Part shown: in pieces, positions 1-38,651 of the stretch
How the letters are laid out: each line of letters opens with the position of its first letter
How positions within the stretch are numbered: position 1 is the first letter of the stretch
From: Methylococcaceae bacterium
GTDB lineage: Bacteria; Pseudomonadota; Gammaproteobacteria; Methylococcales; Methylomonadaceae
Assembly (NCBI GenBank): GCA_030627265.1
Contig: DAOUSK010000011.1
Span: 1-38,651 of the forward strand
Reading direction: 5' to 3'
Length of the DNA: 38,651 bases
The notes under the pieces: model-generated
What the model saw: the letters and a program-made list of their open reading frames with translations, nothing else
The model's database searches: none
What the model was told of the DNA's origin: nothing
Translations under genes and position numbers: made by a program

Positions 1-94
1 ATGGGCATTCGGCTTTTGCGTAAATGAATTTTTCTGATTATAACCTTTATTATGGTTATGTCACCGTGACTTGTGTATGTTTTGTTTTTAGAAT

Positions 95-125
95 CCCTCT
101 CCAAAGGGAGCGGTTGGGTGGGCTG
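95..125. repeat. Possible dispersed-repeat fragment
   Basis: CTCC (99-102) pairs with GGAG (107-110) across a short AAAG loop, followed by a GGTTGGGTGGGC-like tail. This resembles a class of short dispersed repeats in many bacterial genomes whose arms read CCCTCTCC and GGAG. The match is from memory and short, so it is weak. Confidence 0.25.
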
Positions 126-181
126 ATGAAAATCATTAATTTCTGACGCATAAAGTAAATTTACTTTTTATTCCGATTTTT

Positions 182-300
182 TGCCATTAAGTTAGGCATA
201 ATAGAACAGCTGGTACGCTGGCTTTAGCCTGCTTGTTTCAGATAGAAAGCAGGCTAAAGCCAGCGTACCATCATACGGATAAATCCTTAACTTAATGGCA
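182..300. mobile_element. MITE-like nested inverted-repeat element
   Basis: The ends are a perfect 13-bp inverted repeat, TGCCATTAAGTTA (182-194) against TAACTTAATGGCA (288-300). Inside is a perfect 24-bp inverted repeat (211-234 against 247-270) around a 12-base loop. Both arm pairs share one centre of symmetry, so a transcript would form a long hairpin. There is no open reading frame inside. Size, terminal inverted repeats and lack of coding potential are what is expected of a miniature inverted-repeat transposable element moved in trans. I do not see a clear target-site duplication. A stand-alone REP-like hairpin is the alternative. Confidence 0.6.
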
Positions 301-518
301 GCGTGATTCTTCGTGGGAATAAAAACACATCGTTTAAATATGACAAAAATAAGATAAAAAACTAGATTTTCATTATCCCAGCGGTTGAAAAAACGGCATC
401 TTCAAGTGTGATAGGTATAAAGGTATAGATCGGTGCTATTAATAGCGTGTCTTGTTTTTGGGATATTGATAACTATGATTTAGCTAATTATTGAAAATAA
501 TTAAACAAGGAATTTAAT

Positions 519-824
519 ATGAGTCTGATTGATTTTGATAGGGAATTAAAAGAGCGTTCACTTTTAGCTATGTCGGTTTTAAGTGCTGAAAATGAAAAAA
601 TAAAGGCAGTAGTCGGCAAAGGTGATTATGACCCTGAAAACCTCAATTTAAAGATAGAAGTTAACGGTATTGAGGTGAAAAATGAATCATTTAAACTCTT
701 TTTGGATATTTTATATAAAGATTTAAAAGAGAATGTAGTGGCAGATCATCAAGAGCAAGTACGCGAAGCCGCTGAGATGATTGTGATTGAAAAAATGACC
801 GAGATGATTGCATCGATGTCTTGA
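519..824 (+). CDS. Hypothetical 101-aa protein
   Basis: I do not recognise this protein. It is small, acidic and soluble-looking, with no signal peptide or membrane segment. The first 30 residues and the last 35 look helical (for example EQVREAAEMIVIEKMTEMI), around a middle segment LNLKIEVNGIEVKN that looks like a beta hairpin. The start is supported by an AAGGA-like ribosome site (about 506-511) some 8 bases upstream. Codon use is AT-rich like its neighbours. It stands alone, downstream of the MITE-like element and 219 bases before another orphan gene. Existence as a gene is likely; function is unknown. Confidence 0.6.
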   Translation: MSLIDFDRELKERSLLAMSVLSAENEKIKAVVGKGDYDPENLNLKIEVNGIEVKNESFKLFLDILYKDLKENVVADHQEQVREAAEMIVIEKMTEMIASMS

Positions 825-882
825 TGAAAGCAAGCGGCCGTATTCTTATCGCCGTGAGGGAGTATGCTTAAAATTTTGGACA

Positions 883-1009
883 CACCTAATTGATGTTACG
901 CAGAGAGCCTATTTTCAATCCTCATTATAAATGACTTACGATTACAGATAGGTAACATCAAGTAGCCCATATGAAGCTTGCGCGCTCCTTAGTTTAATTC
1001 GGTAGGTGT
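883..1009. repeat. Paired inverted repeats between two orphan genes
   Basis: A perfect 10-bp inverted repeat, TTGATGTTAC (890-899) with GTAACATCAA (952-961), lies inside a second one, ACACCTA (883-889) with TAGGTGT (1003-1009). No gene lies between the arms. It could be the remnant of a small mobile element or a folded leader of the 237-aa gene at 1044. The arms are short and the loops long, so chance is not excluded. Confidence 0.35.
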
Positions 1010-1043
1010 ATTACTATTTTTATTGTGTTTTTAAGGGTGAGTT

Positions 1044-1757
1044 ATGGCAGAAAGAAAAACTAGAAGGTTATTAGATGCAAGCAAGCTTACGGGACTTCTT
1101 CCTATTGCCCCTGAGCTAACTATTACACTTAATATATCAGCAGAAACTAACTACAGCTCATACGTTGAGTCAGTTGGTACAAATGCTTTTGGTGGTATCT
1201 CGGGAGGAGGAACTAAAACATCAACTTTTGAGTCATATTATTTTGGTTTTGGGGTAGAAAATACGTCTAATATTTGGAAGCGGGTCCAATTTGAAATTCA
1301 TGAGGTCGATGCTGATAATTACATCGTGGGAAAGTCTTATATTTGGGATGATATTGCTCCAGGAACGAGGCGTAGACTTTGGATTGAGCGATCAAATCAT
1401 AAGTCTATAGACTTTAAGAAATGGCAAATTAACAAAATCGGAGTAGCGAGTACACCAGAGGGTGGTAAGTCTGCAAAAGTACCTGATTTTGACGTAGAAA
1501 GTAGCCCGAAAATAAGTATTTATGAATTATTTTCGCTGTCGAAAAAACCTTTAGAACCTAAAAGAATGGGCTGTTGTGGGTGTTTGGTAATTTTGGTAAT
1601 AGGTGCTTTTTTGTTAATGATTTTTGCATTGATGATTGTACATAATTTCGATATGGAAGTCGTATTAAATGACTTAAAGAGTGATCTTATTAGGTTGGTA
1701 AATTGGGTAGGACCTATAGGAAATAGGCTTTTTAAAGCTGCATTGGATTCTATCTAA
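1044..1757 (+). CDS. Orphan protein with C-terminal membrane anchor
   Basis: I do not recognise a named family. Residues about 24-150 are beta-rich; the stretch GVENTSNIWKRVQFEIHEVD (70-89), followed by a turn and IAPGTRRRLWIE (104-115), has the pattern of small FxLYD-like beta-sandwich domains, an inference from spacing only. A Gly/Ser/Thr-rich segment occupies 45-61. A membrane segment spans 181-199, directly preceded by a Cys cluster CCGC (177-180), and a 38-residue amphipathic tail follows. There is no N-terminal signal peptide, so the beta domain would be cytoplasmic if it is a tail-anchored type II protein. The ribosome site AAGGGTGAG sits just upstream of the ATG. No operon partner is evident. 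Confidence 0.6.
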   Translation: MAERKTRRLLDASKLTGLLPIAPELTITLNISAETNYSSYVESVGTNAFGGISGGGTKTSTFESYYFGFGVENTSNIWKRVQFEIHEVDADNYIVGKSYIWDDIAPGTRRRLWIERSNHKSIDFKKWQINKIGVASTPEGGKSAKVPDFDVESSPKISIYELFSLSKKPLEPKRMGCCGCLVILVIGAFLLMIFALMIVHNFDMEVVLNDLKSDLIRLVNWVGPIGNRLFKAALDSI

Positions 1758-2009
1758 TGCTAAAGGGTATGGTAAAGAAATAATATCTTTTATCTACGAT
1801 ATTGAGCATAACATTAAATTTTATGGCCTTTATTAAAGAGGTCGATCATAAATATGTTGGTAAATATTTTTTAATTGAATTTTGGCACTGGCAAGATAAG
1901 TAGTTTATGAAAATAAATTTAGCCTCTAATAAAATTTCGATTAGGTTTGATTCGTTAGTAAAAGTAACTGTTAAAAATAAATAAGAGTAAGTCGGTGTTC
2001 TGCACACAT

Positions 2010-2057
2010 AAAAAAGGCGGTGATAACTCAAGTGATTGAGGTGTTACCGCCTTTTTT
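2010..2057. terminator. Bidirectional intrinsic terminator
   Basis: AAAAAAGGCGGT (2010-2021) pairs perfectly with ACCGCCTTTTTT (2046-2057); the inner part (TCAA with TTGA) pairs further with mismatches between. The stem has a T tract on the plus strand and, read from the other side, on the minus strand too. It lies 252 bases after the 237-aa gene and 42 bases before yrbG, so it insulates the LPS operon from the left-end genes. Confidence 0.85.
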
Positions 2058-2099
2058 ATGGCACAATAAGCAATTTTTAAACCAATATAAAATATTCAG

Positions 2100-3071
2100 A
2101 TGGATTATCTTGCTTTAGCCTTAGGGTTAGTTGTTTTAGTTTATGCGGCAGACTGGTTTGTGGATGGCGCTTCTGCAGTCGCAAAAAACTTTGGGGTTTC
2201 TCCCTTATTGATTGGTTTGACTGTTGTGGGCTTAGGGACTTCTGCGCCCGAAATTCTTGTTGCTTCTATTGCCTCTTTTCAGGGGAATCCAGGCTTAGCC
2301 ATTGGTAATGCAATTGGTTCTAATATTGCCAATATGGGATTGATTTTAGGCTGTACTGCTTTAATTTCACCACTTGCTTTTCACTCTAGCTTATTAAAAC
2401 GAGAATTGCCTGTTTTAATGGCGATTAGTATTTTTTGCTATCTATTATCTTTAGATGGCTTAAGTGTTCTAGACGGTATTTTGATGCTGCTTGTTTTAGC
2501 TGCTTTTTTATATTGGCTAATTCAATCTGCGCTGAAAGCACGAAAAAATAAGGATGTGTTAACGCAAGAAATGGAAAGTGAGTTGCCTGATGCAATGTCA
2601 AATAACAAAGCATGGTTCTATTTAGTCGGTGGTTTAATCGGCTTATTAATTAGCTCTAAAGTTTTGGTTTGGGCGGCAGTTAATATTGCGCATGCGATGG
2701 GAGTTAGTGATTTAGTCATAGGGTTAACGATTGTTGCTTTAGGGACTAGTTTGCCAGAGCTTGCTGCTTCTATCAGTAGCGTGTTGAAAGGAGAGGATGA
2801 TTTAGCGATTGGTAATGTGATTGGCTCTAATGTGTATAACCTTTTAGCCGTTTATTCTTTACCTGCATTGATTGCTCCAGGCTTAGTTGATGCAAGTGTA
2901 TTAGGACGTGATTTCCCAGTTCTACTGGCTTTTACCGCTGTTTTATTTCTTATGGGAGCGAGCTTTCTTAAGCTGGGTAAAATCAATCGCTGGGAAGGTG
3001 GAGGATTGCTATCGGCTTACCTTTATTATCAGTGGGTTATTTATCAAAGTACATTGATGGTCACTATTTAG
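2100..3071 (+). CDS. yrbG: Ca2+/Na+ antiporter, CaCA family (YrbG-like)
   Basis: Inner-membrane cation exchanger of the K-dependent NaCa-exchanger/YrbG type. The two alpha repeats of the family are both present: GTSAPE (46-51) with GNAIGSN (69-75) in the first half, and GTSLPE (215-220) with GNVIGSN (239-245) in the second. The acidic residue of each GTSxPE and the Asn/Ser of each GNxIGSN are the ion-binding positions in this family. About ten hydrophobic segments fill the 323 residues, a normal length. No Shine-Dalgarno is visible, and a TATAAA at 2086-2091 sits only 9 bases from the ATG, so the message may be nearly leaderless. It heads the LPS operon as in E. coli, but kdsD, normally next, is absent. 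Confidence 0.92.
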   Translation: MDYLALALGLVVLVYAADWFVDGASAVAKNFGVSPLLIGLTVVGLGTSAPEILVASIASFQGNPGLAIGNAIGSNIANMGLILGCTALISPLAFHSSLLKRELPVLMAISIFCYLLSLDGLSVLDGILMLLVLAAFLYWLIQSALKARKNKDVLTQEMESELPDAMSNNKAWFYLVGGLIGLLISSKVLVWAAVNIAHAMGVSDLVIGLTIVALGTSLPELAASISSVLKGEDDLAIGNVIGSNVYNLLAVYSLPALIAPGLVDASVLGRDFPVLLAFTAVLFLMGASFLKLGKINRWEGGGLLSAYLYYQWVIYQSTLMVTI

Positions 3072-3112
3072 TCAGCCATAATTTATTAATAAAATAAGAC
3101 CTAGTAGGGTGT

Positions 3113-3637
3113 ATGCAAAGTAGAATCGATAAAGCTAAAAAAATTAAAGTACTGGTTTTAGATGTGGATGGCGTTTTAACCGATGGCACTTTATTTTTTG
3201 ATAATAAAGGCAATGAATATAAAGGCTTTAATGTACAAGATGGCTTAGGTATTAAGTTAATGCAAAAAGCAGGGATTGAAATTGCGGTTATTTCTGGGCG
3301 TGGTTCTAAGCCGGTTAAATTAAGAATGGAAATGCTGGGTGTTAAATTAGTGTATCTAGAGCAGCTAGATAAAAGCCTCGCAATAGAAGAGATTTTGCAT
3401 AAAACAGGCTGTGCAGCGGATGAGTTAGCGCATGTTGGTGATGATTTAATTGATTTACCTGTTTTTACACGTGTTGGTTTCGCGATTGCAGTAAAAAATG
3501 CAAATGAGCAGGTTTTGCCTTATGTTGACTGGCAAACGGAATTATCCGGTGGACAAGGTGCGGTGCGTGAAGTGTGTGATTTTATTTTACAAGCGCAGGG
3601 CAAGATGGATGCTTTGGTTGAGTCATTTAAAACATAA
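3113..3637 (+). CDS. kdsC: 3-deoxy-D-manno-octulosonate 8-phosphate phosphatase
   Basis: Cytoplasmic HAD-superfamily phosphatase that releases Kdo from Kdo-8-phosphate, the third step of Kdo synthesis for LPS inner core. HAD motif I is DVDGVLTDG (17-25) with nucleophile D17 and acid/base D19; motif II is the S61 of VISGRGS; K87 fits the conserved lysine; motif IV is GDDLIDLPV (109-117). At 174 residues it has the capless C0 length typical of KdsC tetramers. It sits 41 bases after yrbG and two bases before lptC, so it is in the same operon. The preceding isomerase gene kdsD is missing here and must be elsewhere if Kdo is made by the standard route. Confidence 0.95.
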   Translation: MQSRIDKAKKIKVLVLDVDGVLTDGTLFFDNKGNEYKGFNVQDGLGIKLMQKAGIEIAVISGRGSKPVKLRMEMLGVKLVYLEQLDKSLAIEEILHKTGCAADELAHVGDDLIDLPVFTRVGFAIAVKNANEQVLPYVDWQTELSGGQGAVREVCDFILQAQGKMDALVESFKT

Positions 3638-3639
3638 GT

Positions 3640-4206
3640 ATGGCGCCGAATTATAAAGGCTTAGCGGCTTTAATTTTATTGGCTGCTTTTTCTATGTGGA
3701 TATTAAAGCGCACACCGGAAAGGGTAGAGCTTAAACAGTTAGCTAAAACTGAGCATGATGTGGATTATTTTTCAGTGGGTTATACCAAATTACAAATGGA
3801 TGAGTTTGGTTTGCCGAGTAGCCAATTATCTGCTGATTATGCGGTGCATTATCGTGATAGCGCTGAAGTTAAATTAATTAAACCTGTTAATACGGTATTT
3901 AAAGTGGCAACTCCACCGTGGATAATTAGCTCTGAAGAAGGTTTGTTGGCTGATTCAGGCGAGTCGCTTTTTCTCCAAGGGCATGTGGATATAAAACGAA
4001 GTGCATCTGAGCAAGTGCAGCAGGTTGATATTCAAACCAGCAATTTAATGGTAGAACCTAAGAAGGCTTATGCTGAAACGGCAGAATGGGCTGAAATGGT
4101 GACCGAGCAAGATACAGTCTCAGGGATTGGAATGAAACTTTTTTATGAATCTCCACTGAGAATAGAGTTGCTATCTAGAGTAAAGGGCTTACATGTTTAT
4201 AAATAA
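3640..4206 (+). CDS. lptC: LPS transport periplasmic/inner-membrane protein LptC
   Basis: Bitopic inner-membrane protein that receives LPS from LptB2FG and passes it to LptA. One N-terminal membrane segment (about 8-23, LAALILLAAFSMWIL) is followed by a periplasmic beta-jellyroll domain of about 160 residues. The pattern LSADYAVHYRDS around 64-75 and the GLLADSGESLFLQGHVDIKR stretch (near 109-128) are typical LptC/OstA-fold strands. Length 188 is usual. The gene begins two bases after kdsC and its end overlaps lptA by 14 bases, suggesting coupled translation of the two physical partners. Confidence 0.9.
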   Translation: MAPNYKGLAALILLAAFSMWILKRTPERVELKQLAKTEHDVDYFSVGYTKLQMDEFGLPSSQLSADYAVHYRDSAEVKLIKPVNTVFKVATPPWIISSEEGLLADSGESLFLQGHVDIKRSASEQVQQVDIQTSNLMVEPKKAYAETAEWAEMVTEQDTVSGIGMKLFYESPLRIELLSRVKGLHVYK

Positions 4207-4711
4207 TATAAAAAGAATAAGTTATTTTTTAGTCCTAATTTTATTTGTACCCTCTATTGTTGCACTTGAGGGCGATAGCAAAGAGCCGATTACATTAGAA
4301 TCAGATTCTGGTTTTTTTGATGATAAGGACGGAGTGAGTATTTATACTGGCGATGTCATTATTATTCAGGGAGGCTTGCGCTTGGATGCCGATAAAGTTG
4401 TGATTTATATGGATGATAAACGAGAAATACAAGAAATGATTGCAACTGGAAATCTTGTTAAGATGAAACAAGCGGCAGAAGAGGGAAAGGAAGATTTGCA
4501 CGGTAAAGCTTTGAAGGTTAACTATAATCCAGTTAGTAAGCGATTAATTATGACTGGCAAAGCTGTTTTGTGGCAAGGTAGTAATAAAACGGCAAGTGAA
4601 TATATTGAATATAATCTTAATAGTGAAGTGATTAAAGCGGGTGATGTGGAGTTGAGTGATAAACGTGTACATGTAACATTGCAGCCAAGTAGCGAAGCTA
4701 ATAAAGATTAA
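4193..4711 (+). CDS. lptA: LPS transport periplasmic bridge protein LptA
   Basis: Periplasmic OstA-fold protein that forms the bridge carrying LPS to the outer membrane LptDE complex. A signal peptide is clear: K7 R8, a hydrophobic core (9-23), likely cleavage after A24. The mature part starts with the family pattern [20 protein letters not shown], then [21 protein letters not shown], both diagnostic for LptA. Length 172 is normal. Its start lies inside the end of lptC (14-base overlap) and its stop shares one base with the lptB start (TAATG), so lptC-lptA-lptB are translated in close coupling. Confidence 0.93.
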
Positions 4712-5436
4712 TGACAGAATTAAGAGCAGAAAAAATAGCTAAAGTTTATGGTAAGCGGTCGGTTGTATCTGACGTCTCTTTACGAGTTCATAGTAATGAA
4801 ATAGTAGGTTTACTTGGGCCAAATGGTGCCGGTAAAACGACCAGCTTTTATATGCTAGTCGGCTTGGTAAAAGCGGATGCAGGGCAGATATTTTATGATG
4901 ATAAAGATGTGACGGCTTACCCTATGCATGAAAGGGCGCGATTAGGCATTGGTTATTTGCCTCAAGAAGCGTCTGTCTTTAGAAAATTAAGTGTTGCAGA
5001 TAATTTGCGTGCTGTTTTGGAATTAAGAAAAGAGTTAACAAAAGCACAAAGAGAGCAGATTATTGATGAATTATTAGAAGAGTTTAGTATTTCACATATA
5101 CGCGATAATATAGGCATGGGCTTGTCGGGTGGGGAGCGACGACGGGTAGAGATTGCACGTGCTTTAGCCACAAACCCTAAATTTATTTTATTAGATGAGC
5201 CTTTTGCAGGGGTTGACCCTATTTCTGTGTTAGAAATACAGGGGATTATTTCGCATTTAAAAGAGCGTAATATAGGCGTGTTAATTACGGAGCATAATGT
5301 GAGAGAGACATTAGGTATTTGTGATAGAGCGTATATACTGAATGCGGGGCAAGTCATTGCGGAAGGAAGTTCGGCAGAAATTGTGGCGAATGAAGAGGTG
5401 AGACGTGTTTATTTGGGTGAGAATTTCAGTTTATGA
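4711..5436 (+). CDS. lptB: LPS export ABC transporter ATPase LptB
   Basis: Cytoplasmic ATPase of LptB2FG that powers LPS extraction from the inner membrane. Walker [10 protein letters not shown] (36-44), Q-loop Q85, signature [15 protein letters not shown] (138-152), Walker B FILLDEP (158-164) with catalytic E163, and the switch histidine H195 in LITEHN are all intact. At 241 residues it matches E. coli LptB. The [15 protein letters not shown] signature distinguishes LptB from general ABC ATPases. Its start overlaps the lptA stop (TAATG); rpoN follows after 25 bases, the conserved order in gammaproteobacteria. The partners lptF and lptG are not in this window, which is usual. Confidence 0.96.
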
Positions 5437-5461
5437 TGATAAGGCTAGTAATGGAGTATAA

Positions 5462-6919
5462 ATGAAGCAGTCATTACAGCTTCGAATGGGGCAGCAATTA
5501 TCAATGACCCCTCAGTTGCAGCAGGCGATTAAGCTGCTACAGCTTTCGACACTTGATTTGCAGCAAGAAATTCAGCAGGCTTTGGATTCCAACATGATGC
5601 TGGAAGTAGAGGAGGATGAGTCGTCATCAATGCAAAACCAGGAGTTTGTGGAAGAAAAAGTAGATATTAGTGATCAAATAAAAAGTGAAGGGTCGCAATC
5701 AGATATTCCCGATGAACTACCCATTGATACTTCGTGGGATGATGTGTTTGAATCAGTGCAAATGGGAGCGGCAGCGGCTCCTGCTGCAAATAATGATTTT
5801 CCTGATTTTGAGACGCAACGAAGTAAGGCAGAAAGTTTACAAGATCATTTAATGTGGCAAATGGAAATGCAACCGTTTACGGACAGGGATCATGTTTTGG
5901 CCGTTGCTATTATTGATGCGGTAGATGACGGTGGTTTTCTAAGTATGTCGGTAGATGATATTCATCAAGCTATGCTGTTGCAGTTAGATGAGCTAGAGCT
6001 TGCAGAAGTTTATACTACTTTGCACCGAGTGCAGCAGTTTGATCCGCCAGGTGTTGCGGCAGAAAATTTACAGGATAGTTTGCGGCTACAATTATTGCAG
6101 CTTGAGGATGCGACACCTTACAAAACAGAAGCGCTAGAGCTTGTTGAGCGGTTTTTGGATTTATTGGCTGCTCAAGATATTGCCAAATTAATGAAAAAAT
6201 TAGCAGTCTCTGAATCTAAGTTAGCTGATATTATTAGCTTGGTTCGTTCATTAGATCCAAGGCCGGGCGAAGCGATTGCGGTGAAAGTATCAGAGTATAT
6301 AGTACCCGACGTCTTTGTTAGTAAAGTAGAGGGTGAGTGGCGGGTGGAGTTGAATCCTGATATCTCACCACGGTTACGAGTGAATCCTTTTTATTCTGGT
6401 TTAATTAAACGAGCTGATAGCAGTAAAGATAACACCAGTATGAAGGAGCATTTACAAGAAGCACGCTGGTTTATTAAAAGTTTACATAGTAGAAATGATA
6501 CGTTATTACGGGTGGCAAAAAGTATTGTAGCAAAGCAAATAGAATTTCTTGAGCATGGGGCGATTGCAATGAAAGCTATGGTGCTAAGGGATGTTGCTGA
6601 AGAATTAGAATTGCATGAATCAACCATATCGAGAGTCACTACGCAGAAATATATGCACTTACCCAGTGGTGTTATTGAATTTAAGTATTTTTTCTCTAGT
6701 CATGTTTCAACTGTCAGTGGCGGAGAGTGTTCGGCCATTGCTATTAGAGCCTTTATAAAAGAATTAGTGAGTAATGAAAACCCAGTAAAGCCGTTGAGTG
6801 ATAATAAAATGGCGGAGTTACTAAAAGAGAAAGGAATAAATGTTGCGAGACGAACAATAGCGAAGTATCGTGATGCTAGTTCTATTCCATCATCAAGCCA
6901 AAGAAAGCGGCTTTTGTAA
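5462..6919 (+). CDS. rpoN: RNA polymerase sigma-54 factor
   Basis: Sigma-54, which directs RNA polymerase to -24/-12 promoters and needs an AAA+ activator. Region I is the Gln/Leu-rich N terminus (QQLSMTPQLQQAIKLLQLST, about 11-30) that contacts activators. An acidic region II follows (about 50-110). The core-binding domain is in the middle, and a helix-turn-helix lies near residues 378-395 (AEELELHESTISRVTTQKYM). The RpoN box ARRTIAKYRD is at 462-471 and recognises the -24 element. Length 485 is normal. GGAG at 5453-5456 gives a good ribosome site for this ATG. I found no -24/-12 promoter in the window that I would defend. Confidence 0.97.
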   Translation: MKQSLQLRMGQQLSMTPQLQQAIKLLQLSTLDLQQEIQQALDSNMMLEVEEDESSSMQNQEFVEEKVDISDQIKSEGSQSDIPDELPIDTSWDDVFESVQMGAAAAPAANNDFPDFETQRSKAESLQDHLMWQMEMQPFTDRDHVLAVAIIDAVDDGGFLSMSVDDIHQAMLLQLDELELAEVYTTLHRVQQFDPPGVAAENLQDSLRLQLLQLEDATPYKTEALELVERFLDLLAAQDIAKLMKKLAVSESKLADIISLVRSLDPRPGEAIAVKVSEYIVPDVFVSKVEGEWRVELNPDISPRLRVNPFYSGLIKRADSSKDNTSMKEHLQEARWFIKSLHSRNDTLLRVAKSIVAKQIEFLEHGAIAMKAMVLRDVAEELELHESTISRVTTQKYMHLPSGVIEFKYFFSSHVSTVSGGECSAIAIRAFIKELVSNENPVKPLSDNKMAELLKEKGINVARRTIAKYRDASSIPSSSQRKRLL

Positions 6920-6975
6920 GAAAGTAGTACAATACAAAATTATTTTTATCAGAGCATTATAATTAGGAGAAGGAT

Positions 6976-7269
6976 ATGCAAGTTAGCATAACAGGTCATC
7001 ATGTCGAAGTAACAGCAGCAATGAAACAGCATGTGGAAGAAAAAATCGGCAAATTAAAGCGTCATTTTGATAACGTTGTTGATGTTCATGTGATTTTAAC
7101 AGTTGAGAAATTAGCGCAGAAAGCCGAAGCGACTGTACAGATTAGCGGTGCGAAATTATTTGCAGACGATACACAAGAAGATATGTATATGGCTATTGAT
7201 CACATGGTTGATAAATTAGATCGCCAAATTATCAAGCATAAAGAAAAATCAAAAGCACATAGAGCTTAA
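6976..7269 (+). CDS. hpf: Ribosome hibernation promoting factor, short form
   Basis: Short HPF/YfiA-type factor that binds the decoding region of the 30S subunit and promotes 100S ribosome dimers in resting cells. The start MQVSITGHHVEVTAAMKQHV and the pattern KIGKLKRHFDNVVDVHVIL (24-42) are characteristic; GAKLFADDTQEDMYMAIDHM covers the second half. The basic C terminus (KHKEKSKAHRA) fits rRNA binding. At 97 residues it lacks the dimerisation domain of long HPF, as expected in gammaproteobacteria. A strong AGGAG site precedes the ATG. It is the last gene of the operon; the ptsN-rapZ-npr genes that usually follow are absent. Confidence 0.93.
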   Translation: MQVSITGHHVEVTAAMKQHVEEKIGKLKRHFDNVVDVHVILTVEKLAQKAEATVQISGAKLFADDTQEDMYMAIDHMVDKLDRQIIKHKEKSKAHRA

Positions 7270-7273
7270 AGAT

Positions 7274-7319
7274 TTAAGCCGCCTGATAATATTTTATATA
7301 AAATCAGGCGGTATCTTAA
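7274..7319 (+). terminator. Hairpin after hpf, likely terminator
   Basis: CCGCCTGAT (7279-7287) pairs perfectly with ATCAGGCGG (7303-7311), extended by TTAAG (7274-7278) with CTTAA (7315-7319) across a small bulge. The loop is AT-only and itself palindromic. There is no run of T directly after the stem, so termination may be partial or the hairpin may protect the 3' end of the operon message. Confidence 0.5.
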
Positions 7320-7356
7320 GTGTTTAAACATGAGTAGTAGTATCTAAGGTATAGAT

Positions 7357-7401
7357 TTTGTAAGTATTTTTTTTAAAAAAGTTAGAGCACATACTTACAA
7401 A
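7357..7401 (+). promoter_or_regulatory. Stem-loop in the mgtE leader
   Basis: TTTGTAAGTAT (7357-7367) pairs perfectly with ATACTTACAAA (7391-7401), leaving a 23-base loop that contains an eight-T, six-A tract. It ends about 20 bases before the mgtE ribosome site (AAGGA near 7422). It does not resemble the M-box or mgtA leader in size. It could be an operator or a folded leader affecting magnesium-channel expression; there is no direct evidence for either. Confidence 0.4.
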
Positions 7402-7431
7402 GTTTTAAACGGTAATAAGCAAAGGATAAAT

Positions 7432-8781
7432 ATGTCAGTAAGCATAGCGCAAGAGCAATCAGATCTACATTTAGAACAAATTATGAATGACCTTGACGGT
7501 AATGCGCTTTATGACGCAAGAGGGCATTTACACGGTTTATATCCTGCAGAAATCGCATTATTACTGAGTTCGCTCCCTATTGATTATAGAAACCAGATTT
7601 GGGCGATTATTTCACCCGAAATGATGGGGGATGTGTTAGTTATTTTACAAGGAGAGGTGCGTACAGGCTTGATAGAGCAGGCAACAGCGCAAAATTTAAT
7701 TGATGCAAGTAATGATTTAGATATTAATGACTTAGCTGTTTTAGTGGGTGAATTTCCTGCTATGGTGCGCGACAAAGTTCTAGAGAAAAAAGGCGATAGC
7801 CGGCTAGAGACGGCTTTATCATATGATGGTCGAACGGCGGCTGGTGTGATGGACTTAGGTGTCTTAACGATTCAGGCAGATTTAACCGTTGAGGCTGTTT
7901 TACAATTTTTGCGAAGTCAGCCTAAAATGGCAACAAATATGGATAGCTTGGTTGTTGTCGATAAAGTTGATCAATACCAAGGAATGATGCATGTATCAAC
8001 GCTATTGACAAGTGATACGCATCTTATTGTCTCAAATATTATGTCGACAGAAAAAGCAATTGCCTTGAATATGGCGGTAACAGATGTTGCTTTATTATTT
8101 GAGCAATATGATATTTTATCTGCTGCTGTTGTTGATGAGCAGGGCACTGTAAAAGGCCGTGTCTCTATTGATGATGTTTTGGATATTGTAAGAGATGAAG
8201 CTGAGCATGTGGTATTAAGCTCGGCAGGCCTTGATGAAGAGCATGATTTATTTGCACCTATTTTAGTCAGTGCTAGACGCCGAGCTGTTTGGTTGGGGGT
8301 TAATTTATTTACTGCATTTTTAGCCTCATGGGTGATTGGCTTATTTGAAGCAACAATCGCAGAAATTGTAGCGTTGGCTGTGTTAATGCCGATTGTAGCA
8401 AGTATGGGTGGAATTGCTGGAAGTCAAACCTTAACATTGGTTATTCGAGGGTTAGCACTGCATCAAATTAGCGCATCAAATACAATGAAATTCTTAGTGA
8501 AAGAAATAGCCATTGGAGCGGTTAATGGTGTTGTTTGGTCTATTGTAGTCGCATCGCTTGCAGCATTATGGTTTTCAAACTGGGGTCTTGGTTTCATGTT
8601 GGGTGGAGCGATGATTATTAATTTATGTTGCGCCTCTTTAGCCGGTGTATTAATTCCTCTATTTTTACAGAAAAAAGGAATTGATCCTGCATTGGCAGGT
8701 GGGGTACTGCTTACAACAGTTACCGATGTTATTGGTTTCATGTCATTCCTAGGATTGGCAACTATCTTTTTAACTAATTAA
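7432..8781 (+). CDS. mgtE: Magnesium channel/transporter MgtE
   Basis: Dimeric inner-membrane Mg2+ channel gated by cytoplasmic Mg2+ sensing. An N-terminal helical domain (about 10-125) is followed by a pair of CBS domains (about 130-255) and five membrane helices from about 285. The pore signature is seen as PIVASMGGIAGSQTLTLVIR (near 320-339), and the last helices carry GGVLLTTVTDVIGFMSFLGL with the conserved aspartate. Length 449 is normal. An AAGGA ribosome site precedes the ATG by 6 bases. A gene for an HvfA-like protein follows after 17 bases, so the two may be co-transcribed. In related genomes mgtE often follows the ptsN-rapZ-npr block, so its place here fits loss of that block. Confidence 0.93.
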   Translation: MSVSIAQEQSDLHLEQIMNDLDGNALYDARGHLHGLYPAEIALLLSSLPIDYRNQIWAIISPEMMGDVLVILQGEVRTGLIEQATAQNLIDASNDLDINDLAVLVGEFPAMVRDKVLEKKGDSRLETALSYDGRTAAGVMDLGVLTIQADLTVEAVLQFLRSQPKMATNMDSLVVVDKVDQYQGMMHVSTLLTSDTHLIVSNIMSTEKAIALNMAVTDVALLFEQYDILSAAVVDEQGTVKGRVSIDDVLDIVRDEAEHVVLSSAGLDEEHDLFAPILVSARRRAVWLGVNLFTAFLASWVIGLFEATIAEIVALAVLMPIVASMGGIAGSQTLTLVIRGLALHQISASNTMKFLVKEIAIGAVNGVVWSIVVASLAALWFSNWGLGFMLGGAMIINLCCASLAGVLIPLFLQKKGIDPALAGGVLLTTVTDVIGFMSFLGLATIFLTN

Positions 8782-8798
8782 TTAATATATAGGAAATA

Positions 8799-9164
8799 AT
8801 GATGATAATTAAAAAAGCACCTTTAGCGATTGCAGTCGGTACAACTTTGTTGGGTGGGTTGACGAGTGTGAATGCAGAAACAAAGATTGATTCAGTCCCA
8901 GAAAATAACCCCTTTTCTTTCAATGAGCTAGATAACGGTTATATGCAACTAGCAAAAGCAGACTCTAAAAAAGATGCTGTAAAAATGAAAGATGGCGCAT
9001 GTGGCGAAGGACAGTGTGGCGCTAGTATGATGCCTAAAGGCGCTTTAGAAAAAACAGTAGAAGGAAAATGTGCGGGAAATAAAGCGATGCCTAATGCTAA
9101 AAAAGTAATGAAGAAAGGCGGGGAAGGTAAATGTGGTGAAGGTAAGTGCGGTAATAATATGTAA
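8799..9164 (+). CDS. HvfA-like secreted EGKCG-repeat peptide precursor
   Basis: Low-complexity exported protein resembling the HvfA family, peptides whose EGKCG cysteines are modified by a DUF692/MNIO enzyme (HvfB) with HvfC and which bind copper. Visible parts: signal peptide 1-26 with likely cleavage after SVNA; the family-like segment NPFSFNELDNGYMQLA (37-52); then a Lys/Gly/Met-rich tail with five cysteines at 68, 73, 91, 112 and 117 in the contexts ACGEGQCG, EGKCAG and a terminal EGKCGEGKCG tandem. AGGA (8791-8794) is 4 bases from this ATG and 7 from a second ATG at 8802, either of which may be used. No hvfB, hvfC or DoxX gene is adjacent, which is unusual. Family assignment is from motif recognition; modification is inferred. 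Confidence 0.75.
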   Translation: MMIIKKAPLAIAVGTTLLGGLTSVNAETKIDSVPENNPFSFNELDNGYMQLAKADSKKDAVKMKDGACGEGQCGASMMPKGALEKTVEGKCAGNKAMPNAKKVMKKGGEGKCGEGKCGNNM

Positions 9165-9202
9165 GTGATTATTAGGCTAATTAAGCCTAAATAGACGCTT
9201 TT

Positions 9203-9248
9203 AAAGCTCCTAAGTTGCAATATTTATTGGCAACTTAGGGGCTTTTTT
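9203..9248 (+). terminator. Intrinsic terminator after the HvfA-like gene
   Basis: AGCTCCTAAGTTGC (9205-9218) pairs with GCAACTTAGGGGCT (9230-9243) with a single G-T wobble, over an 11-base AT loop, and six T follow (9243-9248). This is a textbook rho-independent terminator that closes the mgtE unit and separates it from the dcw promoter. Confidence 0.9.
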
Positions 9249-9459
9249 ATTGCCTGAAACTTATTCGCAAGTAGTGCGGTTGAGTGGATTTTTTAGTGTT
9301 AGGGAAATCTTATATATAAAACCTAGAATTTACATTAACAAAAATAAATAAATAATTGATAGGCAATATTTTTTTAACCAGTAATTTATCGATATTTTTA
9401 GTGGTTTAAAAAAAACCTAAGTTATTGTAGGGGAAAGATAATTTAATCTGGGTAGCGCC
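9249..9459. other. AT-rich gene-free stretch before the dcw promoter
   Basis: No gene is visible on either strand. It is strongly AT-rich, with a long imperfect inverted repeat (TTTTTTTAACCA at 9369-9380 against TGGTTTAAAAAAAA at 9402-9415) centred near ATCGAT at 9389-9394. It could hold upstream promoter elements or a bent-DNA binding site for the dcw cluster. Confidence 0.4.
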
Positions 9460-9488
9460 TTGACTAAAAAATGTAGGGCAATTATTAT
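9460..9488 (+). promoter_or_regulatory. Sigma-70 promoter of the dcw cluster
   Basis: TTGACT (9460-9465) and TATTAT (9483-9488) are separated by exactly 17 bases, close to the sigma-70 consensus. The predicted transcription start is near 9495, placing the MraZ boxes over and just after it. This corresponds to the mra promoter known upstream of mraZ in E. coli. Confidence 0.8.
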
Positions 9489-9495
9489 TGTACCC

Positions 9496-9521
9496 AAGTG
9501 GTGAAAAGTGGCGATAAGTAG
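9496..9521 (+). promoter_or_regulatory. MraZ operator: three boxes in 10-bp phase
   Basis: AAGTGG (9496-9501), AAGTGG (9506-9511) and AAGTAG (9516-9521) repeat with an exact 10-base period directly downstream of the promoter. MraZ is known to autoregulate by binding 10-bp-phased direct repeats near the mra promoter. The position, phase and GTGG core support this being its operator. Confidence 0.75.
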
Positions 9522-9561
9522 TTTTTTTTGGTGTTAATTCTGAGTAAAGGGGAGGCGGGAA

Positions 9562-10029
9562 ATGTTTCGAGGTGTAACCGCTATTAATTTGGATGCAAAA
9601 GGTCGTTTTGCGATTCCTACCCGTTACCGTGAAGAATTAAACGAATGCTGCGATAGTCAGATGGTCGTGACCATAGCCATTAATGAAAAAGGGGTTGGTG
9701 AGCCAGGGTGTTTATGGTTATATCCTTTGCCTGCGTGGGAAGAGCTGGAAAAATCGATTAGTAAATTACCCACAATGAATAAGATGGCTGGGAAGTTACG
9801 CCGGTTTGTTATTGGTAATGCAACAGAAGCTGTGATGGATAAACAAGGGCGTTTATTGCTATCAGATAAATTAAGAGAATTTACAGGGATGAATAAAAAA
9901 ATGATGTTAGTCGGGCAACTGAATAAATTTGAAATTTGGGATGAAGCAGCTTGGAAAGCAAAAGAAAATGCTTGGATGGAAAGTGATGATGATGAAGGTT
10001 TAGACGCCTTAGATAATATTTCATTCTAA
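9562..10029 (+). CDS. mraZ: Transcriptional regulator MraZ
   Basis: First gene of the dcw cluster; a ring-forming DNA-binding protein that represses its own operon. Two AbrB-like (SpoVT) half-domains are seen, each with the family motif: LDAKGRFAIPTRYR (10-23) and MDKQGRLLLSDKLR (92-105); the second has Ser where Pro is usual. A strong GGGGAGG ribosome site lies 7 bases before the ATG. Length 155 is normal. Three phased operator boxes stand about 40-65 bases upstream, consistent with autoregulation. rsmH follows after 11 bases. Confidence 0.95.
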   Translation: MFRGVTAINLDAKGRFAIPTRYREELNECCDSQMVVTIAINEKGVGEPGCLWLYPLPAWEELEKSISKLPTMNKMAGKLRRFVIGNATEAVMDKQGRLLLSDKLREFTGMNKKMMLVGQLNKFEIWDEAAWKAKENAWMESDDDEGLDALDNISF

Positions 10030-10040
10030 GGGCTAAAACG

Positions 10041-10964
10041 ATGCATTTACCTGTACTTTATAACGAAGCTTTACGTGAATTAAAGATAAAGCCAAATGGC
10101 ATTTATATTGACTGTACCTTTGGGCGAGGCGGTCACAGTAATGGCATACTTAAACAATTAGGCCCTGAAGGGAAGTTACTCTCATTGGACAGAGATAGGG
10201 ATGCAATTGAATCTGATTTTGCACAGGAAATGCTTCAAGATTCACGATTTGAACTAGAGCACTGCTGTTTTTCTAGGTTACAAGAAGTGATTGAAAATAG
10301 AGGCTGGTTGGGGAAAGTTGATGGCATCTTAATGGATTTTGGTGTGTCATCACCTCAATTAGATGATGCAGCAAGAGGTTTTAGTTTTATGCGAGATGGC
10401 CCGTTAGATATGCGAATGGATTGCACGACTGGGTTATCGGCAGCGGAATGGTTGGCAACAGTTTCTGAAAAAGATTTGGTGCAAGTATTGTTTGACTATG
10501 GTGAAGAGAAATTTGCGCGGCGTATTGCGAATGCTGTTGTTACACAGAGATTAGAGACAAAGTTGGAAACAACAAAGCAGTTTTCTGATTTGGTGGTAGA
10601 AGCAATTCCTTACAAAGAAAAGCATAAGCACCCAGCGACACGAACTTTTCAAGCTGTCAGAATTGCAGTTAATCGTGAGTTAGATGAAATAAAGTCGGTG
10701 TTAGAGCAAGCAGTTAATGTTTTAAAGCCTGAGGGCAGAATGGCGGTTATTTCATTCCATTCCCTAGAAGATCGAATAGCTAAGCGTTTTATTCGAGATG
10801 AATCGCGAGGGCGGTATACGGATTCAAAGTTACCTATGTTAGCAGAGCAGGAGGCATTATTACGTTTAAAAAAATGTGGTAAAGCGATTAAGTCCGGGCA
10901 AGAGGAGTTAAACGAAAATCCAAGAGCGCGTAGTGCGGTTATGCGTGTAGCAGAGCGTAAATAG
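10041..10964 (+). CDS. rsmH: 16S rRNA (cytosine(1402)-N4)-methyltransferase
   Basis: S-adenosylmethionine-dependent enzyme that methylates N4 of C1402 in the 16S rRNA P site. The SAM-binding loop is DCTFGRGGHSNGIL (24-37); the second motif is DGILMDFGVSSPQLD (near 95-109), with GFSFMRDGPLDMRMD just after; the C-terminal pattern EGRMAVISFHSLEDRIAKRF is family-specific. At 307 residues it matches other RsmH (formerly MraW). It lies between mraZ and ftsL as in nearly all dcw clusters. Confidence 0.97.
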   Translation: MHLPVLYNEALRELKIKPNGIYIDCTFGRGGHSNGILKQLGPEGKLLSLDRDRDAIESDFAQEMLQDSRFELEHCCFSRLQEVIENRGWLGKVDGILMDFGVSSPQLDDAARGFSFMRDGPLDMRMDCTTGLSAAEWLATVSEKDLVQVLFDYGEEKFARRIANAVVTQRLETKLETTKQFSDLVVEAIPYKEKHKHPATRTFQAVRIAVNRELDEIKSVLEQAVNVLKPEGRMAVISFHSLEDRIAKRFIRDESRGRYTDSKLPMLAEQEALLRLKKCGKAIKSGQEELNENPRARSAVMRVAERK

Positions 10965-10969
10965 CCTGA

Positions 10970-11233
10970 ATGAACAAATTGTTGATTTCGGCATTATTGT
11001 TACTTTTTATGTGCTCAGGTTTAAGTGTTATTTATAGTAAGTATGAGTCACGTAAAGTATTTATTGAAATACAACAAGCAAAGCAAGTTTTAGACCAGCT
11101 AGAAGTAAGTTGGGGACGTTTAGTGTTAGAAAAAAAAATGCTTTCAGGCCATAATCGGGTGGAAAAAATTGCGCGTAAAAAGATGAAATTAATGTCATTA
11201 GATAGGCAGGCAATTGTTTATATAAAACTGTAA
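10970..11233 (+). CDS. ftsL: Cell division protein FtsL
   Basis: Small bitopic divisome protein that forms a complex with FtsQ and FtsB and activates FtsWI. One membrane segment (about 4-23) is followed by a coiled coil (about 30-60) and the conserved tail RVEKIARKKMKLMSLDRQ. At 87 residues it is slightly short compared with E. coli FtsL (121) because the cytoplasmic N terminus is minimal, as in several other gammaproteobacteria. It sits 5 bases after rsmH and 2 bases before ftsI. Confidence 0.9.
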   Translation: MNKLLISALLLLFMCSGLSVIYSKYESRKVFIEIQQAKQVLDQLEVSWGRLVLEKKMLSGHNRVEKIARKKMKLMSLDRQAIVYIKL

Positions 11234-11235
11234 TT

Positions 11236-12999
11236 ATGCTGAAACCAAAGTTAAAAAAACAAAACTTTTCAGCAAGAAGAAAGTGGCTGTATTTCATCAT
11301 GTTTTTGGCTATGCTGGCATTAATTATTAGAGCGGTGCATTTACAGATATTTGATATTGATTTTTTGCAAAAGCAAGCAAGAAGTCGGCATATTAGTAAG
11401 GTGAAAATTTCTGCCTATAGAGGGCAGATTAAAGATAAAAATGGTGAAAGTTTAGCTGTCAGTGCGCCTGTTGAGTCTATTTGGGTTAACCCTCAATATT
11501 GTTCTTTCTCTAAAAAGGAAGAAAAAAAAGAGACTAGAGCGAGCAAAAAAATTAAAGCAGATTGTGCGCGATTAGATAGAGCGACAAAAAGAAAAGTTGC
11601 ACAAATTTTAGGAATAGCCAATAAAAAAGTTGAAAGGGCATTTAATGCCAATAGTAAACGCAAGTTTGTCTATTTAAAACGGCGAGTAACGCCCGGTATA
11701 GCAAATAAAATAAAAACATTAAATTTACCTGGTGTTGGTTTTATCAGGGAATTTAAGCGGTTTTATCCAACGGGTGAAGTAACATCTCATTTGTTAGGTT
11801 TTACTAATATAGATGATAGAGGGCAAGAAGGTTTAGAGCTGATGTATGACAGCCAGTTAAATGGTGTTGCAGGCAGTAAATTAGTAATACGGGATGGTAA
11901 GCGACGTGTTATTGAAGAGCAGAATATTGAAAGTATTAAAGAGCCAGAAGCTGGGCAAGATATAGAGTTAAGTATAGATCAGCGCTTACAGTATTTAGCG
12001 TATAGAGAATTAAAGGCGGGCGTAAGTCGGCATAAAGCAAAGTCAGCCTCCTTGGTGATTTTGGAAGCGAAAACTGGGAATATTTTAGCGGTTGTTAATC
12101 AGCCAGCATTTAATCCGAATACGCGGCGGCATTTAACAATAGAGCGTTATAAAAATAGAGCGATTACAGATGTTTTTGAGCCAGGGTCAACGATGAAACC
12201 TTTGGTTGCGGCGGCGGCACTTGATGGCGGTTTTATTAAGCGTCGGCAGCTGTATTCAACTAAAGATTATAAGATTGGTCGTAACTGGGTTCGAGATGGA
12301 CACAGGTACGGCATTTTAAGTTTAAGTAATGTGCTAAAAAAATCGAGCAATGTGGCGGCAAGTAAAATTGCTTTATCAATGCCAGCAGATTATTTTTGGC
12401 GTTTTTATCATGATTTAGGTTTTGGTGTCTCGGCGGCTGTTGGTTTCCCTGGGGAAGCTAGTGGTGTTTTGCCTGAGTACGATGGCTGGAGTAAATTTGA
12501 GCAAGCGACGTTATCATTTGGGTATCGCTTATCGATGTCAGTTTTGCAATTAGCTCGGTCTTATACGGCTTTAGCGGATGACGGCATACTACATTCCGTC
12601 AGTTTACTGAAGCGAGAGAAAGATGAGTATGCAGTACGTGTGTTATCGGCTAAGACAGCTAGAACCGTACGGAAAATGATTGAAAAAGTGGTCCATAAAG
12701 ATGGCACAGCTTATCAAGCAAGAATTGATGGTTACCGGGTTGCAGGTAAAACCGGAACGGTAAAAAAAGCTAGTAAAGGTGGTTATGGAAGTGAATACCT
12801 TTCTGTTTTTGTCGGGATGGCTCCTGCAAGTGATCCAGAGTTAGTGATTGCTGTTTTGGTTGACACGCCACAAGCGGGGCAATATTACGGTGGCCAAGTT
12901 GCAGCACCTATTTTTTCTAAAGTGATGGCAGGGGCTCTAAGGGTGTTGAATATAGCGCCAGATGAAGAGAAAACGATGAATGTTTTATTAAAAAAATAA
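11236..12999 (+). CDS. ftsI: Septal peptidoglycan transpeptidase FtsI (PBP3)
   Basis: Class B penicillin-binding protein that crosslinks septal peptidoglycan with FtsW. N-terminal membrane segment about 17-34; pedestal domain to about 240; transpeptidase domain with the three active-site motifs STMK (318-321, nucleophile S318), SSN (370-372) and KTGT (505-508). Length 587 is close to E. coli (588). Odd point: after IWVNPQ (residues 82-87) there is a Lys/Glu-rich insertion of about 15 residues flanked by Cys89 and Cys110, which E. coli FtsI lacks. The C terminus ends soon after the domain, without a long tail. ftsL precedes by 2 bases and murE follows by 4. Confidence 0.97.
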   Translation: MLKPKLKKQNFSARRKWLYFIMFLAMLALIIRAVHLQIFDIDFLQKQARSRHISKVKISAYRGQIKDKNGESLAVSAPVESIWVNPQYCSFSKKEEKKETRASKKIKADCARLDRATKRKVAQILGIANKKVERAFNANSKRKFVYLKRRVTPGIANKIKTLNLPGVGFIREFKRFYPTGEVTSHLLGFTNIDDRGQEGLELMYDSQLNGVAGSKLVIRDGKRRVIEEQNIESIKEPEAGQDIELSIDQRLQYLAYRELKAGVSRHKAKSASLVILEAKTGNILAVVNQPAFNPNTRRHLTIERYKNRAITDVFEPGSTMKPLVAAAALDGGFIKRRQLYSTKDYKIGRNWVRDGHRYGILSLSNVLKKSSNVAASKIALSMPADYFWRFYHDLGFGVSAAVGFPGEASGVLPEYDGWSKFEQATLSFGYRLSMSVLQLARSYTALADDGILHSVSLLKREKDEYAVRVLSAKTARTVRKMIEKVVHKDGTAYQARIDGYRVAGKTGTVKKASKGGYGSEYLSVFVGMAPASDPELVIAVLVDTPQAGQYYGGQVAAPIFSKVMAGALRVLNIAPDEEKTMNVLLKK

Positions 13000-13003
13000 G
13001 CTT

Positions 13004-14449
13004 ATGTGGCTATCAAAATTACTGAAAGATTTAGCAAAAGTTGAAAATGATGTTGAATTTTTTCAAATTGAACTCGATAGCCGCCGTATAAAAAAAGGTG
13101 ATGTTTTTTTTGCGCTAGCAGGCAGTCAACAGCATGGAATGCACTATGCAGAAGATGTTATTGAACAAGGTGTTGTTGCTATTGTTTATGATCCCGCGCA
13201 GGGGGGGCAAGCGGTAGCTAAGAAGTTAGGCTTTAAATGTTTAATTGCGATTGAAGGATTAAATAAAAAATTAGGGCAGATAGCCGGTCGTTTTTATAAG
13301 GAGCCAGCAGAAAACCTGCAAGTAATTGGTATTACAGGGACGAATGGGAAAACATCATGCAGTCAATTTTTGGCTCAGATGATGGAGTCGACTGCGGTGA
13401 TAGGTACATTAGGTTCAGGCTTGTATGGCGATTTACAAGTGTCTAACAATACAACGCCAAATGCATTTGATTTACAAAAGCTTTTAGCGAGGTTTGTTAA
13501 GCAAGGCATAAAGAATGTTGCGATGGAGGTGTCATCGCATGGGCTAGAGCAAGGCAGAGTGGAAGCCGTTAATTTTTCAGGTGCTGTCTTTAATAATTTG
13601 AGCCGTGATCATTTAGATTATCACGGCAACATGGAAAATTACTTCCAAGCTAAAAATCAGCTATTTAAATGGCCCAGTTTGAAGTTTGTGGTATTAAATG
13701 CGGACGATGAGTATTCGGCGCGAATTAAATTAGGGCTTAATGCACAGGTTCAAGTATTAAGTTATAGCTTGCTTGTTGAAAGCGATGAAAATTTAGTCGC
13801 AAAAAATATTCAATATACAACAGAGGGTATTGTTTGTGATGTGTTTTGGAATGAACAACATGCAGCATTAAATGTTGCTTTATTGGGCGAGTTTAATTTG
13901 CAAAATATTTTGGCGGCAGTTGCTGTTTTATTAATGCAAGGTGAGTCATTAAAAACCAGTGTTTTAGCCGCAAGTAAAGTGAAGCCAATTATTGGCAGAA
14001 TGGAATGTTTCAAAGCTAAAAATGAGGCATTGATTATTGTGGATTATGCGCATACGCCGGATGCCTTGGAAAAAGTATTAACGACTTTAAGGCAACATTG
14101 TAATCGACAATTAAAAGTGGTTTTTGGTTGTGGTGGTAACCGAGATACAGGTAAGCGTAGTCAGATGGGGCGTATTGCAGCACAGTTAGCTGATGAGATG
14201 ATTGTTACCGATGATAATCCGCGATTTGAAAGTAGTCAGTTGATTATTGATGAAATTGTCATGGGTTTGGATATGCAAAAAATAAGTTGTATTTCCGATA
14301 GAGAAAGCGCAATTAAGCAAACAATAGCAAACGCCGACAAGGGCGATATTGTTTTAATTGCTGGTAAAGGGCATGAAGAATACCAAGAGGTTAACGGTGT
14401 TAAGACAGCGTTTAGTGATAGAGCTTTAGTGCAGGAATTAATTAGTTAA
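13004..14449 (+). CDS. murE: UDP-MurNAc-L-Ala-D-Glu:meso-DAP ligase
   Basis: Cytoplasmic Mur ligase adding the third stem-peptide residue. ATP-binding loop GTNGKTS (112-118, K116); central domain motif EVSSHGL; the DNPR motif (404-407) that recognises meso-diaminopimelate rather than lysine is present, so the peptidoglycan is the Gram-negative DAP type. The C-terminal GKGHEEYQE pattern is also typical. Length 481 is a little short at the N terminus but complete. Its stop overlaps the murF start (TAATG). A seven-G run at 13201-13207 lies inside the coding region in frame. Confidence 0.97.
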   Translation: MWLSKLLKDLAKVENDVEFFQIELDSRRIKKGDVFFALAGSQQHGMHYAEDVIEQGVVAIVYDPAQGGQAVAKKLGFKCLIAIEGLNKKLGQIAGRFYKEPAENLQVIGITGTNGKTSCSQFLAQMMESTAVIGTLGSGLYGDLQVSNNTTPNAFDLQKLLARFVKQGIKNVAMEVSSHGLEQGRVEAVNFSGAVFNNLSRDHLDYHGNMENYFQAKNQLFKWPSLKFVVLNADDEYSARIKLGLNAQVQVLSYSLLVESDENLVAKNIQYTTEGIVCDVFWNEQHAALNVALLGEFNLQNILAAVAVLLMQGESLKTSVLAASKVKPIIGRMECFKAKNEALIIVDYAHTPDALEKVLTTLRQHCNRQLKVVFGCGGNRDTGKRSQMGRIAAQLADEMIVTDDNPRFESSQLIIDEIVMGLDMQKISCISDRESAIKQTIANADKGDIVLIAGKGHEEYQEVNGVKTAFSDRALVQELIS

Positions 14450-15813
14450 TGATAGACCTTACGTTACATGAAATTAATCAGCTAGTAAAAGGCGAGCTGT
14501 ACAGTGCAGACAGAGTGATAAGCAATGTCAGTATTGATACGCGTGCTCTTGCTGATAAAGCTTTATATGTAGCGATCAAAGGTGAGCGCTTTGATGGTCA
14601 TGATTTTATTGAGCAAGCGGAAAGCTCAGGTGCAGCAGCATTATTGCTTAGCCAGAAAGTTGCATCGAAACTGCCGCAAATTGTGGTTAAAGAGCCGCGT
14701 ATTGCATTAGCTGAGATAGCGGGTGCGATCAGAGATAAATCTCAAGTTAAGCTATGTGCTATTACGGGTAGCAATGGAAAAACAACTATAAAAGAGATGG
14801 TTAGTGCTATTTTAGCGGTGAAATCATCAGTTTTATCGACTTTAGGTAATTTTAATAATGACATTGGTGTGCCTTTAACTTTACTTCGATTAAAGCAAGA
14901 GCATGAGTTTGCAGTGATTGAAATGGGTGCCAATCATGCTGATGAAATTGCATATAGCAGTCATTATGCAAAGCCCGATGTTGTCATTATTAGTAATGCA
15001 GCAGCAGTCCATATAGAGGGTTTTGGCTGTATTGATGGTGTGGCATCGGCAAAGGCAGAAATTATTGAGTCACTGGATGAAGGTGGAATCGCAATTTTAA
15101 ATGCGGATGATGATTATTTTAATTTATGGCGCGCAATAGCAGGGCGAAGAACGTGCCTTTCTTTTGGCTTAAATGATATAGCCGATGTTCGTGCTGAAAA
15201 TATCAGTAACACCATAAAGAATGGTCAATTTATAAGCACATTTGATTTGAAGGTTAATCAACAGAGCACATCGATTAATTTAGCGTTAGCAGGTGAGCAT
15301 AATGTTATTAATGCGTTAGCTGCCAGTGCTGCTTGTATCGCATTCGGTATTGGAATTGAACAAATAAAACAAGGCTTAGAGAAACTCAACGCAGTAAAAG
15401 GGCGACTGCAATTAAGTGTTTCGCCAGAAGGCTATCAAGTTATTAATGATAGTTATAACGCTAACCCTGCTTCTTTACAGGCTGCTTTGGATGCAATGCA
15501 AGGTTCAGAAAAGGAGTGTTGGGTTGCATTAGGTGAGTTTGGTGAACTGGGGACTGAAAGTAAACAAGTGCATACAGAAATGGGTTTAACTATTAAACAA
15601 GCAGGCGTGACGCGGTTATTTGCAACCGGTGAGCTAACCAAATTTACGGTGGAAGCATTCGGTGACGCAGCCAGTCATTATGCAAAACAAGAAGATTTAA
15701 TAACGGCAGTACAAAAAGAAATCAATAGTGATGTCATGCTATTAGTAAAAGGTTCAAGGTCTCAAAAGATGGAAGTTGTTGTGGATGGTTTAATAGACAA
15801 GGTGAAAAATTAG
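14449..15813 (+). CDS. murF: UDP-MurNAc-tripeptide:D-Ala-D-Ala ligase
   Basis: Last cytoplasmic Mur ligase, adding D-Ala-D-Ala to complete UDP-MurNAc-pentapeptide. The ATP loop is ITGSNGKTT (105-113, K111). [15 protein letters not shown] and [10 protein letters not shown] (centre) and [15 protein letters not shown] (C-terminal domain) are MurF-specific motifs. Length 454 equals the usual size. Start overlaps the murE stop by one base; mraY follows after 2 bases, so supply of the precursor and its transfer to the lipid carrier are coupled in expression. Confidence 0.97.
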
Positions 15814-15815
15814 AC

Positions 15816-16898
15816 ATGTTATTGTATTTATTTGATTATTTAGCACAGTTTGATGTGGGTTTTGGCGTTTTTAAATACCTCACATTACGTGCAATTTGTG
15901 CTGCTTTAACGGCACTTATTATTTCCTTTGTTGTAGGCCCGACAATGATTCGCCGATTGAGCAATAAAAATATTGGTCAAAGTGTTCGTGATGATGGACC
16001 TGAAAGTCATTTTGAAAAAGCGGGTACTCCTACGATGGGAGGCACACTTATTTTAGTTAGTATTGCGGCAAGCACCTTGTTATGGGGGGATTTGGATAGT
16101 CGTTATGTTTGGGTTGCTTTATTAGTCACGCTAACTTTTGGTGTGGTAGGTTTTATTGATGATTATAAAAAAGTTAAATTTGGTAATAGTGATGGGCTGT
16201 CTGCAAGAGCTAAATATTTATGGCAGTCAATTATTGCCTTAACAGCGGCAATCTTTTTATTTAAAACCGCTGAGTTACCAGCAGAAACGCAATTTATCGT
16301 ACCTTTTTTTAAAGAGGTTATGCTAGATATGGGTTGGACTTATATTGTATTAACCTATTTTGTCATTGTTGGTACTAGTAACGCCGTTAATTTAACTGAT
16401 GGCTTAGATGGCTTAGCTATTTTGCCAACAGTGATGGTGGCAGGGGCTTTTGCTATTTTTGCTTATTTAACAGGGCATGTGCAATTTGCAGAATATTTAG
16501 CAATCCCTTATATCCCCCAAGCGGGGGAGTTAACTATTTTTTGCTTGGCTCTGGTTGGGGCAGGTTTGGGGTTTTTATGGTTTAACGCATACCCAGCGAT
16601 GGTGTTTATGGGAGATGTTGGCGCCTTAGCTTTAGGTGCTGCTTTGGGTATTGTTGCTGTATTAGTTAGGCAAGAAATTGTACTGGTTATTATGGGTGGG
16701 GTTTTTGTGATGGAAACCGTGTCAGTCATTGTGCAGGTTGCTTCTTTTAAATTACGAGGTAAGCGTGTTTTTAGAATGGCACCGATACATCATCATTTTG
16801 AATTAAAAGGCTGGCCTGAGCCTCATGTGATTGTTAGATTCTGGATTATTACGTTTATTTTAGTTTTGATTGGTTTATCAACTTTAAAGTTGAGATAA
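15816..16898 (+). CDS. mraY: Phospho-MurNAc-pentapeptide transferase (lipid I synthase)
   Basis: Integral membrane enzyme that transfers phospho-MurNAc-pentapeptide to undecaprenyl phosphate. About ten membrane helices in 360 residues. Signature motifs: [14 protein letters not shown] near the N terminus, FIDDYKK with the catalytic Asp pair (about 113-119), [24 protein letters not shown] and [13 protein letters not shown] (the triple-His loop). All residues expected for Mg2+ and substrate binding are intact. It sits between murF and murD with gaps of 2 and 3 bases. Confidence 0.98.
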
Positions 16899-16901
16899 AA
16901 A

Positions 16902-18272
16902 ATGAATAATGACGCGATTTTAAATAGGCTAAAAAGTCAGTTTTCCTTAGATAAAGCATATGCTAAAGTGTTAGTGGTTGGCTTAGGGAAAACAGGTATG
17001 TCTGTTGCTTATTATTTCCGTCAACTAGGAATTAAATTTGCCGTTGTCGATAGTCGTGATAAACCTGCATTGAATGATGAATTGCTCGAAAAAATGCCCG
17101 ATGTTCCTGTTTTTACTGGTGGGTTTGATGAGCAATTATTTGAGTTAGCAAGTCATATAGTGGTAAGCCCTGGGCTTTCTATGCAAGAGCCTGTTATTCA
17201 GCAAGCTTTAGCACGAGGAGTGATTGCTTTAAGTGATATCGATTTACTGGCTTGCTCGGTTAATAAACCGATTGTTGCGATTACTGGGTCAAATGGAAAA
17301 AGTACGGTAACGACTTTATTAGGTGAGATGGCAAAAGCCGATTCAGTAAAAGTTGCAACAGGTGGGAACTTAGGAACACCGGCATTAGATTTAATCAGTG
17401 ATGAAATCGAACTCTATATATTAGAGTTGTCTAGTTTTCAATTAGAGCGGACAACACAATTAAATGCGGCGGTGGGTACGGTACTCAATATTTCTGAAGA
17501 TCATTTAGATCGTTATAGCAGCATGGATGATTACATAACACAAAAGCGTAATATTTTTACGGGTGATGGCGTTATGGTGATTAACGCAGATGATACAGAA
17601 GTGATGAAAATGCAAGAGGCATCAAGAGAGGTCATAACCTTTGGTTTGGATCATTCGGCTGATTACCATATTAAGCAAACAGAAAATGGGCCGTTTCTAG
17701 CATTTAAAGAGAAAAAAATATTAGCAGTTAATGAACTCGCTATTTTAGGTCGGCATAATCAGGCTAATGCACTTGCGGCACTGGCTTTAGCTAAAGTGGT
17801 TAAAATATCTGAAAAAGCTATGTGTGATGCACTAAAGCATTACAAAGGCTTAAGACATAGAATGCAATTTGTTGCAGATATTAACGGTGTACGTTGGGTT
17901 AATGATTCCAAAGCAACAAATATTGGCGCTTGTATTGCGGCATTACAGAGCTTTGAAGGTAAGAAAATAATATTGATTGCGGGGGGGGATGCGAAGGGAG
18001 CAAATATGTCAGAGTTGCTGCCTAGCATAATCGAAAAAGTACAAACAATATTAGTGATAGGCAAAGATGCTGACTTAATTAAGCAAGCGGTTAATGACTT
18101 AGTGCCAGTGGTTGAAGTTGGCACTTTAAAAAAAGCAGTAAAAAAAGCCAAGAAAATAGCTGATGTAGGAGATATTGTTTTGTTGTCACCTGCGTGTGCC
18201 AGTATCGATCAGTTTGAAAACTATAAAGAAAGAGGCCAGTGTTTTGCCTCAGAAGTTAAGGCACTGATGTAA
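16902..18272 (+). CDS. murD: UDP-MurNAc-L-alanine:D-glutamate ligase
   Basis: Second Mur ligase, adding D-glutamate. N-terminal Rossmann-like nucleotide domain VVGLGKTGMSVA (25-36), ATP loop GSNGKST (129-135, K133), LELSSFQLE and NISEDHLDRY in the central domain, and the C-terminal WVNDSKATN motif are present. Length 456 is normal. An eight-G tract at 17981-17988 encodes part of the conserved AGGDAKG loop in frame; such a run is slippage-prone but the reading frame here is intact. Stop overlaps the ftsW start (TAATG). Confidence 0.97.
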   Translation: MNNDAILNRLKSQFSLDKAYAKVLVVGLGKTGMSVAYYFRQLGIKFAVVDSRDKPALNDELLEKMPDVPVFTGGFDEQLFELASHIVVSPGLSMQEPVIQQALARGVIALSDIDLLACSVNKPIVAITGSNGKSTVTTLLGEMAKADSVKVATGGNLGTPALDLISDEIELYILELSSFQLERTTQLNAAVGTVLNISEDHLDRYSSMDDYITQKRNIFTGDGVMVINADDTEVMKMQEASREVITFGLDHSADYHIKQTENGPFLAFKEKKILAVNELAILGRHNQANALAALALAKVVKISEKAMCDALKHYKGLRHRMQFVADINGVRWVNDSKATNIGACIAALQSFEGKKIILIAGGDAKGANMSELLPSIIEKVQTILVIGKDADLIKQAVNDLVPVVEVGTLKKAVKKAKKIADVGDIVLLSPACASIDQFENYKERGQCFASEVKALM

Positions 18273-19441
18273 TGGTGCCTCTCTGGATTGAAAAATTATT
18301 GGGTGGCAACATTCATTTTGATAAAACCTTAGTTTTTGCCAATATTAGCCTGCTTTGTATTGGTTACTTAATGCTCTCTTCTGCATCATTGCATATAGGC
18401 TTGATGGGAATGGGGGATATTTATTATTATCCAGTAAAGCAATTAATACATATAAGCATTGGATTGGCAGCTGCGGTAGGTATTTATTGTGTACCGATAC
18501 GGGTGTGGGAAATTTATGGTACGCAGCTATTTTTTCTTGGCATAGGCTTATTGGCTTTAGTTTTAGTGCCGGGGTTCGGTGCCGAAGTGAATGGTAGTAC
18601 TCGTTGGCTTGCATTACCGGGTTTTAGGTTTCAAGTCTCTGAGGCGGTTAAATTAAGTGTGGTCATTTATATGGCAGGGTTTGTAACGCGGCATAGAGAC
18701 TTAGTGACAGAGTCAGCTTACGGTCTTGTTAGGCCACTTGCCTTTTTGTCGACGGCTTGTGTGTTATTGCTCATTGAGCCTGATATGGGCTCTGCTATTG
18801 TTATTATGGTGATAGCAATGGGTATGATGTTTTTAAGTGGTGCGCGATTACAGCAGTTTGTTTTATTGGTAGTGAGTGTTGTTATTGCCGGTACGCTAGC
18901 GATTGTTTTTTCGGAATATAGACAAAAAAGAATCAATGGTTTTTTAAACCCTTGGGATGACCCGTTGGGAGGTGGCTTTCAATTAGTTCAAGCCCTTATG
19001 TCATTTGGGCGAGGTGAGTGGTTCGGGGTAGGTTTGGGTTCTGGCGTACAAAAATTATTTTATTTACCGGAGGCACATACAGATTTTTTATTGTCAGTAT
19101 TGGCTGAAGAATTAGGGTTTGTCGGTGTGGTGGTGGTGATCTTATTATTTTCCGCGATTGTTTGGCGAGCCTTTGTTATTGGTGAAATGGCTGAAGCATT
19201 GGGTGAACGATTTTCAGCTTTCATTGCCTATGGTTTAGGTATTTGGTTTGCGTTCCAATCTTTTGTCAATATGGGCGTTAATATGGGTATATTACCCACT
19301 AAAGGACTGACTTTACCTTTTATGAGTTATGGCGGAGGAAGCATGATTATTATGTGCGTTGCGATGGCTTTTTTGTATCGAATTAATACGGATATTCAGC
19401 AAAAAATGTTAGCTAGTCAAAAGGGTGTGCATCATGGGTAA
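18272..19441 (+). CDS. ftsW: Septal peptidoglycan polymerase FtsW (SEDS)
   Basis: SEDS-family glycosyltransferase that polymerises lipid II at the septum together with FtsI. About ten membrane helices. Family motifs: GSTRWLALPGFRFQVSEAVK, LIEPDMGSAIVI (with the catalytic-type Asp), the large extracellular loop with FGRGEWFGVGLGSGVQKLFYLPEAHTDF, and GILPTKGLTLPFMSYGGGS near the end. At 389 residues it is normal. murD overlaps its start by one base, and murG begins 8 bases before its stop. Confidence 0.97.
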   Translation: MVPLWIEKLLGGNIHFDKTLVFANISLLCIGYLMLSSASLHIGLMGMGDIYYYPVKQLIHISIGLAAAVGIYCVPIRVWEIYGTQLFFLGIGLLALVLVPGFGAEVNGSTRWLALPGFRFQVSEAVKLSVVIYMAGFVTRHRDLVTESAYGLVRPLAFLSTACVLLLIEPDMGSAIVIMVIAMGMMFLSGARLQQFVLLVVSVVIAGTLAIVFSEYRQKRINGFLNPWDDPLGGGFQLVQALMSFGRGEWFGVGLGSGVQKLFYLPEAHTDFLLSVLAEELGFVGVVVVILLFSAIVWRAFVIGEMAEALGERFSAFIAYGLGIWFAFQSFVNMGVNMGILPTKGLTLPFMSYGGGSMIIMCVAMAFLYRINTDIQQKMLASQKGVHHG

Positions 19442-20486
19442 GCGCATAGTGATTATGGCCGGTGGGACTGGGGGGCATATTTTTCCTGCATTAGCAGTTG
19501 CGCATTATTTACAAAAACAAAACTGGCAAGTGAGTTGGGTAGGAACTAATAAAGGCATGGAAAGCCGAATTATTCCAGAAAATAACATAGATATTGATTA
19601 TTTAAGTGTTAATGGTTTACGAGGTAAAGGTGTTTTATCACTGGTAAAAATGCCAATCATGTTAATAAAATCTTGTTTAGAAGCAAGGAAAATTTTAAAG
19701 GCAAGAAAGCCTGATGTTGTTTTAGGGATGGGAGGGTTTGTTGCAGGCCCTGGGGGATTAGTTGCTAAATTATTAGGTATTCCTTTAGTTATTCATGAGC
19801 AAAACCGCATACCCGGTACAACAAACCGATTATTAGCTAAGTTTGCCACAAAAGTATTACAAGCATTTCCAGATAGTTTTAGCGGTCATAAAAAAGCTAT
19901 TTTTACGGGTAACCCTTTAAGAGAGTCTTTTTTACAGAAGGTAAACGAAGATCGACGAGAAAACAACGAACCCCTCCGATTATTAGTGATTGGTGGCAGC
20001 CTCGGTGCGCGGCGACTCAACCAAGTGATACCAGAAATGGCAAAGTTATTGGGAAAGGTAGAAATCAGGCATCAGGCAGGCAGTAAAATGCAAGCTGAAG
20101 TTGAGAAGAATTATAAAGAAAGAAAAGTAAACGCGACGGTGAGTGCTTTTATAGATGATGTAGCAGAAGCGTACCGGTGGGCTGATTTGGTAATATGCCG
20201 TGCAGGTGCGATGACAATAAGCGAAGTGGCAGCGGTGGGGGTACCATCAATATTAATACCGTATCCACATGCGATCGATGATCACCAGACGGCTAATGCA
20301 CAATATTTGGTTGATGCAGGCGCGGCTTTTATGATTCAGCAAGATAAATTAGACATTAGTGTTTTAGCAGAAACGGTTAAAGAATTGATAAAAAATAAAG
20401 CAGAGATGGCAGTAGCAGCAAAACAAAGCGCTAAATTAAATGCAACGCAGCAAGTAGCAAGTTATTGTATTGAGGTAGCCAAGTGA
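19434..20486 (+). CDS. murG: UDP-GlcNAc transferase MurG (lipid II synthase)
   Basis: Peripheral inner-membrane glycosyltransferase (GT28) that adds GlcNAc to lipid I. The N-terminal glycine loop GGTGGH (10-15) and second loop [10 protein letters not shown] are present, as are [27 protein letters not shown], and the donor-binding [27 protein letters not shown] stretch in parts. I chose ATG 19434 over an in-frame GTG at 19425 because [11 protein letters not shown] fits the family start and AAGGG (19421-19425) is then 8 bases upstream. That gives 350 residues and an 8-base overlap with ftsW. Confidence 0.95.
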
Positions 20487-21919
20487 AATTTTCTAACCAC
20501 CTGGCCATACGTCAACCTTTAGGCGATATACAACATATACATTTTGTGGGTGTGGGTGGCACCGGCATGAGTGGCATTGCAGAAGTATTATGTAATTTAG
20601 GGTATGCGGTGTCTGGCTCGGATATTAAAGAAAGCGTGGTGACTAAGCGACTACAGGCGGCAGGTATTACGCTTTTTATTGGGCATAATGCGAGTAATGT
20701 AGCGATAGCTGATGTGGTCGTTACATCGACAGCGGTTGATAAAAATAACCCTGAAGTAAAGCAAGCGCATGAAAATCGCATCCCTGTTATTCCTAGAGCT
20801 GAAATGCTGGCAGAAATTATGCGTTTTCGTTTTGGTATTGCCGTGGCGGGAACACACGGAAAAACGACTACAACGAGTTTAACAGCCAGTATGTTAGCGG
20901 AAGCCGATATGGACCCTACTTTTGTTATCGGCGGACGACTAAATAGTGTTGGAACCAACGCTAAGCTTGGACAAGGGCAGTATTTGGTTGCAGAAGCAGA
21001 TGAAAGTGATGCTTCTTTTTTACATTTACAACCGATGATCGCGGTGGTTACCAATATAGACCAAGATCACTTGGAAACCTATGAAGGTAGTTTGGCACGG
21101 TTAAAAGATACCTTTGTTGAGTTTTTGCACCACGTACCCTTTTATGGGCTTGCGGTGATGTGTGTTGATGATGCAGGTGTGCGAGATATTTTACCTCGCG
21201 TTTTAAAGCCAATTAGAACCTATGGAACTCGTGAAGGTGCGGATGTTCGAGCGGTTAATATTCAGCAGCAAGGCTTATGTACTCAGTTTACGGTACAGCG
21301 CTGGGATGATAACGAAGACTTGCAAGTAACGCTTAATATGCCAGGTGAGCATAATATGCTGAATGCACTTGCGGCGATTACCATTGCGACAGAGTTAAAA
21401 GCAAAAGATAGCGCGATCATAAAAAGTTTAGCTGAATTCAGTGGTGTCGGAAGACGATTTCAATTAAATGGTGAGCTTGCTTTAGCCGAAGGAAAAGTTA
21501 CCTTAGTTGATGATTATGCACATCATCCAACTGAAGTAAAAGCGACCATACAAGCGCTAAAACAATCATGGCCTAAAAAACGCTCTGTTATTGTTTTTCA
21601 GCCACATAGATATACACGAACACGTGATTTATTTGAAGATTTCGTCAGCGCATTATCTGCTGTCGATGTATTGATTTTATTAGATGTGTATTCTGCTGGT
21701 GAAGTCTCCATAAATGGAGCTGACGGGCGTGCATTAAGTAGAGCCATACGAATGCGTGGACAAGTTGCCCCAGTTTTCGTGGAAAAAATTGATGATTTAG
21801 CAGAGATTTTAGCTGGCTTATTACAAGCTGACGATGTGCTGTTAACAATGGGAGCAGGAAATGTTGGGCATATTTCAACAGAGTTGCCTGCTCAAATTAC
21901 TGAGATTTTGGAGAAATGA
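20483..21919 (+). CDS. murC: UDP-MurNAc:L-alanine ligase
   Basis: First Mur ligase. [17 protein letters not shown] (20-36) is the UDP-binding domain start; ATP loop GTHGKTTTT (123-131, K127); [11 protein letters not shown] and [11 protein letters not shown] in the central domain; [10 protein letters not shown] and QPHRYTRT in the C-terminal domain. Length 478 is normal. The start codon is GTG, overlapping the murG stop as GTGA; no better ATG is near. murB follows directly, so the two steps that make and load UDP-MurNAc are adjacent. Confidence 0.97.
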
Positions 21920-21921
21920 CA

Positions 21922-22812
21922 ATGTCTCATCGTCAGGTAACGGGTGACATATTGCGCCATGAAACATTGGCAAAATATACCAGCTGGCGTGTGGGTGGGG
22001 AAGCTGAAAGGATGTTTATTCCTAGTGATAAAGCTGATTTGCAGTTATTTATTGCAAGCTTAAGTAAAGATGAAAAGGTTTTTTGGTTGGGCTTAGGTAG
22101 TAATTTATTAATTCGTGATGGCGGCTTGGCGGGAACGGTGGTTAATACGCGCGGTAAAGTTAAAAAAATGCATTTACTGGATGAAACGCATTTGTATGTA
22201 GAATGCGGCGTGCCTTGTGCGCATATTGCACGCTTTTGCGCAGAAAATAATTTAGCCAATGCAGAGTTTTTTGCTGGCATTCCAGGGACGATGGGCGGCG
22301 CATTAAAGATGAATGCAGGCGCTTTTGGTTCAGAAACTTGGGGGTTAGTTGAGCAAGTAGAGGTTCAGTTAATCGGTGAGGAGCCAAGTAATAGAGCCGC
22401 CAATGAGTTTGATATTGCTTACCGATCGGTAAATGGCGTAGATAGTGCCTGTTTTTTGTCGGCAATATTAAAATTAGAGCCTGCGAACGATGAAAAAGGG
22501 CAGGCACGAATTAAAGAATTATTAGCCAAACGTAATGCAACGCAACCGACTAATTTACCAAGTTGTGGCTCCGTTTTTAGAAACCCTGAAAATGACTATG
22601 CAGCACGTTTAATAGAAAAAAGTGATTTGAAAGCTTACAAAATAGGCGGCGCAGAAGTCTCGACTAAACATGCTAACTTTATTGTTAATACAGGCAATGC
22701 AACAGCAGCTGATATAGAGCAATTGATTGCTTATGTGCAGACTGAAGTCTATAAGCTGCAAGGCGTGCAATTGCAAACAGAAGTTTGTATTATAGGGGAA
22801 CCTATATTATGA
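21922..22812 (+). CDS. murB: UDP-N-acetylenolpyruvoylglucosamine reductase, type II-like
   Basis: FAD enzyme that reduces UDP-GlcNAc-enolpyruvate to UDP-MurNAc. Motifs: YTSWRVGGEAERMFIP (FAD domain), WLGLGSNLLIRDGG, AGIPGTMGGALKMNAGAFG, YRSVNG, PSCGSVFRNP with the proton-donor Ser, and the catalytic Glu in QTEVCIIGE near the end. Length fits the shorter type II class (about 296) rather than E. coli MurB. An ATG at 21916 overlaps the murC stop as ATGA, but GGAG (21910-21913) is better spaced for ATG 21922; either is possible. In E. coli murB is not in the dcw cluster; the murC-murB-ddl order is found in other gammaproteobacteria such as Legionella. Confidence 0.94.
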   Translation: MSHRQVTGDILRHETLAKYTSWRVGGEAERMFIPSDKADLQLFIASLSKDEKVFWLGLGSNLLIRDGGLAGTVVNTRGKVKKMHLLDETHLYVECGVPCAHIARFCAENNLANAEFFAGIPGTMGGALKMNAGAFGSETWGLVEQVEVQLIGEEPSNRAANEFDIAYRSVNGVDSACFLSAILKLEPANDEKGQARIKELLAKRNATQPTNLPSCGSVFRNPENDYAARLIEKSDLKAYKIGGAEVSTKHANFIVNTGNATAADIEQLIAYVQTEVYKLQGVQLQTEVCIIGEPIL

Positions 22813-23726
22813 ATAAGGCTGAGGATTTTGGCCGCGTTGCTGTGTTAATGGGAGGTTGCGCTGCAGAGCGTGAGATTTCATTAAAGAGCGGGATGGCGGT
22901 TTATGATGCTTTAATTCGTAGTGGGGTTAATGCGGTTGCTGTTGATGTTACTGATAATGTATTAGAGGGATTGCAAGGGCAAGGTTTTGACCGTGTTATT
23001 AATGTACTTCATGGGCGTGGTGGTGAAGATGGTGTTGTACAAGCTGTTTTAGAAACATTAAACCTACCTTATACGGGGAGCGGTGTGCTAGCTTCTGCAT
23101 TGAGTATGGATAAATTACGCACTAAACTTTGCTGGCAAGGGGCTGGATTACCGACACCTAAATGGTTTGTATTGCAGAGTGAACAAGATGTTGAGCTATG
23201 CGCTCAAGCATTAAGTTTTCCTGTGATAGTTAAGCCAGCACAAGAAGGCTCTAGTTTAGGAATGAGCCGTGCAGAGAATAAAGAAGAGTTGTTTCTTGCT
23301 TGGCAAGCCGCTGCAAAATATCAATGTGATGTGTATGCAGAAGCATGGGTACTGGGGAAAGAATATACCGTGGCTATTTTGGCAGGAAAAGCATTGCCCG
23401 TTATTCGCTTAGAAACGCCGCATGTTTTTTATGATTTCGATGCAAAATATCGCGCTAATACAACGCAATATCATTGCCCTGCTGGATTAAGTTTACAAGC
23501 TGAATCTGAATTGGCTGCCTTAGCATTACAAGCCAATGATATTATAGGTGTGAGTGGTTGGAGCAGGGTTGATCTCTTTATTGACGAGCAAGGGTGTAGC
23601 CAGTTAATTGAAGTGAATACGGTGCCAGGAATGACAGATCATAGCCTAGTACCGATGGCAGCTAAACAAGCAGGAATGAGTTTTGATGAACTGGTTATGC
23701 AAATTTTAGCCACAAGTAGCCAATGA
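22809..23726 (+). CDS. ddl: D-alanine--D-alanine ligase
   Basis: ATP-grasp ligase making the D-Ala-D-Ala dipeptide used by MurF. The N-terminal signature reads MGGCAAEREISLKSG, with Ala where many Ddl have Ser after the Gly pair; the catalytic Glu of AERE is kept. LHGRGGEDGVVQ, PYTGSGVLASALSMDK, PVIVKPAQEGSSLGM and LIEVNTVPGMTDHS are all intact. I chose ATG 22809 (overlapping the murB stop as ATGA, with AGGGGAA upstream) over an upstream TTG at 22785. That gives 305 residues, the standard DdlB size. ftsQ overlaps its stop. Confidence 0.96.
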   Translation: MNKAEDFGRVAVLMGGCAAEREISLKSGMAVYDALIRSGVNAVAVDVTDNVLEGLQGQGFDRVINVLHGRGGEDGVVQAVLETLNLPYTGSGVLASALSMDKLRTKLCWQGAGLPTPKWFVLQSEQDVELCAQALSFPVIVKPAQEGSSLGMSRAENKEELFLAWQAAAKYQCDVYAEAWVLGKEYTVAILAGKALPVIRLETPHVFYDFDAKYRANTTQYHCPAGLSLQAESELAALALQANDIIGVSGWSRVDLFIDEQGCSQLIEVNTVPGMTDHSLVPMAAKQAGMSFDELVMQILATSSQ

Positions 23727-24436
23727 TAGAGGCAGAAATGCGCCGCTCGGTTGGGAGTGGGTTATTTATTTTGATTGTTTTATCTTTAAGCTGGATACCG
23801 ATGAAACAGCTTATTAATGATTTTCACCCAATTCGTTATGTCCGTGTTGGAGGGGAGTTTCAATACATTAAAAAGCAAGAGATTAAAGAGAAAATTAACC
23901 CATTACTGAATACCGGTTACTTTTCAATTGATTTACCAGCAATACAGCAAGCGGTAATGAGCTTGCCTTGGATAGATAAAGTATTAGTGCAACGCGTTTG
24001 GCCTAATCGATTAGAGTTAAAGGTGTATGAGCAAGAACCTATCGTACGTTGGCGTGATAGTGAATTATTAAATGCACGCTCTGAAATTTTTAAACCGATG
24101 AATATAGACGGGTTTAAATCTTTACCGATATTGAGTACGCCAGATGGCTTGCAAAAAGAATTTTTACCGACGATGCAAGACATGAGTCTAGCATTATTAG
24201 AACATGATTTAGAATTGACAGAATTTAGAGTGAATAAAAGATTGGCTTGGTTTGTTTCATTGAAAAATGGCATGCAAATTCAATTGGGGCGAGCAGAGCC
24301 CTTACAAAAATTTATGCAGTTAATGAATACATTAAGTGTACTAGGTAAAAAGGTTAACAAAATAGCTTATATTGATATGCGTTATCCCAATGGCTACGCT
24401 GTACGCTGGCGAAAAAATATAAAGATACACTGGTAG
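23723..24436 (+). CDS. ftsQ: Cell division protein FtsQ
   Basis: Bitopic inner-membrane divisome protein linking FtsL-FtsB to the rest of the septum machinery. A short cytoplasmic N terminus, a membrane segment (about 13-27), a POTRA domain starting with IRYVRVGGEFQYIKKQEI (37-54) and a beta domain to the end with the conserved MQDMSLALLEHDLELTEFRV region. Length 237 is slightly short because the cytoplasmic tail is minimal. The start overlaps the ddl stop (ATGA). Confidence 0.92.
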   Translation: MIEAEMRRSVGSGLFILIVLSLSWIPMKQLINDFHPIRYVRVGGEFQYIKKQEIKEKINPLLNTGYFSIDLPAIQQAVMSLPWIDKVLVQRVWPNRLELKVYEQEPIVRWRDSELLNARSEIFKPMNIDGFKSLPILSTPDGLQKEFLPTMQDMSLALLEHDLELTEFRVNKRLAWFVSLKNGMQIQLGRAEPLQKFMQLMNTLSVLGKKVNKIAYIDMRYPNGYAVRWRKNIKIHW

Positions 24437-24481
24437 AAAATAATGAATTTTAATTTGATAGGCGAATTAAAGGCAGAGGAA

Positions 24482-25708
24482 ATGGCAAAACAAGTAGATC
24501 GTAATTTAATTGTAGGATTGGATATAGGAACCTCTAAGGTTGCTGTAATCGTTGGAGAGCTCAATGAGGAGGGCGAAATAGAAGTGATAGGTATTGGGTC
24601 TACCCCTTCGCGTGGTTTAAAAAAGGGCGTGGTGATTAACCTTGAAGCAACGGTAGTTTCAATTCAGCGTGCAATTGAAGAAGCTGAATTAATGGCGGGG
24701 TGTGAAATAAGCTCCGTTTATGCAGGAATTGCTGGCAGTCATGTTAAAAGCCTAAATTCGCATGGCATTGTCGCTATTAGAGAAAAAGAAGTCACACAAT
24801 ATGATATCGACAGAGTCATCGACTCTGCTAGAGCCGTTGCTATACCAGCGGATCAAAAAATACTGCATATTTTGCCGCAGGAATTTATTATTGATATGCA
24901 AGAAGGTATTAAAGAGCCTATTGGTATGTCAGGAATACGCTTAGAAGCCAAGGTTCACATGGTGACAGGCAGCGTTAGTGCCTCACAAAATATCATTAAA
25001 TGCATACGTCGCTGTGACCTAGAGGTAGACGATATAGTATTAGAGCAACTTGCCTCATGCTCATCTGTGTTAACAGATGATGAAAAAGAGTTGGGTGTTT
25101 GTTTGATTGATATCGGTGGAGGTACAACAGATATTGCGATTTTTTCACAAGGGGCAATTAAGCATACGGCTGTGATTCCCATTGCTGGTGACCAAGTAAC
25201 CAATGATGTTGCTGTTGCTTTACGCACGCCAACACAAAGTGCGGAAGAAATAAAAAAATCCTATGCCTGTGCGCTAACTCAATTAGCCGATGCGAATGAA
25301 ATGATTGATGTACCGAGCATCGGTGATAGACCGTCACGAAAAATTTCCAAGCAAAATTTGGCCGAAATTATCGAGCCACGTTATGAAGAGTTAATGTTAT
25401 TAGTACAAGCGGAATTAAGGCGTAGTGGTTATGAAGGCTTAATGGCGGCTGGCATTATATTGACTGGGGGAAGCGCTAAAGTAACCGGACTTACTGAATT
25501 AGCGGAAGAGATTTTCCATATGCCAGTACGTTTAGGCATACCGCAGCATATTATCGGGTTGACCGATGTCGTAGAAAATCCAATTCACTCAACAGGAGTG
25601 GGGTTGTTGTTGTATGGAAGAGATCATGTTGTTAGCAGTGAGCAGCTGACAGAATCTGGACAAGGTGCTTTTGCTAAAATGAAAGTCTGGTTTCAAAGAA
25701 ATTTTTAA
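24482..25708 (+). CDS. ftsA: Cell division protein FtsA
   Basis: Actin-like ATPase that tethers FtsZ to the membrane. Phosphate-1 motif LIVGLDIGTSKVAVIVGE lies at the N terminus; IDIGGGTTDIAIF is phosphate-2; GIILTGGSAKVTGL is the adenosine motif; the C-terminal GAFAKMKVWFQRNF is the amphipathic membrane-targeting helix. An ATG at 24443 would add 13 residues (NFNLIGELKAEE), but ATG 24482 matches the family start (MAKQVDRNLIVGLD) and has AAAGG about 8 bases upstream, so I prefer the 408-residue form. Confidence 0.95.
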   Translation: MAKQVDRNLIVGLDIGTSKVAVIVGELNEEGEIEVIGIGSTPSRGLKKGVVINLEATVVSIQRAIEEAELMAGCEISSVYAGIAGSHVKSLNSHGIVAIREKEVTQYDIDRVIDSARAVAIPADQKILHILPQEFIIDMQEGIKEPIGMSGIRLEAKVHMVTGSVSASQNIIKCIRRCDLEVDDIVLEQLASCSSVLTDDEKELGVCLIDIGGGTTDIAIFSQGAIKHTAVIPIAGDQVTNDVAVALRTPTQSAEEIKKSYACALTQLADANEMIDVPSIGDRPSRKISKQNLAEIIEPRYEELMLLVQAELRRSGYEGLMAAGIILTGGSAKVTGLTELAEEIFHMPVRLGIPQHIIGLTDVVENPIHSTGVGLLLYGRDHVVSSEQLTESGQGAFAKMKVWFQRNF

Positions 25709-25711
25709 ATG

Positions 25712-25767
25712 TATTGTATATTGTAAGTGTTTTTTTAAAAAAATTAATCAAGATAAACTAGGGTGTA
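25712..25767 (+). promoter_or_regulatory. ftsZ leader with T7A7 tract
   Basis: After many overlapping genes, a 59-base gap opens before ftsZ. It starts with a tandem 7-mer (TATTGTA twice, 25712-25725) and then TTGTAAGT (25721-25728) followed by seven T and seven A (25730-25743). The same TTGTAAGT plus T/A-tract arrangement stands before mgtE (7358-7380). It may be a local ftsZ promoter or protein-binding site; I cannot assign a convincing -10 box. Confidence 0.35.
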
Positions 25768-26946
25768 ATGATGAAATATGAATTGATGGATTTGGGACTG
25801 GAAAAAGCCGTTATTAAAGTCGTTGGCGTTGGCGGCGGCGGTGGTAATGCCGTTAATTACATGCAAAATAAAAATGTTGAAGGGGTGGAGTTTATTTGTG
25901 CTAATACGGATGCACAAGCATTACGCCGTTTAGATGTTGAAAGTGTTATTCAATTAGGAGCAGAATTAACACAAGGTTTAGGTGCAGGAACTAATCCGGA
26001 AGTGGGCAAACAAGCCGCCGAAGAAAATAAAGATTTAATTCGTGATGTTTTAGAGGGCGCTAATATGCTTTTTTTAACAGCGGGTATGGGCGGTGGTACG
26101 GGAACAGGCGCAATACCTGTGATTGCTGAAATAGCAAAAGAGCTAAATATCTTAACCGTTGCTGTTGTGACCAAGCCTTTTGATTTTGAAGGTAATAAAA
26201 AACAACTGGTCGCTGAACTAGGCGTTGCTGAATTAGAAAAATTTGTTGATTCATTAATTATTATTCCAAATCAAAAATTGCTGCCAGTTCTAGGTGCGAA
26301 TGCATCAATGAGTAAAGCTTTTGCTGCGGTTAATGATATTTTATTAGATGCCGTACAAGGTATAACAGAGCTGATTACATCCCCTGGTATTATTAATGTT
26401 GATTTTGCTGATGTGAAAACAGTGATGTCTGATATGGGTGCTGCTATTATGGGAACGGGTCAGGCAGGTGGTGAAAATAGAGCAAGAGTGGCGGCAGAAA
26501 AAGCGATATCTTGTCCTTTATTAGAAGATATTAATTTACAAGGTGCGCGTGGTATTTTAGTGAATATATCAGCGGTTGATATAGGCATGTCTGAATTTGA
26601 TGAAGTTGGCCGTATTGTGCATGATTTAGCATCAGAAGATGCGGTTATTAAAATTGGTACAGCGGTTGATGAGTCTTTAGGTGAGGATATTAAAGTCACT
26701 GTTGTGGTCACTGGAATGGGTACAAATAAAGCTGCAGCACTAAATAAGCCTATCAAACTTGTTCCTCCTGCGGTTGCAGCGGCAACAGCAACAACAGCAG
26801 GCACAGATTATTCAAGTTTTGATGCACCCACATCAACACGTAATACAACAGAAAGCAGAGAAACACGATTTGGCGCACAACCAAAAAATAATACTGACAT
26901 GGATTATTTAGATATTCCGGCTTTTTTAAGAAGACAAGCGGATTAA
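25768..26946 (+). CDS. ftsZ: Cell division GTPase FtsZ
   Basis: Tubulin-like GTPase that forms the Z ring. VVGVGGGGGNAVNYM (18-32) is the T1 loop; GGGTGTG (108-114) is the T4 tubulin signature; NVDFADVKTVM near 212 is the T7 catalytic loop. A variable Ala/Thr linker (about 320-375) leads to the conserved C-terminal peptide DYLDIPAFLRRQAD that binds FtsA and ZipA in gammaproteobacteria. Length 392 is normal. Two ATG codons stand in tandem (25768 and 25771); AGGGTG precedes them. Confidence 0.98.
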   Translation: MMKYELMDLGLEKAVIKVVGVGGGGGNAVNYMQNKNVEGVEFICANTDAQALRRLDVESVIQLGAELTQGLGAGTNPEVGKQAAEENKDLIRDVLEGANMLFLTAGMGGGTGTGAIPVIAEIAKELNILTVAVVTKPFDFEGNKKQLVAELGVAELEKFVDSLIIIPNQKLLPVLGANASMSKAFAAVNDILLDAVQGITELITSPGIINVDFADVKTVMSDMGAAIMGTGQAGGENRARVAAEKAISCPLLEDINLQGARGILVNISAVDIGMSEFDEVGRIVHDLASEDAVIKIGTAVDESLGEDIKVTVVVTGMGTNKAAALNKPIKLVPPAVAAATATTAGTDYSSFDAPTSTRNTTESRETRFGAQPKNNTDMDYLDIPAFLRRQAD

Positions 26947-26977
26947 TTTTGCTTAATGTTGTTAGTAAGTTGTTAAA

Positions 26978-27051
26978 ATATGCCTAAAATAGAAGAATGC
27001 ACCATGGAAACATGGGGTTATTCTTATTTAGGTAGCTAAGATTAGGCATAT
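26978..27051 (+). promoter_or_regulatory. Structured lpxC leader with competing stems
   Basis: Between ftsZ and lpxC, ATATGCCTAA (26978-26987) can pair perfectly with TTAGGCATAT (27042-27051). Alternatively CCTAAAATAGAAGAAT (26983-26998) can pair, with small bulges, with ATTCTTATTTAGG (27020-27032) around a CCATG/CATGG stem (27002-27006 with 27011-27015) capped by a GAAA tetraloop. The 26983-26987 bases are used in both, so the two folds exclude each other in part. There is no T tract after the stems and no Shine-Dalgarno before lpxC. Confidence 0.45.
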
Positions 27052-27065
27052 AGGTTGCGCAATCA

Positions 27066-27986
27066 ATGATAAAACAAAGAACACTAAAAAATACAATCAG
27101 AGCAACAGGTGTTGGATTACACACAGGCGATAAAATCTATTTAACGCTACATCCCGCTGCTGAAAATACCGGCATTAAATTTAGACGAGTTGATTTAGAT
27201 GAGCCCGTTACCATTGATGCAACGCCATACAATGTTGGGGAGACGGTTTTATCAACAACATTGGTACAGGATGGTATAAAAGTATCCACAATTGAGCACT
27301 TACTTTCTGCCATGGCAGGCTTAGGTGTTGATAATGCTTTGATTGATGTGACTGCGGCTGAAGTACCTATTATGGATGGTAGTGCAGGTCCTTTTGTTTT
27401 TTTATTGCAGTCAGCTGGGGTAAAAGAACAAGCCGCGCCTAAGCAATACATAAAGATTAAACGCGAAATAAAAGTAACTGATGGTGATAAGTGGGCTGCA
27501 TTTTTACCTATGGACGGTTTTAAAGTAACTTTTACCATTGATTTTGAACATCCTGCTTTTCAAGATGATGTGAAAACAGCGACAATGGATTTTTCTTCAA
27601 CAACCTTTGTTAGAGAAGTTAGCCGAGCGCGGACCTTCGGCTTTATGAAGGATATTGAATTTTTAAGAGAGAATAATCTTGCTTTAGGCGGTAGTTTAGA
27701 TAATGCCATTGTGATTGATGATGACAAAATCATTAACGAAGGTGGTTTGCGCTATGCTGATGAATTTGTAAAACATAAAATGCTTGATGCGATAGGAGAC
27801 TTATACCTTCTAGGGCATAGTTTGATTGGTGAATATCAAGGTTATAAATCAGGACATGGTTTAAATAATCAGCTATTAAGAGCATTACTTGCAGAGCCAG
27901 ATGCATGGGAAATGGTAACATTTGAAGACGAAGAGGATGCGCCCATTGCTTTTATGCGGTCTGCTGAAACAAGAGCAGGGGATTAA
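27066..27986 (+). CDS. lpxC: UDP-3-O-acyl-GlcNAc deacetylase
   Basis: Zinc enzyme of the committed step in lipid A synthesis, cytoplasmic. Zinc ligands H78 ([12 protein letters not shown]), H237 and D241 ([11 protein letters not shown]) are intact, as are the general-base E77 and H264 in [19 protein letters not shown] and [21 protein letters not shown] are family motifs. Length 306 is normal. It lacks a visible ribosome site and follows a structured leader, so translation may be regulated. It ends the dcw cluster, as in E. coli. Confidence 0.97.
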
Positions 27987-28036
27987 TAATCTCTTTTTTC
28001 AAGGATTAAGTCCTTGTGGTTTCACTATATAGCAAT

Positions 28037-28069
28037 GCCTCAGCACTAATTCAGTGTTGGGGCTTTTTT
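28037..28069 (+). terminator. Intrinsic terminator after lpxC
   Basis: GCCTCAGCACT (28037-28047) pairs with AGTGTTGGGGC (28053-28063) with two G-T wobbles over a 5-base loop, followed by six T (28064-28069). It closes the dcw cluster and faces the convergent dciA gene. Confidence 0.88.
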
Positions 28070-28104
28070 ATGGGGTATGCCGTGTCAATGGTGAAACGGT
28101 ACAT

Positions 28105-28536
28105 CTAAGAATGCTTTTTAAGTGTATCGCTCAAGCTTAATAAAGCATTTTCTAGCTTACTACCGGAAAAGCCTTCTGCACTACTCCTAATTAAATCAAT
28201 ATTTTCCATAGAAGGAATAATCTTTGTTTCTTCCACTTCTGCTTTAAATGGCTCAGGGCTGAGTACTCGAATACGTATTTGCTGAATTCTTTCGTTACTT
28301 TTACTGTTTACCGCATCTTTGAGCTGCGTACTTAAAAACCGTAGCTGAGATGCCCAAGCCGCTGAGCTAACATAAATTAATAGCCTGCCATTATCATTAA
28401 TCACACAGTCTTTTATATGTGGTCTTAATTGATAAGGGCTAGCCGATAAAATAATACGTAGAATTTTTTGGTGTCTATTTAAATGGCTTTGAATGGCTGA
28501 CGTGTATGAAAAAAAAGAGGCGTTTTTAAAACTCAT
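28105..28536 (-). CDS. dciA: DUF721 family protein, likely helicase loader DciA
   Basis: The 143-residue protein has the DUF721 pattern: QLRPHIKDCVINDNGRLLIY followed by SSAAWASQLRFLSTQLKDAVN (near 58-78), which is the family core. DUF721/DciA proteins load the replicative helicase DnaB in bacteria that lack DnaC, and in gammaproteobacteria the gene often sits next to lpxC or secA, as here. The C-terminal third is variable and probably unstructured. The start overlaps the stop of the upstream permease gene by 4 bases, so the two are translationally coupled. The family is clear; the function is by homology. Confidence 0.78.
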   Translation of the reverse strand: MSFKNASFFSYTSAIQSHLNRHQKILRIILSASPYQLRPHIKDCVINDNGRLLIYVSSAAWASQLRFLSTQLKDAVNSKSNERIQQIRIRVLSPEPFKAEVEETKIIPSMENIDLIRSSAEGFSGSKLENALLSLSDTLKKHS

Positions 28537-29255
28537 AATTTATTTTCTCGGCGATAAAAAGATTTAACAAGACTTAAATAAAGGGCCGTGGATAAGCCAG
28601 ACGAACCAAAGACCATAGCCATCACCATAATTTGATAGCGCGCTGCAACAAAAGGTGAGGTTCCCGACAAAATTTGCCCCGTCATCATCCCAGGTAAAGA
28701 CACTAAGCCGACGGCAAATAAAGAATTCACGACAGGAATCATAGCGGCTTGGAAAGCAACATTTCTTGCTTGAACAAAGGTATCATGATGCGCTAATTCA
28801 GCATGTAAACGCTCAGCAGCGAGGCTGACACTGTTCATTGAATTGGCAAATATCATGCCTGCAATGGGAACCATATAGTGCGGCTCGTACCAAGGGGATA
28901 GCTGTAATGTGCCCTGCGTAATTAACAGTAAAGTAAGCCCGCCGCCTAAACTGATAGCCGCTAAGGTATAGCCATAAAAACGCACTCTATATTCCGCGAC
29001 CGTGCCTAAAGCGATCCAGCTAGATGTCATGCACATGAAACATAAAACTAATAAAATAAATAAGCTGCTTTCTGAGTCAAAAATAAAATTGAGTGCATAG
29101 CCAATCAACAATAATTGAGAAAACATGCGCAATAGTGCATAAATAGGCTTTTTAATACTTAAAGACCAGCGAGTAAAGATCAGCAGCACCAGAAGCACAG
29201 GAATTAAGGAAATGGATAACTGAGTAAAGCTAATGATTTCGATACTTTTATTCAT
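28533..29255 (-). CDS. fetB: FetB-like ABC transporter permease (UPF0014)
   Basis: Membrane protein of 240 residues with about seven helices. The block VGLVSLPGMMTGQILSGTSP followed by FVAARYQIMVMAMVFGSSGL (about 180-220) is the UPF0014/FetB signature. E. coli FetAB is an iron exporter linked to oxidative stress, but no FetA-type ATPase gene is adjacent here, so the ATPase is elsewhere or the substrate differs. It lies 11 bases after a small membrane-protein gene and overlaps dciA by 4 bases. Membership of the family is strong; iron export is inferred. Confidence 0.8.
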   Translation of the reverse strand: MNKSIEIISFTQLSISLIPVLLVLLIFTRWSLSIKKPIYALLRMFSQLLLIGYALNFIFDSESSLFILLVLCFMCMTSSWIALGTVAEYRVRFYGYTLAAISLGGGLTLLLITQGTLQLSPWYEPHYMVPIAGMIFANSMNSVSLAAERLHAELAHHDTFVQARNVAFQAAMIPVVNSLFAVGLVSLPGMMTGQILSGTSPFVAARYQIMVMAMVFGSSGLSTALYLSLVKSFYRRENKL

Positions 29256-29266
29256 AGTGTTTCTTG

Positions 29267-29479
29267 TTACCCTTGATTACTTAAATAAGCTTTAATTTTA
29301 GGTGCAAAATACCAGAGTAAAAAGCTAATAGCGGCAAAGCATAATACGGGAATAGCAATTTCAGGATTAGTTCGTAAAGTTACTTTGGCGATGGCTAAAA
29401 TGAAGATAAAGGTGACGACTTTTAATAGAGCAACGATGAGACTTAAGCATTCATTGATTATTTTTTTGAATAGACTCAA
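29267..29479 (-). CDS. Small two-helix membrane protein, 70 aa
   Basis: I do not recognise a family. Two hydrophobic segments (about 12-33 and 42-60) are joined by a short polar loop with KVTLRTNPE, and a basic tail KIKAYLSNQG follows. The start codon is TTG, but AAGGAGT just upstream (29484-29490 on the minus strand) is an excellent ribosome site and supports this start. It lies 11 bases before fetB in the same direction, so it is probably the first gene of a three-gene operon and may be an accessory subunit or unrelated. Confidence 0.65.
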   Translation of the reverse strand: MSLFKKIINECLSLIVALLKVVTFIFILAIAKVTLRTNPEIAIPVLCFAAISFLLWYFAPKIKAYLSNQG

Positions 29480-29731
29480 TGTGACTCCTTTAAAATGAGC
29501 TGATAGGGTAATAAGGGCGGATAGATTGGGGTTTATTTTACAATACTTTGTTAGTTTCTAAGTTAAGTATTTCAGCGACAGTTTTAATCATCGTTCATAT
29601 CCTGCTCAGAGTAGATCGCACTTTTCCAGCCGCTTCCAATTTAGTGTAAGCCGAGCAATGAAAGATGCCCAGTTTTAAGCTAAATACTTTAAAATAGAGG
29701 AAATTAATCGATAGACTTAAAAAAAACAGTA

Positions 29732-30250
29732 ATGGCTATTAGCGCAACCATCAATAAAATCTCCCTCAGTATTGCTAATATGGATAAGCAATACTACCAA
29801 AGTCATGAGTTAACTGTGGCACAGCATCCATCCGAAAATGATTTTCGCTTTATGATTCGACTGATTGCTTTTATGCTCAATGCGAGCGAGCAGTTAAGTT
29901 TTACCAAAGGATTAAGTAGTGATGATGAGCCAGAGCTTTGGCAAAAAACATTAACCGGTGACATTGAACTATGGATAGACTTAGGGCAGGTTGATGAAAA
30001 AAGAATTCGTAAAGCTTGCGGGCGCGCTAAACAGGTCATTATTTATACCTATCATGAAGGCAAAGCTAAAGTTTGGCGTGAGCAATTAGCCAAGAAATTA
30101 CAACGATTTGATAATTTAACCATCATCCATATTAATGCAGAAGGGATTGAGCAATTGGTTAAGCGCAATATGCAATTGCAGTGCAATATTCAAGAAGGCG
30201 AACTTTATCTCAGTGATGATGAGTTAAATTTCACTATTAGCTTAGATTAA
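29732..30250 (+). CDS. yaeQ: YaeQ family protein
   Basis: YaeQ proteins share a PD-(D/E)XK nuclease-like fold; the exact role is unsettled, and E. coli YaeQ was reported to affect RfaH-related transcription, a claim later disputed. Visible family motifs: the N-terminal ATINKISLSIANMDKQYYQ, ELTVAQHPSENDFRFMIRL, LSFTKGLSSDDEPELW (56-71), IELWIDLGQVDEKRIRKAC (78-96) and the C-terminal GELYLSDDELNF. The Asp and Glu in the middle block are the putative active-site residues. Length 172 is normal. There is no visible ribosome site. It stands alone, with a 252-base divergent region upstream. Confidence 0.9.
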   Translation: MAISATINKISLSIANMDKQYYQSHELTVAQHPSENDFRFMIRLIAFMLNASEQLSFTKGLSSDDEPELWQKTLTGDIELWIDLGQVDEKRIRKACGRAKQVIIYTYHEGKAKVWREQLAKKLQRFDNLTIIHINAEGIEQLVKRNMQLQCNIQEGELYLSDDELNFTISLD

Positions 30251-30285
30251 TAAGTATTGATATATAATTATTTAACATGTTTATT

Positions 30286-30356
30286 AAGGTTTTTCGTAGG
30301 ATGGGTAGAGCGTCTTTTTGCGAAACCCATCACTTTACATGTAGCCCCTAAACCTT
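30286..30356. repeat. REP-like inverted repeat between yaeQ and queA
   Basis: GATGGGT (30300-30306) and ACCCATC (30325-30331) face each other across an 18-base centre with GAGCG and GCGAA, inside a wider AAGGTTT (30286-30292) and AAACCTT (30350-30356). The form CGTAGGATGGGT...GCGAAACCCATCA is a short repeat dispersed in many gammaproteobacterial genomes. It may also act as a transcript 3' hairpin for yaeQ. Confidence 0.6.
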
Positions 30357-30373
30357 CTCAACAAAGAACCTGA

Positions 30374-31426
30374 ATGAAGAAAAGTGATTTTTATTATGAA
30401 CTGCCTGCTGAACTGATTGCGCAAAAGCCATTGGTTGAACGTAGCAGCAGCCGCTTACTTTGCTTGCATAAAGACACCGAGCAAATGGATGATAAGCAAT
30501 TTACCGATTTTTTAGACCTACTCAATAAAGAAGATCTATTAGTTCTCAATAATACCAAAGTGATTCCAGCGCGTTTATTTGGTCATAAAGAAACGGGCGG
30601 TAAAGTCGAAATATTGATTGAGCGGGTGTTAGCTAATCAAGAGGTACTAGCCCACACTCGCGCAAGTAAATCTCCAAAAGCGGGTAATATTATTAGCTTA
30701 GATGCTGGCTTTCAATGCGAAGTTTTAGGGAGAGAAGATGATCTATTTCATTTGCGCTTCTTAGGCGAGCAAGATTTAGCCGATATTTTACAAGAAATTG
30801 GCCACATGCCATTACCGCCCTATATCGAACGAGCGGATGATGATAATGACCAAACACGATATCAAACTGTTTTTGCCGAGCAAAGTGGCGCGGTTGCCGC
30901 ACCAACCGCAGGGCTACATTTTGATGAAGCGATGATGGCGAGAATTAAAGAAAAAGGGGTGCAAATTGCTTTTGTTACCTTGCATGTTGCTAGCGGTACA
31001 TTTCGCCCTGTTAAAACGGATGATTTATCCGAGCATATTATGCATAAAGAATTCTTTAATGTGCCAATAGAAACCGTTAACGCGATAAAATCCGTAAAGC
31101 AGCTAGGTGGACGAGTGATTGCCATCGGCACAACCGCTGTGCGCTCTTTAGAGTCAGCATCCAAATCAGGGCAATTAATCGCATGCAGTGGCGATACAAA
31201 TTTATTTATCACACCCGGTTATGAGTTTAAAACTGTTGATGCAATGATTACCAATTTTCACCTACCCGAATCGACGTTATTAATGCTGGTTTCTGCTTTT
31301 GCAGGCTACGAGCGTATTAAAAAACTTTATGCGCATGCTATTGCTGAAAAGTATCGCTTTTTTAGTTATGGTGATGCTATGTTTTTACAAAAACAAGACA
31401 ACACTTCACCATCTAACCTTATTTAA
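30374..31426 (+). CDS. queA: SAM:tRNA ribosyltransferase-isomerase QueA
   Basis: Builds epoxyqueuosine on tRNA by moving the ribose of S-adenosylmethionine to preQ1 at the wobble position. Family motifs: FYYELPAELIAQKPLVERSSSRLL at the start (residues 6-29), NTKVIPARLFGHKETGGKVEIL, HMPLPPYIERADDDNDQTRYQTV, AAPTAGLHFD, FVTLHVASGTFRPV and TNFHLPESTLLMLVSAFAG. Length 350 is normal. In E. coli queA precedes tgt, but here mfd follows 6 bases later, so the queuosine genes are split. Confidence 0.97.
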   Translation: MKKSDFYYELPAELIAQKPLVERSSSRLLCLHKDTEQMDDKQFTDFLDLLNKEDLLVLNNTKVIPARLFGHKETGGKVEILIERVLANQEVLAHTRASKSPKAGNIISLDAGFQCEVLGREDDLFHLRFLGEQDLADILQEIGHMPLPPYIERADDDNDQTRYQTVFAEQSGAVAAPTAGLHFDEAMMARIKEKGVQIAFVTLHVASGTFRPVKTDDLSEHIMHKEFFNVPIETVNAIKSVKQLGGRVIAIGTTAVRSLESASKSGQLIACSGDTNLFITPGYEFKTVDAMITNFHLPESTLLMLVSAFAGYERIKKLYAHAIAEKYRFFSYGDAMFLQKQDNTSPSNLI

Positions 31427-31432
31427 AAAACA

Positions 31433-34400
31433 ATGTCAGAGACTCCCGTAATCCTTACCCCCAAAGTCCCTTATAAAATTAAACAGCCTGTTTTTTGGTC
31501 TGGCTTAGAGGGGTGTGCAGATTCCTTAGCAATTGCCACAGCAATTAAAGCGGAATCACGGTTATTTGTTGTCTTAACACCCGATACACAAACAGCACTA
31601 CGCTTAGAGCATGAGTTAGCCTTCTTTTTACAAGATGAGTATCCTATTTTACATTTCCCTGATTGGGAGATTTTACCTTACGATGTTTTTTCCCCCTTAC
31701 CGGAAATTGTCTCGGAACGGCTGAAAACACTCGCTAAGTTACCCGAAGTAACACGCGGGGTATTAGTTATTTCTATCCCTACGTTAATGCATCGTTTAAC
31801 ACCGCGAGAGTATGTATTAGCAAATAGCTTTTCTATCAAAGTAGGCAGTACCTTTAACTTAGACTTGCAACGCATTCAATTAGAATCTGTGGGCTACCAG
31901 TGTGTTTCGCAGGTAGTGCAGCATGCAGAGTTTGCTGTCAGAGGTGCAATTATTGATTTGTTTCCTATGGGGAGTAAGTTCCCGTTTAGGATCGACCTAT
32001 TAGGCGAAGACGTTGATTCCATTCGCACCTTTGATCCTGAAACGCAGCGTTCATTAGATAAAGTTGAAGAGATCAAGCTTTACCCTGCGCATGAATTTCC
32101 TTTTACGGATGATTCAGTCAAACATTTTCGTCAATCTTTTCGCGAAGCGTTTCCGGATAATTATCAAGATAATATCATCTACCAAAATGTCACCAAAAAT
32201 ATAACACCCAGTGGTATCGAGGCTTATTTGCCGCTGTTTGTTGATAAAATGGAAACATTGTTTGACTATTTACCCGCCACTACCGCCTTTGTTTTACCCG
32301 AAACACTAACAAGTTCCGCAGCTACGTTTATAAGTGACGTGGAAGAGCGATTTGAGCAACGTAAATATGATTTGGAGCGCCCATTATTGGCAGTCGATAA
32401 GTTATATATCTCTTGTGATGAATTTATTGCATCCATTGATGCTTTTAGACGCATTTATGTAACATCAGATAGCGGGCAAGAAAATAGTTGGTCAGCAGAA
32501 AGCCTTGTCTTACCTGAAATGACCATTGATGCACGATTAAAAGAGCCTGCTAGTCGATTAAAAACGTTTATCGCTAATAGTGCCAGCCGTGTTTTATTAG
32601 TTGCAGAAACAGCAGGGCATCGGGAAGCTTTACTTGAAAGATTACGCACTTATAAAATGCTGGCAAAAAACGTCAGTAGTTGGGATGATTTTTGTCAGCG
32701 TGATGAATCGCCTTGTATTGTTGTTGCGCCTTTAGATCATAGCTTATATTTGCAAAAACCAGGCTTGGTTATTATTACCGAAAGCCAGTTAACAGGGGAT
32801 AAAGCACAGCAACGCCGTAGAAGAAAAAAATCCAGCGCTTATGCTTTAGAAAAAATGATCCACAATTTGGATGATTTGACAGTAGGCGCACCTGTTGTAC
32901 ATCAAGAGCATGGGGTTGGGCGATATTTAGGGCTACAGGTTTTAAAATTTGGCGAGATTGAGGCTGAATTTTTAACACTAGAATACGCCAATGAAGATAA
33001 GCTGTATGTGCCTGTTTCTACCCTAGATGTGATTGGGCGTTATACAGGCGCAAGCCCAGAATCAGCGCCGCTCCATAAACTAGGTGGCGATCAGTGGAGT
33101 AAAGCAAAGAAAAAGGCATTAGAAAAGATTCATGATGTTGCCGCAGAACTTTTAGATATTCATGCTAAACGTGCCTTAAAAAAAGGCCATGCGTTTATCT
33201 GTTCCGATGCAGAGTATCTAGCCTTTGCGGATGCCTTTCCATTTGAAGAAACCCCTGACCAGCAAACGGCAATTGATTCTATATTAGAAGATATGTATTC
33301 GCCACAACCGATGGATCGTGTTGTTTGTGGCGATGTGGGCTTTGGTAAAACAGAAGTGGCGATGCGTGCCGCCTTTATTGCAGCGCAAAGTGGTAAACAA
33401 GTTGCCTTGCTAGTGCCAACCACTTTATTAGCACAGCAACATTATCAGAATTTTAGAGACCGTTTTGCTGACTGGCCTTTTAGAGTGGAAGTTTTATCGC
33501 GTTTTGTTACCCCAAAACAACAGAAAGCGATTATTGCTGATTTAGCTAATGGTAAAGTCGATATAGTCTTGGGAACGCACAAATTATTATCAAAAGATAT
33601 TCAATATAGTGATTTAGGTTTAGTGATTATTGATGAAGAGCACCGTTTTGGTGTGCGCCAAAAAGAACACTTTAAAACCGTGCGCCAAGAAGTAGATTTA
33701 CTCACCTTAACCGCAACGCCTATTCCGCGTACTTTAAATATGGCAATGGCAGGGCTAAGAGAAGTCTCTATTATTGCCACACCACCACCAAACCGACATG
33801 TGATTAGAACGTTTATTACCGAATGGATAGATTCCTTGGTAAAAGAAGCGTGTCAGCGTGAAATTAAACGTGGCGGGCAAATGTACTTTTTGCATAACGA
33901 TGTAAAATCGATGGAAAAAGTTGCGCGTGAATTAGAAAAATTAGTACCCGAAGCACGTATCGAAATTGCACATGGGCAAATGCCTGAGCGTGAGCTAGAG
34001 CGAATCATGCTCGATTTTTATCATCAACGCTTTAATGTTTTATTAAGTACAACCATTATTGAAAGTGGCATTGATATACCCACAGCGAATACCATTATTA
34101 TTAATCGCGCGGATAAATTAGGTTTAGCGCAGCTACATCAATTACGTGGGCGAGTAGGGCGGTCGCATCATCGTGCTTATGCTTATTTCATCGTGCCACC
34201 AAAAGACTTAATCAGTAAAGATGGTGTAAAGCGCTTAGAAGCCTTAGAAACATCAAGTGAGTTGGGTGCTGGCTTTATGCTGTCTTCGCATGATATGGAA
34301 ATTCGTGGCGCGGGAGAATTATTAGGTGATGGGCAAAGTGGTCAAATACAAGAAATTGGCTTTAGCCTTTATACTGAGCTATTAGATCGCACCGTGAATG

Positions 34401-34891
34401 CGTTAAAATCAGGTAAACAAACCGACCTTGATGCGCCTTTACATAGCGGGACTGAAGTGGATTTGCAGACGGCAGCCTTAATTCCAGAAGATTATATGCC
34501 CGATATTCATGCACGTTTAGTGTTATATAAACGAATTTCTAATGCAAAAGATAAAGATGAGTTACGTGATTTACAGGTGGAAATGATAGATCGGTTTAGT
34601 TTATTTCCTGAGCCAGTTAAAGTTTTATTTGCAATTGCAGAGCTAAAGTTGCTCGCTAATAAAATCGGTATAAAGAAAATAGATGCCCATGAAGCGGGTG
34701 GTAGGGTGCTGTTTAATTCTGAGCCTAAATTGAATATGCAGGCATTACTTGGCTTGATTCAAACACAAGCTGCAAAGTATAAGTTTGAAGGCGGCAGTAT
34801 ATTGCGATTTACGCAGGCCTTTACAGAAACAGAAGAAAAAATAGAATTTCTTTCTAATTTATTAAAACAATTAATGGATGAGTCAAAATGA
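31433..34891 (+). CDS. mfd: Transcription-repair coupling factor Mfd
   Basis: Displaces RNA polymerase stalled at lesions and recruits UvrA. Domains in order: UvrB-like damage-recognition region (about 1-330), RNA polymerase-interacting domain starting near VVHQEHGVGRYLG (488-500), a superfamily 2 translocase with Walker A GDVGFGKT (633-640), DEEH (734-737), and later the TRG motif region with GRVGRSHHRAYAYF, then the C-terminal UvrA-inhibiting domain. Length 1152 is full. It overlaps csiV by 4 bases (ATGA). Confidence 0.97.
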   Translation: MSETPVILTPKVPYKIKQPVFWSGLEGCADSLAIATAIKAESRLFVVLTPDTQTALRLEHELAFFLQDEYPILHFPDWEILPYDVFSPLPEIVSERLKTLAKLPEVTRGVLVISIPTLMHRLTPREYVLANSFSIKVGSTFNLDLQRIQLESVGYQCVSQVVQHAEFAVRGAIIDLFPMGSKFPFRIDLLGEDVDSIRTFDPETQRSLDKVEEIKLYPAHEFPFTDDSVKHFRQSFREAFPDNYQDNIIYQNVTKNITPSGIEAYLPLFVDKMETLFDYLPATTAFVLPETLTSSAATFISDVEERFEQRKYDLERPLLAVDKLYISCDEFIASIDAFRRIYVTSDSGQENSWSAESLVLPEMTIDARLKEPASRLKTFIANSASRVLLVAETAGHREALLERLRTYKMLAKNVSSWDDFCQRDESPCIVVAPLDHSLYLQKPGLVIITESQLTGDKAQQRRRRKKSSAYALEKMIHNLDDLTVGAPVVHQEHGVGRYLGLQVLKFGEIEAEFLTLEYANEDKLYVPVSTLDVIGRYTGASPESAPLHKLGGDQWSKAKKKALEKIHDVAAELLDIHAKRALKKGHAFICSDAEYLAFADAFPFEETPDQQTAIDSILEDMYSPQPMDRVVCGDVGFGKTEVAMRAAFIAAQSGKQVALLVPTTLLAQQHYQNFRDRFADWPFRVEVLSRFVTPKQQKAIIADLANGKVDIVLGTHKLLSKDIQYSDLGLVIIDEEHRFGVRQKEHFKTVRQEVDLLTLTATPIPRTLNMAMAGLREVSIIATPPPNRHVIRTFITEWIDSLVKEACQREIKRGGQMYFLHNDVKSMEKVARELEKLVPEARIEIAHGQMPERELERIMLDFYHQRFNVLLSTTIIESGIDIPTANTIIINRADKLGLAQLHQLRGRVGRSHHRAYAYFIVPPKDLISKDGVKRLEALETSSELGAGFMLSSHDMEIRGAGELLGDGQSGQIQEIGFSLYTELLDRTVNALKSGKQTDLDAPLHSGTEVDLQTAALIPEDYMPDIHARLVLYKRISNAKDKDELRDLQVEMIDRFSLFPEPVKVLFAIAELKLLANKIGIKKIDAHEAGGRVLFNSEPKLNMQALLGLIQTQAAKYKFEGGSILRFTQAFTETEEKIEFLSNLLKQLMDESK

Positions 34892-35409
34892 GTCAGCAAT
34901 TAAAGCTATTTTGTTTTTTAGCCTTATTATCAGTGCAAAGTACTGCGTTTGCAGGTCGCCGACAATTTAATGTCGAAGTGATTGCTTTTAAGCAAAGCGC
35001 CCCTAATTCAGAGGTTTTTGCACAAACAGAAACTGAAATTGATGCAGTTAAGCGTTATGAGCGGAGTATTCGAGGTAAGAAAACAATGAATTCATTGTAC
35101 CGACGCTTAGATAAATCCGGAGAGTATCGCCCTTTTTATTATAAAGCATGGCAAGTGCAAGGAAAAAGTGGGCAGGTAAGCTTGCCTGTTGATATTTATG
35201 ATGCAAGCCAAAAATTAAAAGGCTGGATTAAAATTCAGCGCAGCGATTTATTGCATGTTTTGGTGGATGTTGAATGGTCACCCTCCGAAAGTGCAGAAGA
35301 GGATGGTTTGATCTATCACTTGAAGGAAAAAAGACGCGTTTTATTAAACGATGTGCATTATTTAGATCATCCTAAATTTGGCTTGATTGTAAAAGTGTCG
35401 CCTATTTAA
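34888..35409 (+). CDS. csiV: CsiV-like periplasmic protein
   Basis: A signal peptide (1-22, cleavage after AFA) is followed by FNVEVIAFKQ, the typical opening of the CsiV family. The end RRVLLNDVHYLDHPKFGLIVKVSP matches the conserved ELHYLDHPxFG block. CsiV in Vibrio binds peptidoglycan and activates LpoA in response to D-amino acids; in Pseudomonas its gene is next to mfd, as here. Length 173 is shorter than the Vibrio protein (about 250). The start lies inside the mfd stop (ATGA). The family call is good; the peptidoglycan role is inferred. Confidence 0.75.
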   Translation: MSQQLKLFCFLALLSVQSTAFAGRRQFNVEVIAFKQSAPNSEVFAQTETEIDAVKRYERSIRGKKTMNSLYRRLDKSGEYRPFYYKAWQVQGKSGQVSLPVDIYDASQKLKGWIKIQRSDLLHVLVDVEWSPSESAEEDGLIYHLKEKRRVLLNDVHYLDHPKFGLIVKVSPI

Positions 35410-35465
35410 GTTGTGGATGATAGGGTTTATTTTGTTGCCCCCAATACTAAGAATCTTAACAGCCT

Positions 35466-35512
35466 TTAAGGTATGGTGGCTGGTGAAAGCAATGAAAGTA
35501 ATAATACCTTAA
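35466..35512. other. Inverted repeat between convergent genes
   Basis: TTAAGGTAT (35466-35474) and ATACCTTAA (35504-35512) form a 9-bp inverted repeat with a 29-base loop between csiV and the convergent DUF2442 gene. No T tract follows, so it is not a clear terminator; it may be a weak 3' hairpin or chance. Confidence 0.3.
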
Positions 35513-35541
35513 CCGTACAATAACCTGAATTAAAATTATTT

Positions 35542-35784
35542 TTATGCGTGGCTTATCGGGTGTCCGCGATCTATAATTTGATCTAAATGAAAATCACATT
35601 GGTCATTCCAATAAATCCGCTTATTTTTAAATTTAACGGCGTTAAATAGGGTTTTGTTATAAAGTGATTGGTAACAAGGAATGCGCTCTAACTCTGCTTT
35701 TACATCAAAATCCACGACCGAGTCATCATCTAAATAAATACGTAGGATATAATTGTCTTTTGGCTCTACTTTAATTAACTTCAT
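35542..35784 (-). CDS. DUF2442 domain protein
   Basis: Small protein of 80 residues fitting DUF2442: an N-terminal beta strand series with YILRIYLDDDSVVDFDVKAEL, then FNAVKFKNKRIYWNDQCDFHLDQI near the end. It has no signal peptide or membrane segment. The gene lies 12 bases after a DUF4160 gene in the same direction. The two families often occur as a pair in bacterial genomes; some such pairs are suspected to act as a toxin and antitoxin, but this is not established for this pair as far as I know. Confidence 0.8.
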   Translation of the reverse strand: MKLIKVEPKDNYILRIYLDDDSVVDFDVKAELERIPCYQSLYNKTLFNAVKFKNKRIYWNDQCDFHLDQIIDRGHPISHA

Positions 35785-35796
35785 AATAAATCCAGT

Positions 35797-36066
35797 TTAC
35801 CTTAATGGCTCAATGCGTAGTGGCTCTTGACCTGACACCGCCAACTTCCAATCTACCATTAATGACTCTTGCTGTAATTCAATCCATGCTTGTACTAATC
35901 GCATTTGCTTGCGTGGCAAGCTGCCCGAAATTATTTCGCCATCTAAAATAGAAAATACCGCCTCAGCATCCTGATATTCAACATGAATATGTGGCATATT
36001 GTGTTTTCCCGTGTCATAAAAATACATCATGATACGGATACCGTAAAAAATACAGATGGTTGGCAT
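35797..36066 (-). CDS. DUF4160 domain protein
   Basis: The 89-residue protein fits DUF4160: MPTICIFYGIRIMMYFYDTG, then HNMPHIHVEYQDAEAVFSIL with the conserved PHIH histidines, and PRKQMRLVQAWIELQQESLM at the end. I chose the ATG at 36066, which gives the family start (MPTI) and has GAGG about 8 bases upstream; an upstream ATG at 36120 would add 18 residues. It is the first gene of the two-gene unit with DUF2442. Gene function is unknown. Confidence 0.78.
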   Translation of the reverse strand: MPTICIFYGIRIMMYFYDTGKHNMPHIHVEYQDAEAVFSILDGEIISGSLPRKQMRLVQAWIELQQESLMVDWKLAVSGQEPLRIEPLR

Positions 36067-36250
36067 ATCTAAGGCCTCATGTTGTTTTTGAAGTAGACTA
36101 TATGGATTACCTGCCTGCATTAGCTGTTGGTATTGCCCGTTAGCCCCTGCGATTTTTTCCTATTTAACAGTATAGTACAGGCCGAAATCTAATGACTGGA
36201 AATTTTTTTGTATTGACCGTAAGTTTGGATTGGTAATGACTCTTTTAAAA

Positions 36251-36957
36251 TTATTTTTCATCGTCTTCAACGGATAAAATTTCCTTCAAAAAAGGAATGG
36301 ATAATTTGCGTTTAGCAACTAAAGTGGCTTGCTCTAGTTTAGGTAATAAACGCCATAAATCAGCTGCATTACGGGTATGATTTTTCTTGATGAACTCCCC
36401 GACGGAAGAGGAGATATCTAGGCCTAGGTATTTTGCTTTACAAGTAAATGCTGCAATCAGGTCGTCATCTAATAATTCATGTAATTTTAAAGTTAATCCC
36501 CAGTTTAAGCGTGTTTTTAAATCAGCCAATTGAATCATCAAAAATTTAGGCGGGCAATTACCAGAAATAACTAAGCCTCTATCATTGGCGCGTTGGCGAT
36601 TATAAAAATTAAATAAACCAAGTTCCCATTCTTTGTTGCTGGCGCAATGATGAATGTTATCAATGCAGACTAAATCAAAAGACTCTAAGCCTTCTAAAAT
36701 ACTTGGTTCGGCAAGTATATGCTCTGATAAATCTAAATAAAAACTAGTTAATCCGTTTTTATAGGCAGCTTGGCAGCAAGCTTGTAATAAATGTGATTTC
36801 CCTGTTCCTTCGGTACCCCAAATAAAGAGCTGTTGCTCGCCAAGCCGATTAGCAATGTTTGTCAGATGGCTAACAAGCTCTACATTATTGCCGGTATAAA
36901 AACTTGCAAATGATTGCTCGGCATTGGAATTAAACTGTAAGGTCAGTTGTTCGGCCA

Positions 36958-36958
<1 letters not shown>
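36251..36958 (-). CDS. hda: DnaA regulatory inactivator Hda
   Basis: DnaA-like AAA+ protein that with the sliding clamp promotes hydrolysis of DnaA-ATP, preventing reinitiation. The clamp-binding motif QLTLQF is at 4-9; Walker A GTEGTGKS (48-55); Walker B LVCIDNIHH (near 95-103); sensor and arginine-finger region follow. There is no DNA-binding domain IV, which separates it from DnaA. Length 235 is normal. It is last in an operon with arsC, wrbA and DUF2069, and its ATG overlaps the DUF2069 stop by one base. Confidence 0.93.
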
Positions 36959-38242
<1,284 letters not shown>

Positions 38243-38289
38243 CAGACTGCCGTATTTTGAAATAAAGGAGACGCTTATAATATCATTAT

Positions 38290-38400
38290 TTGAGAGTAAT
38301 AGATTAAGTCGCTTATAATTAGTCAGCGCGCATTAGAGGTATGGATAACTACATAAAACACCAAGTATTACCAAAAAAGTAATACTTGGTGATTTATGTA
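38290..38400 (+). ncRNA. Candidate small RNA with strong 3' hairpin
   Basis: TTGAGA (38290-38295) and TATAAT (38314-38319) are 18 bases apart and look like a sigma-70 promoter, with a start near 38326. The hairpin of 38350-38371 with 38379-38400 has 22-base arms with one A-A mismatch and a 7-base loop. No open frame exists, and no T tract follows the stem. A transcript of about 75 bases is possible. It is equally possible that the hairpin is a mobile-element relic or a binding site; the call is tentative. Confidence 0.3.
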
Positions 38401-38479
38401 AGTACATTGATTTATAATGAGATTATTATAATTGTTCTGTCATCTGGAGTGGGCGAGTGATTTATTGCTAATAAAAAGC

Positions 38480-38507
38480 TTGTGGAGATCAAAATCCGAT
38501 GTATAAT
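38480..38507 (+). promoter_or_regulatory. Promoter of tRNA-Lys
   Basis: TTGTGG (38480-38485) and a perfect TATAAT (38502-38507) are spaced by 16 bases; the start would fall near 38514, about 10 bases before the tRNA 5' end. Confidence 0.6.
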
Positions 38508-38523
38508 AACTAAATAAATTCAA

Positions 38524-38599
38524 GGGTCCTTAGCTCAGTTGGTAGAGCACCGCACTTTTAATGCGATTGTCGCGAGTTCGAATCTCGCAGGACCCACCA
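38524..38599 (+). tRNA. tRNA-Lys (anticodon UUU)
   Basis: Complete 76-base cloverleaf. Acceptor GGGTCCT pairs with AGGACCC (38589-38595); D stem GCTC/GAGC; anticodon loop CTTTTAA (38555-38561) with anticodon TTT (38557-38559); T arm GCGAG-TTCGAAT-CTCGC. CCA is encoded (38597-38599). In the anticodon stem CCGCA/TGCGA the top pair (positions 27 and 43) is C-A, a mismatch; the other four pairs are standard. Confidence 0.97.
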
Positions 38600-38638
38600 T
38601 TGAATTTTGTTTATTTCTCTTTCAAGAGGAAACACGGC

Positions 38639-38651
38639 ATGCTAAATTTCA
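38639..38651 (+). CDS. Possible start of a truncated gene
   Basis: ATG at 38639 is followed by CTA AAT TTC and the window ends. AGAGGA (38625-38630), 8 bases upstream, is a good ribosome site, which is the only support. Nothing can be said about its product. Confidence 0.3.

Follow-up and report, generated by a model that had tools for sequence, protein, structure and literature searches.

A precursor peptide gene of the HvfA family located directly after mgtE in a Methylococcaceae bacterium, apart from its probable modifying enzymes

The closest described relatives of the peptide reported here are the EGKCG-type precursors HvfA/oxazolin, the captophorins and Buf_EGKCG. The peptide shares with them a signal-peptide-like N-terminus, EGKCG-like Cys repeats and the NF050137 domain, as well as the presence of HvfB, HvfC and HvfX in its genome, whereas it differs in having no enzyme genes nearby, in scoring below the HvfA equivalog cut-off, and in combining few Cys with a conserved EGxCAGN element. 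Adjacency to an MNIO gene is usual for such precursors, yet not universal, since stand-alone precursor genes are already described in the passages of PMC12452194 considered here, according to which an MNIO encoded at another locus may modify them, or none; among fully assembled genomes with EGKCG precursors, the same passages count 67 of 2583 without an MNIO. Like the stand-alone bufferin-type precursors of these passages, the gene described here is located away from the MNIO, which is encoded elsewhere in the genome; unlike them, it has a conserved position after mgtE in one genus. Among the matches listed from the open-licence PMC literature, none dealt with a precursor linked to mgtE, and the term "magnesium" gave no in-text matches in PMC12452194 and PMC13097082, nor "mgtE" in PMC13419390. 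Relative to the literature matches listed, the conserved placement behind mgtE and a family-wide, unlinked EGxCAGN subfamily would be new, neither having been seen in print.

The window analyzed was a stretch of 38,651 nucleotides (contig C114) from a draft assembly of 2.3 Mb in 182 contigs, 91.5% complete; features of the locus are listed in Table 1. The ORF proposed in the first-pass annotation was confirmed, with a length of 121 aa and a full-length mass of 12,530 Da. Besides the signal-like start and the five Cys, the peptide contains the segment NPFSFNELDNGY, with NPFSF at residues 37-41 and GY at residues 47-48. The Cys are found in the contexts DGACGE (C68), EGQCGA (C73), EGKCAG (C91), EGKCGE (C112) and EGKCGN (C117), the exact EGKCG context being restricted to C112 and C117, and C91 being solitary. 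A Pfam scan of the peptide retrieved no family, and an AlphaFold2 model had a mean pLDDT of 47.8 and a pTM of 0.11, with no secondary structure reported.

Table 1. Features of the mgtE-peptide locus, in window positions.
Feature	Position	Strand	Basis
mgtE magnesium transporter gene, 449 aa, directly upstream of the peptide gene	7432..8781	+	TIGR00400, PF01769, PF03448, PF00571
EGKCG-type (HvfA-family) precursor peptide gene	8799..9164	+	ORF, profile match, alignment, five Cys
Putative Sec signal peptide, residues 1-26, cleavage after VNA	8799..8876	+	by eye
Conserved post-signal segment NPFSFNELDNGYMQLAK, putative recognition segment, common to MNIO-linked precursors	8907..8957	+	alignment, leader profile
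Core region with Cys sites C68, C73, C91, C112 and C117	9000..9152	+	alignment
Terminator-like hairpin and T run, closing the unit	9208..9249	+	-15.1 kcal/mol, z -4.2 (200 shuffles)

The peptide passed the NCBIfam HvfA-family domain NF050137 (23.5 bits vs. a cut-off of 19.5; 21.2 bits, also above the cut-off, in the whole-genome scan) and failed the HvfA equivalog NF050188 (36.8 bits vs. a curated cut-off of 95). The enzyme-linked HvfA of the same genome also fails the latter (54.4 bits vs. 95), so that linked and unlinked forms are not told apart by this cut-off in the present case. The peptide is thus filed with the HvfA family, and not as an HvfA equivalog. The relationship with HvfA claimed in the first-pass annotation was therefore sustained at the level of the family domain, and not at that of the equivalog; it is supported by the NF050137 score, by the leader profile described below, and by the matches of the relatives, as each of the two models was matched by 19 of 21 aligned sequences at E <= 0.001. 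Moreover, the NF050137 score, the orthologues in the genus and the low dN/dS values indicate that the ORF is more than a chance reading frame.

A leader profile based on six MNIO-linked precursors recovered every one of the 22 unlinked leaders that were tested (E <= 1.3e-12), and the leader of the window peptide matched with an E value of 7.4e-13, compared to a best value of 0.22 among 352 general control ORFs. A second control was based on 148 ORFs with a signal-like start (defined by a crude rule), of which 54 precursor-like ones were set aside; among the resulting 94, three matched at E <= 1.3e-13 and were plainly further precursors missed by the filter, and the best value in the remaining 91 was 0.057. 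Residues N37, P38, F39, G47 and Y48 were invariant in the window peptide, the HvfA of its own genome, a sucCD-linked precursor and five linked precursors from other genomes. Such conservation would be expected if one partner protein recognised them all, but common descent could also account for it. According to a passage of a preprint (PMC13419390), HvfBC acts chiefly on HvfA of full length, Sec signal included. The leader should not be read too strictly residue by residue, given that Ala substitutions introduced one at a time ahead of the core of the FonA minimal substrate were all tolerated, as stated in the passage of PMC13097082 considered.

The first-pass annotation had pointed out the lack of MNIO-type neighbours and had suggested a genome search for hvfB and hvfC. 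The former is correct locally: the neighbours scanned were lptB, rpoN, hpf, mgtE, mraZ, rsmH, an FtsI-like gene (below its curated cut-offs) and murE, and HvfB, HvfC and HvfX were not found among them. The search, in turn, detected both genes in the same assembly. A single MNIO (357 bits, PF05114 search) is encoded on contig C143, followed directly by the only DUF2063 protein (PF09836 search), within a cluster ordered as ECF sigma, anti-sigma, HvfX, HvfA (171 aa), HvfB and HvfC, with equivalog scores of 445.2 bits for HvfB (cut-off 360), 283.3 for HvfC (142) and 231.9 for HvfX (80). MNIO and DUF2063 genes are thus present in the genome and do not adjoin the peptide gene, which is an "orphan" only locally, with a complete enzyme cluster on another contig. 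The 171-aa HvfA resembles the peptide both in the leader segment and in the repeats of the core (45% identity), and differs from it in being longer, with more Cys, enzyme-linked, part of a cluster that starts with an ECF sigma gene, and devoid of the CAGN element. The nine NF050137 matches in the genome (E <= 1) were confined to three precursor genes, the third one encoding an EGKCG-type precursor of 241 aa directly downstream of sucCD (L008:5517-6242, contig C129). A similar sucCD-linked precursor was observed in genome G005 (L035), the two forming another unlinked type of precursor within the genus. In the genome analyzed, three precursors thus stand against a single detected HvfBC pair. A weak match on contig C54 (E 0.2), located among pilus-type genes as judged by eye, was dropped.

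The gene upstream of the peptide was assigned to mgtE with 248 bits for TIGR00400 (cut-off 232.75), and 17 nt separate its stop from the start of the peptide gene, which is accompanied by an AGGAA element resembling a ribosome-binding site. The peptide gene directly follows mgtE in 16 of the 18 genomes of the genus, its own included; of the remaining two, one lacked any match to mgtE, and the matches in the other were limited to 47% and 34% identity. The gap between both genes, where computable (15 of the 16 loci), ranged from 17 to 70 nt. The earlier placement of the peptide in the mgtE transcription unit gains support from these short gaps and from the downstream hairpin, which together suggest that both genes are co-transcribed. 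A simple terminator scan found no terminators, the hairpin at 9208-9249 being unlisted. Between positions 6900 and 9700, no magnesium riboswitch or other known RNA was detected (one sub-threshold match on the opposite strand), and the sigma-70 promoter scan of the same interval was uninformative, since it gave 10 sites vs. 9.5 in shuffled sequences. Downstream of the peptide, mraZ (the next gene), rsmH, the FtsI-like gene and murE (9562-14449) constitute the start of a cell-wall/division cluster. In the draft genome G010 (L016), mgtE is apparently split over two frames.

Values of dN/dS ranged from 0.056 to 0.185 in 10 chosen pairs from the 16 sequences of the genus (some dS values being saturated, up to 1.75), and the peptide gene is under purifying selection. 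Within these 16 sequences C68, C73, C91 and C117 were invariant and C112 was conserved in 14, two members (L010 and L024) having four Cys only. The latter, together with the variant contexts ACGEGQCG and EGKCAG, could be taken to indicate that the precursor is a remnant in decay, its motifs being degraded; given the low dN/dS, the near-invariance of the Cys and the conservation of EGxCAGN in the subfamily, such decay is highly improbable.

The EGxCAGN element was invariant in all 21 aligned subfamily members (x being K in 19 of them). Among five aligned MNIO-linked precursors of other genera, CAG was found in all, CAGN in three and EGKCAG in two; the linked HvfA of the own genome has no CAG variant. 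In the part of the FonBC substrate scan consulted (PMC13097082), Ala after Cys was accepted in both repeats; at the Lys position Ala, Arg and Thr were accepted, Phe and Glu severely impaired modification, and Pro was not tolerated, Gln (cf. EGQCG) being unnamed in that passage. Based on the invariance of EGxCAGN, the occurrence of CAG in linked precursors and the tolerance of FonBC to Ala, C91 is probably a normal site, rather than the altered modification site that EGKCAG had been suggested to represent. As a FonA substrate with a single repeat was left unmodified, according to the same part of PMC13097082, the solitary C91 is nevertheless left in some doubt.

Outside the genus, mgtE loci from 14 genomes of sister genera, examined with approximately 1.5 kb on each side, did not contain the peptide. 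A context survey of 40 of the 52 strong matches outside the genus showed PPK2, Slp, HerA-type, RecQ-type, def and iscA-type, ctaA, CNNM and ECF sigma genes as neighbours, among others. Since sister genera place their relatives elsewhere, the link with mgtE is a conserved arrangement seen only in the own genus. The mgtE location may well be an accident of gene movement, lending a promoter without metal meaning, as the variety of neighbours in other genera would suggest; this reading, to which we give somewhat better than even credence, is compatible with modification in trans, and is countered by the retention of the arrangement, with short gaps, across the genus. In two loci (L139 and L150, from genomes G141 and G023), unlinked peptide genes are followed immediately by a gene homologous to the ECF sigma gene at the head of the hvf cluster in the genome analyzed here, which suggests a regulon shared with that cluster. 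In two of the ten loci of genus g9 (L130 and L138, from G025 and G141), a CNNM/CorC-type gene, encoding another putative magnesium transporter, converges on the peptide gene, possibly by coincidence.

Strong subfamily matches (E <= 3.9e-26) amounted to 69, with an MNIO elsewhere in the genome for 60, within 3 kb for five, and none found for four; weaker matches, which were not counted, include MNIO-linked precursors (e.g. on C4 of G070), so that a different cut would shift the proportion of unlinked ones. "Elsewhere" here covers any MNIO more than 3 kb away or on a different contig, and links across draft contig ends would escape this definition; several of the 69 lie near contig ends, and two of them (G129 C40 and G208) contain an in-frame stop. 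Given that an MNIO is nearly universal among the relatives (57 of 61 genomes), the 60 matches weigh little as evidence, and the five MNIO-adjoining ones indicate that the same peptide type can neighbour an MNIO gene. The peptide adjoins an MNIO gene in genera g39 and g35. In four genomes carrying the peptide (G013, G023, G075 and G151, all drafts) an MNIO was not found, due to either assembly gaps or unmodified use.

The first-pass annotation had left two alternatives, modification in trans or an unmodified role linked to magnesium. The former is favoured because the assembly includes a complete HvfX-HvfA-HvfB-HvfC cluster on a different contig; only co-location with mgtE was found for the latter. 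In that case the peptide would be exported unmodified, its thiols and charged repeats buffering metals, possibly in connection with the magnesium physiology of MgtE. Such a role would agree with the adjacency kept in 16 of 18 genomes and with the four peptide-carrying drafts without a detected MNIO, but the presence of HvfB and HvfC in the genome, the leader and core held in common with enzyme-linked precursors, and the absence of the peptide from the mgtE loci of the sister genera make it unlikely.

The only named relative retrieved in the contig scan belongs to a methane-oxidising endosymbiont of Gigantopelta aegis. Of 10 genomes tested for PF02461, which we take to be the pMMO/AMO subunit family, 9 gave a match, the exception being the own draft assembly, where the absence of a match probably reflects a gap. 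Presumably, the family consists of methanotrophs beyond this endosymbiont. Based on the endosymbiont and on the distribution of PF02461, copper supply and excess probably matter in the family.

Taken together, we consider it likely that the gene encodes an exported copper peptide of the HvfA family, modified in trans by the HvfBC of its own genome and with expression driven from mgtE. The product would be an exported precursor of the EGKCG or "captophorin" type, synthesised together with MgtE from a promoter supplied by the mgtE operon, which would make its expression level probably independent of the ECF sigma heading the main cluster. HvfB-HvfC from the other contig would most likely bind the signal peptide and the NPF...GY segment in the cytoplasm and turn Cys into 5-thiooxazoles (approximately -4 Da each, at most approximately -20 Da), after which the peptide would be exported by Sec, chelating excess copper in the periplasm alongside the two other precursors. 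What the analysis establishes is the existence and conservation of the gene, a leader in common with linked precursors, enzymes encoded in the same genome and an operon-like layout; modification in trans, copper binding, co-transcription and mode of expression are proposed. A further-reaching reading, with one enzyme pair serving three precursors under three controls, and a genus-specific rewiring to mgtE, away from the sigma-factor control of the main cluster, through which magnesium supply would set basal periplasmic copper buffering, seems quite improbable. If the peptide is modified in trans, one HvfBC pair would serve several scattered precursors, a question posed as open in the passages of PMC12452194 considered, and the peptide would allow testing which leader and core features are sufficient for recognition, in a group largely dependent on a copper enzyme, pMMO.
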